Shown here: positions 1 through 64,000 of the stretch, piece by piece
Layout: each line of letters begins with the position of its first letter
Position numbering within the stretch: the stretch's first letter is position 1
Source of the DNA: Phyllobacterium bourgognense
Lineage (GTDB): Bacteria; Pseudomonadota; Alphaproteobacteria; Rhizobiales; Rhizobiaceae
Direction: 5' to 3'
Length of the DNA: 64,000 nucleotides
NCBI RefSeq assembly: GCF_003337575.1
Contig: NZ_QPJM01000003.1
Span: 62,001 to 126,000 of the forward strand
Program-made: the position numbers and the translations under genes
Notes under the pieces: generated by a model
What the model saw: only the letters and a program-made list of their open reading frames with translations
Database searches by the model: none
Told to the model about the DNA's origin: nothing

Positions 1-1
1 C

Positions 2-949
2 ATTGTCATCGCCGGCAATGCGGCAAAAAATGCGACGGTTGATCTTCTGTCGCGGTCAAACGTCATCGGCACGACCAAATCGACTGAAAATGGTGATTTT
101 GTTATCGCGCTCGACAATCCGCTGAAGCCAGGCGACTACCAGCTTGTCTTGCGCTCGACAACACAGGACGGCAGCGCCATGACTTCGCTTGAGACGGCGA
201 TAGTTTCCATTCCGGAGTCAAAGACGGGTCAGGTATTGGCTCTTGTCGAACAATCCGGCCAGCCAAGCCGCATGATTACAAAGCCCGAGCCCGTGGAACC
301 CGCACCTTCATCCACCCAGCCAACAACTGTTGCTGCACCCAAGGGTGACAAGCCGGGCATCGCTCCTGCAGAGAAAGCGTTGATCACGGTCGAGGCAGTC
401 GAACTTGAAGGCAGCAAGATTTTCGTCGCTGGTAATGCCCAAGCGGGCTCCGCGGTAAAGGTCTACGCAAATTCCACTCTGCTTGGAACGACAAAGACAG
501 CACCTAATGGCCGGTTTTTGGTACAGACTGTTCAGCAGCTGGCTGTCGGAGACTATATCATCCGTGCTGATATGCTGGGCAAGGATGGCGTGACGGTGAT
601 GGCCAGAGCCGCGGTTCCGTTCAAGCGCGAGGCCGGCGAGCGTGTCTCGGCTGTCGCACCGGCGACTCCGGGTGCCGATACGCAGACCGAGACCGGTGCC
701 ATCGCAGCACAGACTGACGGACAGGCGCCGCAAGTCGCCGATGCGGGCACGCCCCTGCAGAATGTCGATGGATCGGTAATTATCCGCCGCGGTGACAGTC
801 TTTGGCAGATTTCACGCCGCACCTATGGTGCTGGCATGCGCTACACGACTATCTATTTGGCTAACAAGGAACAGATCCGTAATCCGGACATGATTTACCC
901 TGGCCAGATCTTCGCATTGCCAGAAAAAGATAAACCTGTGGTTCAATAG
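2..949 (+). CDS. LysM domain protein with Ig-like repeats (5' end outside window)
   Basis: The reading frame is open from the left edge, so the N-terminus lies outside the window. Two copies of an Ig-like repeat are visible, one at bases 2-220 and one at about 385-640. Both follow the pattern GNA...LGTTK...NG.F...GDY. A Pro/Ala-rich linker (about 640-765) leads to a C-terminal LysM module (about 775-935) with the typical GDSLWQIS and IYPGQ elements, the fold that binds peptidoglycan glycan chains. The Ig repeats suggest an extended stalk holding LysM in the periplasm. A terminator follows directly. The family call is firm; the cellular role is not known from the sequence. Confidence 0.85.
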   Translation: MVIAGNAAKNATVDLLSRSNVIGTTKSTENGDFVIALDNPLKPGDYQLVLRSTTQDGSAMTSLETAIVSIPESKTGQVLALVEQSGQPSRMITKPEPVEPAPSSTQPTTVAAPKGDKPGIAPAEKALITVEAVELEGSKIFVAGNAQAGSAVKVYANSTLLGTTKTAPNGRFLVQTVQQLAVGDYIIRADMLGKDGVTVMARAAVPFKREAGERVSAVAPATPGADTQTETGAIAAQTDGQAPQVADAGTPLQNVDGSVIIRRGDSLWQISRRTYGAGMRYTTIYLANKEQIRNPDMIYPGQIFALPEKDKPVVQ

Positions 950-953
950 AAAA

Positions 954-977
954 GACGGGCTGTAAACGCCCGTTTTC
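954..977 (+). terminator. Intrinsic terminator after the LysM gene
   Basis: A GC-rich stem (ACGGGC at 955-960 pairing with GCCCGT at 968-973, loop TGTAAAC) is followed by TTTT. It starts 5 bp after the stop codon of the LysM gene and separates it from the arsR unit. Confidence 0.7.
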
Positions 978-1019
978 GAAAAAAAAGAATCGCAACTTCT
1001 TCTTGCATCAGAAAATTAT

Positions 1020-1042
1020 ATCGTTTATCGCCGATGAACGAT
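1020..1042 (+). promoter_or_regulatory. Inverted repeat at the arsR start, candidate operator
   Basis: ATCGTTTATC (1020-1029), spacer GCC, then GATGAACGAT (1033-1042). The arms match at 9 of 10 positions. The repeat overlaps the first bases of the arsR start codon. Autoregulatory inverted repeats are usual for ArsR/SmtB proteins; that this one is bound is inference. Confidence 0.5.
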
Positions 1043-1412
1043 GAAATGCACGGGCTCGTTCCAACATCATTCTGATGCAAATACAGCGCGCATGCTCGCC
1101 GCGTTGGCACATCCAGCGCGCTTGCGCATTATCCGCCAGCTCGCGTGGCTTGATGCTTCGTGTTGCAAGGATATTGTCGCCGGGCTTGATCTGGCACAGT
1201 CGACCGTATCGCAGCATTTGAAGATTCTCGTCGATGCCGGTCTTGTCCGCTACAAGCGGTCCGGCCAGAGCTCTCATTACAGCATCGATCCGGCAGCGTT
1301 TGCCAGTATAGCCGCACTCGTGAACGACATGGCCAGCCTTTGCTGTTCGCCAGAAACAATCATCGGGGAAACGCAAGCGTTGCCCGAGCTCGAAATTGCC
1401 TTCAAGGATTGA
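1041..1412 (+). CDS. ArsR/SmtB-family transcriptional regulator
   Basis: This 123-residue winged-helix repressor has the family core: a LAHPARLRI helix at 22-30 and a recognition helix around QSTVSQHLKIL at 53-63. The canonical ELCVCDL metal motif is absent; instead there are two Cys-Cys pairs, C41-C42 in the helix before the recognition helix and C101-C102 near the C-terminus. The start at 1041 has no clear Shine-Dalgarno and overlaps an inverted repeat, so a leaderless or downstream start is possible. The stop lies 2 bp before the GTG of the ABC exporter, so the two are probably one operon. It likely senses a thiophilic metal or thiol stress; the ligand is inferred only. Confidence 0.85.
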   Translation: MKCTGSFQHHSDANTARMLAALAHPARLRIIRQLAWLDASCCKDIVAGLDLAQSTVSQHLKILVDAGLVRYKRSGQSSHYSIDPAAFASIAALVNDMASLCCSPETIIGETQALPELEIAFKD

Positions 1413-1414
1413 CA

Positions 1415-3301
1415 GTGGCCAATAAAACCGTCTCAGACGAGTCTGGAAAAACCCTTCAGACCATTCGTAATCTCTGGCCCTATATGTGGCCGATGGAACG
1501 CCCTGATTTAAGAATGCGGGTCGTCTGGGCTTCTGTGTATCTGATCATCTCCAAGGTGGTTCTGATCCTGGTTCCTTATTTTTTCAAATGGGCGACAAAT
1601 GCCTTGAACGGGAAATTCGAGGCATCTGATCTGGTGCCGGCACTTCTCGTCGGTCCGCTCATGCTCGTGGCAGCCTATAATGCAGCGCGTATCGTGCAGG
1701 CGGGTTTAAACCAGCTGCGCGATGCACTTTTCGCCAGCGTCGGCCAATATGCCGTACGAAAGCTTGCCTATAAGACCTTTGTACATATGCACGAATTGTC
1801 GCTGCGCTTCCACGTGGAGCGCCGAACGGGTGGTCTTTCGCGCATCATCGAACGCGGAACGAAGGGCATCGAGACCATCGTTCGCTTCACCATCCTGAAT
1901 ACGGCGCCGACGATCATCGAGTTTCTGATGACCGCGGTGATTTTCGCCGTGACTTATGGAATGTCCTATTTGGCGGTCGTAGTGGCAACCGTGTGGCTCT
2001 ACACATGGTTCACAGTAAGAGCCAGTGACTGGCGCATCGGCATTCGCCGGGACATGAACGCCTCCGACACGGACGCCAACTCCAAGGCAATCGACTCGCT
2101 GCTCAACTATGAAACTGTCAAATATTTCGGCAATGAGAATATGGAGGCCGGTCGTTTTGATGCTGCCATGGCGCGCTACGAGATTTCGGCGACACGCATC
2201 TGGACGTCGCTTGGCTGGCTCAACTTTGGACAGGCGGTGATTTTCGGCATCGGCATGGCGGTCATGATGATCATGTCGGGCAGGGAGGTGATTGCGGGTA
2301 CGCAGACATTGGGTGATTTTGTCTTCATTAATGCAATGCTGATGCAGTTGTCCGTCCCGCTGAACTTTATCGGCTTTATTTATCGCGAAGTGCGTCAGGG
2401 TCTAACGGATATCGAGCAGATGTTCGACCTGCTCGATGTCGAGCAGGAAGTGATGGACAGGCCGGATGCCAAGCCGCTGGTGATCGACCGCGGGGCCGTG
2501 CGTTTCGACAACGTTGAGTTCGCCTATGATCCGAAGCGCCCGATCCTGAAAGGCGTCAGCTTTGAGGTTCCCGCAGGCAAGACCGTAGCAATTGTGGGGC
2601 CGTCCGGTGCGGGCAAGTCAACCCTGTCGCGCCTGCTGTTCCGCTTTTACGACATCCAGAACGGCTCGATCACCATCGATGGCCAGGACATCCGTGACGT
2701 GACGCAGGACAGCTTGCGATCGGCTATCGGCATGGTTCCGCAGGATACCGTCCTTTTCAACGATACCATCGCCTACAATATCCGCTACGGACGCATCACT
2801 GCCACGGAGGCCGAGATGCGCAATGCGGCGGAGCTTGCACAGATAGGACCTTTCATTGAAACGTTGCCCGAAGGCTATGACGCCATGGTGGGAGAGCGCG
2901 GACTCAAGCTTTCCGGCGGCGAAAAGCAGCGCGTGGCGATTGCAAGGACGATTTTGAAAGCTCCGCCTATCCTGATCCTGGATGAGGCGACTTCGGCGCT
3001 CGATAGCGCCACCGAGCATGAGATTCAGTCCGCGCTTGACCTTGTCAGTCGCAATCGCACGACACTGGTTATCGCCCATCGGCTTTCAACTATCATCGCG
3101 GCTGATGACATCATTGTCCTGAAGGATGGAGTGATCGCGGAGCGCGGCACCCACGCGAAACTTCTGGCGAGGAGGGGCCTCTATGCCTCCATGTGGAATC
3201 GTCAGCGCGAGGCCACGGAAGCTGAGGAGCGTTTGCGCCGCGTGCAAGAGGAAGACGACCTTGGCGTCATCGTACGTGGAAAGCCCGCTATGCCCGCTTG
3301 A
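1415..3301 (+). CDS. ABC exporter, Atm1/HMT1/ABCB7 type (fused permease-ATPase)
   Basis: Half-transporter of about 628 residues: an N-terminal six-helix membrane domain, then a nucleotide-binding domain with Walker [10 protein letters not shown] (395-403), signature LSGGE (499-503), Walker B ILILDE ending at residue 524, and a downstream H-loop. The segment YETVKYFGNE (232-241) is characteristic of the Atm1/ABCB7 subfamily, which exports glutathione-linked metals or sulfur species as homodimers in the inner membrane. GTG at 1415 is chosen because AAGGA precedes it by about 6 bases; an earlier TTG in frame would overlap arsR deeply. The ArsR partner points to export of a thiol-reactive metal or conjugate. 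Confidence 0.88.
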   Translation: MANKTVSDESGKTLQTIRNLWPYMWPMERPDLRMRVVWASVYLIISKVVLILVPYFFKWATNALNGKFEASDLVPALLVGPLMLVAAYNAARIVQAGLNQLRDALFASVGQYAVRKLAYKTFVHMHELSLRFHVERRTGGLSRIIERGTKGIETIVRFTILNTAPTIIEFLMTAVIFAVTYGMSYLAVVVATVWLYTWFTVRASDWRIGIRRDMNASDTDANSKAIDSLLNYETVKYFGNENMEAGRFDAAMARYEISATRIWTSLGWLNFGQAVIFGIGMAVMMIMSGREVIAGTQTLGDFVFINAMLMQLSVPLNFIGFIYREVRQGLTDIEQMFDLLDVEQEVMDRPDAKPLVIDRGAVRFDNVEFAYDPKRPILKGVSFEVPAGKTVAIVGPSGAGKSTLSRLLFRFYDIQNGSITIDGQDIRDVTQDSLRSAIGMVPQDTVLFNDTIAYNIRYGRITATEAEMRNAAELAQIGPFIETLPEGYDAMVGERGLKLSGGEKQRVAIARTILKAPPILILDEATSALDSATEHEIQSALDLVSRNRTTLVIAHRLSTIIAADDIIVLKDGVIAERGTHAKLLARRGLYASMWNRQREATEAEERLRRVQEEDDLGVIVRGKPAMPA

Positions 3302-3404
3302 ATGGTTTGCTCCTGCTGCCAATCTCCGATAAGTAACGCGCGACCTGCCTGAAGCGCTCGCCGTTTCAGAGAGTACGAGCTACCGGCACAACAGGAATAA
3401 ATTA

Positions 3405-4103
3405 ATGAGTCTTGTGGATTCCATACGCAACACCTTGGTACCTATCCATCGGGAGGGGTATCCTTTCATCGCTGGTTTTGCCGGAGCGACGATTGTTCTC
3501 GGCTATTTTTGGGAACCGCTGTTCTGGATCGGTCTCATCCTTACTGCGTGGTGCATTTACTTCTATCGTGATCCGCAGCGTGTTACCCCGACGGATGACA
3601 AGCTGGTCATCAGTCCGGCAGATGGTATCGTCTCGGCTGTGGGGCCCGCTATCCCGCCACGCGAGCTTGGCCTTGGCGACAAGGAGATGACCCGGATATC
3701 CGTGTTCATGAACGTCTTTTCTTGTCACATCAACCGCGCCCCGGTGCGCGGCCGGATAACGGCGATCGTGCACAAGCCAGGCAAGTTTCTCAATGCCGAC
3801 CTCGACAAGGCCAGCACTGAGAATGAGCGTAACGGCCTTTTGATTGACAGCCCTAATGGTGAGATCGCCGTTGTGCAGATTGCCGGGCTTGTGGCGCGCC
3901 GCATTGTCTGCTGGGCGGACGAAAACACTGCCATTTCGATTGGCGAGCGGTTCGGTCTCATCCGCTTTGGCTCGCGCGTCGATGTTTATCTGCCGCAGGG
4001 CTTTACGCCGCGCGTCGCAATCGGCCAGACTGCGGTCGGCGGCGAATCCGTCATTGCCGAATTCGGTGGCGCGGCGAGCGCTCCGCTGGTGCGGATCAGT
4101 TGA
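3405..4103 (+). CDS. psd: Phosphatidylserine decarboxylase proenzyme
   Basis: Converts phosphatidylserine to phosphatidylethanolamine at the inner membrane. The 232-residue protein is the short form, with hydrophobic segments at about 21-54 and the conserved PADG at 71-74. It is made as a proenzyme that self-cleaves between G189 and S190 (context RFGSRVD), the Ser becoming the pyruvoyl cofactor of the small alpha chain. H108 lies in the conserved FSCHINRAP stretch. An AGGA box precedes the ATG. pssA follows 11 bp later, so substrate synthesis and use are encoded together. Confidence 0.95.
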
Positions 4104-4114
4104 GGGCAGGACGG

Positions 4115-4957
4115 ATGACCGAGACCGAAATCGATCCATTGTTTGACGAGAAGCCGCAGACTACAGGCCCTGTTGGTCGGCGAATCCCGTTGCGCTATCT
4201 CGCGCCTAATGTGATTACAGTTCTTGCCATCTGCGCGGGGCTGACGGGCATCAGGCTGGCCTTCGAGAATCGTTACGAACTGGCAGTGTCCATGGTGCTC
4301 CTGGCGGCATTTCTCGACGGGATCGACGGACGCCTCGCCCGTATGATGAAGGGCTCCACGAAATTCGGCGCACAGATGGATTCGCTGGCCGACATCGTCA
4401 ATTTCGGTGTCGCTCCGGCTCTGGTTCTCTACGCTTACATGCTGGATCAGGCGCGTTCGTTTGGATGGATCGCCGCGTTGTTATACTGCATAGCCTGCTG
4501 TCTGCGCCTTGCCCGTTTCAATGTTATGCTCGATGTGGTTGGGAAACCGCTCTGGCAGAACCATTTTTTCACGGGCGTACCAGCACCGGCAGGCGCGATG
4601 CTTGTGATGCTGCCGGTTTATCTCGGCTTCCTTGGTCTTGCGCCCACACGTGCAATCGCCTTCGCCGCCTCCGCTTATACCGTTGGTGTTGCAGTCCTGA
4701 TGATCAGTCGATTGCCCGTGTACAGTGGTAAGGCGGCAGGAACGAGGTTGCGTTCGGACTGGGTCATGCCCTCGTTTCTGTTCATTGTTCTCTATGTCGC
4801 CTTTCTGATGAGCTACACTTGGGAAACATTGACGCTGACCACGATCTGCTTCTTCCTAACGCTGCCGTTCAGTGCGCGTGCTTGGAAGCGCTACGAAGCA
4901 GCAGATCGCGCCGCTTTGGCAAATGCTGAAAGTGCTGGTTCCGAATCCATATCCTGA
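4115..4957 (+). CDS. pssA: CDP-diacylglycerol-serine O-phosphatidyltransferase
   Basis: Makes phosphatidylserine from CDP-diacylglycerol and L-serine, the step before Psd. The CDP-alcohol phosphatidyltransferase signature is intact: D68-G69, D71-G72, A75-R76, G85, D89 and D93. About eight hydrophobic segments fit the polytopic type II enzyme rather than the E. coli phospholipase-D-like type. The ATG at 4115 follows a GGGCAGGA box; an in-frame TTG at 4100 overlaps psd and is less likely. Operon with psd. It converges on the hydrolase gene at 4977. Confidence 0.93.
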   Translation: MTETEIDPLFDEKPQTTGPVGRRIPLRYLAPNVITVLAICAGLTGIRLAFENRYELAVSMVLLAAFLDGIDGRLARMMKGSTKFGAQMDSLADIVNFGVAPALVLYAYMLDQARSFGWIAALLYCIACCLRLARFNVMLDVVGKPLWQNHFFTGVPAPAGAMLVMLPVYLGFLGLAPTRAIAFAASAYTVGVAVLMISRLPVYSGKAAGTRLRSDWVMPSFLFIVLYVAFLMSYTWETLTLTTICFFLTLPFSARAWKRYEAADRAALANAESAGSESIS

Positions 4958-4976
4958 TTTCGGAACCATGCGGGTT

Positions 4977-5975
4977 TCACTGGTCGGTTTCGATCAGATT
5001 TTTGCGGAAGAAGGCCAGGATATCTGCGTTGAACTGCTTGTGGAAAGCCACGCGATCAAAGCCTGTCCTGTCGGTACACAGCTCAGGCTCGCCGGAATTG
5101 GCCACGAGTTTCGCGAATTCCTGGCTGCAAGGTGGAAGAAAAGAGAAATGGCCAGAGTTCGGCACGATGCGATAGTCTGGCTTGGCGGGCAGGTTATGCG
5201 CAACCGTTGCGGCATCTTTGGGTGATAGACCGTCTCCACCATATTCGGATGCCCATAACTGGACTGGAACCGTCACTTTGCCCAGGCCCTCGGCGGTAAA
5301 TAGGCTACCGCCTGCGGGGTCAACCAATACTGCAGCTTTGATCCGTGGATCACCGACTAAAGGAGCAATTGCGGTGCTGCGAATTTGTTCGCAAAAGCGG
5401 TTTCCCGGATAGGTCGGGCAATTATCAAGCAGCAATTTCCAGTCGGGGTTGCCGCCAATCATGGCGAGGCCAGTGAAGCCGCCTCTTGAAAAGCCGAAAA
5501 CGCCGATTCGCGCCGTATCGATCTGCGATGCGTTTGACCAGCGGTCCAGCATGAAATCGACCAGCCTTGTCATATCGACAGGGCGCTGGGTCATAGAGGC
5601 TATATCGTTCGGATATCTCGTTTTCGATGCGCCGCTATCCCGTGGATGATTGATGGCCGCGACTACAAATCCTCCATCGGCAAGCATTTCAGCAAGTGCA
5701 TGATAGTTGCCAGACCAACCTCCTACACCATGCGAGATCACGATGAGCGGAAGTTGTTCACCTGCGAGTGGACAGTCCTGCACAGCTGTCGAATAGTCGA
5801 AGCCCATTTCTACCCTTGCCGGCTTGCCAACACATGGATACCAGACGGTAGCCGTCAGAACGGGTCCGCGATCGTTGGAAGGCACCTCGATGAATGTGAG
5901 ACCTGCGGCGTGCGCCGGTTGAAACGTGCTAAAAGCGGCAATAGGAAGGACTGCTGCGAGCTTGAGAATTTTCAT
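4977..5975 (-). CDS. Secreted alpha/beta hydrolase (dienelactone hydrolase or PAF-acetylhydrolase-like)
   Basis: 332 residues with a clear Sec signal peptide (cleavage near AHAAG, 22-25). The nucleophile elbow GFSRG holds S163; the region around D219 and the H276 context NSGHF supply a plausible triad. SHGVGG (81-86) forms the oxyanion-side loop. This build is typical of dienelactone hydrolase/PAF-acetylhydrolase-like lipases; the substrate is unknown. The start at 5975 is preceded by GAGGGA and gives the signal peptide; the longer frame upstream runs antisense through the neighbouring gene. It lies downstream of the 6019-6720 gene on the same strand, probably in one transcript. Confidence 0.85.
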   Translation of the reverse strand: MKILKLAAVLPIAAFSTFQPAHAAGLTFIEVPSNDRGPVLTATVWYPCVGKPARVEMGFDYSTAVQDCPLAGEQLPLIVISHGVGGWSGNYHALAEMLADGGFVVAAINHPRDSGASKTRYPNDIASMTQRPVDMTRLVDFMLDRWSNASQIDTARIGVFGFSRGGFTGLAMIGGNPDWKLLLDNCPTYPGNRFCEQIRSTAIAPLVGDPRIKAAVLVDPAGGSLFTAEGLGKVTVPVQLWASEYGGDGLSPKDAATVAHNLPAKPDYRIVPNSGHFSFLPPCSQEFAKLVANSGEPELCTDRTGFDRVAFHKQFNADILAFFRKNLIETDQ

Positions 5976-6018
5976 AATTGATCCCTCATTTGGATGTTGT
6001 TGATGATGGTTGAAGGCG

Positions 6019-6720
6019 TTACCGGATGGTGGCGCGGACATACTCGCTCTTGATCTCGATTGACGGCTTTGCCCCGGGCGTGCTTTCGCGCTTGCTGTCG
6101 ATGAAGGAGGCCTTGGCATCAATCTCGTAGCTGATGGTAGTATCCTTGACGAAGCTGAAGCTGGCGTCCAAGGCATGCGAATCCAGCCGGATCGTCTCGC
6201 TGTTGTTTGTCCGGTCGAACCGCATGTCGCTGCGCACTGCATCGCCTTTTATGTCGAGGCTTGATGCATAGCCGTCCAGAGAGAAATCGGCGGCATTGCT
6301 GCTGATGGTGATGCCGCGATAGTCGCCAGACAATTTTGCGTAAAGCGCTTGTTGCTGGATGTTGATATCGCTGTTCTTCGGCAGATTGACGTTAATGCGC
6401 ACTTCGCAATCGGAAAGGCTTATCAGAGGCGATTCCGCAACGTGGATCAGCAATGTCTGATCTTTCACTTCCGTTGTCGTATCTGTCTCGCAAGCGTTTG
6501 AAAACCAGCTTGAATACCAGTTCGAAAACCAGCTCGATCTGTTGCCGGAGATAGTTGCTGCGTAGGGCTGCGTGTCCGTGGTGGTGAACTCGACGCGGCT
6601 TGCCTCGCCCGTTATGGCGACCGTTTTGATGTTGTCGAGCGGCTTGCTCGGTTCGGCACTTGCCGCAACGGGTGTGAGTGTTGTCAAAAGTAATATCAAT
6701 GAAGCGAAAAAACCGGGCAT
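6019..6720 (-). CDS. Secreted protein of unknown function, beta-rich (DUF4097/DUF2807-like)
   Basis: 233 residues with an N-terminal signal peptide (hydrophobic 4-19, cleavage near ASAEP). The rest alternates short beta strands with small polar turns, resembling the beta-helix-like DUF4097/DUF2807 proteins; this is a resemblance, not a firm assignment. An odd Trp-rich duplication occurs at SSWFSN (62-67) and SSWFSN (70-75). Two Cys (C77 and one near 104) could form a disulfide. It sits between a secreted hydrolase (same strand) and a divergent membrane AraC regulator, which suggests joint control. Confidence 0.7.
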   Translation of the reverse strand: MPGFFASLILLLTTLTPVAASAEPSKPLDNIKTVAITGEASRVEFTTTDTQPYAATISGNRSSWFSNWYSSWFSNACETDTTTEVKDQTLLIHVAESPLISLSDCEVRINVNLPKNSDINIQQQALYAKLSGDYRGITISSNAADFSLDGYASSLDIKGDAVRSDMRFDRTNNSETIRLDSHALDASFSFVKDTTISYEIDAKASFIDSKRESTPGAKPSIEIKSEYVRATIR

Positions 6721-6787
6721 CGTGTTCTCCTGAGATTCAGCGCCATCGTCAGCGCTGCCTCAGGAAGTGGGATAGTGTCGGTATTTT

Positions 6788-6830
6788 CGACCTCGATTGC
6801 ATTTCAGGTCGTCCGCGATCGCAATTGAGG
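6788..6830. promoter_or_regulatory. Nested inverted repeats in the divergent promoter region of the AraC gene
   Basis: CCTCGATTGC (6791-6800) and GCAATTGAGG (6821-6830) are inverted copies (9 of 10 positions) separated by exactly 20 bp. Inside them, CGACCT (6788-6793) and AGGTCG (6806-6811) form a second inverted pair. The site lies between the secreted-protein gene and the AraC gene, so it is a candidate operator. It also argues against a TTG start at 6797. Confidence 0.45.
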
Positions 6831-6865
6831 ACATAGTAACGTTCCGAATTACCGTGGTCTTGACG

Positions 6866-7924
6866 ATGATCTTTGTTCCGTTGCCCTTTGTCGTTGCATT
6901 GCTACTCTTCATCCTTCTGATCCAGATGATCAGACGGCGGGAAGTGACTGTTTTGAATCCGTTTTTCTTTGGCTTGATCGCTGCCTATGCGCTGCAATCA
7001 ATCGTCATTGGTTTGCGTTGGGGCTACGACCTTAAGGAAGTGTTGCCGGTCCAGGCTGTGCTCGCGGCCGCTATCGCATCGCTGGCCTGGCTCAGCTTCG
7101 AAGGCCTGCGTACCGGGCGATCTCCCTTAGAGCGGCCTCTATTGTGGCTGCACGCACTTCCGCCATTGCTTGTGGCGGCACTGGTCGCGTTCTGGCCCGC
7201 ACCAATCTCTCTCTTGCTCATTCTGATCTTTGCGGGCTATGGAATTGCGCTTATATGGCTGGCATCGGCAGGTCCCGATGCTCTTGCCTCGTCGCGCCTC
7301 GATGGCGTTGTCAACTCACATCGCGCCTTGCAGGTGACAGCTTTCGCCATCGCTGCCTCGGCCGTCATCGATATCATTATCAGCCTGGACTTCGCGCGGT
7401 CCGGCGGCATTCATTCCGGCCAGATTGTTGCCATTGGCAACGTGCTTGCATTGCTGGTTTTGGGTACAGCGGCAACTGTGGCGGGTACCAACCAGTCACC
7501 GGCTGACGTTGAGGTCGACGATAACGAGAGCACAAGCCAACCAAGTGCTGAGGATACGCAAATAGCAGCCTCTCTCGACGATCTGATGCAATCGCGCACG
7601 CTCTATCGTGATGTCGATCTCAATCTCAACCGGCTTGCCCGGAAGATGGGCCTATCGGTCCGGCAAGTGTCGAGCGCAGTCAACCGCGTCAAATCGATGA
7701 GTGTCTCGCAATATGTGAATGATTACAGGGTGAGGGAAGCTTGCCGCTCGCTCGCCGACACAGACGAACCGATCACGCGGATCATGTTCGAAGCCGGCTT
7801 TCAGACCAAGTCGAATTTCAATCGCGAGTTCCTGCGTGTGACCGGCATGAGCCCGAAGGCGTGGCGCTCTCGCGCTTTAGAAACCGACGAGAAAACAGCA
7901 AAGATCATCCGCCTCGTTGGTTAG
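6866..7924 (+). CDS. AraC-family regulator with N-terminal membrane domain
   Basis: The N-terminal ~220 residues hold about six or seven hydrophobic helices; after an acidic linker comes a C-terminal AraC helix-turn-helix pair (roughly 265-345) with the usual segments IMFEAGFQTKSNFNREF and VTGMSPKAWR. Membrane-anchored AraC regulators are thought to transmit envelope or extracellular signals directly to DNA. Start choice: ATG 6866 and GTG 6854 lie just before the first membrane helix; TTG 6797 would place the inverted repeat inside the gene. The last 4 bp overlap the convergent SDR gene. The likely target is the divergent secreted-protein/hydrolase pair (inference). Confidence 0.8.
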   Translation: MIFVPLPFVVALLLFILLIQMIRRREVTVLNPFFFGLIAAYALQSIVIGLRWGYDLKEVLPVQAVLAAAIASLAWLSFEGLRTGRSPLERPLLWLHALPPLLVAALVAFWPAPISLLLILIFAGYGIALIWLASAGPDALASSRLDGVVNSHRALQVTAFAIAASAVIDIIISLDFARSGGIHSGQIVAIGNVLALLVLGTAATVAGTNQSPADVEVDDNESTSQPSAEDTQIAASLDDLMQSRTLYRDVDLNLNRLARKMGLSVRQVSSAVNRVKSMSVSQYVNDYRVREACRSLADTDEPITRIMFEAGFQTKSNFNREFLRVTGMSPKAWRSRALETDEKTAKIIRLVG

Positions 7925-8673
7925 CTTGGGTCGTTGTAGCTCAGCAATTTGTCGGCGCGCGCGTCGTAGAGCTTGCCGGTCACATCCAAAGCTGGATCGC
8001 AAAGCAGGATAATCTTTGCGGCGACTTCCGCCGGCGTGGGCAAGGTCTCAGGATCTTCGCCCGGCATAGCCTGTGCGCGCATGGCGGTCCGGGTTGCGCC
8101 GGGGTCGACGGAATTGATCCGCAGGCGCGTCTGTTGCGATTCCTCGGCCCAGGTCCGTGCCATCACTTCCACTGCAGCCTTGGAGGCGGCGTAGGGTCCC
8201 CAATAGGCGCGAGCAGCATGTGCGACGCTTGACGATAGCAGGATGGCGCGCCCGGCGTCAGACAGCTTCAAGAGGGGATCGGTGGTGCGGATCAGGCGCC
8301 AGACACTCGTGACATTGATTGCCATCAACCGGTCAAAGACTTTCGCCTCCACATGTCCGATTGGTGAAATCGTTCCGAGAATGCCCGCATTGGCAACCAT
8401 GATATCAAGCTTGCCCCAGCGCTCATGGATGGAACCGCCCAGCCGGTCGATGGCGGGCATGTCAGTCAAGTCTAGGGGAACTAGCGTTGCAGTTCCGCCA
8501 GCTGCCTTGATCTCGTCGTCGAGTTCCTCGAGCCCGCCCACAGTACGGGCAACGGCAATGACGTGAGCGCCGCGGGCTGCGAGTTCTTTGGAGAGAGAAT
8601 AGCCAATGCCACGGGATGCGCCGGTGACGAGCGCAAGCTTGCCGTCCAGCCGAAAACTGCCGTCAGAAATCAT
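7921..8673 (-). CDS. SDR-family NAD(P)-dependent oxidoreductase
   Basis: 250-residue classical short-chain dehydrogenase: nucleotide-binding TGASRGIG (17-24), NAG (95-97), catalytic S148, Y161 and K165 (YAASK). The final Gly-Lys-Leu-Tyr/Asp segment is normal for the family. Substrate not predictable. It starts 9 bp after the purF stop and so is probably cotranscribed with purF. It converges with, and overlaps by 4 bp, the AraC gene. Confidence 0.88.
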   Translation of the reverse strand: MISDGSFRLDGKLALVTGASRGIGYSLSKELAARGAHVIAVARTVGGLEELDDEIKAAGGTATLVPLDLTDMPAIDRLGGSIHERWGKLDIMVANAGILGTISPIGHVEAKVFDRLMAINVTSVWRLIRTTDPLLKLSDAGRAILLSSSVAHAARAYWGPYAASKAAVEVMARTWAEESQQTRLRINSVDPGATRTAMRAQAMPGEDPETLPTPAEVAAKIILLCDPALDVTGKLYDARADKLLSYNDPS

Positions 8674-8682
8674 AAAGTGAAC

Positions 8683-10176
8683 TCAACCGTTATTTGCGAG
8701 AAGCGAGAACTGGCGAACGTTACTCGCCCCATCCTTGTCGAGAAGCCGCGTCGGATAATCGCCAGTGAAATAGTGATCAGTGAACAGCGGCGAGCGCGGA
8801 TCGCGGGGAGCCCCGCTGACAGCCTTGTAAAGCCCGTCGATCGACAGGAATGCCAGGGAATCGGCTCCGATGTAGTCGCACATCGCAGCAAGGTCCGCAT
8901 ACTGGTTGGCCAGCAGCTTGTCCGCGTCGGGTGTGTCGATGCCGTAGAAATCCGGATGGAAGATCATGGGACTGGCAACGCGGATATGCACCTCGAGCGC
9001 ACCGGCGTCACGGATCATCTGCACGATCTTGACCGAAGTGGTACCGCGCACGATGGAATCATCCACAAGTACAACGCGCTTGCCTTCGATGACGGCACGA
9101 TTGGCCGAATGCTTCAACTTTACGCCGAAGGCGCGGATCGACTGGGTTGGCTCGATGAATGTACGGCCGACATAATGATTGCGGATGATGCCAAGCTCGA
9201 AGGGAATGCCGCTTGCCTGGGCAAAGCCAATGGCTGCCGGAGTGCCGCCATCGGGAACTGGAACCACCACATCGGCCTCAAGCGGCGCTTCCTTGGCGAG
9301 ATTGATGCCCATGTTCTTGCGGGCAGTGTAGACATTGCGTCCGCCAACGACCGAGTCCGGACGGGCGAAGTAAACGTATTCAAACAGGCAAAGCCGTTCG
9401 CGCTTTGGATTCTGCGGCTTGTAAGTATCTATGCTGATCGACCCATCTGTCTGAATTTCGCAGACCACTACTTCGCCATTCTCGATATCGCGGACGAATT
9501 TCGCACCGATAATGTCAAGCGCACAGGTTTCGGAAGCGAAAATCGGCTTGCCGTCGAGTTCGCCCATCACGAGCGGGCGAATGCCGATCGGGTCACGCGC
9601 GGCGATGAGCTTGGTGCGGGTGAGGGCGAGCATCGCATAACCGCCTTCCATCTGGCGGATCGCGTCGATGAAGCGATCGCTGGATGAGGCGTGGCGTGAA
9701 CGGGCGATAAGGTGCAGCACGACTTCGGTATCGGAATTGGACTGGCAGATGGCGCCATCGGCAATCAGCTGGCGGCGCAGTGTGAGGCCGTTGGTGAAAT
9801 TGCCATTGTGGGCAATGGCGATGCCGCCGACTTCGAGTTCGGCCAGAAGCGGCTGCACGTTGCGCAGAACCGTATCGCCGGTGGTCGAATAGCGTACATG
9901 GCCGATCGCCCGGTCGCCGGGCAGTTGTGCAAGGGTTGCCGGATTGGTGTAGTGGTCTCCGACGAGACCCATGCGGCGTTCCGAACAAAACTGTTTCCCG
10001 TCATAGGAGACGATACCGGCTGCTTCCTGGCCGCGATGCTGCAGGGCGTGCAGCCCGAGCGCGGTCAGGGTCGCGGCGTCGGGATGCCCCAAAATGCCAA
10101 ACACACCGCACTCTTCATGCAGTGTGTCGTCATCCAGGGACATCAATTGATTATCGTTACGAGAAATGTCGGTCAT
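8683..10176 (-). CDS. purF: Amidophosphoribosyltransferase (glutamine PRPP amidotransferase)
   Basis: Catalyses the first committed purine step, PRPP plus glutamine to phosphoribosylamine. It begins with a 22-residue propeptide whose removal exposes the nucleophile C23 (EECGVFGI), as in the Bacillus-type enzyme that carries an Fe-S cluster. The glutaminase domain covers about 23-250; the phosphoribosyltransferase domain has the PRPP motif VVLVDDSIVRGTTS at 368-381. 497 residues is normal. cvpA lies just upstream, as in many proteobacteria. Confidence 0.96.
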   Translation of the reverse strand: MTDISRNDNQLMSLDDDTLHEECGVFGILGHPDAATLTALGLHALQHRGQEAAGIVSYDGKQFCSERRMGLVGDHYTNPATLAQLPGDRAIGHVRYSTTGDTVLRNVQPLLAELEVGGIAIAHNGNFTNGLTLRRQLIADGAICQSNSDTEVVLHLIARSRHASSSDRFIDAIRQMEGGYAMLALTRTKLIAARDPIGIRPLVMGELDGKPIFASETCALDIIGAKFVRDIENGEVVVCEIQTDGSISIDTYKPQNPKRERLCLFEYVYFARPDSVVGGRNVYTARKNMGINLAKEAPLEADVVVPVPDGGTPAAIGFAQASGIPFELGIIRNHYVGRTFIEPTQSIRAFGVKLKHSANRAVIEGKRVVLVDDSIVRGTTSVKIVQMIRDAGALEVHIRVASPMIFHPDFYGIDTPDADKLLANQYADLAAMCDYIGADSLAFLSIDGLYKAVSGAPRDPRSPLFTDHYFTGDYPTRLLDKDGASNVRQFSLLANNG

Positions 10177-10345
10177 TGCCGCCAGCCCTTCCGCCCCAAG
10201 ATTACCTTGGCCAAGATAATCGGGGATCGAGTCAATTGTGCCTATTTCGCATTATGCCACGTATATGGAGCATTACCAAGTAAACGCCAAGGCCTGATAA
10301 ATGCCAATATTGACGCAGTTGTGTTCTTAGAGCCTCTAAACTGCA

Positions 10346-10951
10346 TCAAGGCTGGTTTGTTGACCCTTCCGGCGGAATGTCTTCCTTGGGCTCCGGTGTT
10401 GTCGTGGTGCCGTCGGGTGCTGCATCCGGCGCCGCTGTCGTACCGGGCTTCAGGCGGTTGAGGATGGTTGATTCCGGGTCTTCCGGCAACAGGCTGATCA
10501 ATTTTGTACCCAGCTGATCGATCATCGGCTTGGATTTTGCCTGACCAACCCATGCCGGCTGGTTCTCGGGAACAAGCCAATTGAAGAACAGCATGGCGAC
10601 AACGACGAGAAGAATGCCTCGCGCTGCGCCGAAAAGGAAACCCAGCGTACGATCGAGTGCGCCGATACGGCTGTCGATGATGAAATCGGCAATCTTCATT
10701 GTAATGATCGACACGACAATCAACGTAACGACGAAGACGAGGCCAGCCGCTGCGATCTGGGCAATTGTATCATTGCTGATATAGGGCGTAAGGAAGGGAA
10801 TGACCGGCTTATAGAAGAGATATGCAGCTGCGGCTGCAGCTGCCCAGGAAACTACCGACAAAACTTCGCGCGAAAAGCCGCGCACCATGGCCAAAACCGC
10901 CGAAACGAGAGTGATGCCCAATAGAATTCCGTCAAGCAACGTTATTGGCAT
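10346..10951 (-). CDS. cvpA: CvpA family inner membrane protein
   Basis: 201 residues with four hydrophobic helices (about 5-25, 30-50, 65-87, 100-125), the LDRTLGFLFGAARG motif typical of CvpA, and a Pro/Thr/Glu-rich C-terminal tail that is probably disordered. CvpA is needed for colicin V production and envelope tolerance in enterics; its molecular role is unclear. It sits between radA and purF on the same strand with 169 bp before purF, so purF may have its own promoter. Confidence 0.9.
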   Translation of the reverse strand: MPITLLDGILLGITLVSAVLAMVRGFSREVLSVVSWAAAAAAAYLFYKPVIPFLTPYISNDTIAQIAAAGLVFVVTLIVVSIITMKIADFIIDSRIGALDRTLGFLFGAARGILLVVVAMLFFNWLVPENQPAWVGQAKSKPMIDQLGTKLISLLPEDPESTILNRLKPGTTAAPDAAPDGTTTTPEPKEDIPPEGSTNQP

Positions 10952-10992
10952 TTAAGTTCATCCCCATATTCAGTCTGGCCGATACTATCTGG

Positions 10993-12393
10993 TCAGTCGT
11001 CGCGTTGTCTCTTGTCAGGTCCAGATGCCGCAATCCGGGCCACTAGGTCCGGCAGCGAAGCGGTTTCTGTCAGACGAGCATTGCCGTTCTTTGCCACGTC
11101 GTTGCTTCCCTTGGGAAGAACAGCCTGCTTGAACCCAAGCTTATCTGCCTCCTTCAGCCTCTGCACAGCATGCGCCACCGGGCGAACCGCACCAGATAAA
11201 CTGACTTCGCCGAAATAGACGCAATCTGCGGGAAGGGCAATACCGGCAATTGAGGAAACCAGCGCAGATGCAACTGCAAGGTCTGCTGCCGGCTCGGTTA
11301 TTCGATATCCGCCGGCCACATTCAGATAAACGTCGTGCTGACCGAACCTTACGCCGCAATGCGCTTCGAGTACGGCGAGAATCATCGACAGCCGGTTTCC
11401 ATCCCACCCGACAACCGCGCGGCGCGGCGTGCCAAGCGTCGAGGGTGCAACCAGAGCCTGGATTTCGACGAGTATCGGCCGAGTGCCTTCCATGCCTGCA
11501 AAAACCGCAGCTCCCGGCGACTTTTCATTGCGTTCACCCAGGAAAAGCTCGGAAGGATTGGCGACTTCGCGCAATCCCTTGTCTGACATTTCGAACACGC
11601 CGATCTCGTCTGTTGGACCAAAACGGTTCTTCACGGTCCTCAAGATGCGGTAATGGTGGCCGCCTTCGCCTTCGAAATAGAGTACGGCATCGACCATGTG
11701 CTCGATCACGCGAGGCCCTGCGATCTGACCCTCCTTCGTCACGTGCCCTACGAGAACAACTGCTGCGCCGGTCTGTTTGGCATAGCGGATCATGGCTTGA
11801 GCGCCGGCTCGCACCTGCGTCACTGTGCCGGGGGCAGAATCGGCGGCGTCTGTCCACAATGTCTGGATCGAATCGATAATGATCAAATCTGGCCGCTTCG
11901 AATCGGAGATGGTCGCCAAAATATCTTCGACATTGGTTTCGGCCGCGAGCAGCACGTCGGTATCGGCAGCGTGCAATCGCTGCGCGCGCAGCCTGATTTG
12001 CGCCACTGCCTCTTCACCCGAAACGTAAACGACGCGGTGGCCCTGGCGGGCGAGGGCAGCAGCAGCCTGCGTCAGCAATGTGGATTTACCGATGCCGGGA
12101 TCGCCGCCGATGAGAATCGCCGAACCGCGGACAAAACCTCCACCGGTCACACGATCCAGTTCGCCGATTCCTGACTGGATGCGCGGTGCATCCTCGATTT
12201 CGCCGGAAAGCGTGGTCAGCGCTACTGCGCGACCTTTACGCGATGATAGCTTGCCTGGCCCGCTACCAATGCCGCCAGCCGTACCTTCCTCGACAAGCGT
12301 GTTCCACTCGCCGCACTCATCGCACTTGCCCGCCCAGCGGGTGTGCACTGCACCGCAGTTCTGACAGATAAATTGAATTCTTGGCTTTGCCAT
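10993..12393 (-). CDS. radA: DNA repair protein RadA (branch-migration ATPase)
   Basis: RecA-related motor that processes recombination intermediates. All family features are present: a C4 zinc finger (C10, C13, C24, C27), Walker A GGDPGIGKST (96-105), the RadA-specific KNRFG (255-259) and a C-terminal Lon-protease-like domain without catalysis. ATG 12393 shares its A with the TGA stop of alr, so translation is coupled; a TTG one codon earlier is also possible. Length 466 is normal. Confidence 0.95.
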   Translation of the reverse strand: MAKPRIQFICQNCGAVHTRWAGKCDECGEWNTLVEEGTAGGIGSGPGKLSSRKGRAVALTTLSGEIEDAPRIQSGIGELDRVTGGGFVRGSAILIGGDPGIGKSTLLTQAAAALARQGHRVVYVSGEEAVAQIRLRAQRLHAADTDVLLAAETNVEDILATISDSKRPDLIIIDSIQTLWTDAADSAPGTVTQVRAGAQAMIRYAKQTGAAVVLVGHVTKEGQIAGPRVIEHMVDAVLYFEGEGGHHYRILRTVKNRFGPTDEIGVFEMSDKGLREVANPSELFLGERNEKSPGAAVFAGMEGTRPILVEIQALVAPSTLGTPRRAVVGWDGNRLSMILAVLEAHCGVRFGQHDVYLNVAGGYRITEPAADLAVASALVSSIAGIALPADCVYFGEVSLSGAVRPVAHAVQRLKEADKLGFKQAVLPKGSNDVAKNGNARLTETASLPDLVARIAASGPDKRQRDD

Positions 12394-13571
12394 CAATTAC
12401 TTTCGGATTTGAGATAGCGCCGGTGATAGCGAGTACCAAGGCTGGTAAGCAACTCATATCCGATCGTTCCGGCGGCGCGGGCAGCGTCGTCCAACGCAAT
12501 ATTTCGGCCAAAGAGTTCAATGTAGTCCCCTGGGCTGACCGCATCCACTGGAAGATCGGTGACATCGAACGATGTAAGATCCATGGTGACGCGACCAATA
12601 ATCGGAACTTTGCTCCCGGCAACAAAGCCTTCGCCGCCGTTGGGTACGGCGCCGCGCAACGGCACACCGCTGCCCGATGCGGAACGGAGATAGCCATCCG
12701 CATAGCCTACCGAGCAAACCGCAATACGCGTGTCGCGTTTAAGCGTCGTGGTAGCGCCGTAACCTACGGTTTCGCCCTTCGCCCCCGTACGAATCTGTAC
12801 GATCCGGGCTTCCAGTGTCACGACTGGGCGCATGGGATTGGCGGTGGCCGAAAATGGTTCGCCGCCATACATGGCAACGCCGGGGCGGCTGAGTTCATAT
12901 TCACCTATACGTGTGTGAAAAATGCCCGGGGAATTTGCTATACTTGATTCAATTCCTGCAAAAGCCCCGCGAAGTTTTTGAAATGATTCAATTTGCTTTA
13001 GGTTCAACCCATGCGCCTGATCGTCAGCCGTGGCAAGATGCGTCATCAGTAGAACCGGTTTTTGGCCCCGCATATCAGCCGCGAAAACCAGTGCTTCCTC
13101 CAGGGTGAGGCCGAGACGGTTCATACCGGTGTCCACATGCAGTGCAAAGGGAAGTTTTTCCTTCCGACGCGCATTCAGGCGCTTCCACAAATCGAGTTCA
13201 TGGACCGAGCCAAGAACAGGAATGAGATCCGATTGGCCATAGGCTCCGAATGCTTCGGCAAAAAACCCGTTGAGCACAAACACCCGCGCATCAGGCGCGA
13301 CAGCTTTTACCCGCAGACCTTCCTCGGCCAGCGCGACAAAGAACGTTCGGCATCCAGCCTGCCACAACACCGGTACGACATGTACAATGCCGAGGCCGTA
13401 GGCGTCGGCCTTGACGACGGCACTGGCCTCCGCAGGCTTCGATTTTTCGGCGAGGAACAGCCAATTGGCGGCAAGCACATCGAGATCGACTGTTAACCGC
13501 CCTCCGGCTAGTCGAGGATCTGCACCGGTCGTGATGGTTTGAGGCTTTTTGGCAGTCAAAGGTTCACTCAA
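12393..13571 (-). CDS. alr: Alanine racemase
   Basis: PLP enzyme making D-alanine for peptidoglycan. The PLP lysine is in VKADAYGLG (K54 in this numbering) and the second catalytic base is Y271 in VGYGATTT. The frame has no ATG near its start: candidates are TTG at 13601, 13571 and 13559. 13571 is chosen because it overlaps the dnaB stop by only 8 bp; none has a convincing Shine-Dalgarno. This may mean low expression or coupling to dnaB. alr lies between dnaB and radA on one strand, the usual order in this order of bacteria. Confidence 0.9.
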   Translation of the reverse strand: MSEPLTAKKPQTITTGADPRLAGGRLTVDLDVLAANWLFLAEKSKPAEASAVVKADAYGLGIVHVVPVLWQAGCRTFFVALAEEGLRVKAVAPDARVFVLNGFFAEAFGAYGQSDLIPVLGSVHELDLWKRLNARRKEKLPFALHVDTGMNRLGLTLEEALVFAADMRGQKPVLLMTHLATADDQAHGLNLKQIESFQKLRGAFAGIESSIANSPGIFHTRIGEYELSRPGVAMYGGEPFSATANPMRPVVTLEARIVQIRTGAKGETVGYGATTTLKRDTRIAVCSVGYADGYLRSASGSGVPLRGAVPNGGEGFVAGSKVPIIGRVTMDLTSFDVTDLPVDAVSPGDYIELFGRNIALDDAARAAGTIGYELLTSLGTRYHRRYLKSESN

Positions 13572-15057
13572 ACCGTTCAGGAAGATGCGAATCTTCGGCA
13601 AGGTCGGTAAAGCGGGTAAATTCCGCCTGGAACGCCAGTCTTACCGTGCCTGTCGGGCCGTGACGTTGCTTGGCAACGATGACTTCCGCCTTGCCCGTAG
13701 CCTCGTTGAGATCGGCCTGCCATTTGAAATGCTCTTCTGTACCGGGCTTCGGTTCCTTGTTTTTGATGTAATATTCGTCGCGGTAAACGAACAGCACAAC
13801 GTCCGCGTCCTGCTCGATCGAACCGGATTCACGCAAGTCGGAAAGTTGCGGGTGCTTGTCTTCGCGGCTTTCCACCTGACGAGACAGCTGGGACAGGGCG
13901 ATGATCGGCGTGTTCAATTCCTTGCCAAGCGCTTTCAGACCCGTGGTGATTTCGGTAATTTCCTGTACGCGGTTTTCCGACGCGCGCTTTGACGACCCTT
14001 GCATGAGCTGAATATAGTCGATGACCAGAACGTCGAGCCCGCGCTGGCGCTTCAGCCGGCGCGCTCGCGCTGCGAGCTGGGCAATCGAAATACCGCCGGT
14101 CTGATCGATATAAAGCGGCACTTTCTGCATGTGCTGCGAACACGCAACCAGCTTTTCGAAGTCGGCTTCACTGATTTCACCGCGACGGATTTTCGACGAA
14201 CTGATCTCCGATTGCTCGGAAATGATACGCGTGGCCAGCTGTTCCGACGACATTTCGAGCGAGAAGAAGCCGACGACCCCGCCATTCTTGGCCTTGAACG
14301 TACCGTCCGCCAATTGTTCGGGTTCGTAGGCTGCGGCAATGTTGAATGCGATGTTGGTCGCAAGCGAGGTTTTCCCCATGCCGGGACGGCCCGCAAGCAC
14401 GATCAAGTCGGAGGGCTGGAGGCCGCCCATGCGCGCATCGAGCGCGCGAATGCCAGTCGAAATACCGGACAAGTGCCCGTCGCGCATAAACGCCGCGTTG
14501 GCCATGTCGACGGCCGTTTTGACCGCATCGGTAAATGTCTGGAACCCGCCGTCGTAGCGGCCGGTTTCTGCGAGTTCGAACAGCCGTCGTTCCGCATCTT
14601 CGATCTGGCCCTGCGGCGCCACGTCAACCGGCGCATCATAGGCTATGTTGACCATGTCTTCGCCGATGGTAATCAAAGCCCGGCGCGTGGCGAGATCGTA
14701 GATCGCCCGGCCGTAATCTTCGGCGTTGATGATTGTCACCGCCTCGGCAGCGAGGCGGGCGAGATATTGCATCACCGTCATTTCGCCGATTTTGGCGTCA
14801 GCGGGCATGAATGTCTTCAGCGTCACCGGATTCGCCATCTTGCCCATGCGAATCATATCGGAAGCGACTTCGAAGATCTTGCGGTGTAGCGGTTCGTTGA
14901 AATGGGTCGGCTTCAGAAAGTCCGAAACCCGGTAAAACGCGTCATTGTTGACGAGAATGGCACCCAACAGGGCCTGTTCAGCCTCTATATTGTTAGGGGC
15001 CTCGCGGTAAAGCGCTCCTTGAGCCTCGTTGATCTTGCGTACCGTAGCTTCAGCCAT
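13564..15057 (-). CDS. dnaB: Replicative DNA helicase
   Basis: Hexameric helicase that unwinds the replication fork. The N-terminal domain (about 20-125) is followed by a linker and the RecA-like ATPase with Walker A GRPGMGKT (223-230), Walker B VLVIDYIQLM and the arginine-finger region near the end. The 497-residue length is normal and no intein is present. It opens the dnaB-alr-radA run; the roughly 200 bp upstream, before the cfa terminator, should hold its promoter. Confidence 0.96.
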   Translation of the reverse strand: MAEATVRKINEAQGALYREAPNNIEAEQALLGAILVNNDAFYRVSDFLKPTHFNEPLHRKIFEVASDMIRMGKMANPVTLKTFMPADAKIGEMTVMQYLARLAAEAVTIINAEDYGRAIYDLATRRALITIGEDMVNIAYDAPVDVAPQGQIEDAERRLFELAETGRYDGGFQTFTDAVKTAVDMANAAFMRDGHLSGISTGIRALDARMGGLQPSDLIVLAGRPGMGKTSLATNIAFNIAAAYEPEQLADGTFKAKNGGVVGFFSLEMSSEQLATRIISEQSEISSSKIRRGEISEADFEKLVACSQHMQKVPLYIDQTGGISIAQLAARARRLKRQRGLDVLVIDYIQLMQGSSKRASENRVQEITEITTGLKALGKELNTPIIALSQLSRQVESREDKHPQLSDLRESGSIEQDADVVLFVYRDEYYIKNKEPKPGTEEHFKWQADLNEATGKAEVIVAKQRHGPTGTVRLAFQAEFTRFTDLAEDSHLPERFE

Positions 15058-15263
15058 TTCAAATTTTCCTGTTCCTCGATCAACATGGCCACGGCGTTTT
15101 TAACGACGCAATGCGGAGGCGGACTATACATTTCCGTCCACAGCAAGAAGTACAAAACAGGATGTTACAGCTTGACTCAGAGCCACCGATTTGGCGCGTG
15201 ATTCGCAGATGACAGTGTATACCCGCAACGCTCAATGTCGCAATTTTGGCGCAGTGGAAAATA

Positions 15264-15302
15264 CAAAAAATCCATCCGCAAATCGCCCTGCGGATGGTTT
15301 TT
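15264..15302 (-). terminator. Terminator downstream of cfa
   Basis: CCATCCGCA (15272-15280) pairs with TGCGGATGG (15289-15297). On the minus strand the stem is followed by TTTTTTGTATTTT, placing a U-rich tract after cfa. T residues also follow on the plus strand, so it could work both ways. Confidence 0.75.
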
Positions 15303-15330
15303 GATGTTAGACGGTAGTCTGTTGTCGGAC

Positions 15331-16611
15331 TTACCGCCCGGCGACTGATTCCTTGGTCTCCACCTGGCTGTTGGCGGAGCTGCGCTCACATTCGAGGCGC
15401 TTGAGCCGTTTTTCTTCCTTCTCGATATAGTTCCGGGTTAGCGGCACCGCTTCTTGCCGATGTGCGAGCTGGATCTGGAACACCACCAGGTTTTGCCAGC
15501 GGAACGCCGCTTCCGAAGCCGCAAGATAGAACTCCCACATGCGGCAGAACCGTTCATCATAGATCGCTTTGGCCTTCTCGCGATTCGCCATGAATCGTTC
15601 GCGCCAGATACGCAAAGTGTCCGCGTAGTGCAGCCGGAGAATCTCGATATCGGTGACAACGAGGCCAGCCTTTTCGATGTGCGGCAGCACTTCCGAAAGC
15701 GCTGGAATATAACCGCCGGGAAATATGTATTTCTGGATGAAGGCGTTCGTGTAGGAGGGGCCATCCGAGCGTCCGATGGAGTGCAGCAGGAATACGCCGT
15801 CCTTCTTCAAAAGCCGCGCGGTGTGCTGGAAATACTCCGGGAAGTGTCCGATACCGACATGCTCAAACATGCCAACGGACACGATGCGGTCGAAGGTCTC
15901 TTCGATAGTCCGGTAGTCCCGCAAGCTGAATTGTGCTTGGGCAGTCAGGCCTTCTTCAAATGCGCGCTTGTTGGCGATACCGAATTGCTCTTGCGACAGC
16001 GTTACGCCGGTCACATCGGCTTCGAGGTGCTTGGCGAGGTAGATTCCGAGTCCGCCCCAGCCGCAACCGATGTCGAGCGTCTTGTGCCCCTTTTTCAACA
16101 ACAGTTTCGCTGCGATGTGTCGTTTTTTCGCAAGCTGCGCTTCTTCAAGCGTTGCATCCGGCCGTTCAAAGTAGGCACAGGAGTATTGCATGTCGGTATC
16201 GAGAAACAACCTGTAGAGATCTTCGGAGAGATCATAGTGGCGCTGAACGTTGCTGGACGCGCGGGTCAGCGTATTCATCTGATGCAAGCGACGGGTAGCC
16301 CGGCGAATGCCTTCGATCGCCAACATCCAGGGTTCCTTGGCGACAGTCGCCCCGGTATTCTCGAAAATAATCTTGAGGACGTCATAAATATCGCCTTCGA
16401 GAACGTCGATATCCCCGTTCATATAGGCTTCCGGGAAATGCAGCGATGGATCGAAGGCGATCTTCCGTTCGGCCGCTGCACTGTTGATGCGAAAGGCGAA
16501 TTGCTCTCCGGTTCCATCACCGAAAGTTTGAGTTTTACCGGAAGAGTCTGTGATAACCAAAGTGCCAGTGTAGATCATCCGCGAGAGTGCGGCTTTGAGT
16601 ATGGCATTCAT
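15331..16611 (-). CDS. cfa: Cyclopropane-fatty-acyl-phospholipid synthase family protein
   Basis: Transfers a methylene group from S-adenosylmethionine to unsaturated acyl chains of membrane lipids, usually in stationary phase or acid stress. The N-terminal ~100-residue lipid-binding domain is followed by the MQYSCAYF motif (141-148) and the SAM-binding DIGCGWGGL (180-188). 426 residues is slightly longer than E. coli Cfa. ATG 16611 has GGAGA 6 bases upstream. Monocistronic: terminators lie on both sides. Confidence 0.9.
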   Translation of the reverse strand: MNAILKAALSRMIYTGTLVITDSSGKTQTFGDGTGEQFAFRINSAAAERKIAFDPSLHFPEAYMNGDIDVLEGDIYDVLKIIFENTGATVAKEPWMLAIEGIRRATRRLHQMNTLTRASSNVQRHYDLSEDLYRLFLDTDMQYSCAYFERPDATLEEAQLAKKRHIAAKLLLKKGHKTLDIGCGWGGLGIYLAKHLEADVTGVTLSQEQFGIANKRAFEEGLTAQAQFSLRDYRTIEETFDRIVSVGMFEHVGIGHFPEYFQHTARLLKKDGVFLLHSIGRSDGPSYTNAFIQKYIFPGGYIPALSEVLPHIEKAGLVVTDIEILRLHYADTLRIWRERFMANREKAKAIYDERFCRMWEFYLAASEAAFRWQNLVVFQIQLAHRQEAVPLTRNYIEKEEKRLKRLECERSSANSQVETKESVAGR

Positions 16612-16724
16612 GAACAATCTCCATCATTGACGATAGAGCTCGGCCATTGGCAGGCTCGGGAGGTGAGCCGTGGTCGGGCGTGGTAGGACAAACAAATCTA
16701 ATCGTTTTTTTGTTCCTGAAAAGC

Positions 16725-16753
16725 AAAAAAATACCCGGCACTGCTGCCGGGTA
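16725..16753 (-). terminator. Terminator of the rpsF-rpsR-rplI operon
   Basis: TACCCGGCA (16732-16740) pairs with TGCCGGGTA (16744-16752). Read on the minus strand it is followed by TTTTTTTGCTTTT, a strong U tract, about 50 bp after the rplI stop. Confidence 0.85.
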
Positions 16754-16804
16754 CTTTCAAAATGTTGATGAGATCATTCGAAAGAATGATCTATCGAAGA
16801 AAGA

Positions 16805-17374
16805 TCAGGCGTTCTCTTCACCTTCTTCGTCCTCGTCGAAGAATTCGTCCGCAAGGGGAACTTCTTCGATACCGTAGATCGCCTCGGCAGAGGTAAGATC
16901 TTCGCCCTTTACCTGACGCTCGGCTTCATCTGCAGTACGAGCAATGTTGATCGTGACCGTTGCTTCAACTTCCGGATGAAGTGTCAGCACGATCTTGTGC
17001 AGGCCAATGGTCTTGATCGGCGTGTTCAGTTCAACCTGGTTACGGTTGATCGAGAAGCCTTCGGCGGTGATCAGATCAGCGATATCGCGTGTCGAAACTG
17101 AACCGTAGAGCTGACCGGTTTCGCCAGCCGAACGAACGGCGATGAACGACTTGCCGTCGAGCTTTTCGGCGATCGCCTGTGCTTCCGTCTTGCGTTCGAG
17201 GTTGCGTGCTTCGAGCTGCGCGCGCTGGCCCTCGAACTTCTTCTTGTTGGCTTCGTTGGCGCGAAGAGCCTTGCCCTGTGGCAACAGGAAATTACGGGCA
17301 AAGCCGTCCTTTACCTTGACTGTTTCACCCATCTGGCCGAGGCGGCTGATACGTTCGAGAAGAATGACTTCCAT
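16805..17374 (-). CDS. rplI: 50S ribosomal protein L9
   Basis: Binds 23S rRNA near the L1 stalk base and helps keep reading frame. The N-terminal domain with the L9 signature ([20 protein letters not shown] region) is followed by the long helix and C-terminal domain. 189 residues is longer than E. coli L9 (149) because of a Glu/Asp-rich tail ([20 protein letters not shown]), common in alphaproteobacteria. Last gene of the S6-S18-DUF2232-L9 unit. Confidence 0.96.
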
Positions 17375-17400
17375 TTGAATAATCCTTGTCTGTTTTAATG

Positions 17401-18372
17401 TTAATTGTCGTTGCTAGGTGGTGTTGTATTCGCAGCCTTCGAGACCGGGGCGTTGCGCGACGTGTCGAACAAACCGGCAAGAAGGAAGAGGAAAAGGACA
17501 AAGGCGAAAAGCAGAACCGCGAGGTAAGCGAACCACAGTGCCACTGGACGCCATGGTGCGCCGCGCGTTCTTGCATGCAGTATCGCGAAACCCGCCATCG
17601 TGAAACCGGCACCGAGTGCGCCGGCTATTGCGGTTGCGGCGTAGCCGATGCCGCCCGGCAGGAAGCAGGCAGCGCAAGCGATGGCGAAGATGATAAGCGC
17701 GGAGCGAGGCATGCGCAGCGCCCGCGGCCAGTCATCATGCGGTCGGCGTAGTTTGCCGGAAGCGGCCGTCAACCGCAGTGCCAGATAGAGATTGGCGACG
17801 ATTATCGTCACCCATATGGCAGGCTGCAGAGCGGGCAATACACGCACGACAAACAGTGCCATGCTCTGCGCAACGTCGGCATTGGCGGCAAGTTCAGGGT
17901 TGCTTGCGGCAAGCTGCTGCCCCAGTGATTTCGCCAGTTCGCCTGCAAGTTCATCGCCAAATCCGACGAGCATGCCGATTGCAATGAAACTGGCTGCCAC
18001 AATCAGCGCCAGGCGCAGCAGAGTATCGGCGAGCGGATACCAGACCATGACGTCCTTCGGTCCACCGATTTCATCGGCAGGGCGTGCGAGGCCGGTAAAG
18101 TACGATGCAGCGGCGGCAGGGAGCGCAGTGATCAGGACCACGATAAGGGCCGCCATTGGCGCGGCAAGCACGGATACGGCGACAGCCATGGAAAGGGCGG
18201 CAATCAAGCCGGCGGCCGTACCCCAGCCGAGAGCAGCTACAAAAATAGGCAGTGGCGAAAACAGCAACAGCGCCATGGCGAGGGTCGATTGCGTGATAAC
18301 GCCGATCGAAAGCAATGCAGCGGAAAAACCCGCTAACACACCTACACCAAAATCTTTTGCAGTCAGTTTCAT
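17401..18372 (-). CDS. DUF2232 family integral membrane protein
   Basis: 323 residues with about eight hydrophobic helices and a short basic/Asn tail; no catalytic motif seen. Proteins of the DUF2232 (YybS-like) family sit between rpsR and rplI in many alphaproteobacteria and Firmicutes; their function is not established. It starts 143 bp after rpsR, and a hairpin lies in that gap, so its level may be set separately from the ribosomal genes. Confidence 0.85.
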
Positions 18373-18480
18373 TTCACTCGCTGTCCTGCTTGTTTCAGCA
18401 GTTAGAGGTGGCCGCTAGGCCATAACCTCAACTCGGGTTTTCTAAATCACCAGACCCGCGCCCATCGCGGATGGTGGAAT

Positions 18481-18508
18481 GAGGCGGCGGGTCGAAACCC
18501 ACCGCCTC
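18481..18508. repeat. Hairpin between rpsR and the DUF2232 gene
   Basis: GAGGCGG and CCGCCTC are inverted 7-bp arms around a 14-bp loop. The T-rich run follows on the plus strand only, so on the transcribed minus strand it is not a canonical terminator; it may be an attenuator or protect the rpsR 3' end. Confidence 0.45.
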
Positions 18509-18515
18509 TGTTTTA

Positions 18516-18764
18516 TTATTTTACAACGTATGGCAGCAGGCCGAGGAAACGGGCACGCTTGATCGCCTGAGCGAGTTCGCGCTGCTTCTTCTGGCTGACA
18601 GCCGTGATACGGGAAGGAACGATCTTGCCACGCTCGGAAATGTAGCGCGACAGGAGCTTTACGTCCTTGTAGTCGATCTTTGGCGCATTGGCGCCCGAAA
18701 ACGGGCAGGTCTTGCGGCGGCGATGGAACGGACGGCGGGTCGGGATCTGATTGATATCAACCAT
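18516..18764 (-). CDS. rpsR: 30S ribosomal protein S18
   Basis: 82 residues, the usual length. Basic N-terminus ([13 protein letters not shown]) and conserved [18 protein letters not shown] core, with LPYV at the C-terminus. S18 pairs with S6 on the small subunit platform. The start shares one base with the rpsF stop (TAATG), ensuring equal synthesis. Confidence 0.97.
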
Positions 18765-19189
18765 TATTCTGCTCCTTCACCGGCTTCGTCACGCGGACGG
18801 CGTGGACGGCGCGGACGGTCGTCGTCGCGGCCACCGAACTTGTTGTCGTCGCGGTCGCGGCGATCGTCACGGCGAGCGAGCATGGCCGACTGGCCTTCCT
18901 CGTGTTCGTCAACGCGGATCGTCATGAAACGCAGGACGTCTTCGTTGATGCGCTGCTGACGCTCGAGCTCGGCAACAGCTGCTGCAGGAGCAGTGATGTT
19001 GAGCAGGGAGTAATACGCCTTGCGGTTCTTGTTTATGCGATAGGTGAGAGCACGGAGCCCCCAGCTTTCAATACGCCCGACTGTGCCGCCATTGGTCTCG
19101 ATGATACCCTTGTACTGTTCTACAAGCGCATCGACCTGCTGCTGCGAAATATCCTGTCGAGCAAGGAACACATGTTCATAAAGAGCCAT
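18764..19189 (-). CDS. rpsF: 30S ribosomal protein S6
   Basis: 141 residues. The ferredoxin-like S6 core ([12 protein letters not shown] near the start, [17 protein letters not shown] in the middle) is followed by an unusual tail of about 35 residues made mostly of Arg, Asp, Gly and Pro (DDRRDRDDN..., [11 protein letters not shown]). E. coli S6 has a short Glu tail that is modified by RimK; here the tail is mixed-charge. First gene of the operon; the leader upstream contains several hairpins. Confidence 0.96.
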
Positions 19190-19251
19190 TGTCTTTGCCT
19201 TTCTTCGTTAATATTGCCCGGAATCAACGGTAAACCTCTGCGAATCTCTCT

Positions 19252-19345
19252 GCCGGAGACCGGCGAAGAAAGGACGCTGATGGAGACGATCGAGAGCGGA
19301 GACACGGGAGGCTGAAGCTCTTATGCTTCGACGGATCGAAATCCG
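19252..19345 (-). promoter_or_regulatory. Structured leader upstream of rpsF
   Basis: Three perfect small hairpins occur on the minus strand in transcription order: CGGAT-TTCG-ATCCG (19345-19332), GAAGC-ATAAGA-GCTTC (19329-19314) and GCCGG-TCT-CCGGC (19264-19252), the last about 60 bases before the start codon. S6:S18 complexes are known to repress their own mRNA through leader structures in several phyla; whether this is that element is not decided by eye. Confidence 0.4.
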
Positions 19346-19463
19346 GCCCTCCGTTCAGCCCCCAGCTGACGCCGAGCAATGAACGGGCGCTCTATACGGG
19401 CAAATGCCCAAATAAGCAACCCGCCTGACAGATTTTCTAAGTATGGGCGTAAATTGCGTATAA

Positions 19464-19685
19464 TCAGGCAAATGTCAGTTTCTGAGAGGGTGCTGGAATG
19501 TCGCGGCCCAACTCACTGGCGGCCTCGATCCAGGCTTCGATTGCATCATAAGCGTTGTGTACCGCCTCTTCGGGCGTATCACCATCACTCATGCAGCCTG
19601 GAAGATCAGGTACATAAGCACCAAATCCTCCGCCATCCTCATCAGCGAGAGGAGAAACAACGACCGGATATTTATGATAGGTCAC
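19464..19685 (-). CDS. hicB: HicB-family antitoxin
   Basis: 73 residues with the HicB partial RNase-H-like fold: an N-terminal strand, then the highly conserved PDLPGC (26-31), followed by the helix EEAVHNAYDAIEAWI. No C-terminal DNA-binding domain is obvious, so this is a short form. The start is GTG and overlaps the end of hicA by 14 bp, the normal toxin-first order. It neutralises HicA and may help repress the pair. Confidence 0.88.
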   Translation of the reverse strand: MTYHKYPVVVSPLADEDGGGFGAYVPDLPGCMSDGDTPEEAVHNAYDAIEAWIEAASELGRDIPAPSQKLTFA

Positions 19686-19923
19686 GTGAATTCCTCACAG
19701 CTTCAACAAACTCGATGAGTTTCCGTATATATACAGGCTTGATAGGTCTTTTAAAAGGGATCGTTAAAATCTCGTACTGTGATGCGTGTGAAACTTTGTA
19801 GTGAGAACTGCCAGAGCGTGACCTCTTGCAGATAATTTCAAACTCCTTGCAAACGGCCTGAATATCTTCAATGCGCCAGTCCGCCTTTGGATTCCAGCGC
19901 ATCTGGTGGTCGACGACAGTCAA
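19672..19923 (-). CDS. hicA: HicA-family toxin (mRNA interferase)
   Basis: Double-stranded-RNA-binding-like toxin that cleaves mRNA. The catalytic His is H41 in SGSSHYKV, followed by the family's basic ILTIPFKRPIKPVYIRK segment. As given, the start is a TTG at 19923; an ATG at 19902 would give 76 residues with no loss of the core and is equally plausible. A palindrome lies just upstream. The pair sits between rpsF and fabD, which are separated only by this unit. Confidence 0.82.
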   Translation of the reverse strand: MTVVDHQMRWNPKADWRIEDIQAVCKEFEIICKRSRSGSSHYKVSHASQYEILTIPFKRPIKPVYIRKLIEFVEAVRNSRDLS

Positions 19924-19929
19924 TCTATC

Positions 19930-19942
19930 ACTTAGCCTAAGT
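19930..19942. promoter_or_regulatory. Palindrome upstream of hicA, candidate autoregulatory operator
   Basis: ACTTAG-C-CTAAGT is a perfect inverted repeat with a one-base centre, ending 7 bp before the TTG start of hicA. Toxin-antitoxin operons are usually autoregulated at such sites; binding here is inferred. Confidence 0.45.
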
Positions 19943-20054
19943 CAAGCATGCCTAGCGTCAGTTGTATCATTGCATCAAAGCTTGACTTCGTGCTTGCCTG
20001 TAGGCACATCGCGCGTCAGATTCACACTGTAAGCAACCTTTGGAGGCGCAGCTT

Positions 20055-20999
20055 ATGTCCATTGCATTCACCTTTCCGGGCCAGGGAAGCCAGGTTGTCG
20101 GCATGGGCAAGGCTCTGGCGGAGAATTTCCCCGAGGCGCGTTCTGTTTTCGACGAGGTGGACGAAGCTCTGGGCGAGAAGCTGTCTTCGATCATCTGGGA
20201 AGGCCCGGAAGAAACTTTGACGCTGACCGCCAATGCGCAGCCCGCACTGATGGCCGTATCCATCGCCGTATTCCGCGTGCTGGAGTCCAAGGGCGTATCC
20301 TTGAAGGATAAGGTTGCCTACGTTGCCGGCCATTCTCTCGGCGAATATTCGGCGCTTTGTGCAGCAGGCACATTCTCGCTATCCGATACGGCGCGCCTCT
20401 TGCGCATTCGCGGCAATGCGATGCAGAAGGCGGTTCCGGCGGGCGAGGGCGCCATGGCCGCCATTATCGGCCTTGAGCATGAAGACGTCGAAGCAATTTG
20501 TGCCGAAGCGGCGAAACAGGGCCCCGTTCAGATCGCCAATGATAATGGCGGCGGTCAGTTGGTGATTTCCGGTGCGAAGGGCCCTGTCGAGGTAGCGGCG
20601 GCGCTGGCATCCGCCAAAGGTGCCAAGCGCGCGATCATGCTGCCGGTTTCCGCTCCTTTCCACTCTACGTTGATGGAGCCCGCCGCCGGGGCCATGCGCG
20701 TCGCATTGGCCGATGTTTCCAAAAACGATCCGGTCGTGCCGCTTATTGCCAATGTCCGTGCTGCGCCCGTCAAGTCTGCGGCGGAAATCGCCGCATTGCT
20801 GGTTGAGCAAGTGACGGGACAAGTGCGCTGGCGCGAGACGGTAGAATGGTTTGGCAATAATGGGGTCACAACGCTCTACGAAATCGGTGCGGGTAAAGTG
20901 CTGACTGGTCTTGCGCGCCGTATTAATAAGGACATATCCGGTATTGCTATCGGAACGCCGGAAGACATCGATGCGGCAGTCGCTGCCTTGAACGCTTAA
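20055..20999 (+). CDS. fabD: Malonyl-CoA:ACP transacylase
   Basis: Loads malonyl groups onto acyl carrier protein. The active-site serine is S94 in GHSLGE and the partner His is H203 in SAPFHS; the N-terminal FPGQGSQ is also conserved. ATG 20055 is chosen because GGAGG lies 8 bases upstream; an in-frame TTG before it would include the ribosome-binding site. 314 residues is normal. It starts the fabD-fabG-acpP-fabF run. Confidence 0.96.
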   Translation: MSIAFTFPGQGSQVVGMGKALAENFPEARSVFDEVDEALGEKLSSIIWEGPEETLTLTANAQPALMAVSIAVFRVLESKGVSLKDKVAYVAGHSLGEYSALCAAGTFSLSDTARLLRIRGNAMQKAVPAGEGAMAAIIGLEHEDVEAICAEAAKQGPVQIANDNGGGQLVISGAKGPVEVAAALASAKGAKRAIMLPVSAPFHSTLMEPAAGAMRVALADVSKNDPVVPLIANVRAAPVKSAAEIAALLVEQVTGQVRWRETVEWFGNNGVTTLYEIGAGKVLTGLARRINKDISGIAIGTPEDIDAAVAALNA

Positions 21000-21010
21000 A
21001 GGAACGCGCA

Positions 21011-21748
21011 ATGTTTGATCTCACAGGCCGCAAGGCTCTTATCACGGGTGCGACGGGTGGCATCGGCGAGGCAATCGCTCGTGCGCTCCATGCACGGGGT
21101 GCAGTCGTGGGTCTCCATGGCACCCGTATGGAGAAGCTGGAAGCGCTGGCGTCTGATTTTAGCGATCGGGCAATGATCTTCCCGGCTGATCTTTCGAATC
21201 GGGGCGAAGTCAAAGCGCTCGGCGAAAAGGCCGAAGCCGATCTTGGAGGCGTTGATATTCTCATCAACAACGCGGGCATCACCAAAGACGGCCTGTTCGT
21301 GCGCATGAGCGATGCGGACTGGGACAATGTGCTTGAAGTCAATCTGACTGCAGTTTTCCGTCTGACCCGCGAACTCACGCATCCGATGATGCGCCGTCGC
21401 TATGGCCGCGTCATCAACATAACTTCGGTCGTGGGCGTGACAGGTAATCCGGGTCAAACCAATTATGTCGCTTCCAAAGCCGGACTCATCGGCTTCTCCA
21501 AATCCTTGGCGCAGGAAATCGCCAGCCGCAACGTCACGGTCAACTGCGTTGCACCGGGTTTCATCGAATCGGCAATGACTGACAAGCTCAACGATAAACA
21601 GAAAGAAAGCATCATGTCGGCAATTCCCATGCGCCGCATGGGTACGGGCGCCGAAGTTGCTTCGTCGGTTGTCTATCTTGCCAGCAATGAAGCATCCTAT
21701 GTCACGGGTCAGACAATTCACGTCAACGGTGGCATGGCGATGATCTGA
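21011..21748 (+). CDS. fabG: 3-oxoacyl-ACP reductase
   Basis: NADPH-dependent reduction of beta-ketoacyl-ACP. Classical SDR of 245 residues: TGATGGIG (12-19), NNAG (86-89), S139, Y152 and K156 (YVASK) and the terminal VNGGMAMI typical of FabG. It starts 11 bp after fabD with AAAGGAACG before the ATG. Confidence 0.96.
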   Translation: MFDLTGRKALITGATGGIGEAIARALHARGAVVGLHGTRMEKLEALASDFSDRAMIFPADLSNRGEVKALGEKAEADLGGVDILINNAGITKDGLFVRMSDADWDNVLEVNLTAVFRLTRELTHPMMRRRYGRVINITSVVGVTGNPGQTNYVASKAGLIGFSKSLAQEIASRNVTVNCVAPGFIESAMTDKLNDKQKESIMSAIPMRRMGTGAEVASSVVYLASNEASYVTGQTIHVNGGMAMI

Positions 21749-21875
21749 TCGGTTTGCATCAATCGTATCCACCGGTATCGGTATCAATCACATTTATGAG
21801 ATTGAGACCGCGAATAAAGCGTGATAAGTCGCGCACCAGTCTGGGCAGTCAAATCGATTTGATGTCCTTTCAGTT

Positions 21876-21898
21876 CCGCAAGGAATGAACCGCAAGGA
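21876..21898 (+). repeat. Direct repeat CCGCAAGGA x2 between fabG and acpP
   Basis: CCGCAAGGA occurs at 21876-21884 and 21890-21898. The first copy sits inside TTCC-GCAA-GGAA, a small hairpin with a GCAA tetraloop. The 260-bp gap fabG-acpP probably holds the acpP promoter and leader. Confidence 0.35.
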
Positions 21899-22008
21899 CG
21901 GGTGTTTTAGCTGTTAAACAGGGCAGAACAACCATCTTATTGCTTGATTAGAGTCATCCGTGCCGCTAACCAAGGCATAGGGAAAAACAAACAGGTCGAG
22001 GTTTCCAC

Positions 22009-22245
22009 ATGAGTGATACTGCAGAACGCGTCAAGAAAATCGTTATTGAACATCTGGGCGTTGATGCCGAGAAAGTCACCGATGGTGCGAGCTTCATCGA
22101 CGATCTGGGCGCCGACAGCCTTGATACTGTCGAGCTCGTGATGGCTTTTGAAGAAGAGTTTGGCGTCGAAATCCCGGACGATGCTGCCGAGACGATTCTG
22201 ACAGTCGGCGATGCCGTTAAGTTCATCGACAAAGCATCTGCCTGA
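22009..22245 (+). CDS. acpP: Acyl carrier protein
   Basis: 78-residue acidic four-helix carrier of growing fatty acyl chains. The phosphopantetheine attachment serine is S37 in GADSLD. Acpp is very abundant, and the long 260-bp upstream gap suggests its own promoter in addition to readthrough from fabG. Confidence 0.97.
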
Positions 22246-22350
22246 TTTTTGTTCGGCCCCGCAGCGATCGTGATATAAGGTGCTTAACCTTGCTCGTTCA
22301 TGCGTTGGGCCGGAAACAATCATGTTGCATTGGATAGTTAAGGATCTGCC

Positions 22351-23613
22351 ATGAGGCGTGTTGTCATAACCGGCCTTGGGCTGGTTTCTCCTCTCGCATC
22401 CGGGGTTGAACTAACCTGGTCGCGGCTTCTTGCCGGCCAGAGTGGCGCCCGGCGTGTGACGGAATTTGAAGTTGAAGATCTTCCCTGCAAGATCGCCTGC
22501 CGTATTCCGGTGGGTGATGGCTCTGATGGTACATTTAATCCGGATGATTGGATGGAACCCAAAGAGCAGCGCAAGGTCGATCCTTTCATTGTTTACGCCG
22601 TTGCGGCTGCAGACCAGGCGCTTGCAGATGCCAAATGGGCGCCGGAAAGCGATGAAGACCAGATCCGTACGGGTGTTTTGATCGGATCGGGCATTGGTGG
22701 TCTCGAGGGCATTGTCGAAGCAGGCTATACACTTCGCGACAAAGGCCCCCGACGCATCTCGCCCTTCTTCATCCCCGGTCGTCTGATAAACCTGGCTTCC
22801 GGCCAGGTATCGATCAAACATAAGTTGCGGGGTCCAAATCATGCAGTCGTTACCGCTTGCTCCACCGGTGCACACGCTATCGGCGACGCCTCGCGTTTGA
22901 TCGCATTCGGCGATGCCGATGTGATGGTGGCCGGTGGCACCGAGTCGCCAGTCAGCCGCATTTCGCTAGCCGGCTTTGCTGCATGCAAGGCGTTGTCCAC
23001 TGCCAGAAACGACGATCCGACAACCGCGTCGAGACCCTATGATGAAGACCGCGATGGTTTTGTGATGGGTGAGGGTGCCGGCGTTGTCGTCCTTGAAGAG
23101 CTGGAGCATGCCCTGGCTCGCGGCGCCAAGATTTATGCCGAGATCATCGGCTATGGCCTATCCGGCGATGCGTATCACATCACCGCACCGTCAGAGAGCG
23201 GTGAGGGCGCACAGCGCTCTATGGAAATGGCTTTGAAGCGCGCAGGCATTACGCCGGGCGATGTGGATTACATCAACTCGCACGGCACTTCGACAATGGC
23301 CGATACGATTGAACTCGGTGCGGTCGAACGCGTTGTCGGCGATGCCGCTTCGAAAATATCGATGTCATCCACCAAATCTTCCATCGGTCATCTTCTTGGT
23401 GCCGCTGGCTCGACAGAAGCTATTTTCTGCGTGCTGGCGATCCGCGACAATATCGCTCCTGCAACGATCAATCTCGATAAGCCTTCCAAGGAAACGAAGA
23501 TCGATCTGGTTCCGCACAAGCCGCGCGAACGCAAGATCGATATCGCGCTGTCCAATTCCTTTGGGTTTGGCGGTACCAATGCCTCGCTCGTGATGCGGCG
23601 TTATCAACAGTGA
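22351..23613 (+). CDS. fabF: 3-oxoacyl-ACP synthase II
   Basis: Elongating condensing enzyme using malonyl-ACP. The Cys-His-His triad is C170 (VTACSTGAH), H310 (NSHGTST) and H346 (SSIGHLLGAAG). 420 residues is typical for FabF. It follows acpP by 105 bp, the conserved acpP-fabF order. Confidence 0.96.
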   Translation: MRRVVITGLGLVSPLASGVELTWSRLLAGQSGARRVTEFEVEDLPCKIACRIPVGDGSDGTFNPDDWMEPKEQRKVDPFIVYAVAAADQALADAKWAPESDEDQIRTGVLIGSGIGGLEGIVEAGYTLRDKGPRRISPFFIPGRLINLASGQVSIKHKLRGPNHAVVTACSTGAHAIGDASRLIAFGDADVMVAGGTESPVSRISLAGFAACKALSTARNDDPTTASRPYDEDRDGFVMGEGAGVVVLEELEHALARGAKIYAEIIGYGLSGDAYHITAPSESGEGAQRSMEMALKRAGITPGDVDYINSHGTSTMADTIELGAVERVVGDAASKISMSSTKSSIGHLLGAAGSTEAIFCVLAIRDNIAPATINLDKPSKETKIDLVPHKPRERKIDIALSNSFGFGGTNASLVMRRYQQ

Positions 23614-23666
23614 TTGATTTTATGGCGGAGCGCTCTCGCGTTTTTGCCATAATCACAATCGATTCT

Positions 23667-23682
23667 ACCGGCGTCAGCCGGT
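23667..23682. repeat. Hairpin between fabF and mltG
   Basis: ACCGGC-GTCA-GCCGGT is a perfect 6-bp stem with a 4-base loop, 21 bp before the mltG GTG start. There is no T run, so it is not a standard terminator. Confidence 0.4.
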
Positions 23683-23703
23683 ATCATGCCCCGAGGTGCT
23701 TGC

Positions 23704-24912
23704 GTGAGCTCAGATCAGCAGTCTGAAGAGACAAACGGTTCAGCGGCCAACACGCCGGATCGTAAGCCGATTGTCCCGCAATCGGCTTCTGAAGCATTGC
23801 GTCCGGAACCAGGTACACCACCACCTCTGCCGAAGCGACGCTCTCGTCGGGCCCGCAGCCAGATCGTTGTTTTTGCCAATTTCATGCTGTCGCTCGTCGT
23901 GCTGGTGGTTCTTGCTGCCGCGGCCGCGGTATACTTTGGCAAGCTGGCGTTCAACGAGCCTGGACCTAGCGATGTTACAACCAACTACGTCGTGAAGAGC
24001 GGTACCGGGATTGTCGAGATAGCCGACGGGCTGGAAAGGCGTGGCATTATCAGTGATGCCCGGGTCTTTAAATACGGCGTTCAGGCCTATGGCCATCAGG
24101 GAGACATGAAAGCCGGCGAATATGAAATCAAGGCGCATGCGTCCATGCGAGAGATCATGGATCTGTTGCGCAGCGGAAAATCCGTACTTCGTTCGCTGAC
24201 GATTCCGGAAGGTCTTACCGTCGATCAGATTTTCCAGCGGGTGCGCGAGGATGACGTGCTTGTTGGCGATTTGCCGGCAATCATGCCCAGTGAAGGCTCG
24301 CTCTTCGCTAATACAATGCGTTTTTCTCGCGGCACAACGCGCGAGGAACTCATCAAGAAGATGCAGGCCGATCAGAAAAAGCTGGTTGAAGACATATGGG
24401 AGCGCCGCGATCCCAAGATTCCGTTGAAAACCATTGAAGAGTTCGTGACGCTCGCCTCCATCGTCGAAAAAGAGACTGGCAAGGCGGACGAGCGTCCACG
24501 CGTTGCCGCCGTCTTCATCAACCGGTTGAACAAGCGCATGCGCCTCCAATCCGATCCAACGATCATTTATGGTTTGTTTGGTGGCAAGGGCAAGCCTTCG
24601 GACCGCCCGATCCTGAAGTCAGATCTTGAGAAGCCGACGCCTTACAATACTTATACGATCAATGGCCTGCCACCCGGGCCGATCGCAAATCCTGGTCGTG
24701 ATGCGCTGGAAGCCGTCGCTCATCCGTCGCAGACCAAGGACCTTTATTTCGTTGCCGATGGCACTGGCGGACATGTATTTGCCGAGACGCTTGAAGAACA
24801 CAATGATAATGTGAAACGCTGGCGCGACGTCGAGAAAAATCGCCTCGATGAGGCCGCCAAGGCGGCAACCGGTGACAAGAATGCATTGCCGGATGCAACT
24901 GGCGGAAATTGA
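23704..24912 (+). CDS. mltG: Endolytic transglycosylase MltG (YceG-like)
   Basis: Cleaves nascent glycan strands in the periplasm and is thought to set strand length. A Pro/Arg-rich cytoplasmic N-terminus is followed by one membrane helix (about residues 55-80), a LysM-like subdomain and the YceG domain with VEKET at 254-258, which includes the catalytic Glu of the family. GTG 23704 has GAGG 7 bases upstream; an ATG at 23686 in frame would overlap that box. The C-terminal tail is low complexity. Confidence 0.9.
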   Translation: MSSDQQSEETNGSAANTPDRKPIVPQSASEALRPEPGTPPPLPKRRSRRARSQIVVFANFMLSLVVLVVLAAAAAVYFGKLAFNEPGPSDVTTNYVVKSGTGIVEIADGLERRGIISDARVFKYGVQAYGHQGDMKAGEYEIKAHASMREIMDLLRSGKSVLRSLTIPEGLTVDQIFQRVREDDVLVGDLPAIMPSEGSLFANTMRFSRGTTREELIKKMQADQKKLVEDIWERRDPKIPLKTIEEFVTLASIVEKETGKADERPRVAAVFINRLNKRMRLQSDPTIIYGLFGGKGKPSDRPILKSDLEKPTPYNTYTINGLPPGPIANPGRDALEAVAHPSQTKDLYFVADGTGGHVFAETLEEHNDNVKRWRDVEKNRLDEAAKAATGDKNALPDATGGN

Positions 24913-24956
24913 TACTGGAAGGCCAAAGGAGTGGCCTTTCGTTCCAGGGGGTAGAC

Positions 24957-25844
24957 ATGTCATTGCAAAGCATGACGGGATTTGCCCGTCACCTCCGGAA
25001 CAGCGCCGGGGTGCAAATCTCGTGGGAAATCAAGTCGGTTAACGGCAAAGGTCTCGACGTGCGGTTTCGCCTGCCGGCCGGTCTTGAAACGATCGAGCAG
25101 AAAGCCCGCGCCCTTTTCAGCCAGCATTTCAAGCGCGGAAATTTTCAGGCGGCCGTTACCGTCGATCGCAGCGCGGGTGTTGCCAAGGCGATCATCAACG
25201 AACCACTTCTGAAGGAACTGGCAGCGATCGCTGCACGTCTGCGTGAAGATTACGGTCTGGCAGCATCCACACCAGAGGGCCTCATGGCGCTCCGTGGCGT
25301 CTTGGAGGCGCCGCAGGAGACGCCCAATCCGGAAGAACAGCGTAAGATTGAAGAGGCAGTACTGGCGGTTCTGGACGAAACAATGGTTCAACTGGTGCAC
25401 AACCGCCAAGCCGAGGGCAAGGCGTTGGGCGAGATTTTGACTGTACAGATCGCGGCGATCGAGATGCTGGTGGAACAGGCGAGACTTGATCCAAGCCGCT
25501 CGTTTGATGCTATTCGCTCGCGTCTGGCTGCACAGGTCTCGCTGCTGCTCGATGCCGCTCCCGCATTGGACGAATCGCGGCTGTATATGGAGGCGGCGTT
25601 CCTTGCGACGAAGGCTGACATCCAGGAAGAGCTCGACCGGCTGGAAATGCATATCAGCGCCGCCCGCGATCTCCTGAAGCAAGGCAACGGTGTTGGCCGC
25701 AAGCTTGACTTCCTGACACAGGAATTCAACCGCGAAGCGAATACGCTTTGTTCGAAGGCCAATGCCGCTTCAATTACATCGATCGGACTTGACCTGAAAG
25801 CTGTTGTGGATCAATTGCGCGAGCAGATACAGAATCTGGAGTAA
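24957..25844 (+). CDS. yicC: YicC/YloC family endoribonuclease
   Basis: 295 residues with the family start [11 protein letters not shown] and the C-terminal block [22 protein letters not shown], both hallmarks of YicC/YloC. These proteins are metal-dependent endoribonucleases acting in RNA turnover. The ATG at 24957 is preceded by AGGGGG; frame upstream of it is not conserved. It lies directly before gmk (2 bp gap), a very common pairing. Confidence 0.92.
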
Positions 25845-25846
25845 CT

Positions 25847-26494
25847 ATGCCCAACAGCATCAAAAGACGTGGTCTTATGCTCGTCCTGTCATCGCCGTCC
25901 GGGGCGGGTAAGTCGACGCTTGCCCGAATGCTGCTGACTGACAAGGAAAAGCTTGAGCTTGCGCTGTCGATCAGCGTGACGACACGGTCCCGCCGTCCCA
26001 GCGAAATCGAGGGCGTCCATTATCATTTCATCCAGACACGCGAGTTCGAGCGGCTGCGCGACAGCGACGCGTTGATCGAATGGGCGGAAGTCCACGGCAA
26101 TTTCTATGGGACCCCGCGCGAGGCCGCGGAAAATGCGCTCGCGGACGGCCAGGATATGCTTTTCGACATCGACTGGCAGGGCGCGTTGCAGTTGCAGGAG
26201 AAGATGAAAGGCGATGTAGTCAGTATTTTCATCCTTCCTCCATCCATGGCCGCTTTAAAAGAGCGGCTGCATCGGCGTGCAGAGGACGCTGAAGACGTGA
26301 TCAACATGCGTTTGGACAATGCGCGTAACGAGATCGAGCGTTGGCGCTCCTACGATTATGTCATTGTCAACGAAGATCTGGACCGCGCCTATCAGCAGGT
26401 TCAGTCAATCGTCACCGCCGAACGCCTGCGCCGAGACCGCTGCCCGGGTCTGTTCGATTTCGTCAGCAGTCTTCTCGATGAAAAGCTGGACTAA
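25847..26494 (+). CDS. gmk: Guanylate kinase
   Basis: Phosphorylates GMP to GDP. P-loop SSPSGAGKS (15-23), GMP-binding TTRSRRPSE and the [10 protein letters not shown] segment are in order; 215 residues is normal. Coupled to yicC with a 2-bp gap. Its stop overlaps that of rsmA on the other strand by 4 bp. Confidence 0.96.
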
Positions 26495-27312
26495 AGCGCA
26501 TTCGCTAACGCTACGAACTCTTCGATTGATAGCGTTTCCGCCCGACGTGTCGGGTCGATCCCGACCTTGGCAAGCAGCGCTTCACCGCCAAGCGATTTGA
26601 TGCTTTGCCGCAGCATCTTGCGCCTCTGGCCAAACGCAGCCTGGGTTACACGACCAAGCACTGCCGCGTCGCAGGCGAGCGGGGCCACACGCGGTACCAG
26701 ATGGACGACCGAGGACGTAACCTTTGGCGGCGGTGTGAACGCCTGTGGCGGGACATCAAAAGTAATTTTCGCCTCGGTTCTCCAGCCGGCCAGCACGCCG
26801 AGACGGCCATAGGCATCCGAATCCGGACGCGCGACGATCCGCTCCGCCACTTCGCGCTGAAACATCAGCGTCAGCGACGCATAGAACGGTGGCCATGGTT
26901 CACTAAGTAGCCAACTGATCAGCAGTTGCGTGCCGACATTATAGGGGAGATTGGCGACGATCTTCACCTTGCTGCCGTTCGCTAACGCAGAGAAATCCGT
27001 ATCCAGGGCGTCGCCGGCAATGACGCGAAGCCGGCCGTGGTAATGATCGGATATTTCCTGCAATGCGGCCAGGCAGCGTTCATCACGCTCGATGGCGATA
27101 ACATTGGCGCCTTGGGCGAGGAGGGCACGCGTAAGGCCGCCAGGTCCGGGCCCCACCTCGATGACAGTCTGATCCTTGAGATCGCCTGCCTGGCGTGCAA
27201 CTTTTCCTGTCAGGTTCAGATCGAGCAGAAAATTCTGCCCGAGAGACTTCTTTGCCATCAACTCATGGCGTTGGATAACTTCGCGCAGCGGTGGAAGGCT
27301 ATCTATGCTCAT
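26491..27312 (-). CDS. rsmA: 16S rRNA (adenine1518/1519-N6)-dimethyltransferase
   Basis: KsgA-type methyltransferase dimethylating two adjacent adenines in helix 45 of 16S rRNA late in subunit assembly. The N-terminal [12 protein letters not shown]-binding GPGPGGLT (54-61) and catalytic NLPY (121-124) are intact. It overlaps pdxA by 4 bp (ATGA), so it is the last gene of the lptF-lptG-lptD-surA-pdxA-rsmA unit. Confidence 0.96.
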
Positions 27313-28322
27313 GTGGCGAGTGTGCGGTTGGTCGCCAGTTCATCAGCAAGCCGCAGCGCTGCAATGAGGCTGTCAGGCTTGGCTCTGCCGGATCCTGCGA
27401 TATCGAAGGCTGTGCCGTGGTCCGGCGAGGTACGCACGAAGGGCAGGCCGAGCGTAACATTGACGCTGTCGTCGAAACCCAACGTCTTGGCGGGGATCAG
27501 TGCCTGGTCGTGATACATGCAGATGGCGGCGTCATAGGTGGCTCGCGCATCGGCATGGAACATTGTATCCGCCGGGAGAGGCCCACGCGCATCGATACCT
27601 TCAGCACGCAACGTTTCCACCGCCGGCCGCACGGTGACTTCGTCTTCAATCCCCATACTGCCGCCTTCGCCCGCATGCGGGTTCAACCCGGCAATGGCAA
27701 GCCGTGGGTTGGCGATGCCGAACTGACTTTTGAGTGCCAGCGCAGTGATCCGGCAGACAGTCAGGATCGTCACCGTGTCGAGGACAGCAGGAACCTTGTT
27801 CAAGGCAATGTGAATAGTTACGGGAACTGCCCGTAGCAAGGGTCCAGCCAGCATCATCACCGGCGTTACAGCGTATCCCAGATGCTCGCCGGCAAGATGC
27901 GCCAAAAACTCCGTATGACCCGGAAATTTGAAGCCGGCCTCATAGAGCGGCTTCTTGGCGATGGGGCAGGTGACTATGGCGCGTGCGCGGCCGGCAAGCG
28001 TCAATGCCACGGCTTCTTCTATCGCTTCGATAGTTCCTGCTGCATTTTCGGCCAGTGGAACGCCGGGTTGATCCGATTGCCGGTGCTTCAGCGGCACGAT
28101 CGGTAGCGCCTCGCCGAATATAGTCGCTGCGTTCTCGGGTGTTGCGATTTCCAGTGGAACATTGACGCCCAGCCTTGCGGCGCGCGCGGCAACTAACTCC
28201 GCGTCGGCAAGCAGAAAAAATGCAGGGAGCCGCATGTGCTCGCGCAATATCCATGCAGCGAGCGCGACGTCCGGCCCAATGCCCGAAGGATCACCGGAAC
28301 TGACGGCGAGAGCGGCTTTCAT
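27309..28322 (-). CDS. pdxA: 4-hydroxythreonine-4-phosphate dehydrogenase
   Basis: NAD-dependent step of deoxyxylulose-5-phosphate-dependent pyridoxal phosphate synthesis. The N-terminal GDPSGIGPD (10-18) and the FPGHTEFLA and MYHDQALIP segments with metal-binding His residues are present. 337 residues fits. It lies 15 bp after the SurA-like gene and overlaps rsmA, as in many proteobacteria. Confidence 0.95.
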
Positions 28323-28337
28323 GCCAATGCAATCCCA

Positions 28338-29291
28338 TCATTCAGTGACGATCTTCGCCTTGCTGCGCAGTTCCTCGAGATATTTCTTGTCGACGGCTTC
28401 AGCTGACGCATCCGGCTTGCCATCGCCCGCGGCTGCTGTTGCTTCCTGGGAAAAGACGAGGCGGGCCACGCGATCGTCGGAGACTTGACGGGTGGCGCAA
28501 ACCCCGAGAAATTCGACGCCCTTATCGGTATCCAAAGTCGTCGTCGCATGACCGACCGGTGTCGCTATGACCAGCTTCGACCATTCCGGCGGCAGTTCCT
28601 GCTCTACGAATTTGCCAAGATCGCGCACTGTGACATCCAGTGTGCCCTTGGCGATATCGCGCGTTGCCTGGCAGCCGCTGAAACGGCCACGCATGGCGTT
28701 GGCTTCACCCCGACGCTTGGCGAGAATGCCGCGATTATTGGCTGGGACGACGAATATCACCTGCTGCAGTTGATATTCAGTAGAGACGGGCTTCTTTCCG
28801 CCATCCTTGAGCATGCGTTGCACGGCGTCCTGCTCGGACACCCTGGTTCCACCCTGTGTGCGGTTCCGGGTAGCGAGCGCGCGGCCCCAACTCATCTGCA
28901 TACGGATGTATTCTTTGAAGTGCTGCGGTGTCACGCCGGACTTGTCCAGCACGCCGTTAAGCTGATTGAGTGTCATCTTGTTATTGGTGGCAAAGCGCGC
29001 ATAGGCGTCGTTCACTTCACTATCCGAAACAAGCAAATTGAGACGTTTCAGTTCCTGGCGTTTGAGCGCCTCGTCGGTCAACTCATCCCGCGCCTGCTGG
29101 GTAAGGTTTCCCTTTTTATGCTGAAGTTTCAAAAAGGCAGCACGCTTTGAAATATCGTAGTCGGTGATGGCGGCTCCGTTGACGACAATCTTGATCTCGC
29201 TTGCTGCAGCAGGCAATGTCACGCCGACCGTCAGAATAGAGCTCAATGCAGTGATCATCGCCGCTGCAAGAATATGCTTCCTCACCATCAT
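28338..29291 (-). CDS. surA: SurA-like periplasmic chaperone/peptidyl-prolyl isomerase
   Basis: Signal peptide (about 1-31, ending PAAASE), then an N-terminal SurA chaperone domain with VVNGAAITDYDI, followed by a region where the parvulin domain is expected but weakly conserved. 317 residues is shorter than the two-parvulin E. coli SurA (428). SurA helps fold outer membrane beta-barrels such as LptD, the gene just upstream. ATG at 29291 or 29288 (ATGATG). Confidence 0.85.
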   Translation of the reverse strand: MMVRKHILAAAMITALSSILTVGVTLPAAASEIKIVVNGAAITDYDISKRAAFLKLQHKKGNLTQQARDELTDEALKRQELKRLNLLVSDSEVNDAYARFATNNKMTLNQLNGVLDKSGVTPQHFKEYIRMQMSWGRALATRNRTQGGTRVSEQDAVQRMLKDGGKKPVSTEYQLQQVIFVVPANNRGILAKRRGEANAMRGRFSGCQATRDIAKGTLDVTVRDLGKFVEQELPPEWSKLVIATPVGHATTTLDTDKGVEFLGVCATRQVSDDRVARLVFSQEATAAAGDGKPDASAEAVDKKYLEELRSKAKIVTE

Positions 29292-29398
29292 TTCTCAACT
29301 TGTCCGATCATGGACCATTTTCGCGAAATGGACCCTGGTTTTTGTTCTTGTGATTTTCATTTCCTCTTTATTGTCGCTTTACTAAGGCAAAAGCATGA

Positions 29399-29418
29399 CT
29401 GGCCGCAAGTGCGGCCAG
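29399..29418 (-). terminator. Strong hairpin after lptD, possible attenuator
   Basis: CTGGCCGCA-AG-TGCGGCCAG is a near-perfect inverted repeat 15 bp after the lptD stop on the minus strand. The following bases (TCATGCTTTTG) are only weakly U-rich, so partial termination or 3'-end protection is likelier than full stop. surA starts about 110 bp further. Confidence 0.45.
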
Positions 29419-29432
29419 CTTAGACAATAAGA

Positions 29433-31805
29433 TTAGATGCCGCCGATATCGACTGGCTTGCCGATTCCCCACAAGGTCCGGAAGGAAATATTGAAGCCGA
29501 ACGTTGAGGTCTTCTCCCCCTCGACGTTGTTTACGGTGACCGGTTGCTCCTGGGTGTAGTACATGCTGTACGTGAAACACTCGTCATCATAGGCTAGCGC
29601 AGCAGTACGCTTTACGAGCGTACTCGACACAAGATCATAAGTTCCGGAGCCAAGGAGCCGCCAATTTGGCGTCAACTTGGCCTGTCCACCGACAGTGACT
29701 TCCTGTCGGTCGTCGGGAAAGCCATAGGTTTCCTGCGCGGCGATGAAAGCATATTTCACATAAACAGAGCCATACTTACCAGCTGTCGTGGTTGCGACTG
29801 TTGCACGCTTGACTTCAAAATCATCCTTATCGAATCTTCCGCCAGTCGTGATATTGAACGCGCCTTTGTTTGCGCCGATCATCGCGACATAGTCGGATCG
29901 GGCCGATTCCAGTCCGGATTCGGCACCGGCATTGACGAAATCTGGCGATGCAAAGGAATTGAGCCCACCTAGCTGGAATGATTGGCCTGCTATACCATTC
30001 AAGCCCCAGCCATTATTGAAGGTACCGGAATAGCGGAGACCGAGATTGGCGCGGGTGCCGCCCTCAACGCGGTCATATCCCGAGAATTTGTCGCGTTCGA
30101 ACAGGTTTGATGCATCGAAGACAAAACTCTGTGCGTCTTCATTCGGCAAGTCACCCGCATAGGATTCGTTGTTGCGAACAAAAAGTTGGGCCGTCGGCTC
30201 GAGCACGTGCGACGAGTTGGCGGCTGTAAACAGGATCGGCCATTTCGTTTCAAGGCCGGCGGTAGCCATGCCGCGGAAGACGTCGGAACGCACCTCACCG
30301 ATACTGTTGTCGGCATTGACAAACGTGCCATCTGCATAAACACCATCGCCCCGTAGGGCGAGAAGTGGGGTAATGACCAGTCCGCTTGGGGTGATAAACG
30401 AGCGTTTCCATTCGGCTTCCCCGGTAATACGGCCGTCGTCACCTTCTATGCCGGCTATGTACCCGGTCCGGTCTTCACCACTGAAATTGCCGTCAAATTT
30501 GTCACGATGCAGGGCCTGCAAATTCAGATCGAAATTGAGTTCGCCACCCGCAACGGACTGCGTTGGTGTGTAGGCATAGTCGAGGCTGGGCAGCACCCAG
30601 GGCTGCTTTTCCTCGGAAGATCTCGAATCGGAGTCTTCAAAACCCTCTTGAACATGGAATCGGTAGAGACTGAGATCGAAATAATTGCGGTCGTGCAGGC
30701 CACGCAGATAGACCTGGTCGGTAATGTTATAGTTGTCATAGTCTGCGATGCCATAGCGATAGGCAAAAGCCTTGTCCGACTGTGCCAGGACGCTCCAGCC
30801 ATACGTCCAGCGCGGGTTTATGTTGAACGCACCCGTCGATCCGATCATTCCCCGTGTAGTAGCATTTGCGTCGACCTCGTCGCCGTCAATGCTGTCAAAC
30901 GCACCAGGATCCTGCTGGTCGATGCCAGCAAGCTTGATCGTATATTGACCATTGGCCAGCCGGTGACGCCACTCGGCCTCGCCCAGGAAGCCCTGCTGCG
31001 TATAGTAAGTTCCCTGCAACGTCAGGTCGTAGTTGGGAGCCAGTGCCCAGAAATAGGGCACTGTGACGCCGGAACCGAGTTCCGTTTCGTGGCGGTAGCT
31101 CGGAATCAGAAAGCCGCTCTTGCGCTTGACTGTGGGGTCGGCAATTTCGAACGCCGGCAGGAATGCCAGCGGCATGCCAAACATCTCGAAGCGGCCACGC
31201 TCAAAGCGAATGGTTTTTTTCTTGCCATTCCAGACAATTTTCTGGGCGCGAACTTGCCACAGCGGTGCCCGATCAGGCTTGGCCCGGCAGGGCTCGCACG
31301 CCGTGTAGATGCCATTGTTGAATGTCGTCAGCTCGCCGCCGATGCGCTCCGCGCTCTCGGCTGCAAAGCGGGTATTGTCGGCTGCTTCAACGCGCAATGC
31401 GTTGACGAAGCCTTCCTTGAAATCATCGGTAACATCGAGATTCTCCGCATAGATGCGGTTGCCGTCTTTCTCGACGATCTCGACCTTGCCTTCCGCTTTG
31501 AGGCGGCCGGTGTTCTGGTCATAGGTGACCTTGCGCGCCACGAGACGGTTTCCGTCATAATCGATCTGCACGCCGCCGACCGCGGAAATGGTCTTGGCAT
31601 TGATGTCATAGACAAGCTCGTCAGATTCCAGCAGCAATTGTGCGTTTGGATCCGTTCTGACATTTCCAACAAGTGCGTCACCCGTCTGGGCGTAGGCTGG
31701 GAGCGAAATCCCGCCCGCAAGGCATAGCAAGGCCGTGCTGCACGCAAGGTGTGCAAGCCACGCCGGCAACACCGAGCGCGTTACATTCAATCCCACTCTA
31801 ACCAT
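29433..31805 (-). CDS. lptD: LPS-assembly protein LptD
   Basis: Outer membrane beta-barrel that inserts LPS into the outer leaflet. A signal peptide ends near AYAQTG; the N-terminal OstA/LptA-like jellyroll covers about residues 50-200, then the large C-terminal barrel ending in aromatic strands. Cys residues near 188 (ACEPCR context) and near the C-terminus (DDECF) are placed to form the structural disulfides. Start: ATG 31805 overlaps lptG by 8 bp but abuts GGAGG; GTG 31796 has that box 9 bases upstream and may be the true start. Confidence 0.93.
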   Translation of the reverse strand: MVRVGLNVTRSVLPAWLAHLACSTALLCLAGGISLPAYAQTGDALVGNVRTDPNAQLLLESDELVYDINAKTISAVGGVQIDYDGNRLVARKVTYDQNTGRLKAEGKVEIVEKDGNRIYAENLDVTDDFKEGFVNALRVEAADNTRFAAESAERIGGELTTFNNGIYTACEPCRAKPDRAPLWQVRAQKIVWNGKKKTIRFERGRFEMFGMPLAFLPAFEIADPTVKRKSGFLIPSYRHETELGSGVTVPYFWALAPNYDLTLQGTYYTQQGFLGEAEWRHRLANGQYTIKLAGIDQQDPGAFDSIDGDEVDANATTRGMIGSTGAFNINPRWTYGWSVLAQSDKAFAYRYGIADYDNYNITDQVYLRGLHDRNYFDLSLYRFHVQEGFEDSDSRSSEEKQPWVLPSLDYAYTPTQSVAGGELNFDLNLQALHRDKFDGNFSGEDRTGYIAGIEGDDGRITGEAEWKRSFITPSGLVITPLLALRGDGVYADGTFVNADNSIGEVRSDVFRGMATAGLETKWPILFTAANSSHVLEPTAQLFVRNNESYAGDLPNEDAQSFVFDASNLFERDKFSGYDRVEGGTRANLGLRYSGTFNNGWGLNGIAGQSFQLGGLNSFASPDFVNAGAESGLESARSDYVAMIGANKGAFNITTGGRFDKDDFEVKRATVATTTAGKYGSVYVKYAFIAAQETYGFPDDRQEVTVGGQAKLTPNWRLLGSGTYDLVSSTLVKRTAALAYDDECFTYSMYYTQEQPVTVNNVEGEKTSTFGFNISFRTLWGIGKPVDIGGI

Positions 31806-32886
31806 CCTCCTTGTGCAACAGAAAGGAGACCCCAAAAAATGTTGCAATCAACACGGGTGTCCATGCGGCAACGAAAGGCGGAACGAATCCCGCATTACCA
31901 AATGCCTTGACCACAACAGTGACGACATAAAGCACGAAGCCTGCGAGGACGCCACCCAGAATCATCGTCCCCGATTGTCCGAACCGAACAAATTTCAACG
32001 AAACGGTTGCAGCAATTAAAGTCATCGCCATCAACAGAGCCGGCAAAGCCAATAAAGACTGGAAATGCATATCAAAAGCGTTGGCTGGATAGCCAAAAGA
32101 GCGAGCTGCGGCAATTTTGTTACGCAGCTCAAAAAAAGGTATGGTCTCGGGCCGCGCGAGGCTTTCTTCAACGAATTCAGGGCGCAGATGGGTCGGAATG
32201 CGCACGGTTTCCAAGGAAACGGGCGTCTCCCCCAACACAAATTTCGTCACCTGATTCAGTTGCCAAAAACCGTCATCCAGATCAGCGCTCTTGGCATCCA
32301 GCCGCTCGGTAACGTCCTGATTCTTGTCAAGTCGAATGAAGACGGCGTCGACCAGACGCAATCCACGGTTGACGATCGACTTGGAGCCGATGATCGTTTC
32401 GCCCTCTTCGGTTTTTTGCCGCAACCAGGGGACGCGATCTGCCGATACATCATTGGTTTTTCCGGCGCGCCAGTTTGCAGTTATCTGTTCGCTTCGCTCA
32501 AAACCATACGCAGCAAGCGGATTGATGACCAGCACAGCCGCCAGACCGAAAAGAAACGCCCCCGTACAGGCCGGCAGAAGAAACTGCCACGCCGAAACGC
32601 CGACAGAACGCGCGACGACCAGTTCATATTTGCGATTGAGCGAAATAAGCGTCGCCATCGCGGCAAACAGCGCGATGAAGGGAAATACCTGCTGCATGAT
32701 GTAGGGAATGCGCATCACCGACAGCCCAAAGGCCCGAATCGCAGAATAATCGGGCAACGCAGACAGTTTTCCCGATAATTCGGTGAAGTCGAGGATCAGT
32801 GCCAACGCAAAACTGCCCATCAGGAAATAGCAGGTGATCGTCACATAGCGGAGGAAGAAGTAGCGCCCGAGCGTCCAGCCGATCAT
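31798..32886 (-). CDS. lptG: LPS export ABC transporter permease LptG
   Basis: YjgP/YjgQ family permease of the LptB2FG complex that extracts LPS from the inner membrane. 362 residues, with three hydrophobic helices at each end flanking a periplasmic beta-jellyroll. Starts on the lptF stop (TAATG) and overlaps lptD, so the three are coupled. lptB is not in this window. Confidence 0.94.
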   Translation of the reverse strand: MIGWTLGRYFFLRYVTITCYFLMGSFALALILDFTELSGKLSALPDYSAIRAFGLSVMRIPYIMQQVFPFIALFAAMATLISLNRKYELVVARSVGVSAWQFLLPACTGAFLFGLAAVLVINPLAAYGFERSEQITANWRAGKTNDVSADRVPWLRQKTEEGETIIGSKSIVNRGLRLVDAVFIRLDKNQDVTERLDAKSADLDDGFWQLNQVTKFVLGETPVSLETVRIPTHLRPEFVEESLARPETIPFFELRNKIAAARSFGYPANAFDMHFQSLLALPALLMAMTLIAATVSLKFVRFGQSGTMILGGVLAGFVLYVVTVVVKAFGNAGFVPPFVAAWTPVLIATFFGVSFLLHKEDG

Positions 32887-34088
32887 TACCGGTGTCCTCC
32901 GCGCTTGCGGCCGAATAATCTTGCGCCGGCGCTCGCAAATGCCACCTGCCTGGTTTCAAAAGTACGTTTGAACCAGTTACTCCACGTTGTCGGGATACCA
33001 ATCTGGCGATTGGTAGCAAGCGCATAGATCGCGGAAAGCGCTGCGAGAATTGGAATTGCGAACAGCATTGGCAGCATCGACGCATTCTTGTCCGTGCTCT
33101 GCCCGGTCGAATATCCCAGCCAGAATACAATGAGACTGATCGTTATCGCCGTAAATGAAGCGGATATGCGCGCTTCGCGATGCGAGCGCGAGTCAGCAGC
33201 TGCGGCGAGGGAGATCAACGCAAACACGATCGGATACATCCAGTCCGTCAAGCGCTTGTAAAGCTCGGAAGTGTAGCGAAGTGGACGCTGTTGGTACTGT
33301 TTGTCGTTCGGATCCGGATTCATGAGATAATCGAGAGGACGATCCTTCGGAAAAATCGTGGCCTCCTTGTCGTCCGACGATAGAAATGCCGCAAGATCGA
33401 GAGCATAGGTATTGAACTTGATGATGGACACATTGCCGGTTTGCACATCGCGTCGATGAACCTCGCCATCCTTCATGATCAGCAGGCCTTGATCGGCGGT
33501 TTGGACGACAAGGCCTTCCTTGGCGTAATAAATAAGATCCGTCGTCTTGTCGCGCGAATCTGAAACGAACAGGCCCTGGATCGTGCCATTGGAATCGCGG
33601 TTCTCGATCTGGAGGTAAAGGTCCGTATCGATTTCCCGGAATGAGCCTTGTTGAACCACGAGATTGATAACATCGCCACGCGCCTCGGCCACCATCTGAC
33701 GCATGTTCATCTGCGAATACGGCACGACAAAGTTGGAAATAAGGAAGGATGCAGCTGCGATGACGATCGCAAAAAGCATGACAGGACGGATGACGGCGGA
33801 GCGTGGCGCGCCAGCCGCATTGATGACCACCAGTTCTGAATCCTGGTTCATCGTCGAAAGTGTTTGCGTCACGGCAATCACCAGAGCAAACGGCATCACC
33901 ACGGGAAATGCGGATGGAAGCAGGTTGGAGCTGAATTTCAGGATATAGTAGAAGCTCTGTCCGCTGGTCGTCAGAAAATTGATGCGGCCGAGCACCTGGA
34001 CGATCCATGTGATTCCGACCGCTGAAAGCAGAACGGCAAAAAACATGACGACGATCCGTCGCAAGATGTATATCTCAATCAGGCGCAT
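32886..34088 (-). CDS. lptF: LPS export ABC transporter permease LptF
   Basis: Partner permease of LptG, about 400 residues with the same helices-jellyroll-helices plan and the YILRR start typical of the family. The start at 34088 (MRLIEIYILRR) matches where homologues begin; an in-frame TTG at 34175 would add 29 polar residues. First gene of the envelope operon running to rsmA; its promoter must lie in the 34.1-34.37 kb gap shared with pepA. Confidence 0.93.
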   Translation of the reverse strand: MRLIEIYILRRIVVMFFAVLLSAVGITWIVQVLGRINFLTTSGQSFYYILKFSSNLLPSAFPVVMPFALVIAVTQTLSTMNQDSELVVINAAGAPRSAVIRPVMLFAIVIAAASFLISNFVVPYSQMNMRQMVAEARGDVINLVVQQGSFREIDTDLYLQIENRDSNGTIQGLFVSDSRDKTTDLIYYAKEGLVVQTADQGLLIMKDGEVHRRDVQTGNVSIIKFNTYALDLAAFLSSDDKEATIFPKDRPLDYLMNPDPNDKQYQQRPLRYTSELYKRLTDWMYPIVFALISLAAAADSRSHREARISASFTAITISLIVFWLGYSTGQSTDKNASMLPMLFAIPILAALSAIYALATNRQIGIPTTWSNWFKRTFETRQVAFASAGARLFGRKRGGHR

Positions 34089-34201
34089 GTCATGTTTCGC
34101 AAAAAGAGTTCCGCCACCTTGTTCGATCAGCCGTTCATTAAAGCCCGACTGTTCAATCCATGCCATGGGAGCCAAGGCATTATTTTGAGCTTTATGGGAC
34201 G

Positions 34202-34239
34202 AACCCGTTATATGTTCAACAAACCCGACATATGTTCAA
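34202..34239. promoter_or_regulatory. Tandem 18-bp direct repeats between lptF and pepA
   Basis: AACCCGttaTATGTTCAA (34202-34219) and AACCCGacaTATGTTCAA (34222-34239) are identical except for two central bases and repeat with a 20-bp period, about two helical turns. ACATATGT in the second copy is itself palindromic. Position between divergent genes suggests a binding site for a regulator acting on lptF, pepA or both. Confidence 0.5.
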
Positions 34240-34374
34240 TCTAGTCAGGCTTGGCTAAAAATAGGCGAAGAAAGCTAGTTAACAAGGTCTTAGTCAATCC
34301 CTTCACGATCACCTCCTTCATTCATCAAGATCGATGATCATGAAAGTCACATTTTTGTTCAAACCGGAGATATC

Positions 34375-35871
34375 ATGTCCAAACGCCCATCCATCAGTTT
34401 CGCAAAATATGCAGTCGTAGACAGCGGCACTGCGATCTTGCTTGTTCCCGCTGAAGGCAAAGCAGCTGCAGAAGCCGAATCTGTTGTCGGACAGGCATTG
34501 CTGTCGCGTATCATCGACGTCTCGGATTTCAAGGGAAAACTTGCAACGAGCCTCTCGACCCTTGCTCCAAATGGCACTGAACTGGAACGGCTGGTGCTTG
34601 TGGGTAGCGGCGATCCGGCCAAACTCAAGGGCGACGATTGGCTGAAAATCGGTGGCGCGGCATTTTCAAAAATCGGAAAATCAAAAAATGTCTCGGTGGT
34701 CCTTGCTTTGCCCGGCACGGAGATTTCAGCCGAAAACGCTGCCGATTTCGCCCTGGGCATACTTCTTCGCTCCTACACCTTCGATAAGTACAAGACAAAA
34801 AAGGGCAAAGACGAGAGCGAGAAGGAAGATAAATTCGTCGCCAGCGTCACCATTCAGGTAGCGGATCCTCACGCTGCCAAAAAGGCATTTGCGAATGCCG
34901 AAGCGGTGGCAGACGGCGTTATTCTTGCACGCAATCTGGTCAACGAACCTGCTAACGTTCTTGGTCCAGTCGAATTCGCGGAACGTGTCGAAGATTTGAA
35001 GAAGCTCGACGTCAAGGTAGAGATTTTGACGGAGAAGGACATGAAGAAGCTCGGCATGGGCTCGCTTCTCGGTGTCGCCCAAGGATCCACCCGTCCGGCT
35101 CGTATCGCGATCATGGAATGGCACGGCGGTAAGAGCAAAGACAAGCCGATCGCTTTCGTCGGCAAGGGTGTAACCTTTGACTCTGGCGGTCTTTCCATCA
35201 AGCCCGCTGGCGGCATGGAGGAAATGAAGGGCGACATGGGCGGTGCGGCCGCGGTAACCGGCCTCATGCATGCACTTGCCTCGCGCAAGGCCAAGGTCAA
35301 TGTCGTCGGTGTCATCGGGATTGTTGAAAACATGATCAATGGTGATGCACAGCGCCCTGGCGATATCGTCACGTCCATGTCGGGCCAGACGATCGAAGTG
35401 CTCAACACCGATGCGGAAGGGCGCCTCGTCCTCGCCGATGCGCTTTACTATTGCAATGATCGCTTCCAGCCCAAATTCATGGTCAATCTCGCTACCCTGA
35501 CAGGCGCAATCATGGTGGCTCTCGGCGTTTATCAGGCGGGGCTATTTTCCAATGATGACGCACTCGCCGCACAGCTCTTCGATGCCGGCCAGGCAACCGG
35601 TGAGAGGCTCTGGCGCATGCCGCTCGGCACCGAGTACGACAAACTCATCGACACCAAGAATGCCGATATGAAGAACATTGGCGGGCGTCACGGTGGGGCA
35701 ATCATTGCCGCACAATTCCTGAAGCGCTTCGTCGGTGAAACGCCTTGGGCCCACCTCGACATTGCCGGCACTGCAATAGGCGCACCGACCAATGAATATA
35801 GCCAGTCCTGGGCCTCAGGCTACGGCGTTCGCCTTCTCGACAGGTTGGTTCGTGACAATTTCGAAGGGTAG
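34375..35871 (+). CDS. pepA: Leucyl aminopeptidase (M17)
   Basis: Cytosolic hexameric zinc/manganese aminopeptidase. The metal-binding and catalytic residues K264, D269, D287, D346 and E348 are all present, the last two within NTDAEGRL (344-351). 498 residues is normal. A terminator follows directly. In E. coli, PepA also binds DNA; nothing here tests that. Confidence 0.95.
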
Positions 35872-35876
35872 AACTT

Positions 35877-35910
35877 AAAAAGGACTGGCTTGACGTGAGC
35901 CAGTCCTTTC
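35877..35910 (+). terminator. Intrinsic terminator after pepA
   Basis: AAAGGACTGGCT (about 35879-35890) pairs with AGCCAGTCCTTT (35898-35909) around a 7-base loop. It starts 6 bp after the pepA stop. holC must then have its own start signal or rely on readthrough. Confidence 0.75.
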
Positions 35911-35926
35911 ACACAAGACTGCATTC

Positions 35927-36376
35927 ATGACCGAAATCCTCTTCTACCATCTGACTGAATCGACGCTGGAGAGCGCATTGCCGGGTTTGGTCGAGCGTTC
36001 GCTTGATCGCAAATGGAAAGTCGTCATCCAGACAGGTTCCGAAGAGCGGCGAGACAGTCTCGACAATCATCTATGGACCTGGTCCGACGCCTCGTTTCTC
36101 GCCCATGCCACGGACCAGGAGCCTCATCCGGAGGAGCAGCCCATCATTCTGACGACGGGCCACGGCAACCCCAACAGCGCGACTGTGCGCTTTCTGGTCG
36201 ATGGCGCCGAGCCGCAGAATGTCGAAGCCTATGAGCGGCTGGTTCTGATGTTTGATGGCCACGACCAGCAACAGCTGGAACAGGCGCGGGCGCAATGGAA
36301 ACTGTTGAAAGAACAGGGTCACAAATTGACCTACTGGCAGCAGAACGCCGAAGGGCGTTGGGAAAAGAAGGCTTGA
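35927..36376 (+). CDS. holC: DNA polymerase III chi subunit
   Basis: 149 residues, matching HolC: an N-terminal FYHLTES and the LDNHLWTW segment are typical. Chi links the clamp loader to single-stranded DNA-binding protein at the fork. It lies 17 bp after the pepA terminator, the conserved pepA-holC order. Confidence 0.92.
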   Translation: MTEILFYHLTESTLESALPGLVERSLDRKWKVVIQTGSEERRDSLDNHLWTWSDASFLAHATDQEPHPEEQPIILTTGHGNPNSATVRFLVDGAEPQNVEAYERLVLMFDGHDQQQLEQARAQWKLLKEQGHKLTYWQQNAEGRWEKKA

Positions 36377-36386
36377 GAAACTGTTG

Positions 36387-36980
36387 ATGCGTCCGCTTTT
36401 GCTACTCCTCTTGATCGCTGGAATTGGGCTGGGGATTGGATATCCTTGGGTGGTCGGCAATTTCTCGGGAGAAGAAATCGGCTCGTGGCGCGTCTATGAT
36501 CGTCCCGGCCCCTACAAACCCGTCACCGTCACCTTGACTGCTGCCGACGCTCCGGTGCGCGCCTTCGTCGATATGCAGCCTTTGCGAAATTTCGTCCCCT
36601 CCATAGGGCGCTCGGCGCTGACAGCCGTCGTCACGCGGCAAGGCAAGGACGTTCTTGTCAGGACCTTGAACTACGAGAACAGCAAAGCGGCCAACAAGGG
36701 CTCACCGCAGGGCCCGCAGGTCTACCGCGACAGCATCGGCGATATCGATCCAGTCGAAGATGGCGACTATGTCTTCACCATCGGACCTGGCGATTTTGAC
36801 GGCCTGGAGGTGGCGGAGGTTGATCTTGTCTTGCGCAAGGGCGCGGCCGCTGTCGACTGGCGAGCGATGCCGGCTGGCATCGCGCTGATTGTGATCAGCC
36901 TTTTTGGGCTCGTTCGCCTGAGACGCAGTCGCAAGGCAGCAGCTAGCAATGTGCCACCTCCGCCCAAGTGGGGCAGATGA
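36387..36980 (+). CDS. Membrane-anchored protein of unknown function
   Basis: 197 residues with an N-terminal hydrophobic helix (2-24), a roughly 130-residue beta-rich periplasmic domain and a C-terminal helix (about 162-180) ending in RLRRSRK. No enzyme motif seen. ATG 36387 is preferred to TTG 36384. It follows holC by 10 bp and overlaps the GNAT gene (ATGA), so the three are probably cotranscribed. Confidence 0.65.
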   Translation: MRPLLLLLLIAGIGLGIGYPWVVGNFSGEEIGSWRVYDRPGPYKPVTVTLTAADAPVRAFVDMQPLRNFVPSIGRSALTAVVTRQGKDVLVRTLNYENSKAANKGSPQGPQVYRDSIGDIDPVEDGDYVFTIGPGDFDGLEVAEVDLVLRKGAAAVDWRAMPAGIALIVISLFGLVRLRRSRKAAASNVPPPPKWGR

Positions 36981-37528
36981 TGGTGGATCAGGCAGGGACC
37001 TTTCCAAAGATCCTTACCGAAAGACTTCGGCTGCGCCAATTCGAGCCAAAGGATGATGCCGGGCTCCACGCCTGTATTGGAGATGCAAATCTCGTGCGCT
37101 ACTGGGATTTTTCTGCCTGCAAGAATATTCAGGAAACGCGGAGCTGGGTGCGAATGCTCGCCAAGACCACGTCACCTGATGAATCCATCGCTTGGGCAGT
37201 TGCCGAAAAGGACAGCGATAATTGCATCGGCATGGTCAATTATCATCACCGTGAGCCGCTCAATCGCCGGTTGGAGATCGGCTACATTCTTCGATCGGAA
37301 TGGCACGGCCGCGGTCTTATGAGCGAAGCGGTCCAAGCCGTGATGTCCCATTGCCTCGGCAAGCTGAATACCCACCGCATCGCCGCGGTGATCCATCCGC
37401 ACAATGCGCCGTCCATCAGGCTGGTGACACGACTTGGTTTCACATGCGAGGGCGGTCCATTGCGCGACTACTGGCGGGTCGGCAACAATTATATGAGCCC
37501 CATGCTTTACAGCTTCATCGCCAACTGA
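36977..37528 (+). CDS. GNAT family N-acetyltransferase (RimJ/RimL-like)
   Basis: 183 residues. The opening ILTERLRLRQFEPKDD, the acetyl-CoA loop around GYILRSEWHGRGLMSEAV, and RIAAVIHPHNAPSIRLVTRLGF are those of the RimJ/RimL/ribosomal-protein-acetyltransferase group. The substrate could be an N-terminal amine, a small molecule or an antibiotic. ATG 36977 overlaps the preceding stop. Its last 22 bp overlap the convergent regulator gene. Confidence 0.88.
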   Translation: MMVDQAGTFPKILTERLRLRQFEPKDDAGLHACIGDANLVRYWDFSACKNIQETRSWVRMLAKTTSPDESIAWAVAEKDSDNCIGMVNYHHREPLNRRLEIGYILRSEWHGRGLMSEAVQAVMSHCLGKLNTHRIAAVIHPHNAPSIRLVTRLGFTCEGGPLRDYWRVGNNYMSPMLYSFIAN

Positions 37529-38172
37529 CGTCTCTCATCATGCTTTTCGACGATGCGGTAGGCGCAGCGCCGCGCACCTTTCAATATATGTTCGAAGCGT
37601 TTGACCTCGACATTCGGCCCAAGCGCCGCCTGAAACACCTCGAGCTCTGACCGGCACAATTTCTGGCAGGCCTTGGCTGCAACGCAGATAGGGCAGTGAT
37701 TCTCGATCAGGACAAGATCGCCGCCTGCGTCGCGGCTGACTTCGGCCATATAGCCCTCCGCCGAACGAATTTCTGCAAGGTGTTGGACTTTCCCTCCTAG
37801 CGACGTAATCGGTTCCAACGCCGTGCGGTACTGTTCAAGTGTCGTTCTCTCACGATGGGAAATCAATTGGTCGAGCCCGGCATCACCAAAGACCGCTGAC
37901 ACCGACGCCAGAAGGTCCGCTGTCAATCCGGCGTGGTTGTCGGGGAACTGGGCATTTCCGGCGTTCGTCAGATGCCAGAAGCGCTTGGGCCTGCCGACGC
38001 TCTCCCGGCTATCTTCGAAAGCCACAAGACCGTCTTCATACAGCCGTCCCAGCATCTGGCGGGCTGCTACAGCAGTAACGCCAAGCCTGTCACCAAGGGC
38101 CGAAGCTGTTTGCGCTCCGGCCACTTTCAGCGAATAAAGCATGCGATTTGTCGTGCGATCCTGCATGGACAT
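37507..38172 (-). CDS. SufR-like winged-helix regulator with putative Fe-S cluster ligands
   Basis: 221 residues from ATG 38172. An N-terminal winged helix (LKVAGAQTASALGDRLGVTAVAARQMLGRL and the wing VGRPKRFWHLT) is followed by a C-terminal domain with C160, C163, C169, C173 and C203. The C160-X12-C173 spacing and a third Cys about 30 residues on, in the context HCPI...LC..E...ILKGARRCAYRI, match the SufR type of [4Fe-4S] regulators that control Fe-S assembly genes. Here the neighbour is not a suf operon but a divergent MFS exporter, 87 bp away. Likely a redox-, oxygen- or iron-responsive repressor of that exporter. The start is uncertain; a frame extends to 38223. Confidence 0.8.
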   Translation of the reverse strand: MSMQDRTTNRMLYSLKVAGAQTASALGDRLGVTAVAARQMLGRLYEDGLVAFEDSRESVGRPKRFWHLTNAGNAQFPDNHAGLTADLLASVSAVFGDAGLDQLISHRERTTLEQYRTALEPITSLGGKVQHLAEIRSAEGYMAEVSRDAGGDLVLIENHCPICVAAKACQKLCRSELEVFQAALGPNVEVKRFEHILKGARRCAYRIVEKHDERRQLAMKL

Positions 38173-38259
38173 AAGATAGCAAGAAAAATTTAAAAAGCTA
38201 TTGCTTGTTTTATTAGGAGGCATATAAAAATATAAAACTTGTTAAATTGAGGAAATGCC
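38173..38259. promoter_or_regulatory. AT-rich divergent promoter region, SufR-like gene / MFS gene
   Basis: Strongly AT-rich compared with its neighbours. CTTGTTNNATT occurs twice in direct orientation (38204-38214 and 38238-38248), and ATAGC (38176-38180) faces GCTAT (38197-38201). GAGGA at 38249-38253 is the ribosome-binding site of the MFS gene. An AGGAGG at 38215-38220 on the plus strand is followed by no usable start codon. Confidence 0.4.
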
Positions 38260-39696
38260 ATGCACGAGACGACAGAAGAAACCGGCAGTACCAGCTGGTC
38301 GGAGCTCCTGAGCCCTTCATATTCGGCGGCGACCCTGACGCTATGCCTTGGCGTCGCGCTGTTCGCCTTCAATGGTTTCCTGGTTTCCACATCTCTCCCG
38401 ACGGCAGTGCGTGAAATCGGCGGACTTGAGCTGATTTCGTGGGCTTTCACCCTTTATCTCGTCCTTTCCATTGTCGGCGGCGCCAGTGGCGCATTGCTAA
38501 AGGCCCGAGTAGGCGCGAGGATGGCGCTGGTGGGCGCCGCGCTGGTATTTCTGGCGGGCACGCTCATCGCGGCCTTCGCCGGTTCGATGACCGAAGTCCT
38601 GATCGGGCGTGCGTTCCAAGGACTTGGCGAGGGTATTATTGCCGCGATTTGCTACGCACTCATTCCCGAACTTTTCCCGTCGCGGCTTGTCGCCAAGGTT
38701 TTCGGTGCCGAAGCCGTCGTTTGGGCCGTTGCCGCCTTTGGTGGGCCGTTGGTCTCGGGGCTGCTCACGGAACATCTGTCATGGCGCGCCGCGTTCCTCG
38801 TCAATGTGCCTTTGGCCTTTATATTCATCGCACTGGTTTTTTATATCGTGCCTAGGTTTTCCGGTGAGATCGCACGCCTGTCCGTGCCGTTCCTGCGGCT
38901 TTCGGCCATCGGTTTCGGTATCATGCTGGTCGCCTTTGCCAGCATCATGCAGACGGTTACGACGGAAGTGTTGTGCGTCCTGGGCGCCGCAGCGGTTCTG
39001 GCCTCGGTAGTGGTCGTCGACCGGCGCAGCCGCACACCGCTCTTTCCATCCGATGCCTTCGCTTTGAATTCCACTGTCGGCATTGGCCTATGGATTGTCC
39101 TGCTCATGCCGGTTGCGCAAGCCTCCACGTCCGTTTACCTGGTCATGACCCTGCAGAACCTCTGGGGTTACGGCCCGACAAAGGCAGGTGCCTGCAATGC
39201 CACGTTCGCCATTGCATGGAGTACCGTTGCCATCCTCGTTGCCAACATACAGGACCAGCGTCGCCGTGCATGGTTGATCCGGCTCGGACCGACGCTGCTC
39301 GTCGCAGGCCTCGCCACAATCGTCTTCGGCTTCTTCGTTGATAGGCCGCTGGTCGTAATGCTGGGTCAGATCGCCATTGGCACCGGCTTCGGCGTCAGCT
39401 GGGGTTTTCTCAGCCAGTCGGTCATGGAATCAGCGCGAAGCGGCGAACGTGATCGCGCCTCGGCCCTGTTGCCGACCCTGCAATCCGTTGGTTATGCGAT
39501 CGGCGCCGCTCTCGCTGGTCTCGTTGCCAATGCCGTGGGCTATCCTGAAGCCACGACACCGGTGGCCCTGCGCGACGCCACGATAATTGTCTTTGCCGCT
39601 TCGACCGTCATCGGCGTTGGTGCGTTCGTAGCCGGCTTCGTCTTGCCAACGCGCAAGAAAAATCTGCTGGCGATTGAGTTGCGGAAGCAGCTATAG
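38260..39696 (+). CDS. MFS transporter, drug-efflux type (DHA2/EmrB-like)
   Basis: 478 residues with about 13-14 hydrophobic helices. The N-terminal half carries the motif-A-like segment and RAFQGLGEGIIAAICYALIPE, recalling the motif C region of proton-driven drug exporters. Likely an inner membrane antiporter exporting a toxic compound; the substrate is unknown. The ATG at 38260 has GAGGA 6 bases upstream. Divergent from the SufR-like gene, so expression is probably under its control. A GNAT gene follows by 7 bp. Confidence 0.86.
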   Translation: MHETTEETGSTSWSELLSPSYSAATLTLCLGVALFAFNGFLVSTSLPTAVREIGGLELISWAFTLYLVLSIVGGASGALLKARVGARMALVGAALVFLAGTLIAAFAGSMTEVLIGRAFQGLGEGIIAAICYALIPELFPSRLVAKVFGAEAVVWAVAAFGGPLVSGLLTEHLSWRAAFLVNVPLAFIFIALVFYIVPRFSGEIARLSVPFLRLSAIGFGIMLVAFASIMQTVTTEVLCVLGAAAVLASVVVVDRRSRTPLFPSDAFALNSTVGIGLWIVLLMPVAQASTSVYLVMTLQNLWGYGPTKAGACNATFAIAWSTVAILVANIQDQRRRAWLIRLGPTLLVAGLATIVFGFFVDRPLVVMLGQIAIGTGFGVSWGFLSQSVMESARSGERDRASALLPTLQSVGYAIGAALAGLVANAVGYPEATTPVALRDATIIVFAASTVIGVGAFVAGFVLPTRKKNLLAIELRKQL

Positions 39697-39703
39697 AATC
39701 TGC

Positions 39704-40369
39704 ATGTCAGCAAATGAGAAAAATTTGAAAGCGGATCCTGCAATAGTCAGAATCTGGGTGGAAGGGTGGGCGCTAACCCGTCAGGTAGCGCCACCCATTT
39801 TCGAGAACGGGGGCTATCGTGTCGAAGTCGGCCTTCCGGACCAGTTGAGGCGCTATGTTTTCTCAGAATATTCCGATTGGGTCCGTCAGCATGCCGAGGC
39901 CATTTCCGAGCCCGCGATCTTTCTGAAGGTCTGTGCGCCGCCGGCGTTTGTCCAGCCGAATCTGCCGGCGCGTTGGCATATCCAATCTCCCGCATTCATG
40001 ATGTTGCTGTCCGGCCGCATGCAAGGCGAAACCACCTCTTTGCCGGATGGCTTTGTATATGACCATCAGGTGTATGACGGCGTAACCATCGTCAATGTCC
40101 TTGATAGGGGCGGGGAGGTCGCAGCCACGGGAAGGATCGGATTTCCTGGGGAATTGGCCGTTTATGACCGGATAAGTACCCATGAGAACCATCGTCGCAA
40201 GGGGCTCGGCCGGTCTGTCATGAAACGGCTGGAAATGCTTTCTCGAGAAAAAGGCATACAGCGCGCGGCACTCGTGGCAACGCCCGATGGCCGTGCACTC
40301 TATGAACCGCTCGGCTGGCAGTTACATTGCCTCTACACGACCGCTGTTATTCCAAAGCCCGGTGCTTGA
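39704..40369 (+). CDS. GNAT family N-acetyltransferase
   Basis: 221 residues; the N-terminal half is not recognised, and the GNAT core is in the C-terminal third (ENHRRKGLGRSVMKRLEMLSREKG, the acetyl-CoA-binding loop, then ALVATPDGRALYEPLGW). ATG 39704 is chosen; it begins 7 bp after the MFS stop, so the two are probably one transcript. With an efflux pump, acetylation of the same toxic compound is possible, but that is inference. Confidence 0.82.
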   Translation: MSANEKNLKADPAIVRIWVEGWALTRQVAPPIFENGGYRVEVGLPDQLRRYVFSEYSDWVRQHAEAISEPAIFLKVCAPPAFVQPNLPARWHIQSPAFMMLLSGRMQGETTSLPDGFVYDHQVYDGVTIVNVLDRGGEVAATGRIGFPGELAVYDRISTHENHRRKGLGRSVMKRLEMLSREKGIQRAALVATPDGRALYEPLGWQLHCLYTTAVIPKPGA

Positions 40370-40377
40370 AACTGGCG

Positions 40378-42279
40378 CTACTGCGCCAGCTCGGTCATCG
40401 CCTCTTCATATTCGCCGGAAAGTGTCAGCCACTCTTCTTCCGCGCGGGCGAGCGAAGATTTGGCATAGCCGATTTCCTTGCCGATCTGCGTCGCCTTGGC
40501 CGGTTCGCGCGTATAGATGACCGGATCGGCGAGTTGTATCTGCAGCGAGTCGATCTTCTTCTGGAAACGGTGCACCTGTGCCTCCGCTTCCTGGATTTTC
40601 TTTTGCAAAGGCTTCAAAGCTTCACGCTTCTGCGCGGCAAGCTTGCGTTGCTCGGCCTTGCTCAGTTTCTGGCCTTCTTCCACAACGATCTTGTTGCCTG
40701 ACCGCTCGGCTTTCGCATCGGCCAAAACCAGCGAGCGATAGGCATCGAGATCGCCATCATATGGCGCAACGCTGCCATCGCGCACCAGCCAAAGCCGGTC
40801 CATGGTCGCTTCGATCAAATGTCTGTCATGGGCGATCAGGATGACGGCGCCGTCGAAATCGTTCAGCGCGTGCATCAGTGCTTCACGGCTGTCGATGTCT
40901 AGATGGTTCGTCGGCTCGTCGAGGATGAGCAGGTTCGGACCCTGGAAGGTGGCAAGACCCATCAAAAGCCGGGCTTTTTCGCCGCCGGAAAGGTCTTTTG
41001 CCGCCGTGTTCATCTTCACCGTGGCCAGGCCCATGCGGGACACGCGGGCGCGTACCTTGGATTCGGGCGCATCCGGCATCAATTTGCGCACATGCTCGAT
41101 CGCATTGTCCTCGGGGATCAGATCATCGAGCTGATGCTGGGCAAAGAACGAGATTTTCAGGTTCGGCGCCACGGTCATCTTGCCCTTCTGCAAGGGCAGG
41201 CGACCGCCGATCAGCTTGGCCAGTGTCGATTTACCATTGCCGTTCGACCCGAGCAGGGCAATGCGGTCATCCGCATCGATACGCAAATTGAGATGTTTGA
41301 GAATGGGTTTGCCCGGTGTGTAGCCGACCTCACCGCTTTCAATGGCAATGATCGGCGAAGCAACCACTTTTTCCGGTTCCGGAAAATGGAATGGCATTAC
41401 GTGGTCTTCGATATGGGCCGAAATCGGCTTCAGCTTCTGCAGTGCCTTCAGGCGGGACTGCGCCTGCTTGGCCTTGGATGCCTTGGCACGGAAACGCTCG
41501 ACGAAAGCCTCCATGTGGCTCCGTTGTGCCTCCTGCTTCACGCGCTGCTTCTGCTGCAATTCGAGAGCTTCACTGCGAAGCTTCTCGAACTGATCGTAAT
41601 TGCCCTGCCAAAGCGTAAGCTTGGTCTGGTCAAGATGGATGATCGAGTTCACCGCCGAGTTCAGAAGATCGCGGTCATGGCTGATCAGTATCACTGTGTG
41701 CGGATAACGGCGCACATAATCCTCGAGCCACAGCGTGCCTTCGAGATCGAGATAGTTGGTTGGCTCGTCGAGGAGCAGCAAATCTGGCTCAGCGAAAAGG
41801 ACCGCTGCGAGAGCCACGCGCATGCGCCAGCCGCCCGAGAATGATGAAGCCGGACGCTTCTGCGCTTCCGCGTCGAAGCCAAGGCCCGAGAGGATCGCAC
41901 CGGCGCGCGCTTCGGCAGAATGCGCATCGATATCCGCAAGCCGAATATGGATATCGGCGATACGGTGCGGGTCGGTGGCTGTCTCGGCCTCTGCAAGCAA
42001 GTCAGTGCGCTCGGTATCGGCGGCAAGCACGATCTCGATCAGGGAATCCTCGGTGCCCGGTGCTTCCTGCGCCACCTGACCGATCTTGATGTTCTTCGGC
42101 AGGAAGAAATCGCCAGTTTCCGCGTGAAGCTCACCGGTGATAACCTTGAACAGCGTTGATTTGCCCGCGCCGTTACGCCCGACCAGGCCCGCTTTCGTGC
42201 CGGATGGCAGGTTCAGGCTGGCGTGGTCGATGAGCAGGCGGCCGGCCATACGCACGGATATATCGTCGAGAATAAGCAT
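40378..42279 (-). CDS. ABC-F family ATPase (ribosome-associated, YheS/Uup-like)
   Basis: Two ABC ATPase domains in one soluble chain of 633 residues, with no membrane segments. Domain 1 has Walker A GRNGAGKST (34-42), signature FSGGW and DEPTNYLD; domain 2 has GSNGNGKST, LSGGEK and DEPTNHLD. The linker between them is Lys/Gln-rich (the P-site tRNA interaction motif region), and the C-terminus is a coiled coil. ABC-F proteins act on the ribosomal E site in translation or antibiotic protection. ATG 42279 gives the family start. Confidence 0.92.
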   Translation of the reverse strand: MLILDDISVRMAGRLLIDHASLNLPSGTKAGLVGRNGAGKSTLFKVITGELHAETGDFFLPKNIKIGQVAQEAPGTEDSLIEIVLAADTERTDLLAEAETATDPHRIADIHIRLADIDAHSAEARAGAILSGLGFDAEAQKRPASSFSGGWRMRVALAAVLFAEPDLLLLDEPTNYLDLEGTLWLEDYVRRYPHTVILISHDRDLLNSAVNSIIHLDQTKLTLWQGNYDQFEKLRSEALELQQKQRVKQEAQRSHMEAFVERFRAKASKAKQAQSRLKALQKLKPISAHIEDHVMPFHFPEPEKVVASPIIAIESGEVGYTPGKPILKHLNLRIDADDRIALLGSNGNGKSTLAKLIGGRLPLQKGKMTVAPNLKISFFAQHQLDDLIPEDNAIEHVRKLMPDAPESKVRARVSRMGLATVKMNTAAKDLSGGEKARLLMGLATFQGPNLLILDEPTNHLDIDSREALMHALNDFDGAVILIAHDRHLIEATMDRLWLVRDGSVAPYDGDLDAYRSLVLADAKAERSGNKIVVEEGQKLSKAEQRKLAAQKREALKPLQKKIQEAEAQVHRFQKKIDSLQIQLADPVIYTREPAKATQIGKEIGYAKSSLARAEEEWLTLSGEYEEAMTELAQ

Positions 42280-42370
42280 GGCCGCGCTTTTGCACGGGAA
42301 ATGGCTTTTCCGCAAGACTGTACTGTTGCATATCTGCCGTGCGCTTGAGGTAAAGAGACGTCACAACACC

Positions 42371-42883
42371 TTATGAATAAGGTCTGCCTTCTTCTGTCCG
42401 CTGGAACTGGATGAGATCGAAGGACGGAACAGCTTTGCCGAGCGCAGTCAAAATGGCGTGCGCCTGACCGCGATGGTGCGTCTGGTGATTGAAGAGATGC
42501 GCCAATGCCGGCGCAAGACGCTGACTGATCGTCCGCATGTCGCTAACCGTCGTGTAGGTAAAGCGCCCGGCAATATCCGAGCTGTCCAGGCCGTCGATCC
42601 AGCTGATGATACGCGCGTCCTCTATTTCTCGTGCAGCCTTCAATGCGTCCAGTTTTTCGAACAGGATCGCATCCAGCGTTTTTGGGGCATCTCCTTGGCC
42701 GGTGAAGCGATAGAGCCAGATACGATCGGTCACCAGCAGATGGTTCAGGGTGCCCTGCAGCGAAGTGAAGAATGCCCGCATGTCGCGCCGGTATTCTTCG
42801 TCATCGAGGTCGGCTGCCGCGGCATAGAGCCGTTGGTTGACCCAGCGGTTATATGCGGCAAGCATCCTGAAATGCTGTTCCAT
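42371..42883 (-). CDS. DinB family protein
   Basis: 170-residue four-helix bundle with the metal-binding His triad of the family: H48, H133 and H137 (NHLL and FNHQTHHRGQ). DinB-like proteins include thiol-dependent transferases using bacillithiol or glutathione-type cofactors, and many of unknown function. ATG 42883; the longer upstream frame has no homology-like content. It is divergent from the GST at 42950, across an inverted repeat. Confidence 0.88.
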   Translation of the reverse strand: MEQHFRMLAAYNRWVNQRLYAAAADLDDEEYRRDMRAFFTSLQGTLNHLLVTDRIWLYRFTGQGDAPKTLDAILFEKLDALKAAREIEDARIISWIDGLDSSDIAGRFTYTTVSDMRTISQRLAPALAHLFNHQTHHRGQAHAILTALGKAVPSFDLIQFQRTEEGRPYS

Positions 42884-42912
42884 CACGTTGACTTTCTGTA
42901 AATAAAGGTCAG

Positions 42913-42928
42913 TATTATTGACATAATA
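42913..42928. promoter_or_regulatory. Inverted repeat between dinB-like and GST genes
   Basis: TATTAT-TGAC-ATAATA is a perfect 6-bp inverted repeat in the 66-bp divergent gap, between the ATG of the DinB gene (42883) and that of the GST (42950). Candidate shared operator. Confidence 0.4.
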
Positions 42929-42949
42929 ACCGAAGAAGGAGCAGTTGCG

Positions 42950-43642
42950 ATGGCAATCATTTTGCACGAGCTTGTCGGCACTGATCAAGGCCGTCCTTTC
43001 AGTCCACACTGCTGGAAAACAGTGATGTCATTGGCGCACAAAGGTCTGCCATTTGATCGCAATCGCGTTTCCTTTAAAGAGATACCGAAACTTGAGAACG
43101 GCTATTCCGCCAAAGTGCCGATAATCCGCGATGAAGACAAGCTTATAGCGGATTCCTTTGCGATCGCTCTCTATCTGGAAGATAGATATCCGGACCGTCC
43201 TTCGTTGTTCAAGGGGGAGGGCGGACGCGCTATGGCCCGTTTTGTCGAGGGCTGGTCGCAGATGATCATCCACCCTTTCATCAACGTAGTGATCCTGATG
43301 CCGGTGCACGATCTGCTTGACACTCCTAACCAAGCCTATTTCCGCGAAAGTCGTGAAAAGATTTTTGGCCGGACCCTCGAGGATGTAGCAGCGACGCGCG
43401 ATGCGAAACGCGAAGCGTTTACTGCAAGCCTTGAGCCCATCCGCAAGACACTGCTATCCCAGCCGTTCATTGGTGGTGAAAGCCCCTTGTTTGCCGACTA
43501 CATTGTCTTCGGTGCCTTTCAATGGGTTCGCGTTTTGACATCTTACAAACTGTTCGATGCCGGCGATCCCGTGCAGGACTGGTTCGAGCGTTGTCTCGAT
43601 CTGCATGGCGGTGTTGCACGCGAGATCAAGGCTGCTGCGTAA
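42950..43642 (+). CDS. Glutathione S-transferase family protein (LigE/beta-etherase-like)
   Basis: 230 residues. The N-terminal thioredoxin-like domain has SPHCWKTVMSLAHKGLPF (18-35), the S/C arrangement seen in LigE-type beta-etherases and related GSTs, then the helical C-terminal domain. It may conjugate or reduce a small hydrophobic compound using glutathione. AAGGAG lies 8 bases before the ATG. Divergent from the DinB gene. Confidence 0.85.
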   Translation: MAIILHELVGTDQGRPFSPHCWKTVMSLAHKGLPFDRNRVSFKEIPKLENGYSAKVPIIRDEDKLIADSFAIALYLEDRYPDRPSLFKGEGGRAMARFVEGWSQMIIHPFINVVILMPVHDLLDTPNQAYFRESREKIFGRTLEDVAATRDAKREAFTASLEPIRKTLLSQPFIGGESPLFADYIVFGAFQWVRVLTSYKLFDAGDPVQDWFERCLDLHGGVAREIKAAA

Positions 43643-43739
43643 GCTGCCATAAGAGGGATTGGCAAATGGTCTATTGGCAAATGGGCCTGCTCCCGCTATA
43701 GAGCCGCCACCATTCCCCCAAATGACAAGGTTTCATTCC

Positions 43740-44162
43740 ATGGCAATTGAACGCACTTTTTCGATGATCAAGCCCGACGCGACCCGCCGCAATCTGACCG
43801 GTGCCATCACCCAGAAGTTTGAAGAAGCCGGCCTTCGCGTTGTTGCTTCCAAGCGCGTCTGGATGAGCCGCCGCGAAGCCGAAGGCTTCTACGCTGTGCA
43901 CAAGGAACGTCCATTCTTCGGCGAACTGGTTGAGTCCATGTCCTCGGGCCCGACTATCGTTCAGGTTCTCGAAGGCGAGAATGCCATTGCCCGCAACCGT
44001 GAAATCATGGGCGCGACCAACCCGGCCAATGCCGACGAAGGCACGATCCGCAAGATTTTTGCACTCTCCATCGGCGAGAACTCGGTTCATGGTTCCGATG
44101 CCCCCGAGACTGCTGCAGAAGAAATCGCCTACTGGTTCTCCGGTACCGAAATCGTCGGCTGA
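43740..44162 (+). CDS. ndk: Nucleoside diphosphate kinase
   Basis: 140 residues, standard length. The phosphohistidine is H117 in NSVHGSD, after the conserved KPDATRRN near the start. It exchanges phosphate among NDPs and NTPs. ATG 43740 gives the family start; the frame upstream is not conserved. A strong bidirectional terminator follows. Confidence 0.97.
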
Positions 44163-44178
44163 TACTCTGCTATGCGAA

Positions 44179-44212
44179 TAAAAAAGCCGGGCCAAGATGC
44201 CCGGCTTTTTTA
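44179..44212. terminator. Bidirectional terminator between ndk and the META gene
   Basis: AAAAAGCCGGGC (44181-44192) pairs with GCCCGGCTTTTT (44199-44210) around a 6-base loop, with A runs before and T runs after. It serves ndk on the plus strand and the moaD-moaE-META unit on the minus strand. Confidence 0.88.
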
Positions 44213-44221
44213 TTGGATCAA

Positions 44222-44659
44222 TCAGTTTTGCTGCGCCAGCTGGGCGATGGTTTTTCCGGCGTCGTCGTGCAGAAGCAGTTTGCCGGTGTCGGCATCGATA
44301 GCGTGGGACCGCGTCCGTTCAAGTGCGGAAAAGAATTTTTGTTCCTGATCCATCAGGGCAGGCGGACACATCATGCGGGTTGCAGCCGCCGGTTTGAAAG
44401 AGAGGTTGGACCCATCGATCGTGGCGCTGGTCGTGAAGCGATTGCAACCGCCCGATCCGTTCGCAGATCCGTCGGCATTGATCGTCAGCGTCGTTTGCGC
44501 ATTATCGATGACACCGCGCCCGTCGATGTCTTCGGCAAGCCAGGTCACATTCCTGATCTCGCCTCCCGGTTCGTCACTGCGAGCGGAAAGTGACAAAACC
44601 AGCAATACCAGGACGGCGAGAAAGCCGATGATGAGTGAACCAACTGCGACACGGTTCAT
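44222..44659 (-). CDS. META domain (HslJ-like) membrane-anchored protein
   Basis: 145 residues: an N-terminal hydrophobic helix (7-27), then the META domain with the fold signature SANGSGGCNRFTTS and ATRMMCP. META/HslJ proteins are periplasmic or outer-membrane-associated and are linked to novobiocin or heat resistance in some species; the activity is unknown. Start overlaps the moaE stop by 4 bp, so it is coupled to molybdopterin genes without an obvious functional reason. Confidence 0.85.
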   Translation of the reverse strand: MNRVAVGSLIIGFLAVLVLLVLSLSARSDEPGGEIRNVTWLAEDIDGRGVIDNAQTTLTINADGSANGSGGCNRFTTSATIDGSNLSFKPAAATRMMCPPALMDQEQKFFSALERTRSHAIDADTGKLLLHDDAGKTIAQLAQQN

Positions 44660-45129
44660 TTGGTTTTTTCCCAGCGTTTGAGTGCTTCCTCGTCGGTTGC
44701 CTTCGCCTCGACCCAGTCGCTGACCTCACCACTGACGAGATGCTGCTTCTTCCAGAAAGGCGCGGCATTCTTCAGATAGTCCATCAGAAACGACGAAGCC
44801 TCGAAAGCCGCCTGCCGGTGAGCGGAGGCAGCGACGACAAGGACGATGTTTTCACCAGGTTTGATAAAACCGTAGCGGTGGACGACGGTGAGGCCCGTTA
44901 AACTCCAGCGGTCCAGGGTTTTCTCGGCGATACGGCCAATTTCGACCTCCGCCATGCCTGGATAGTGTTCGATTTCAAGCGCTGCCAGCGCCCCGGCCTC
45001 ATCGCGGCAAAGACCACTGAATGTCACCACCGCGCCGATGCCGCGGCGGTCCCTGGTCATCCGGTCAATTTCGGCGGCTGTATCGAAATCCTCAGCCTGG
45101 ATGCGGATGAGTGGTTCGACCGTGCTCAT
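44656..45129 (-). CDS. moaE: Molybdopterin synthase catalytic subunit
   Basis: 157 residues. With thiocarboxylated MoaD, it inserts the dithiolene sulfurs into precursor Z. Conserved HRYGFIKPGE, ASAHRQAAFE and the lysines of PFWKK are present. It lies 3 bp after moaD. A molybdopterin oxidoreductase that could use the cofactor is at 55.7 kb. Confidence 0.95.
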   Translation of the reverse strand: MSTVEPLIRIQAEDFDTAAEIDRMTRDRRGIGAVVTFSGLCRDEAGALAALEIEHYPGMAEVEIGRIAEKTLDRWSLTGLTVVHRYGFIKPGENIVLVVAASAHRQAAFEASSFLMDYLKNAAPFWKKQHLVSGEVSDWVEAKATDEEALKRWEKTK

Positions 45130-45132
45130 GCC

Positions 45133-45387
45133 TCATCCCCCGGTCATCGGCGGGAAAAGCGCAATCTCGTGTGCGCCCTTGATCGGTGCATCGTGCTCAA
45201 CATGTTCCTGATTGATCGCGACGCGGATCACATCCTGGTATTCAAGCGCTGATTCATATTCTTCACCGCGGGACTTCAAATGGGTCAGAAGGTCATTCAC
45301 CGTGACGATCGAGGGTTCAAGGTCGAGATATTCCTCGCCCTTGCCGATCCGTTCACGCACCCATGCGAAATAGACGAGTTTGGTCAT
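45133..45387 (-). CDS. moaD: Molybdopterin synthase sulfur carrier subunit
   Basis: 84-residue ubiquitin-like protein ending in Gly-Gly (FPPMTGG), the site of thiocarboxylation. Starts 3 bp after pgsA; it is followed directly by moaE. Confidence 0.93.
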   Translation of the reverse strand: MTKLVYFAWVRERIGKGEEYLDLEPSIVTVNDLLTHLKSRGEEYESALEYQDVIRVAINQEHVEHDAPIKGAHEIALFPPMTGG

Positions 45388-45390
45388 TGG

Positions 45391-45987
45391 TCAATCCACC
45401 ACGTGTTTCAGCCCGGCCCGGAAATAATCCCAGCCAGTGTACAGCGTTATCAATGCTGCAATCCACAATAGAATAATCCCCAATATGGTGATCACCGGGA
45501 CGATTTGGTCGCCGGCAGGTCCCGCCAGCAGAAATGCGATGGCAACCATCTGAATAGTGGTCTTCCATTTGGCAAGCTGGCTTACCGGCACGCTGACCTT
45601 GAGTTCCGCCAGATATTCACGCAGGCCGGATACCAGGATTTCGCGGCAAAGGATGATAATGGCAGCCCAGAGCGACCAGCCAGCGATCGTTCCATCCGCC
45701 GCCAACAGGAGCAGGCAGGCAGAAACGAGCAGCTTGTCTGCGATCGGATCGAGCATGCGGCCGATGGTCGAGGTCTGCTTCCAGATGCGCGCGAGATATC
45801 CATCCAGGAAATCGGTTATACTGGCGGTGGCGAAGATCGCCAGAGCGCCCCAACGTGCGGCGTCGCTGGATTGCAGGCGTCCTTCCAGAAAGAAGCACAC
45901 CACCACAAGAGGGACGGCGATTATTCGGGCATAGGTCAGGATATTCGGCAGGGAGTAGGCGTTGTTTTTGCGCATATTTTCAACCAA
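45391..45987 (-). CDS. pgsA: CDP-diacylglycerol-glycerol-3-phosphate 3-phosphatidyltransferase
   Basis: Makes phosphatidylglycerol phosphate. 198 residues with four to five membrane helices and the CDP-alcohol signature DFLDGYLAR...G..LDP.ADK. The start SLPNILTYARI is that of PgsA rather than PssA. It heads pgsA-moaD-moaE-META and is 195 bp downstream of uvrC, the conserved order in this group. Confidence 0.94.
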   Translation of the reverse strand: MVENMRKNNAYSLPNILTYARIIAVPLVVVCFFLEGRLQSSDAARWGALAIFATASITDFLDGYLARIWKQTSTIGRMLDPIADKLLVSACLLLLAADGTIAGWSLWAAIIILCREILVSGLREYLAELKVSVPVSQLAKWKTTIQMVAIAFLLAGPAGDQIVPVITILGIILLWIAALITLYTGWDYFRAGLKHVVD

Positions 45988-46002
45988 TCAAAGCGAATGA
46001 CC

Positions 46003-46026
46003 CCAAAAACCGTCCGTGGTTTTTGG
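46003..46026. repeat. Inverted repeat between uvrC and pgsA
   Basis: CCAAAAACC-GTCCGT-GGTTTTTGG is a perfect 9-bp stem with a 6-base loop, 15 bp before the pgsA start (on the minus strand). There is no U tract. It could end uvrC transcripts weakly or act on pgsA. I see nothing else in the 195-bp gap. Confidence 0.45.
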
Positions 46027-46182
46027 AAAGGATCATGCGCCAAACAAAAAAGCTACTGGTCATTTATGCGTCCAATCGGACACACGTCCAGTAGTGCCGA
46101 TCAAAAGGGTTCGACCGCCAAACGTCAAGCTCATCAATTGGGAGTCGGGCGCATTTATGTCCCGATTACAATCGTTAGAGTC

Positions 46183-48291
46183 CTATGTACGAAAGTGATC
46201 GCGAATTGTAATAGCCATCGCTTCAGATATACCGTCGACCTTCATCAAATCTTCGACAGCCGCCCGCGAAACCGCCTTTGCTGTGCCAAACTGATGCAAC
46301 AAAGCGCGCTTGCGCGAAGGACCGATTCCCGCAATTTCATCCAGCGGATTCTTTACCATCTCTTTCTTGCGCTTGGCCCGGTGCGTGCCGATAGCAAAGC
46401 GGTGTGCCTCGTCGCGCAGACGCTGCAGGAAATACAGGACGGGATCGCGTGGTGGAAGCGTAAAGGAGGGCTTACCCTCCATGAAAAATCGTTCGCGCCC
46501 TGCGTCGCGATCGACGCCCTTGGCGACGCCGATGGCGGTGACCTTGTCGGCAATGCCCATCTCCTGCAGGATGCCGCGCACGGCGCTCATCTGACCTTGA
46601 CCGCCGTCGATAAGGATTATGTCGGGCCAAGCCGGGAAAGCATCGGAATCATCGTCGAATTCATCGATTTCCACATCTTCCGCCGGCGCATCCTTCGCTT
46701 CGGGCGTACCGTGCTCTTTGACCAGCCGGCTGAAACGCCGCTCGATCACCTCGCGCATCATGCCGAAATCATCGCCAGGCGTAATCTCGGTCGAGCGGAT
46801 ATTGAACTTGCGATACTGGTTTTTGACGAATCCTTCCGGGCCGGCCACGATCATCGCGCCAATAGCGTTGGTGCCCATGATATGAGAGTTGTCGTAAACT
46901 TCGATACGCCGCGGTGTCTTCTCCAGCCCGAATGTCTCGGCCACGCCCTTGAGCAGGCGCGATTGAGATGACGTCTCTGCCAACTGGCGGCCAAGCGCTT
47001 CGCGTGCATTGCTGAGAGCGTGCTCGACCAGATCGCGTTTCTCGCCGCGCTGCGGAACTGTGATCGTCACCTTGCGATCCGATTTCGCCGTCAGTGCAAC
47101 GCCAAGCAATTCCTGATCTTCGACCGTTTCGGAAAGCATGATCAACGCCGGGCAAGGCTTGTCGTCATAGAACTGCGACAGGAATGCGCCGAGAACTTCG
47201 GCCCCTGAGAGCGACGAATCCGCCTTGGGGTAATAGGCGCGGTTGCCCCAGTTCTGGCCAGTGCGGAAGAAGAACACCTGGATGCAGGTCACGCCACCGT
47301 CCTGATAGATGGCGAAAACGTCGGCTTCCTCCACCGATTGCGGATTGATGCCCGAATGCGCCTGAACGTGTGACAGCGCCGACAGGCGATCGCGATATAT
47401 GGCTGCCCGCTCGAAATCGAGATCTGCCGAAGCCTCGCGCATCGCATCCGACAAATGCGTCTTCACCGCCTGGCTTTTGCCTGAAAGAAACGCTTTGGTT
47501 TCGCTAACCAGTTCATCATAGTCAGCTTCGCTGATCTCTCCGGTGCAAGGACCGGAGCATCGCTTGATCTGGTAGAGCAGGCAGGGGCGCGTGCGGTTTT
47601 CGTAGAAGGAATCCGTGCAGGTGCGCAGAAGGAATGCACGCTGCAGAGCATTGATCGTGCGGCCGACCGCGCCCGCTGATGCGAAGGGTCCGAAATAGTC
47701 GCCTTTGCTCGAGCGCGCGCCGCGATGCTTGAAAATACCAGGCGCAAGCCGCCGGTCAGTCTGCTTGGGTGCCGTGAGAAGGATATAAGGAAACGACTTG
47801 TCGTCCCGCATCAGCACATTAAACCGCGGCCGCAAGCGTTTGATCAGATTGGCTTCCAGAAGCAGTGCTTCCGTCTCCGTGCGGGTGACGACGAACTCCA
47901 TCTTCATGGTTTCGCGGATCATCCGCGCGATGCGGTTATTATGGCCCTGACCGCGGGCATAGTTGGAAACGCGCTTCTTCAGGCTGTGCGCTTTACCGAC
48001 ATAGAGCACGTCGCCAGCTTCGTTGAACATGCGATAGACGCCCGGCTTGTTTGGCAAGCGCTTGACCAGCGCAGCGATCACGTCGGCGCCGCTGGTTCCG
48101 TCGCTGACAATCGTCGAATCCCATTCGATTGCACTGATCAGTGCCGCTACGTCCCGCACAGGTTCGCTGCTTTCCTCGATTGGTTCGTCCAGATCCTCAT
48201 CGACGGGCAAATCGATATCGTCTTCTTTCACATCTTTCACATCGTCGGAAAGAAGCTGTTTCGGGCTGGACTGATTTGCCGGATCGTTCAT
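46183..48291 (-). CDS. uvrC: Excinuclease ABC subunit C
   Basis: Makes both incisions in nucleotide excision repair. 702 residues. The GIY-YIG-type N-terminal nuclease starts at [10 protein letters not shown] (near 79), followed by the UvrB-binding region, the RNase-H-like second nuclease with ILIDGG, and a C-terminal helix-hairpin-helix pair. Two acidic additions are unusual: about 78 residues before the first nuclease ([18 protein letters not shown]) and an insert ([15 protein letters not shown]) at bases 46637-46708. ATG 48291 overlaps the SDR stop by 4 bp. Confidence 0.94.
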
Positions 48292-49088
48292 TCTGCTATT
48301 CCTGAGACATCCGGCGTCTGCCATGCGAGATGCTGCCCGCCGTCGAGAGCGATCATTTGCCCCGTAATAGATGGTGTTTCCCATAGATAGCGGATCGTAC
48401 GGCCGAATTCTGACAGATCGGGCCCATGTTTCAAAAGGAGCGTGCTCACCTGCCGATCGAAGTCGGCCTGGCTTTGCCTGTCACTCGGCATGGTTGGCCC
48501 AGGTGCGATACCGTTGACGCGGATCCGTGGTGCGAGAGCCTGGGCAAGCGTCTGCGTGGCAGTCCACAGCGCTGATTTGGACAGGGTATAGGATATGAAT
48601 TTCGGCGTAAGCTTCCAGACACGCTGGTCGATCATATTGACAACCAGACCATCCTTGCCTGCTGGCAGCGCCCCAGCCATCGCATCCGCAAGCAGGACGG
48701 GTGCCTTGACGTGGACGGCGAAATGCCGGTCCCAGATTGTGTCATCGGACAGATTACCGATGCCGTCTTCCTGAAAAATCGAAGCATTGTTGACGAGCAG
48801 TTGCACAGGCCCGAGTTGATCCTGTGCGTCGCGAACAAGGCGGCGCACTGCATTGCAGTCGGCGAGATCGGCCTGCACCACGCAAGCGGTGCCACCCGCC
48901 GCATAGATGTCCGTCAAAAGCTCTTCGCCCTCGTCGTGGGAATGATTGCAGTGGATCGCCACGGCAAAGCCATGTGCAGCCAGATCCTGGACAATCGCCT
49001 TGCCGATCCGCTTTGCGCCACCGGTTACAAGAACAACGGGCTGATCAGTCTTCAAGTGGTGGGCTCCTTCATGCGGCGATTCAGTCAC
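48288..49088 (-). CDS. SDR-family oxidoreductase, pteridine-reductase (FolM)-like
   Basis: 266 residues. TGGAKRIG, the NNAS in place of NNAG, and YTLSK resemble the pteridine-reductase/FolM branch of SDRs, which reduce dihydrofolate or biopterin. The extended N-terminus ([16 protein letters not shown]) precedes the Rossmann fold. It overlaps uvrC by 4 bp (ATGA) and so is its cotranscribed leader gene. The folate role is inferred from subfamily resemblance. Confidence 0.82.
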
Positions 49089-49559
49089 GAATATAGGGAT
49101 CGCAGCATGAAAGCGCGAGAGTGAAAGGCCGCAACAGCGTCAGTAGTGAACAGATGCAATCGATCATCGAAGTTCATCTGCACCAGGTCGGGCGCAGTTC
49201 GAATAGCGTCACAAAATCCTCCTGGAGTTTAAGACGAACGCAAATTTTAAGCGCTGATTAAGTTTACTATATTGCGCTGCAATATCGAGAGACTGCCGGC
49301 CAAATTTTCCTCTAGTATCGATTAGTTTCTATTTTATTGGCTTACTTTCTAACTATTGAAATCATTGAAGAATTCGCGATGTTGCATAAAAAACACATCG
49401 CATTTCCGCCATTTTCTCGACAGTTTCTTTTCACAGTGCGGCGCAAGTGCCGCCACAATGCAAAGCGAATGTCTGCCCTGTCAAGCGGATGCAATTCTTG
49501 GTTCTTCCCCCCAACCAGTGCCCGCTCCGTGTAAAAGAGTTTAAAAAAGGAGATTGCCC
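49089..49559. other. 471-bp gap before omp25
   Basis: It is the longest gene-free stretch in the window. It holds an inverted repeat at 49269-49285, a possible promoter (TTGAAG 49365-49370, 16-bp spacer, TAAAAA 49387-49392), and a small GC hairpin (GCGGC 49438-49442, GCCGC 49449-49453). A 65-codon frame inside (49337-49534) has no supporting feature and is probably not a gene. This arrangement suggests a long 5' untranslated region for omp25. Confidence 0.4.
49269..49285. promoter_or_regulatory. Inverted repeat upstream of omp25
   Basis: ATATTGC-GCT-GCAATAT is a perfect 7-bp inverted repeat with a 3-base centre, in an otherwise AT-rich stretch about 275 bp before the omp25 start. Confidence 0.45.
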
Positions 49560-50204
49560 ATGCGCACTCTTAAAACAACGATCCTCGCTACCGTGGCAGT
49601 GTTCACGCTCTCCGCTCCAGTATTCGCCGCCGACGCCATCCAGGAACAGCCACCTGCACCGGCTCCTATCGAAGCACCGGCTGCTGCCGATTGGTCCGGC
49701 GCTTACCTCGGCGCCTATGGCGGTTACGGCTGGAACAAGCACAAGACCGACGATTCTGGCAACATCAACGCCGACGGCTTCCAGGGCGGCGCTTACGGTG
49801 GTTACAACTTCCAGAACGGCCAGTTCGTCTATGGTGGTGAAGCAGATCTCGGCTACTCCGGTGGCGACGAGACCCGTGGCGGCATCAAAGCGAAGCAGGG
49901 CGTAGAAGGCTCGGTTCGTGCTCGCGCCGGTATCGCACTGGATCCGGTTCTGTTGTACGGCACCGGCGGTCTCGCCGTGGCGAACAGCAAACTGTCGTCA
50001 GACACGGGTAGTGATTCAAACACCCGCGTCGGCTGGACAGTTGGTGCCGGTGCCGAAGCCAAGTTCACGCAGAACATCGTAGGCCGCGTCGAATACCGCT
50101 ATAGCGATTACGGCAAGAAGGACTTCGACCTCGGCGGTCTGGACGACGTTTCCAGCAAGCTGACAACGAACGAGATTCGTGTCGGTGTCGGTTACAAGTT
50201 CTAA
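49560..50204 (+). CDS. omp25: Outer membrane beta-barrel protein, Omp25/Omp31 family
   Basis: 214 residues with signal peptide (cleavage after FAADA). The mature start ADAIQEQPPAPAP is the same as Brucella Omp25 as I know it, followed by eight-strand-barrel features (WSGAYLGAYGGYGW, RARAGIALDPV, GRVEYRYSDYG) and the terminal VGVGYKF with aromatic last residue. Omp25 proteins are abundant and linked to envelope integrity and, in Brucella, to virulence. ATG 49560 follows AAGGAG. A strong terminator lies 15 bp after the stop. Confidence 0.92.
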   Translation: MRTLKTTILATVAVFTLSAPVFAADAIQEQPPAPAPIEAPAAADWSGAYLGAYGGYGWNKHKTDDSGNINADGFQGGAYGGYNFQNGQFVYGGEADLGYSGGDETRGGIKAKQGVEGSVRARAGIALDPVLLYGTGGLAVANSKLSSDTGSDSNTRVGWTVGAGAEAKFTQNIVGRVEYRYSDYGKKDFDLGGLDDVSSKLTTNEIRVGVGYKF

Positions 50205-50218
50205 ACGACGACTGATTT

Positions 50219-50256
50219 GAAAAGAGCCGGGCAGGAAACTGCCCGGCTCTTTTTTT
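50219..50256. terminator. Bidirectional terminator between omp25 and GST
   Basis: AAAGAGCCGGGC (50221-50232) pairs with GCCCGGCTCTTT (50241-50252) and is followed by TTTT; the minus strand also shows T residues after the stem. Serves omp25 and the convergent GST gene. Confidence 0.88.
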
Positions 50257-50260
50257 GCGT

Positions 50261-50857
50261 TTATTTTGGCAGCAGCGCCGCCAAGTCAGGATGCAATTCC
50301 TCGAAGCGCTTCTGCCAGCGCTTGAGCTTTGAACGGCCCTTTTCCCATTTGCCTTCAAAACGCAGGCTCGCATAGGCGAGGGCGGCCGCAAGCGCGATAT
50401 GTCCGCCATGAATTTTCTTGCCGAGACGCGGCGGTGCGGCGTTGAGGTGATCAAGCACGCGTATTGCCTTGCCCCATTGGCGGTCGAGCCATGGCTGATG
50501 GATCTTTTCCTCCGGACGGAAGCGGCGCTCATAGACATGCGCGAGCAGCACGTCGCAAAGTCCGTCTGCAACCGATTCCAGTTGTTCGGCCTCAAGCCGT
50601 TTTTCGGCATTGCGCGGGAAAATCTTGTTGCCGGACATGCGGTTCAGATATTGCGTGATGACGCGGCTGTCGAAGATTGCCTTGCCGTCATCCAGGATAA
50701 GCGTTGGAATCTTGCCGAGCGGATTGGCGCTGATCAGTTCCACAGGTTCGGCGTTGCTGTCCACCAGCACACTCTCGACAGGAACCCCCGCATAAAGCGC
50801 CGCCATGCGGACTTTGGTACTGTAGGGTGAGGCGGGGGAATAGAGAATTTTTGGCAC
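50261..50857 (-). CDS. Glutathione S-transferase family protein
   Basis: 198 residues with the GST N-terminal thioredoxin fold (SPASPYSTKVRMAALYAGV, FDSRVITQYL) and helical C-terminal domain. GTG 50857 has GGGAG 6 bases upstream and starts at the first beta strand; the longer frame to 50929 adds no recognisable residues. Related to YfcF/YibF-type bacterial GSTs; substrate unknown. RNase T2 lies 82 bp upstream on the same strand. Confidence 0.84.
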   Translation of the reverse strand: MPKILYSPASPYSTKVRMAALYAGVPVESVLVDSNAEPVELISANPLGKIPTLILDDGKAIFDSRVITQYLNRMSGNKIFPRNAEKRLEAEQLESVADGLCDVLLAHVYERRFRPEEKIHQPWLDRQWGKAIRVLDHLNAAPPRLGKKIHGGHIALAAALAYASLRFEGKWEKGRSKLKRWQKRFEELHPDLAALLPK

Positions 50858-50939
50858 TGTGGACTCCCATTGATCACGATTCGGTGCCGGAACCGTAAAC
50901 CTGCCATTGGTTTTCGCAAAGAGCGGCATTTTCGCCTCA

Positions 50940-51680
50940 CTACTGCGCTGCAGGCATATCCACCGAGCGCCGCCTGCAAGAGGAACGCTCGACTTCAGGG
51001 CAGGGGCGGAAGTTCAGATCCTTTGTCAGGCAAACGCGCACTTCCCGGAGATAGTCGCTGTCGCAGGTAACCGCGATACCGTCTTTGGCAAGTCCGGGAT
51101 TGGCGGAAACAAAGGCCTGTTCCAGTACCAGCGGATTGATCGGTGCACGTGATGTTGGCTGGCGGTAAGCGGCTGGAATAGCAACACGCTTTACCGCTTG
51201 GCGCATCACGGAAAAATAGTCCCGCTGTGTCAGGCCAGTGCAGGAGCCATGTTTACGCCACTCATAGGTAACAAGACCCGGCGATGGCATGATATCGGAC
51301 AATTGCTTTGCCTGGGCGAAGGGAACGTTGCGCGGCTGCGACGTATCGCAATCCTGCGGATAGCCCCGTTCATATTGCGGCCAGAGCCCATGCACGACAA
51401 ATCCGTAAGGCCGCCCTGACGAACATTGTTGCTGATTGGCGTTCGGGCCTTCCGCCGCGCAATAGCTGGGTGACCAGGAAAGCGCGAGCACATAGAAGTC
51501 GAAACCTGTACCGGACGGTAGTGACGAGGGCTTGCCGGCTTGCCGTTCCATCGGCGTATCAGAAGAAGGTGCGATCGGAACGTTCGTTACCGGCGCATTC
51601 TCTTCGCGCAGATAGGAAAGTATTGAAATGCCGATCAGAGCCGCAAACAGTGCATAGCGAGCCAGCTTGCCGATCGGCAT
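50940..51680 (-). CDS. Ribonuclease T2 family protein
   Basis: 246 residues. An N-terminal hydrophobic segment (7-24) is a signal anchor or signal peptide. Both catalytic segments are present: CAS I with H97 (VVHGLWPQY) and CAS II with E140 and H144 (EWRKHGSC). T2 enzymes are periplasmic or secreted and degrade RNA to 2',3'-cyclic nucleotides. Six to eight Cys residues can form the family disulfides. It lies 13 bp after the secreted unknown gene. Confidence 0.9.
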   Translation of the reverse strand: MPIGKLARYALFAALIGISILSYLREENAPVTNVPIAPSSDTPMERQAGKPSSLPSGTGFDFYVLALSWSPSYCAAEGPNANQQQCSSGRPYGFVVHGLWPQYERGYPQDCDTSQPRNVPFAQAKQLSDIMPSPGLVTYEWRKHGSCTGLTQRDYFSVMRQAVKRVAIPAAYRQPTSRAPINPLVLEQAFVSANPGLAKDGIAVTCDSDYLREVRVCLTKDLNFRPCPEVERSSCRRRSVDMPAAQ

Positions 51681-51693
51681 GCTTTAGCTTTGA

Positions 51694-52140
51694 CTAGTAA
51701 AGGGTGCGGCAATTGCCGTTGTAGACGTGCCAGCGATCAAAGCCGGATACGCAGAATTCGACATTATTGCCGATACCGACGAAACCTTGGCCTTCTTCGA
51801 CCAGATACCAGACCGGACGTTGAACTCCGTCCGAGAGATGTGCTGTCGCGCGGCAATAATGGCGGGCCACGGCATCCATTTCCGGATCGCGGCTAGGCTC
51901 AAAGTGCGTCAAGCGTACATCGCTGAAGTCCTGGATCGCAACCTGCGGCAGATTGGGCACGTGACGAACCTGATAGGAAAACTTGTTGATGATGCGATTG
52001 AGAACGCGTGCCTGTCCGCACGTATCGTCGTAACCGGGCCCGCTTTCCACATAGTCTGCGGCCCGCGCCGGAGCGGCAGCCGATGCCAGCGCGACGCCAA
52101 CGGCGAAGCTTGCAGCAAGAAACGATGATACGCGCGTCAT
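51694..52140 (-). CDS. Secreted protein of unknown function
   Basis: 148 residues: signal peptide (hydrophobic 6-24, cleavage near ARAAD) and a compact ~120-residue domain with four cysteines (contexts DDTCGQ, RHYCRA, EFCVS, NCRTLY), suggesting two disulfides. No family recognised with confidence. Followed 13 bp later by RNase T2 on the same strand; a joint periplasmic role is possible but not shown. Confidence 0.65.
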   Translation of the reverse strand: MTRVSSFLAASFAVGVALASAAAPARAADYVESGPGYDDTCGQARVLNRIINKFSYQVRHVPNLPQVAIQDFSDVRLTHFEPSRDPEMDAVARHYCRATAHLSDGVQRPVWYLVEEGQGFVGIGNNVEFCVSGFDRWHVYNGNCRTLY

Positions 52141-52197
52141 AGGATCACTCTCCGTGAAATCTCGTTGGTCGCAATCTCAACCAGCCGTTGCCTTCGG

Positions 52198-53058
52198 TCA
52201 AGCGTCAACTTGCTCGCCGCGTATCCATTCGAGCGTGAAACCCGCATTCTGTTCTTCACTGAGGATTTTCGACAACGCTGGCAGCAGGATGCGCAGTTCG
52301 TCATCGAGCGTATAGGGCGGGTTGACGATGATCATGCCAGTGCCATCCAGCCGCGGTTCCGGCGAGCTCGCGCGAATCATAAGTTCGGTCCGCAATATCT
52401 TGGGGATGCCCGTATCTTGCAGCGCGGCTACAAACCGCCGGACTTCCTGCCGGTCCTTGACCGGGTACCACAAAGCGAAGGTTCCGCCGGAAAAACGCTT
52501 GTGTGCCCGCACCAGCCCATCGACGAGACGGTCGAATTCACCCGCCACCTCGAACGGCGGATCGACCAGGACAAGCCCGCGTTTTTCCTTCGGCGGCACG
52601 TGCGCGCCGAGCGCAAGCCAGCCGTCGAGCTTCGTTACGCGGACCTGAATGTCGCCCTCGAATATGTCGGCCAACAGCTCTGCATCTTCCGGATGCAATT
52701 CCAGCGCGGAAAGCCGGTCCTGCCGGCGTAAGAGATGCCGCACGATCAACGGCGATCCCGGATAGTGCCGCATCTCGCCATCCGCATTTTCGGCACGGAC
52801 GATATCGAGATAGGGCTGGATCAGTTCCGCAACCTTGGCATCGATCTTGGCGTCGAGCAGCCGTCCGACACCGTTCTGCCACTCGCCGGTCTTGCCAGCT
52901 TCGACACCCGCGAGATCGTAGCGGCCTATGCCCGCATGAGTATCGATAACGCGAAAGGCTTGTTCCTTGCGTTGGAGATAGAGCACAATTCGCGTCAGGA
53001 TGATGTGTTTGACCACATCGGCGAAATTGCCGGCATGATAGGCGTGTCGGTAGTTCAT
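52198..53058 (-). CDS. rlmJ: 23S rRNA (adenine2030-N6)-methyltransferase
   Basis: 286 residues. The family start MNYRHAYHAGNFADVVKH and the methyltransferase motif VDPPFE, with DTHAGIGRYDL for SAM binding, identify RlmJ. It modifies naked 23S rRNA before assembly. 160 bp separate it from the divergent EamA gene; I see no strong signal there. Confidence 0.94.
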   Translation of the reverse strand: MNYRHAYHAGNFADVVKHIILTRIVLYLQRKEQAFRVIDTHAGIGRYDLAGVEAGKTGEWQNGVGRLLDAKIDAKVAELIQPYLDIVRAENADGEMRHYPGSPLIVRHLLRRQDRLSALELHPEDAELLADIFEGDIQVRVTKLDGWLALGAHVPPKEKRGLVLVDPPFEVAGEFDRLVDGLVRAHKRFSGGTFALWYPVKDRQEVRRFVAALQDTGIPKILRTELMIRASSPEPRLDGTGMIIVNPPYTLDDELRILLPALSKILSEEQNAGFTLEWIRGEQVDA

Positions 53059-53218
53059 GCTGGGCTTCTCTCATGCCGCGAGCCTGGTCGCAAGCGGGCT
53101 TGGTACTTCATCATTTTCTTTGATGTTGAAGTCCAGCTTATCGAATTTGCCATACGACACAAATCTGTCATACAGCGCATCAGGCACACACGTATCGCTG
53201 GCGTGCTGCGGGTGAGCA

Positions 53219-54061
53219 ATGTCCGGAACCGTCGTCCTCATCGTTCTGTTTGCAGCACTCATGCATGCAAGCTGGAATGCCGTTGTCAAATCCGAAGGCA
53301 ACAAGTTCCTGAACACTGTTGTTGTTGTCACCTCTGCCGGCATCATCGCGGCCATCTGCCTGCCATTTTTAACACCACCCGCTCGCGAAAGCTGGCCTTT
53401 TTTGGCCGCATCCGGTGTCGCGCAGGTCATCTATCTTGTATTGGTAGCGGCGGCCTATCGCAGCGGGGACATGAGCCAGGCCTATCCGATCATGCGCGGC
53501 ACCGCGCCGTTGATCGTCGCCATCGCCAGCGGCCCGCTGATCGGCGAGGTACTTTCCTTGGAGAAATGGGCCGGAATCGCGCTGATCTGCGGCGGCGTCC
53601 TTGCACTGGCGCTGGAGTCGCGGCGGCGGGCCGGCTCCAATCGCGCCACCACGATCCTTGCGCTCATCAACGCGGTGGTGATCGCGTCCTATACGTTGAT
53701 CGACGGCGTCGGAGTTCGTCACTCGGGCGCTCCGGCTTCCTATACGATGTGGGTGTTTGTCCTGAATGCAGTGCCGCTGTTCGTTTGGACGACGATCATG
53801 CGTCCGGGTGAATTGTGGCCGCATTTCCTCAAGCGAACGCGTCTCGCGACGATCGGCGGCGTAGGTACGCTTGGCTCTTATGGCCTTGCGCTCTGGGCCA
53901 TGACCATGGCGCCAGTCGCCGCGGTTGCTGCGTTGCGGGAAACAGCGATCCTGTTTGCGGTGGCTATTTCGGCGTTCATCCTCAAGGAAAGCGTCGGGCC
54001 GAAGCGCCTTGCGGCTGTCGCTTTGATCGCAATGGGTGCCGCCATCATGCGTCTGGCTTAA
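53219..54061 (+). CDS. EamA/DMT-family transporter
   Basis: 280 residues with ten hydrophobic helices in two EamA repeats (about 3-130 and 150-278), each ending in the GxxLxxxG-type helix typical of drug/metabolite exporters (GIALICGGVLALAL and AVALIAMGAAIMRLA). Inner membrane exporter or importer of a small metabolite; substrate unknown. Divergent from rlmJ. Confidence 0.88.
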   Translation: MSGTVVLIVLFAALMHASWNAVVKSEGNKFLNTVVVVTSAGIIAAICLPFLTPPARESWPFLAASGVAQVIYLVLVAAAYRSGDMSQAYPIMRGTAPLIVAIASGPLIGEVLSLEKWAGIALICGGVLALALESRRRAGSNRATTILALINAVVIASYTLIDGVGVRHSGAPASYTMWVFVLNAVPLFVWTTIMRPGELWPHFLKRTRLATIGGVGTLGSYGLALWAMTMAPVAAVAALRETAILFAVAISAFILKESVGPKRLAAVALIAMGAAIMRLA

Positions 54062-54149
54062 ATTTTTGTAATCTACTGGCAAACGTTGGATGTGTGCCCT
54101 ATTTGCGGTTACGCGTTTTTGCTCGGGCCTATTCATTTTTGGATAAATC

Positions 54150-54947
54150 TTGGATATTTGCACCTTCTGGTTCGGTCCATCTCTTCGTTTCGTTGACCGA
54201 ATATGTCTCGCATCAATGCTCTTGGCAGGGCATCGCGTAAAACTTTTTTCATACAGCGGGATTGAGAACATTCCGGCTGGCATCGAAGTTCACGATGCCG
54301 AGCAAATCCTTCCTCGTGCCACCTTCGCGCGAATCAACCGTAATTTTCCGGCTATGACACCCGGTGTTTCGATTCTCCAGTTTAGCGATCTGTTCCGGGT
54401 TATGTTGATGAAGTATGACCAGGGAGCTTGGCTCGATACGGATGTTTACCTGCTTAAACCGTTTCTACCATCGGCGGGCCGGCCATATCTCGCGCATGAT
54501 ACCCTGACGCGGATTGGTGTTTCCGCACTGTATCTGCCAACGGACAATCCTATCATCGGCGATTTTGTCGCCTATATCCAGGGAACCGAAGTTCTCCCCG
54601 ATTGGCTCGGCTTTCACCGCCGGGTCATCAAGCCAGCCCTGGCCCGCTGGAATGGCAAGGAAGTCACGACGGCGATGATCGGCCATACTGTCTTTGGCAA
54701 TGATGGCATCTCGCGCCTGGCGCGCCGGCACGGTTTTTTCACAGATGCTGCACCGAAGCAGAGTTTCTACTATTGGACGGGCCGAGATGCACTTCGCATA
54801 TTCGACCCGAGATATGGCCTTGAACCGACACGTCACAAAGACTTCATCGGGTTCCATATTCACAAGAAAAAGCCGACAGTTCTGCCCGCCGAACCCGGAA
54901 GTTTCTATCATTGGGCAATCGAAAGAGTGCAGCACCTGCTGAACTAA
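54150..54947 (+). CDS. Glycosyltransferase with DXD motif (GT32/TcdA-TcdB-like)
   Basis: 265 residues. DLFRVMLMKYDQGAWLDTDVYL (80-101) holds the DXD motif D96-T97-D98 of sugar-nucleotide-binding glycosyltransferases related to the GT32 and large-clostridial-toxin fold. No membrane helix or signal, so it acts in the cytoplasm, perhaps on LPS or a glycolipid. The only start in frame after an upstream TAA (54144-54146) is TTG 54150, with no good Shine-Dalgarno, so translation may be weak. AT-rich 5' flank. Convergent on the GST at 54949. Confidence 0.78.
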   Translation: MDICTFWFGPSLRFVDRICLASMLLAGHRVKLFSYSGIENIPAGIEVHDAEQILPRATFARINRNFPAMTPGVSILQFSDLFRVMLMKYDQGAWLDTDVYLLKPFLPSAGRPYLAHDTLTRIGVSALYLPTDNPIIGDFVAYIQGTEVLPDWLGFHRRVIKPALARWNGKEVTTAMIGHTVFGNDGISRLARRHGFFTDAAPKQSFYYWTGRDALRIFDPRYGLEPTRHKDFIGFHIHKKKPTVLPAEPGSFYHWAIERVQHLLN

Positions 54948-54948
54948 A

Positions 54949-55596
54949 TCACTTCGGCACCATGTGGAAATAAGGTTTTGCTTCCTCGATTGCTCTTGCG
55001 AAGGATGGCCGATTCATCAGCCTTTCCAAATAACGCGATACGCTCGGATGTTCAGTTCCGAGCGGGACATCGAGATTGGCATAGAAAAGTGCCGGTGAGG
55101 CGGAGCAATCGGCCAAGGTGTATTGATCCCCAGCGGCCCAGATGCGGTCCTTCAGCCTACTTTCCAGTACGCTATAAGCTGTCCGCAGCTTTGTGACCGC
55201 TTCCTCCACCCCGAAGCCATCTTTTTTGCCTTCCGGCCGCAGCTTGTCCCCGACGATTTTCTGCATATGCGTGTGCACGTGCAGATCGAAGAACCTGTCA
55301 AACCAGCGCGCTTCATGTGCCATCTCGGGGTTGGTCGGCAGAAGTTGTGCCTTTCCCGGATAATGCAATTCCAGATACTCTATGATCGGTGTGGACTCCG
55401 TAATGAGCCTGTCGCGAGCACCATCTCGCAGCACCGGAAACTTCCTGATTGGCCACATCTCGGTGAAGCGTGCGTTTTCTTCCGGATCGCCGAAATTGAC
55501 CAGTTGCGCCTCGAAGGGCAGGTCCTTCTCGTACAGCGCCGTGAGAACCTTCATGCAATAGGACGATAGCGGGTGATAATACAGCTTCAGCGACAT
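54949..55596 (-). CDS. Glutathione S-transferase family protein
   Basis: 215 residues with the GST plan: LYYHPLSSYCMKVLTALYEKDLPFE (S12/C14 region), FPVLRDG, ITESTPIIEYLE, and a C-terminal helical domain with YTLADCSASPAL. Third GST gene in 13 kb, but of a different subgroup from the others. Divergent from the molybdopterin oxidoreductase across 124 bp. Confidence 0.87.
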   Translation of the reverse strand: MSLKLYYHPLSSYCMKVLTALYEKDLPFEAQLVNFGDPEENARFTEMWPIRKFPVLRDGARDRLITESTPIIEYLELHYPGKAQLLPTNPEMAHEARWFDRFFDLHVHTHMQKIVGDKLRPEGKKDGFGVEEAVTKLRTAYSVLESRLKDRIWAAGDQYTLADCSASPALFYANLDVPLGTEHPSVSRYLERLMNRPSFARAIEEAKPYFHMVPK

Positions 55597-55662
55597 TTCA
55601 TTCCTCCGGATATGATACTAAAGTAATTGCTTAACTATCAGCACATCGTGCGGGCGTCAAGC

Positions 55663-55677
55663 TTGTCACCAAGACAA
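55663..55677. promoter_or_regulatory. Inverted repeat between GST and molybdopterin oxidoreductase
   Basis: TTGTC-ACCAA-GACAA is a perfect 5-bp inverted repeat 43 bp before the oxidoreductase ATG. Short, so it may be chance. Confidence 0.25.
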
Positions 55678-55720
55678 AAAGCAGCATTGTGACTGCCGGA
55701 ATTTGCGCTAAGGATATCGC

Positions 55721-57835
55721 ATGAACAAACCTGTCCTGCTCCGCACGGGCCATTCGGCCTGTCCCCATGATTGCCCTTCAACCTGCGCCCTTGACATCGA
55801 GGTGCTCGATACGGGCCATATCGGCCGCGTGCGCGGTGCGAAAGAGAACAGCTACACGGCTGGCGTCATCTGTGCCAAGGTTGCCCGCTATGCCGAGCGC
55901 ATTCATCATCCTGAACGGCTGCTGAAGCCTGTCATTCGTGGGGGTGCGAAGGGCGAGGGCGTATGGAAAGAGGCGAGCTGGGACGCGGCGCTCGATCTGA
56001 TCGCTGAACGGTTTCTAAAGGCCGAAGCGGAGCATGGTTCCGAGAGCGTCTGGCCATATTACTACGCCGGCACCATGGGTCTTGTGCAGCGCGATTCGAT
56101 CCATCGCCTGCGTCATGCGAAGAAATATTCAAACCAGTTCGATAGCATCTGCACCAACCTGGCCTGGACCGGCTTCTTCGCCGGCACCGGCAAGCTCGGC
56201 GGTGTCGATCCGCGGGAAATGGCAAAGTCCGATTGTGTCGTGATCTGGGGCACCAATGCTGCGGCGACGCAGGTCAATGTCATGACCCATGCTGTCCGCG
56301 CCCGCAAGGATCGCGGCGCCAAGATCGTTGCTATCGACATCTATGAGACCGCCACTGTACGGCAGGCGGATCTGGGGCTTGTCCTCAAACCCGGCACCGA
56401 TGGCGCTTTCGCGTGCGCCGTCATGCATATTCTGTTTCGCGATGGACTTGCCGATTGGGACTATCTCAACGCCTATACCGACGATCCGAAGGGCCTCGAA
56501 CAACATTTGCAGGAGCGTACCCCGGAATGGGCCGCTGCGATCACCGGCCTGACCACCGCCGCGATCGAAGAGTTCGCCCGGCTCGTCGGCACAACCAAGC
56601 GGACATTCTTCCGTCTCGGCTATGGCTTTGCCCGCCAGCGCAACGGCGCGGTCAACATGCATGCGGCACTGTCAATTCCGGCTGTGACCGGCGCCTGGAA
56701 ATACGAGGGCGGCGGCGGCTTCCATTCGAATTCAGGCATTTTCCGCATGGACAAGCGGGAGATCGAAGGCCGTGCATTTGTCGACCCATCCATCCGGCAC
56801 ATCGACCAGTGCAAGATCGGTCCGGCGCTTACGGGCGATCCGGCCGCGCTTTATGGCGGCCCGCCGGTCATGGCGATGCTGGTACAAAACACCAACCCCG
56901 CTAATGTCGCGCCGGAGCAGCGTCTGGTGAAACAGGGTATGCTGCGCGATGATCTGTTCATGGCCGTGCATGAGCAGTTCATGACCGACACCGCCAAACT
57001 CGCCGACGTCGTTCTTCCGGCTACCATGTTCATGGAGCATGACGACATCTATCGGGGCGGCGGCCAGCAGCATATCGTGCTCGGTCCGAAGTTGATCGAT
57101 GGTCCCGGCGAAACCCGCCCCAATCTCTTTGTCATTAACGAACTGGCAAAACGCCTCGGTGTGGGTGATTTCCCCGGCTTCGATCTCGACGCGAAAACAC
57201 TCATCGACAACATGATGGCAGCTAGCAATCTGCCCGGGTTCGACGTGCTCAAGGAAACCCGCTGGCTCGACATCCAGCCGGATTTCGAAACGGCGCATTA
57301 TGAAAAAGGTTTCAGCTGGCCGGATGGCAAGTTCCGTTTCAAGCCGGATTGGACCAACGGCCCGTCACCCAACCGGCCGCCGCAATCGATGGGCCTGCAG
57401 GGCCCGTTCGAAACATTGCCGCAATGGCCGGACTACTGGCAGGCAATCGAAATCGCCGATGAGAAGCACCCCTTCCGCCTGGCGACGTCGCCTGCGCATA
57501 ATTTCCTGAACTCGACTTTCTCGGAAACGCCGACGTCGGTGGTCAAGGAAAGGCGACCGGAACTGCTGATCCATCCGGAAGATGCGGCCGAACTCGGTAT
57601 CGAGGATGGCGCGCGCGTGGAGATAGGCAATGATCGCGGTGAAGTCGTTGTGCATGCGCGCATTCAGGCCGTGACCAAGCCCGGCGTGGTAATCTCCGAA
57701 GGCATCTTCGCCAATTCGGCTTTCGAGCGAGGCGAGGGGATCAATGTCCTGACTGGCGCCGATGCTCCAGCACCCAATGGCGGCGCCGCCTTCCACGACA
57801 ACAAGGTCTGGGTGAGAGTGGCTGGGCCGCGCTAA
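55721..57835 (+). CDS. Molybdopterin oxidoreductase (bis-MGD family)
   Basis: 704 residues. The N-terminal [4Fe-4S] ligands are C14, C18, C22 (CPHDCPSTC) and C51; next come the molybdopterin-binding domains and the C-terminal dinucleotide-binding domain (about 570-700). No Tat signal is visible, so the enzyme is probably cytoplasmic. It belongs with the assimilatory-nitrate-reductase/formate-dehydrogenase-like group, but no partner subunit lies beside it and the substrate is unknown. moaD/moaE for its cofactor are 10 kb away. Confidence 0.87.
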   Translation: MNKPVLLRTGHSACPHDCPSTCALDIEVLDTGHIGRVRGAKENSYTAGVICAKVARYAERIHHPERLLKPVIRGGAKGEGVWKEASWDAALDLIAERFLKAEAEHGSESVWPYYYAGTMGLVQRDSIHRLRHAKKYSNQFDSICTNLAWTGFFAGTGKLGGVDPREMAKSDCVVIWGTNAAATQVNVMTHAVRARKDRGAKIVAIDIYETATVRQADLGLVLKPGTDGAFACAVMHILFRDGLADWDYLNAYTDDPKGLEQHLQERTPEWAAAITGLTTAAIEEFARLVGTTKRTFFRLGYGFARQRNGAVNMHAALSIPAVTGAWKYEGGGGFHSNSGIFRMDKREIEGRAFVDPSIRHIDQCKIGPALTGDPAALYGGPPVMAMLVQNTNPANVAPEQRLVKQGMLRDDLFMAVHEQFMTDTAKLADVVLPATMFMEHDDIYRGGGQQHIVLGPKLIDGPGETRPNLFVINELAKRLGVGDFPGFDLDAKTLIDNMMAASNLPGFDVLKETRWLDIQPDFETAHYEKGFSWPDGKFRFKPDWTNGPSPNRPPQSMGLQGPFETLPQWPDYWQAIEIADEKHPFRLATSPAHNFLNSTFSETPTSVVKERRPELLIHPEDAAELGIEDGARVEIGNDRGEVVVHARIQAVTKPGVVISEGIFANSAFERGEGINVLTGADAPAPNGGAAFHDNKVWVRVAGPR

Positions 57836-57917
57836 TTATTTTTCCCAGAATTTATTACTTTTTACTTTTTCGATTTTTAGCATCTAGCAATTTTGACAAC
57901 TATGGTTTACATCTCAA

Positions 57918-58223
57918 ATGCGGATTATTCAGAAAACAGATAGCTTTCTCAACTGGATCGACGGACTGCGTGACCTTCGAGCCAAGGCCATAGTAATGAA
58001 GCGACTCGACCGCGCAATTGCCGGTAATCTGGGTGACGTCAAATGGGTGGGGGAAGGTGTAAGCGAGCTTCGCATCGATTATGGGCCGGGCTATCGCATC
58101 TATTTTGTGGAACTTGGTAGCATCTTGATCATATTGCTGTGCGGCGGCGACAAAAGCACTCAGGACCGAGATGTCAGAAGGGCAAAAATGATGGCAATGG
58201 ATTTAAGGAGATCAAAATTGTGA
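57918..58223 (+). CDS. higB: RelE/HigB-like toxin (phage-derived Gp49-like/HigB)
   Basis: 101 residues with the RelE/ParE superfamily pattern ELRIDYGPGYRIYFV and a C-terminal LLCGGDKSTQDRDV, typical of the 'addiction module killer' subgroup. It probably cleaves mRNA on the ribosome. Encoded first, overlapping the antitoxin by 4 bp. Lies 82 bp after the molybdopterin enzyme. Confidence 0.85.
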   Translation: MRIIQKTDSFLNWIDGLRDLRAKAIVMKRLDRAIAGNLGDVKWVGEGVSELRIDYGPGYRIYFVELGSILIILLCGGDKSTQDRDVRRAKMMAMDLRRSKL

Positions 58224-58525
58224 TAAAGTTAAGTCCCTACGATACTGCCCAACATCTCGATTCCGAAGAAATCATTGAGGAGTATTTGCTGGCAACGTGC
58301 GAAGACGGCACGCCGTCAGAAATTGCCCGCGCCCTGGGGACAATTGCCCGTGCGCGGGGAATTACTGAGCTTGCTCAGAAGACCGGCCTCACCCGTCAGG
58401 CGCTCTACAAAGCTTTGAGTGGGGAGGGTAATCCGGGATTGGCGACGATCACAAAGGTTGCCGACGCCCTTGGCCTTAAACTTTCTTTGGTGCGTGCGCA
58501 GACCAAAGATGAAGATGCCGCATAA
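58220..58525 (+). CDS. higA: HTH antitoxin of HigB-like toxin
   Basis: 101 residues. A GTG start overlaps the toxin stop (GTGA) and follows AAGGAG at 58205-58210. The C-terminal helix-turn-helix (ITELAQKTGLTRQALYKAL) binds DNA; the N-terminal LSPYDTAQHLDSEEIIEEYL is the part expected to wrap the toxin. Likely autoregulator of the pair. It converges on purN with a 5-bp gap. Confidence 0.85.
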   Translation: MIKLSPYDTAQHLDSEEIIEEYLLATCEDGTPSEIARALGTIARARGITELAQKTGLTRQALYKALSGEGNPGLATITKVADALGLKLSLVRAQTKDEDAA

Positions 58526-58530
58526 ACGGA

Positions 58531-59148
58531 TTAGTCGGTAAAAACCGTTCGCCCGTCCTTCATCACAGCTTTGCCGCTTGCAACCAGCGCGAGCGCACGC
58601 ACATAGGTTTCGTGCTCCACTGAGAGCACCCGTTCAGCGAGCCTATCGGGCGTATCGCCTGTCTTCACAGGCACGGAGGTCTGCGCAATGATCGGGCCTT
58701 CGTCCGTGCCCGCAGTGACGAAATGCACGGTGCAGCCATGCACACGCATGCCAGCTTCGAGCACCTGCTCATGCGTGTGGAGGCCTTTGAACAGCGGGAG
58801 CAGGGAAGGATGGATATTGAGCATCTTTCCTTCCCATTCACTTACGAATTCCGGCGAGATAATTCTCATGTAACCCGCAAGGCAGACGATATCAGCCTTC
58901 ACAGCCTGCAGGGCGTCGGAAACAGCTTTTTCATGCTCGCGCTTCGAAGCAAAGTCGCGATGGGGAATGGCAAATGCCGGAATGCCCTGCGCCCGTGCTG
59001 TTTCCAGCCCGCCGGCATCCGGCTTGTTGGCAATAACCGCAACGATTTCAGCCGGATAGTCCGCGTTCTTTGCCGCTTCAATGAGCGCGCTCATATTGGA
59101 GCCGCGCCCGGATATCAGGATGGCGACACGTTTCTTTGGTGTGCTCAC
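58531..59148 (-). CDS. purN: Phosphoribosylglycinamide formyltransferase
   Basis: Third step of purine synthesis, using 10-formyltetrahydrofolate. Catalytic N111, H113 and D149 are present (NIHPSLLP and GTDEGPI). 205 residues from GTG 59148, which overlaps the purM stop (GTGA). An upstream frame is only an antisense shadow of purM's sequence. Confidence 0.95.
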
Positions 59149-60230
59149 AGCGCCAGCGTGCCTTGATAGACGACCCCGGCATTGGTGCGTGCAACCATCG
59201 TGCCGAGCCGCACAGGCTGTTCGCCCTGTGCGTTCAGAGCCGCAAGCACCGCATCGACATTGTCGGGCGCAACAACGGCAATCATGCCGATACCGCAATT
59301 GAACGTCCGCAGCATTTCATCACGCTCGACGCCGCCGGTCTTTGCCAGCCACGAAAACACGGGCGGAACCTTGATGGCCGACAGGTCGATGCTCGCCGTC
59401 AGGTTCTTGGGCAGAACGCGGGGAATATTGTCCGGGAACCCGCCGCCGGTAATATGCGCCAGTGCTTTGATCGCGTTGGTTTCGCGGATGGCGGCGAGCA
59501 ACGGCTTCACATAGATTCGCGTCGGCGTCAGCAGCGCCTCGCCCAGCGTCGTGCCGGTCTTGAATGGCGCATCGGCATCCCAGCCAAGGCCCGAAAGTTC
59601 TACGATGCGCCGTACCAGCGAAAATCCGTTGGAGTGAACACCGGAAGAGGCGAGGCCGAGAATGACATCGCCCTCGGCAATGTCACCGGACGGCAGCAAC
59701 TGATTGCGCTCGGCTGCGCCCACGGCAAACCCGGCAAGGTCATAATCGCCATCGCGGTACATGCCCGGCATTTCCGCCGTCTCACCGCCGATCAGCGCAC
59801 AACCGGCCTGCAAGCAGCCTTCGGCAATCCCGCTGACGATAGCCGCGCCCTGATCCGGATCGAGCTTGCCTGTGGCGAAGTAATCGAGGAAGAACAGAGG
59901 CTCGGCGCCTTGCACGACGAGATCGTTGACGCACATGGCGACGAGGTCGATGCCGACGGTGTCATGTACGCCCGCATCGATGGCGATCTTCAGCTTGGTG
60001 CCGACACCGTCATTGGCCGCAACCAGCACGGGATCGGTAAAACCTGCGGCCTTCAGGTCGAAAAGTCCGCCAAAACCGCCGATTTCGCCATCTGCGCCGG
60101 GCCGGCGCGTCGAACGCACGATCGGCTTTATCTTTTCGACAAGCAGATTGCCGGCATCGATATCCACGCCTGCCTGCGCGTAGGTAAGGCCATTCTTGCC
60201 ACCTTTGGCGGGATCGTTCTTGGTATTCAT
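59145..60230 (-). CDS. purM: Phosphoribosylformylglycinamidine cyclo-ligase
   Basis: Makes aminoimidazole ribotide. 361 residues with the ATP-grasp-like PurM core ([45 protein letters not shown]). Coupled to purN by a 4-bp overlap. It is divergent from the CDP-alcohol gene across 152 bp. Confidence 0.96.
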
Positions 60231-60382
60231 GATCTGCTCCGGATTATTGCCCGCGAAATGGCACGACTCTGGCGTTGCTGCAAGGTCTGAGTAACCCTCC
60301 CGTCAAGAAAACCCCGTTTATGGACAGTTTGGCCGCCGTTTGGGGTTGAGGAAAGCATTTACCCACGCCATTTAGGATTTGT

Positions 60383-60964
60383 ATGCATGCCTTGAGGAAT
60401 CCGGATCCAGTGACAATTCCCAACTACATCACGATCTTCCGTTTCATTCTCGTGCCGTTCATCGTGATGGCCTTGCTGTCCGGATATGTCGGAGCCGCAC
60501 TGATAGGCTTCGTTATCGCCGGCATCTCCGACGGCATCGATGGTTTCATTGCCCGGCGTTACAATCAAGGGTCAGAGCTCGGTGCCTATCTCGATCCCAT
60601 CGCCGACAAACTGCTTCTGGTTTCGCTGTTCGTGGTGCTTGGTTTTGTGAAGGAATTGCCAGTCTGGCTGGTCGTCATCGTCGTTTCGCGCGATATCTTC
60701 ATTATCGGCGCGGTGCTCCTCGGTGCGATCATCGCCAAACCGTTGGAAATGCATCCGTTGTACGTGTCGAAGGCGAATACGGCGTTTCAAATTGTTCTTG
60801 TCACGGTCACACTGGCCGATATGGCATTTGATTTTTCACTGACCGGCAGTCGCATGGTACTAGTATGGATAGTTGCCCTCTTGACCGCAGCTTCCGCGGC
60901 TGCCTATCTCATGACGTGGATGAAACACATGGCGGGATATGAGCAAAAGCATAAGCAAGACTAA
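60383..60964 (+). CDS. CDP-alcohol phosphatidyltransferase, eukaryotic-type cardiolipin synthase-like
   Basis: 193 residues, four to five membrane helices. Signature D50-G51, D53-G54, A57-R58, G67, D71 and D75 is intact. The start TIPNYITIFRF and the LPVWLVVIVVSRDIFIIGAVLL stretch resemble Crd1-type cardiolipin synthases, which join CDP-diacylglycerol with phosphatidylglycerol, more than pgsA or pssA, both of which are already in the window. This assignment is from motif resemblance. It overlaps the AI-2E gene by 26 bp. Confidence 0.75.
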   Translation: MHALRNPDPVTIPNYITIFRFILVPFIVMALLSGYVGAALIGFVIAGISDGIDGFIARRYNQGSELGAYLDPIADKLLLVSLFVVLGFVKELPVWLVVIVVSRDIFIIGAVLLGAIIAKPLEMHPLYVSKANTAFQIVLVTVTLADMAFDFSLTGSRMVLVWIVALLTAASAAAYLMTWMKHMAGYEQKHKQD

Positions 60965-62126
60965 AACGGATCCTGTCCCGGTCGAAATTCAGGACAAGGA
61001 CATTCATGTGGATGTCCAGGTAAACACACTTGGCGCAAGCGTACGCCGCCAGGCCGTGTTCTGGACAGGCGCGATGCTTTTCCTGGCGTTTTTCCTCTAC
61101 ATCTTCTCATCGATTCTCCTGCCTTTTGTCGCGGGACTTGTGCTCGCTTATTTTCTTGATCCTGTCGCCGACCATCTCCAGCGCCTCGGCCTGTCCCGTC
61201 TGCTGGCCACTATCGTCATCCTCGTCCTGTTTGTCGTCACCTTTGCGCTGTTGCTCATCATCCTCGTGCCTGTACTCGCCTCGCAGATGAGCGATTTTAT
61301 CGTGCGTTTGCCGAGTTATGTATCGCGACTGCAGGAACTCATCGCCAATCGCGACTCTCAATGGTTGAAGGATTTCATAGGTGTCGATGCTTCGGTCATC
61401 CGCAGCAGTCTGGATTCGCTTCTCCAGCAGGGCGCAGGCTTCCTTACCACCCTGCTGCAGTCGATCTGGAGTTCGGGTAAAACCTTGATCGATGTCGTGG
61501 CACTATTCGTCGTCACGCCTGTTGTGGCATTTTATATGCTGCTCGACTGGGACCGCATGGTTACCGAGATCGACAAGCTTGTTCCACGCGAGCATGTCCA
61601 TACCGTTCGCGTCATAGCGCGCGACATGAACAAAGCCATCGCTGGTTTCGTTCGCGGGCAGGGCACGGTGTGTCTCCTTCTCGGTATCATATATGCGGTC
61701 GGCCTCACGGTTACCGGGCTGAACTTCGGTCTGCTGATCGGTCTGTTTGCCGGTCTGATCAGCTTCATTCCTTATGTCGGCTCGCTGGTTGGCCTGCTGT
61801 TGGCGCTTGGCGTAGCGCTCGTGCAGTTCTGGCCCGATTATATCAATGTTCTGTATGTCGCCATTGCATTTGGCATAGGACAGTTCATCGAGGGCAATAT
61901 CCTTCAGCCGAAACTCGTCGGCTCGTCCGTGGGCCTTCATCCCGTCTGGCTGATGTTCGCGCTGTTCGCGTTTGGCTCGCTGCTTGGTTTCACCGGCATG
62001 CTCATCGCCGTGCCAACAGCTGCCGCCGTCGGCGTTCTCGTGCGCTTCGTCATCCATCGCTATCAGCAATCCCCGCTCTACACAGGCGAACATCGCAAAA
62101 ACGAGAAGACCAAAGAAATCAGATGA
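60939..62126 (+). CDS. AI-2E family transporter
   Basis: 395 residues, about eight hydrophobic helices and a long periplasmic or cytoplasmic loop (about 120-200), with the family features GLNFGLLIGLFAGLISFIPYVG and GQFIEGNILQPKLVG. Family members export autoinducer-2 or, in some bacteria, act as Na+/H+ antiporters; the activity here is unknown. It is embedded between the CDP-alcohol gene and hdaA, a position found in many rhizobial genomes. Confidence 0.85.
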   Translation: MSKSISKTKTDPVPVEIQDKDIHVDVQVNTLGASVRRQAVFWTGAMLFLAFFLYIFSSILLPFVAGLVLAYFLDPVADHLQRLGLSRLLATIVILVLFVVTFALLLIILVPVLASQMSDFIVRLPSYVSRLQELIANRDSQWLKDFIGVDASVIRSSLDSLLQQGAGFLTTLLQSIWSSGKTLIDVVALFVVTPVVAFYMLLDWDRMVTEIDKLVPREHVHTVRVIARDMNKAIAGFVRGQGTVCLLLGIIYAVGLTVTGLNFGLLIGLFAGLISFIPYVGSLVGLLLALGVALVQFWPDYINVLYVAIAFGIGQFIEGNILQPKLVGSSVGLHPVWLMFALFAFGSLLGFTGMLIAVPTAAAVGVLVRFVIHRYQQSPLYTGEHRKNEKTKEIR

Positions 62127-62160
62127 CAGTGCAGCGTTGCGGGCTGTATTTCATCGCCCC

Positions 62161-62853
62161 ATGACCGATGCAAGTACACCGCGCCAGCTGCCGCTCGATC
62201 TCGGCCACGAACCGGGCTATTCCCGTGACGATCTGATCGTGTCTGCATCCAACATGGCTGCGGTGGATATCGTCGATCGCTGGCCGGGCTGGATATCGCC
62301 CATCGTTGTGTTGGCCGGTCCAACAGGCTCGGGCAAAACCCATCTTGCCGCGGTCTGGAAAGCAGAATCTGATGCCATCGTTCTCGATGCGCAGAGCATC
62401 GGTACCGCATCGGGCGAGAAGGGCCCGTTCCTGATTGACGACATCGGCTCAGGTCCGATCGACGAATCCGGCCTTTTCCACCTGATCAATAGCGTGCGCC
62501 AGAGCGGCTCCAGTCTGCTGATGACGTCGCGTAAATGGCCAGCCAACTGGCCTGTGACCTTGCCGGATCTCGCTTCGCGCCTGAAAGCGGCGACGACCGT
62601 AGAAATCGGCGAGCCGGACGACACGCTGCTCTCGGGCGTTCTCTACAAGCTCTTCGCTGATCGGCAGATTGCTGTTGATCCCAACGTCATCAACTTTCTC
62701 GTCAGCCATATCGAGCGTTCGCTCTCCACGGCCAATCGCATTGTCGAGCGGCTGGACCACGCTGCTCTCGAAAAGAAATCGAGAATCACCCGCGCTCTTG
62801 CCGCCAGCGTTGTCACCGCGAGCGATGAGGGGCAGGCGGCCTTCGAGCTTTAA
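62161..62853 (+). CDS. hdaA: DnaA regulatory inactivator HdaA
   Basis: DnaA-like AAA+ protein that, with the sliding clamp, triggers ATP hydrolysis by DnaA and prevents over-initiation. 230 residues: an N-terminal clamp-binding hexapeptide QLPLDL (9-14), Walker A GPTGSGKT (53-60), a Walker-B-like FLIDDIG, and sensor 2-like helices at the end. The DnaA DNA-binding domain IV is missing, as in Hda. ATG 62161; the upstream frame lies within the AI-2E gene. Confidence 0.9.
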   Translation: MTDASTPRQLPLDLGHEPGYSRDDLIVSASNMAAVDIVDRWPGWISPIVVLAGPTGSGKTHLAAVWKAESDAIVLDAQSIGTASGEKGPFLIDDIGSGPIDESGLFHLINSVRQSGSSLLMTSRKWPANWPVTLPDLASRLKAATTVEIGEPDDTLLSGVLYKLFADRQIAVDPNVINFLVSHIERSLSTANRIVERLDHAALEKKSRITRALAASVVTASDEGQAAFEL

Positions 62854-62854
62854 C

Positions 62855-63238
62855 TCAACTCTCCTGTTCAGGCAGCAGCGGCGCACCCGGGCGATAGAGG
62901 AGGATTGGCCGGATTTCATAAACGGCAGTGGGATTGGCACGGCGCAGGTCGCGTGCGGCTGCGACAGCATCCTTAAGCGTCGGGCATTCCACAACGTAGA
63001 AGCCGAGCAACTGCTCTTTGGTCTCGGCAAAGGGGCCATCGATGATCATGCCGGCATCCTTGCCCCGCAAGGTCACGGCGCGCCCCGTCGGACCAAGCCG
63101 TGCAGCCGGGCCCAAACGTTTTTCGCTCACGAGGCGTTCATTGACCTCGAGCAGTTCGGCCATCAGCGCCGCGTCTTCCTCTTTGGTCCATGATTCGACC
63201 ACTTCCTCCTCGTGATAGGCCAAGATGGCATAGAACAC
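62855..63238 (-). CDS. YciI family protein
   Basis: 127 residues with the ferredoxin-like YCII fold: MFYAILAYHEEEV at the start, GPFAETKEQLLGFYVVECPTLKDAVAAA in the middle, and a Glu/Pro tail. This variant is typical of the sigma-factor-associated YCII group found near RNA polymerase sigma-70 genes; no sigma gene is present here. Function unknown. Convergent with hdaA (1-bp gap). Confidence 0.85.
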   Translation of the reverse strand: MFYAILAYHEEEVVESWTKEEDAALMAELLEVNERLVSEKRLGPAARLGPTGRAVTLRGKDAGMIIDGPFAETKEQLLGFYVVECPTLKDAVAAARDLRRANPTAVYEIRPILLYRPGAPLLPEQES

Positions 63239-63280
63239 AGCTTATCCCTCCTTTGTATGTCCCAGTTTCTAAACGGACTC

Positions 63281-64000
63281 TCAACCTTCGCCCTCGTTCT
63301 CGATATTGACGATAGCTCCGCAGGCTTTGCAATGCACAGCATCGGGATCATGCCGGTTGAGTCCACAAGTCGAACATAGATAGCGAACTTTATTTGGCCG
63401 AAACAGCACTTGAGCAAGGCGCAGGAAGAGCGTTACGCCAAAAATCATGATTGACACGGAGATCAATCGGCCGCTCGTCCCCTCAAGCGTGATGTCGCCA
63501 AAACCGGTTGTGGTGAGGGCGGTGACGGTAAAATACAGCGCGTCGGCATAGTTGGCGATCTCGGCATTGGTCCGGTGCTGCGTCTCGTAAACCACGCCTG
63601 TCATGATGAACAGGAACACCAAAAGATTGAGGACGGCGATCAAGGCATCCTCGTGTTGGCGCACAAACGGGAAGTCAGCACGCAGTCGCGCGAGAACCTG
63701 ATAGGTGTGAAGTAACCGAAGGGTGCGAAGGATACGTAGAAATCCGAAACCCTCGCCGGAAAGAGGGGCAAGAAAAGAGAAAACGGCGGCAAAATCCGCA
63801 AGCGTAGAGGGTCGGAAGATTGACCGCATCGTCATCTCGCCGGTCGAAAAGCGGGCTACCAGATCAAGCAAAATGATCAGACCGATACCCGTATCTGCCC
63901 ATTCGACGACCTGGGTCCGTGGAAGAAAGGATGTACCGATCACGAAAAGGACAGTGGCGATATCGAAAGCCAGCAACGCATACCGGAATAGGTGCGCCCT
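63281..64000 (-). CDS. Voltage-gated-like potassium channel with zinc ribbon (5' end outside window)
   Basis: The frame is open to the right edge, so the N-terminus is missing. About six hydrophobic helices are visible, including an Arg-rich S4-like segment (FLRILRTLRLLHTY) and a pore with the selectivity filter TTGFGD (bases about 63493-63510). After the last helix, the C-terminus has Cys-X2-Cys-X11-Cys-X2-Cys (CSTC...CKAC, bases about 63320-63380), a zinc-ribbon pattern not usual for potassium channels. Inner membrane K+ conductance is inferred from the filter. Confidence 0.8.
   Translation of the reverse strand, partial: RAHLFRYALLAFDIATVLFVIGTSFLPRTQVVEWADTGIGLIILLDLVARFSTGEMTMRSIFRPSTLADFAAVFSFLAPLSGEGFGFLRILRTLRLLHTYQVLARLRADFPFVRQHEDALIAVLNLLVFLFIMTGVVYETQHRTNAEIANYADALYFTVTALTTTGFGDITLEGTSGRLISVSIMIFGVTLFLRLAQVLFRPNKVRYLCSTCGLNRHDPDAVHCKACGAIVNIENEGEG

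Follow-up and report, generated by a model that had tools for sequence, protein, structure and literature searches.

SoxR is a MerR-type [2Fe-2S] activator. In Stenotrophomonas it regulates the MFS pump mfsA (PMC4411124), which makes such SoxR-MFS systems resemble the locus described here, in that a one-component redox sensor stands over an MFS exporter; the regulator studied here, however, is a winged helix-turn-helix (wHTH) protein and probably a repressor. Another of the closest described systems is SufR of cyanobacteria and actinobacteria, which likewise has an N-terminal winged helix and a C-terminal cysteine domain with C-X12-C. SufR binds a [4Fe-4S] cluster (PMC8593673); the spacing of its cysteines is not uniform between papers, being C-X12-C-X13-C-X14-C in one (PMC8593673) and C164/C171/C206 in another (PMC13421787). 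Rv1460 requires the SufR ligand cysteine positions (PMC6034842), and the SufR operator is CAAC-N6-GTTG (PMC8593673, PMC13421787). ArnR of Corynebacterium also joins a wHTH domain to a C-terminal three-cysteine domain, for which TRAPPC3 is a possible template, and is a [4Fe-4S] sensor of NO; it differs in controlling nitrate reductase and hmp and in its spacing, C-X13-C-X29-C, and an extra cysteine pair is not described in the accessible part of that report (PMC12343034).

We analysed a stretch of 64,000 nucleotides from the Phyllobacterium-type genome of a soil bacterium associated with plants (the window), in which genes for a SufR-like regulator and an MFS exporter diverge, with a GNAT acetyltransferase gene on either side, exactly the layout that an earlier note had described. 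The features of the locus are as follows.

36968 to 37528, plus strand: GNAT acetyltransferase 1, convergent with the regulator (PF13302, E 5.2e-31); a neighbour outside the module
37507 to 38166, minus strand: SufR-like regulator of about 219 amino acids, with a winged helix, a long helix and an alpha/beta sensor domain
37564 to 37704, minus strand: sensor signature E-N-H-C160-P-I-C163-x5-C169-x3-C173-x29-C203, from conservation in 142 dereplicated members
38189 to 38212, no strand: predicted operator dyad TTTAAAAAGCTATTGCTTGTTTTA, the sole strict match in the window and its own assembly
38201 to 38206, plus strand: putative -35 TTGCTT of the MFS promoter, within the operator, from sequence and conservation
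38223 to 38228, plus strand: putative -10 TATAAA, on the same basis
38249 to 38254, plus strand: putative ribosome-binding site GAGGAA, on the same basis
38260 to 39696, plus strand: MFS exporter of 478 amino acids, DHA2/EmrB/EfpA-like
39704 to 40369, plus strand: GNAT acetyltransferase 2, starting 7 bp past the MFS gene (PF00583, E 1.1e-8)

A mechanical listing of open reading frames starts the regulator at 38223, which is probably wrong: in an alignment read by eye, 22 of 23 relatives share a start codon at 38166, which is the likely start, so that the true spacer is probably 38167–38259. Cysteine numbers count from the codon at 38172, and 2 should be subtracted for the likely start. The shared promoter is AT-rich, as previously noted, with 25% GC in the spacer 38173–38259 against 56% in the whole window. 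The exporter scores 121.6 bits against PF07690 (gathering cut-off 33.4; E 4.6e-35) and 104.2 bits against the DHA2/EmrB model TIGR00711, under its curated cut-off of 230.2, and it matches an EfpA chain at E 4.7e-10. A search of a phage collection returned no match.

At E 0.1 the NCBIfam list for the regulator has seven families. The best match is the SufR model TIGR02702 (103.6 bits, under its curated cut-off of 178.8), and the SoxR model TIGR01950 is not among them. The three SufR cluster-ligand positions, C160, C173 and C203, are invariant in 142/142 dereplicated members. The proposed relation to SufR is supported. The spacing read earlier, C-X12-C with a third cysteine about 30 residues on, is observed as C160-X12-C173-X29-C203, the third cysteine lying 29 residues on compared with 27–28 in SufR controls. 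We note two further conserved cysteines that had been missed: C163 is kept in 139/142 members and C169 in 140/142, both are absent from the SufR controls, and among the 72 dereplicated members that came from whole-protein searches they occur in 69 and 71 respectively. The family sets lean toward relatives of the window, as the 80 named loci are the best of at least 592 confirmed and were found partly via the motif ENHCPIC. The extra pair distinguishes this five-cysteine family from SufR, and the two groups split in the tree at SH-aLRT 98.

Annotation pipelines call the regulator MarR/ArsR-type. The fold of the DNA-binding domain is common to both, but the scores against the MarR-type Pfam models are below the curated cut-offs (MarR_2, 23 bits against a gathering cut-off of 27; MarR, 18.9 against 24.6) and the regulator adds a cysteine sensor domain. 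Its AlphaFold2 model has a pLDDT of 86 and a pTM of 0.69. In a sequence search, the regulator by itself matched no solved structure, and the matches shown in a profile search were confined to the DNA-binding half or reached slightly past it. Among titles and abstract openings, we recognised no paper describing the five-cysteine family.

The predicted operator is a 24-bp dyad with the pattern TWWnnMAAG-N6-CTTKnnWWA, which overlaps the putative -35. The strict pattern has one match in the 5.6-Mb assembly, located at the MFS/regulator promoter, where AAG-N6-CTT is kept in 22 of 24 compared sequences, window included. The operator count for the genus is 14/19. Strict sites per genome, for the genus overall, are not above the reversed-pattern control, so only location and conservation speak for the operator. 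A sigma-70 consensus scan called neither a -35 nor a -10 in the MFS/regulator spacer. The earlier remark that CTTGTTNNATT is repeated in the promoter holds in that two copies exist, the only ones on either strand of the window: the copy at 38204 is the right half of the conserved palindrome, and the copy at 38238, between TATAAA and GAGGAA, is missing from many of 23 relatives. We reject CTTGTTNNATT as a direct-repeat operator; the second copy is poorly conserved.

Across the family, 67 of 127 dereplicated members have [AC]AAG-N6-CTT[GT] upstream, compared with a mean of 2.15 and a maximum of 7 in 20 shuffles, where upstream regions were taken from the approximate first residue of each member. 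A half-site spacing of 6 is specific for this dyad in the same set, and AT flanks, which were left out of the search, emerge at 93–100%. Half-sites 6 bp apart and a site in the regulator's own promoter are features shared with SufR. The AAG form is missing at the regulator in about half of the members.

The half-site follows residue 39 of the recognition helix: members with Q39 have AAG (80, with AAC in 2), and members with K or R at this position have AAC (13, with AAG in 0). Ten K/R39 rows lack a site at the regulator, and in eight of these a same-strand MFS gene lies ahead of it; an AT-flanked AAC dyad precedes the MFS gene in 5/8 and an AAG dyad in 0/8 (shuffles, mean 0.01). A phylogeny-corrected test of residue against half-site was underpowered, with two independent pairs on well-supported branches, both of which agree (p 0.5). 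The SufR half-site in CAAC-N6-GTTG is the AAC form of the K/R39 members; SufR has AAC with R, whereas most members of the family have AAG with Q39. In the SufR control locus, CAAC-N6-GTTG was recovered twice in the interval from sufR to sufB.

In the survey of regulator-MFS pairing that the earlier note had proposed, 19 of 20 genus genomes have a regulator homologue and the pair, and efflux genes are adjacent in 75 of 142 loci across the family. Redox enzymes adjoin the regulator in 37 (23 with superoxide dismutase, SOD), both themes in 2 and neither in 32, with themes called against our own reference set and the window's own locus counted once. The refuting condition that the earlier note had set, a family lying mostly next to suf genes, turned out in favour of its reading: suf genes are adjacent in 0/142 loci, and the same queries did find them in the SufR controls. 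In 49 ten-kb loci there were no MFS or SOD matches past 2.5 kb. Among annotated cases the neighbours are SOD, fdxA, a flavin reductase and a truncated haemoglobin, or SOD, or SOD and RND; FMN reductases, flavin reductases and zinc-type dehydrogenases adjoin some relatives. The suggestion of an efflux target by position and of a redox-detoxification theme is supported.

The acetyltransferases fared less well, and on their placement in 10 named relatives we reject both as parts of the module. GNAT2 is behind the MFS gene in 3, on the opposite side in 1 and not found in 6; GNAT1 accompanies a pepA-holC island in 7 and is absent in the 3 with the pair elsewhere. Co-transcription of GNAT2 with the MFS gene is possible, in close relatives only.

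In probable vibrios the dyad lies between sodB and grxD (7/7), and forms an island of conservation in six that were aligned. In number per vibrio genome, strict sites do not exceed the reversed-pattern control, and the regulator is absent from 23 of 101 genomes of the vibrio family at E 1e-10. As a weak control, the stretch upstream of sodB in one E. coli strain lacks the dyad; E. coli has no match to the SufR model at E 1e-5.

The regulator is not a simple replacement for SoxR, an idea we reject as the two co-occur instead of excluding each other (34/77 against 60/320; odds ratio 3.4, Fisher p 9e-6, with relatedness and genome size uncontrolled). The window's own genome gave no SoxR match among the 9 scored of 28 first-look candidates.

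The regulator is probably a redox-responsive repressor of a SufR-related proteobacterial family, with a predicted cluster. A dimer would bind the dyad at 38189–38212, over the putative -35 of the exporter's promoter, and would thereby repress both the exporter and its own gene. An Fe-S cluster is probably bound by the C-terminal domain, which has the three cluster cysteines of SufR and two specific to the family; damage to this cluster by oxidants, redox-cycling compounds or NO would free the DNA and turn the pump on. We consider it likely that the regulator is such an autoregulated, probably Fe-S-bearing repressor acting through the dyad. The computed basis comprises the conserved pairing, the dyad here and family-wide, the covariation of residue and half-site, the redox and efflux neighbourhoods, and the dyad upstream of sodB in probable vibrios; from it we infer dyad binding, the dimer, repression, the cluster, the signal and the exported compound.

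Other roles for the cysteines have to be weighed. The cysteines of the phenol sensor MopR hold zinc. The model of the sensor domain resembles MopR (7vqf: Z 8.7, rmsd 4.5, 123 aligned) and the phenol sensors PoxR (5frw: Z 8.4, rmsd 4.7, 125 aligned) and DmpR (6iy8: Z 8.2, rmsd 4.7, 125 aligned), and the FMN and flavin reductases and zinc-type dehydrogenases beside some relatives would also suit a metal-stabilised V4R-type ligand sensor with zinc-holding cysteines, whose signal would be an aromatic or quinone exported by the pump. We regard this as rather unlikely: a profile comparison with four V4R domains using hhalign gave Probab 0.10 and E 0.55, the MopR/PoxR/DmpR rows as a whole (Z 7.7–8.7, rmsd 4.4–4.8) are tied with TRAPP subunits, BcsD and haem H-NOX domains, and neighbours such as SOD, fdxA and truncated haemoglobin suit redox or NO over phenols. 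In addition, SufR and ArnR, with the same or nearly the same three cysteine positions, bind [4Fe-4S] (PMC8593673, PMC12343034).

The five near-invariant cysteines, two beyond SufR's three, and the efflux and flavoreductase neighbours, which suit electrophile stress, also fit a cofactor-free thiol switch, in which the cysteines would form disulfides or electrophile adducts. Regulators of the OhrR or NemR type work in this way. The invariance of the SufR ligand positions in all 142 members exceeds what a one- or two-cysteine switch needs, and we find this explanation distinctly improbable. A true SufR that runs Fe-S assembly and lies next to the MFS gene by chance deserves hardly any credence and is largely refuted, despite the TIGR02702 match and the common ligand positions, by the sub-cut-off score and the lack of suf neighbours, on which we reject SufR membership, and by the tree, the different half-site, the single strict site of the assembly at the MFS promoter, and the coexistence of SufR and a family member in one cyanobacterial metagenome-assembled genome.

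We return to the probable cluster-bearing repressor. Its family is annotated merely as "metalloregulator ArsR/SmtB family" in many genomes, and some copies adjoin MFS genes on clinical plasmids. We lean slightly toward the broader view that Proteobacteria share a widespread and so far unrecognised redox regulator related to SufR, the five-cysteine (ENHCPIC) family, which has two added ligands and whose operator half-site is AAC or AAG depending on one residue of the recognition helix. In this view it would sense stress through a cluster, side by side with SoxR, and would run exporters, SODs and flavin reductases, among them, in vibrios, sodB in trans. If so, Proteobacteria would have put the SufR architecture to use in defence, as a regulator whose operator is defined and whose specificity depends on a single residue, and many genomes, including those with MFS-adjacent copies on clinical plasmids, would hold a testable regulator of efflux and superoxide defence.

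The host assembly (5.6 Mb, 61 contigs, completeness 96.5%) carries the regulator locus in the following order, for which the nearest named relatives are Phyllobacterium species, with P. trifolii at 92% identity:

upstream of GNAT1: pepA, then holC, then a small ORF (pepA named from sequence, with no family call)
36968-37528, + strand: GNAT1, acetyltransferase gene preceding the regulator
37507-38166, - strand: SufR-like regulator, between GNAT1 and the MFS gene
38260-39696, + strand: MFS gene, divergent from the regulator
39704-40369, + strand: GNAT2, following the MFS gene
after GNAT2, opposite strand: ABC-F-like ORF (named from sequence, with no family call)

The regulator is the sole clear SufR-like protein of its genome (runner-up 22.5 bits), and scores 103.6 bits against TIGR02702 (SufR), where the cut-off is 178.8. 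It resembles SufR in architecture and SoxR in targets; its identification as SufR itself was rejected on score, target and operator letters. Within the genus it was found in 19 of 20 genomes, and all 19 loci have a divergent MFS gene of at least 77% identity; the spacer between the two genes is conserved across the genus.

Order-wide, 85 of 397 genomes match the regulator at E 1e-3, 77 of them strongly as judged from E-values. Phylum-wide, 37 of 398 match at 1e-10, and since these split into 35 at 195 bits or more and two below 75, the family looks discrete. All of 142 members less than 90% identical to each other keep C160, C173 and C203, 139 have C163 and 140 have C169; the 72 members found without requiring the motif (ENHCPIC) give 72, 69, 71, 72 and 72 for C160, C163, C169, C173 and C203. 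SufR-type controls (cyanobacterial SufR and two actinobacterial relatives) have only the C160, C173 and C203 positions. Family and outgroup part at SH-aLRT 98 in a quickly built LG+G4 tree (99 members at <72% identity, five outgroup rows). One cyanobacterial metagenome-assembled genome encodes a family member (127.9 bits) as well as a SufR that exceeds the cut-off (322.5 bits). The open-licence literature searched yielded no description of this family. Two distant three-cysteine relatives outside the family (L207 and L208), with an AHNCVFH motif and from the same order, form another uncharacterised branch, and gave no suf match in the 6.6 kb examined.

The AlphaFold2 model of the regulator, built with a 67-row alignment (pLDDT 86, pTM 0.69), predicts a winged helix resembling MarR-type structures, a helix at 79-119 and an alpha/beta sensor. 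Modelled alone (pLDDT 87, pTM 0.82), the sensor gives tied matches to BcsD (Z 9.0, rmsd 4.6, 118 aligned), MopR (Z 8.7, rmsd 4.5, 123 aligned), TRAPP subunits (Z 8.5, rmsd 5.0, 126 aligned) and the H-NOX domain of guanylate cyclase (Z 8.3, rmsd 3.8, 104 aligned); hhalign gave no sequence support for V4R in this domain. TRAPPC3 has also been named as a possible template for the sensor of ArnR, which binds [4Fe-4S] (PMC12343034). Given these ties and the cluster-binding ArnR, the fold alone cannot separate a cluster from zinc or a ligand. The regulator is predicted to hold an Fe-S cluster, which we consider probable.

Neighbours were detected by tblastn against chosen reference proteins, any other kind of gene being scored as neither, and were counted as adjacent if divergent or immediately before or after the regulator on the same strand. 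On this definition, an efflux gene adjoins the regulator in 75 of 142 loci, a redox enzyme in 37 (SOD in 23), both in two and neither in 32, and none has an adjacent suf gene from the reference set. In 49 ten-kb loci there was no MFS or SOD match more than 2.5 kb from the regulator. Annotated plasmids plainly display the same theme: SOD, fdxA, flavin reductase and DoxX divergent from the regulator in Salipiger abyssi and Sulfitobacter faviae (Salipiger adds ferredoxin-NADP reductase to this set, and in both the regulator is followed by a truncated haemoglobin of group III); SOD in Azospirillum; SOD, DoxX and RND genes in Ancylobacter; TolC and RND genes in Comamonas; and an MFS gene in Klebsiella and E. 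coli. Two copies count against it, however: one on a Tistrella plasmid, with neither type of gene adjacent, and the cyanobacterial member on a Trichormus variabilis plasmid (L145), where an AraC regulator lies between it and MFS and azoreductase genes. Three further plasmid records list no genes around the regulator. The Klebsiella pneumoniae and E. coli plasmids (L148, L187) encode an identical MFS protein, WP_105667421.1; the E. coli regulator copy appears truncated next to an IS30-like ISApl1 transposase.

After upstream regions had been dereplicated on the 8-mers they share, 67 of the remaining 127 contain the dyad [AC]AAG-N6-CTT[GT], compared with a mean of 2.15 and a maximum of 7 in 20 Markov shuffles. 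Of the alternative spacings between 2 and 12, only 10 rises above background (13 vs 1.6), and the unsearched flanks T, A/T, A/T reach 93-100% over 107 dyad instances. By neighbour class, the dyad is found with MFS in 42/73, SOD in 20/23, other redox or efflux genes in 7/14 and neither in 10/32. The strict 24-bp pattern TWWnnMAAG-N6-CTTKnnWWA has a single match in its own assembly, at 38189-38212 (reversed-pattern control 0), and, of 19 genus genomes searched, 14 carry it at the regulator-MFS promoter, including one (G064) that gave no match for the regulator. Over these 19 genomes the reversed control is about equally frequent, and the evidence is therefore the position of the sites, not their number. 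A comparison of 24 sequences shows AAG-N6-CTT conserved in 22. The dyad spans a putative TTGCTT (38201-38206), 16 bp ahead of TATAAA (38223-38228), which would be the place expected of a repressor; a consensus promoter scan over these elements scored nothing. Elsewhere, an FTR1/EfeU-like iron permease gene has a strict match some 380 bp ahead of it (L206, in genome G069; permease read from sequence, and in this locus only), and genome G077 has a similar site.

Nearly every member with an AAG site has Q at residue 39, a position within the predicted recognition helix. Across 145 rows (142 members and the three controls), Q39 rows have AAG in 80, AAC in two (L116 and L161, exceptions to the rule) and no site in 38; K/R39 rows have AAC in 13, AAG in none and no site in 10; two rows have another residue. 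Fisher's test gives p 3e-14 for this association but takes no account of relatedness. When the helix columns are left out of the tree, residue 39 changes at least five times among rows with sites; well-supported branches give only two independent pairs, which both agree in most pairings, and with which a sign test cannot reach significance. In eight of the ten K/R39 rows lacking a site (L103, L104, L112, L159, L123, L126, L139 and L143), the regulator lies directly behind a same-strand MFS gene, an operon arrangement in which the site is expected before the MFS gene. There, in a search made after the rule was drawn, an AT-flanked AAC-N6-GTT was found in 5/8 and an AAG dyad in 0/8 (AAC form in 100 shuffles: mean 0.01, maximum 1). 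The published SufR site, CAAC-N6-GTTG (PMC8593673, PMC13421787), agrees with the K/R39-AAC rule, and our control locus has two such sites between sufR and sufB. A cyanobacterial family member (L127) is not a clean fit, because it has Q39 with CAAC-N6-GTTG about 20 bp upstream and lacks the AT flanks.

The putative operator also occurs away from the regulator. Seven regulator-bearing genomes belong to one genus outside the window's class, probably Vibrio judging from gene content; in the family to which it belongs, the regulator is present in 78 of 101 genomes. In six its neighbours, as read from sequence, fall outside the theme (glpX-like, murB-like and others); in the seventh (L246) a MATE-exporter-like ORF lies directly behind it on the same strand. 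The strict pattern occurs two to six times per genome, with no excess over the reversed control (0-5). One strict site lies within the sodB-grxD spacer in all seven (both genes read in five loci, sodB alone in two), as a near-perfectly conserved block in an otherwise poorly alignable spacer (six aligned). The dyad conserved in this spacer reads TTAATAAAGTAAAAACTTG[CA]TAAA (loci L235, L230, L234, L238, L240, L243 and L245). With so few sites, the probability that one would lie no more than 400 bp from sodB by chance is roughly 0.0002-0.0005 for each genome, although the seven genomes are not independent. This dyad is a candidate new input on sodB. In the window, the regulator, its operator and the MFS gene very likely constitute a local switch, and a redox or detoxification role for this regulator-MFS module is likely.
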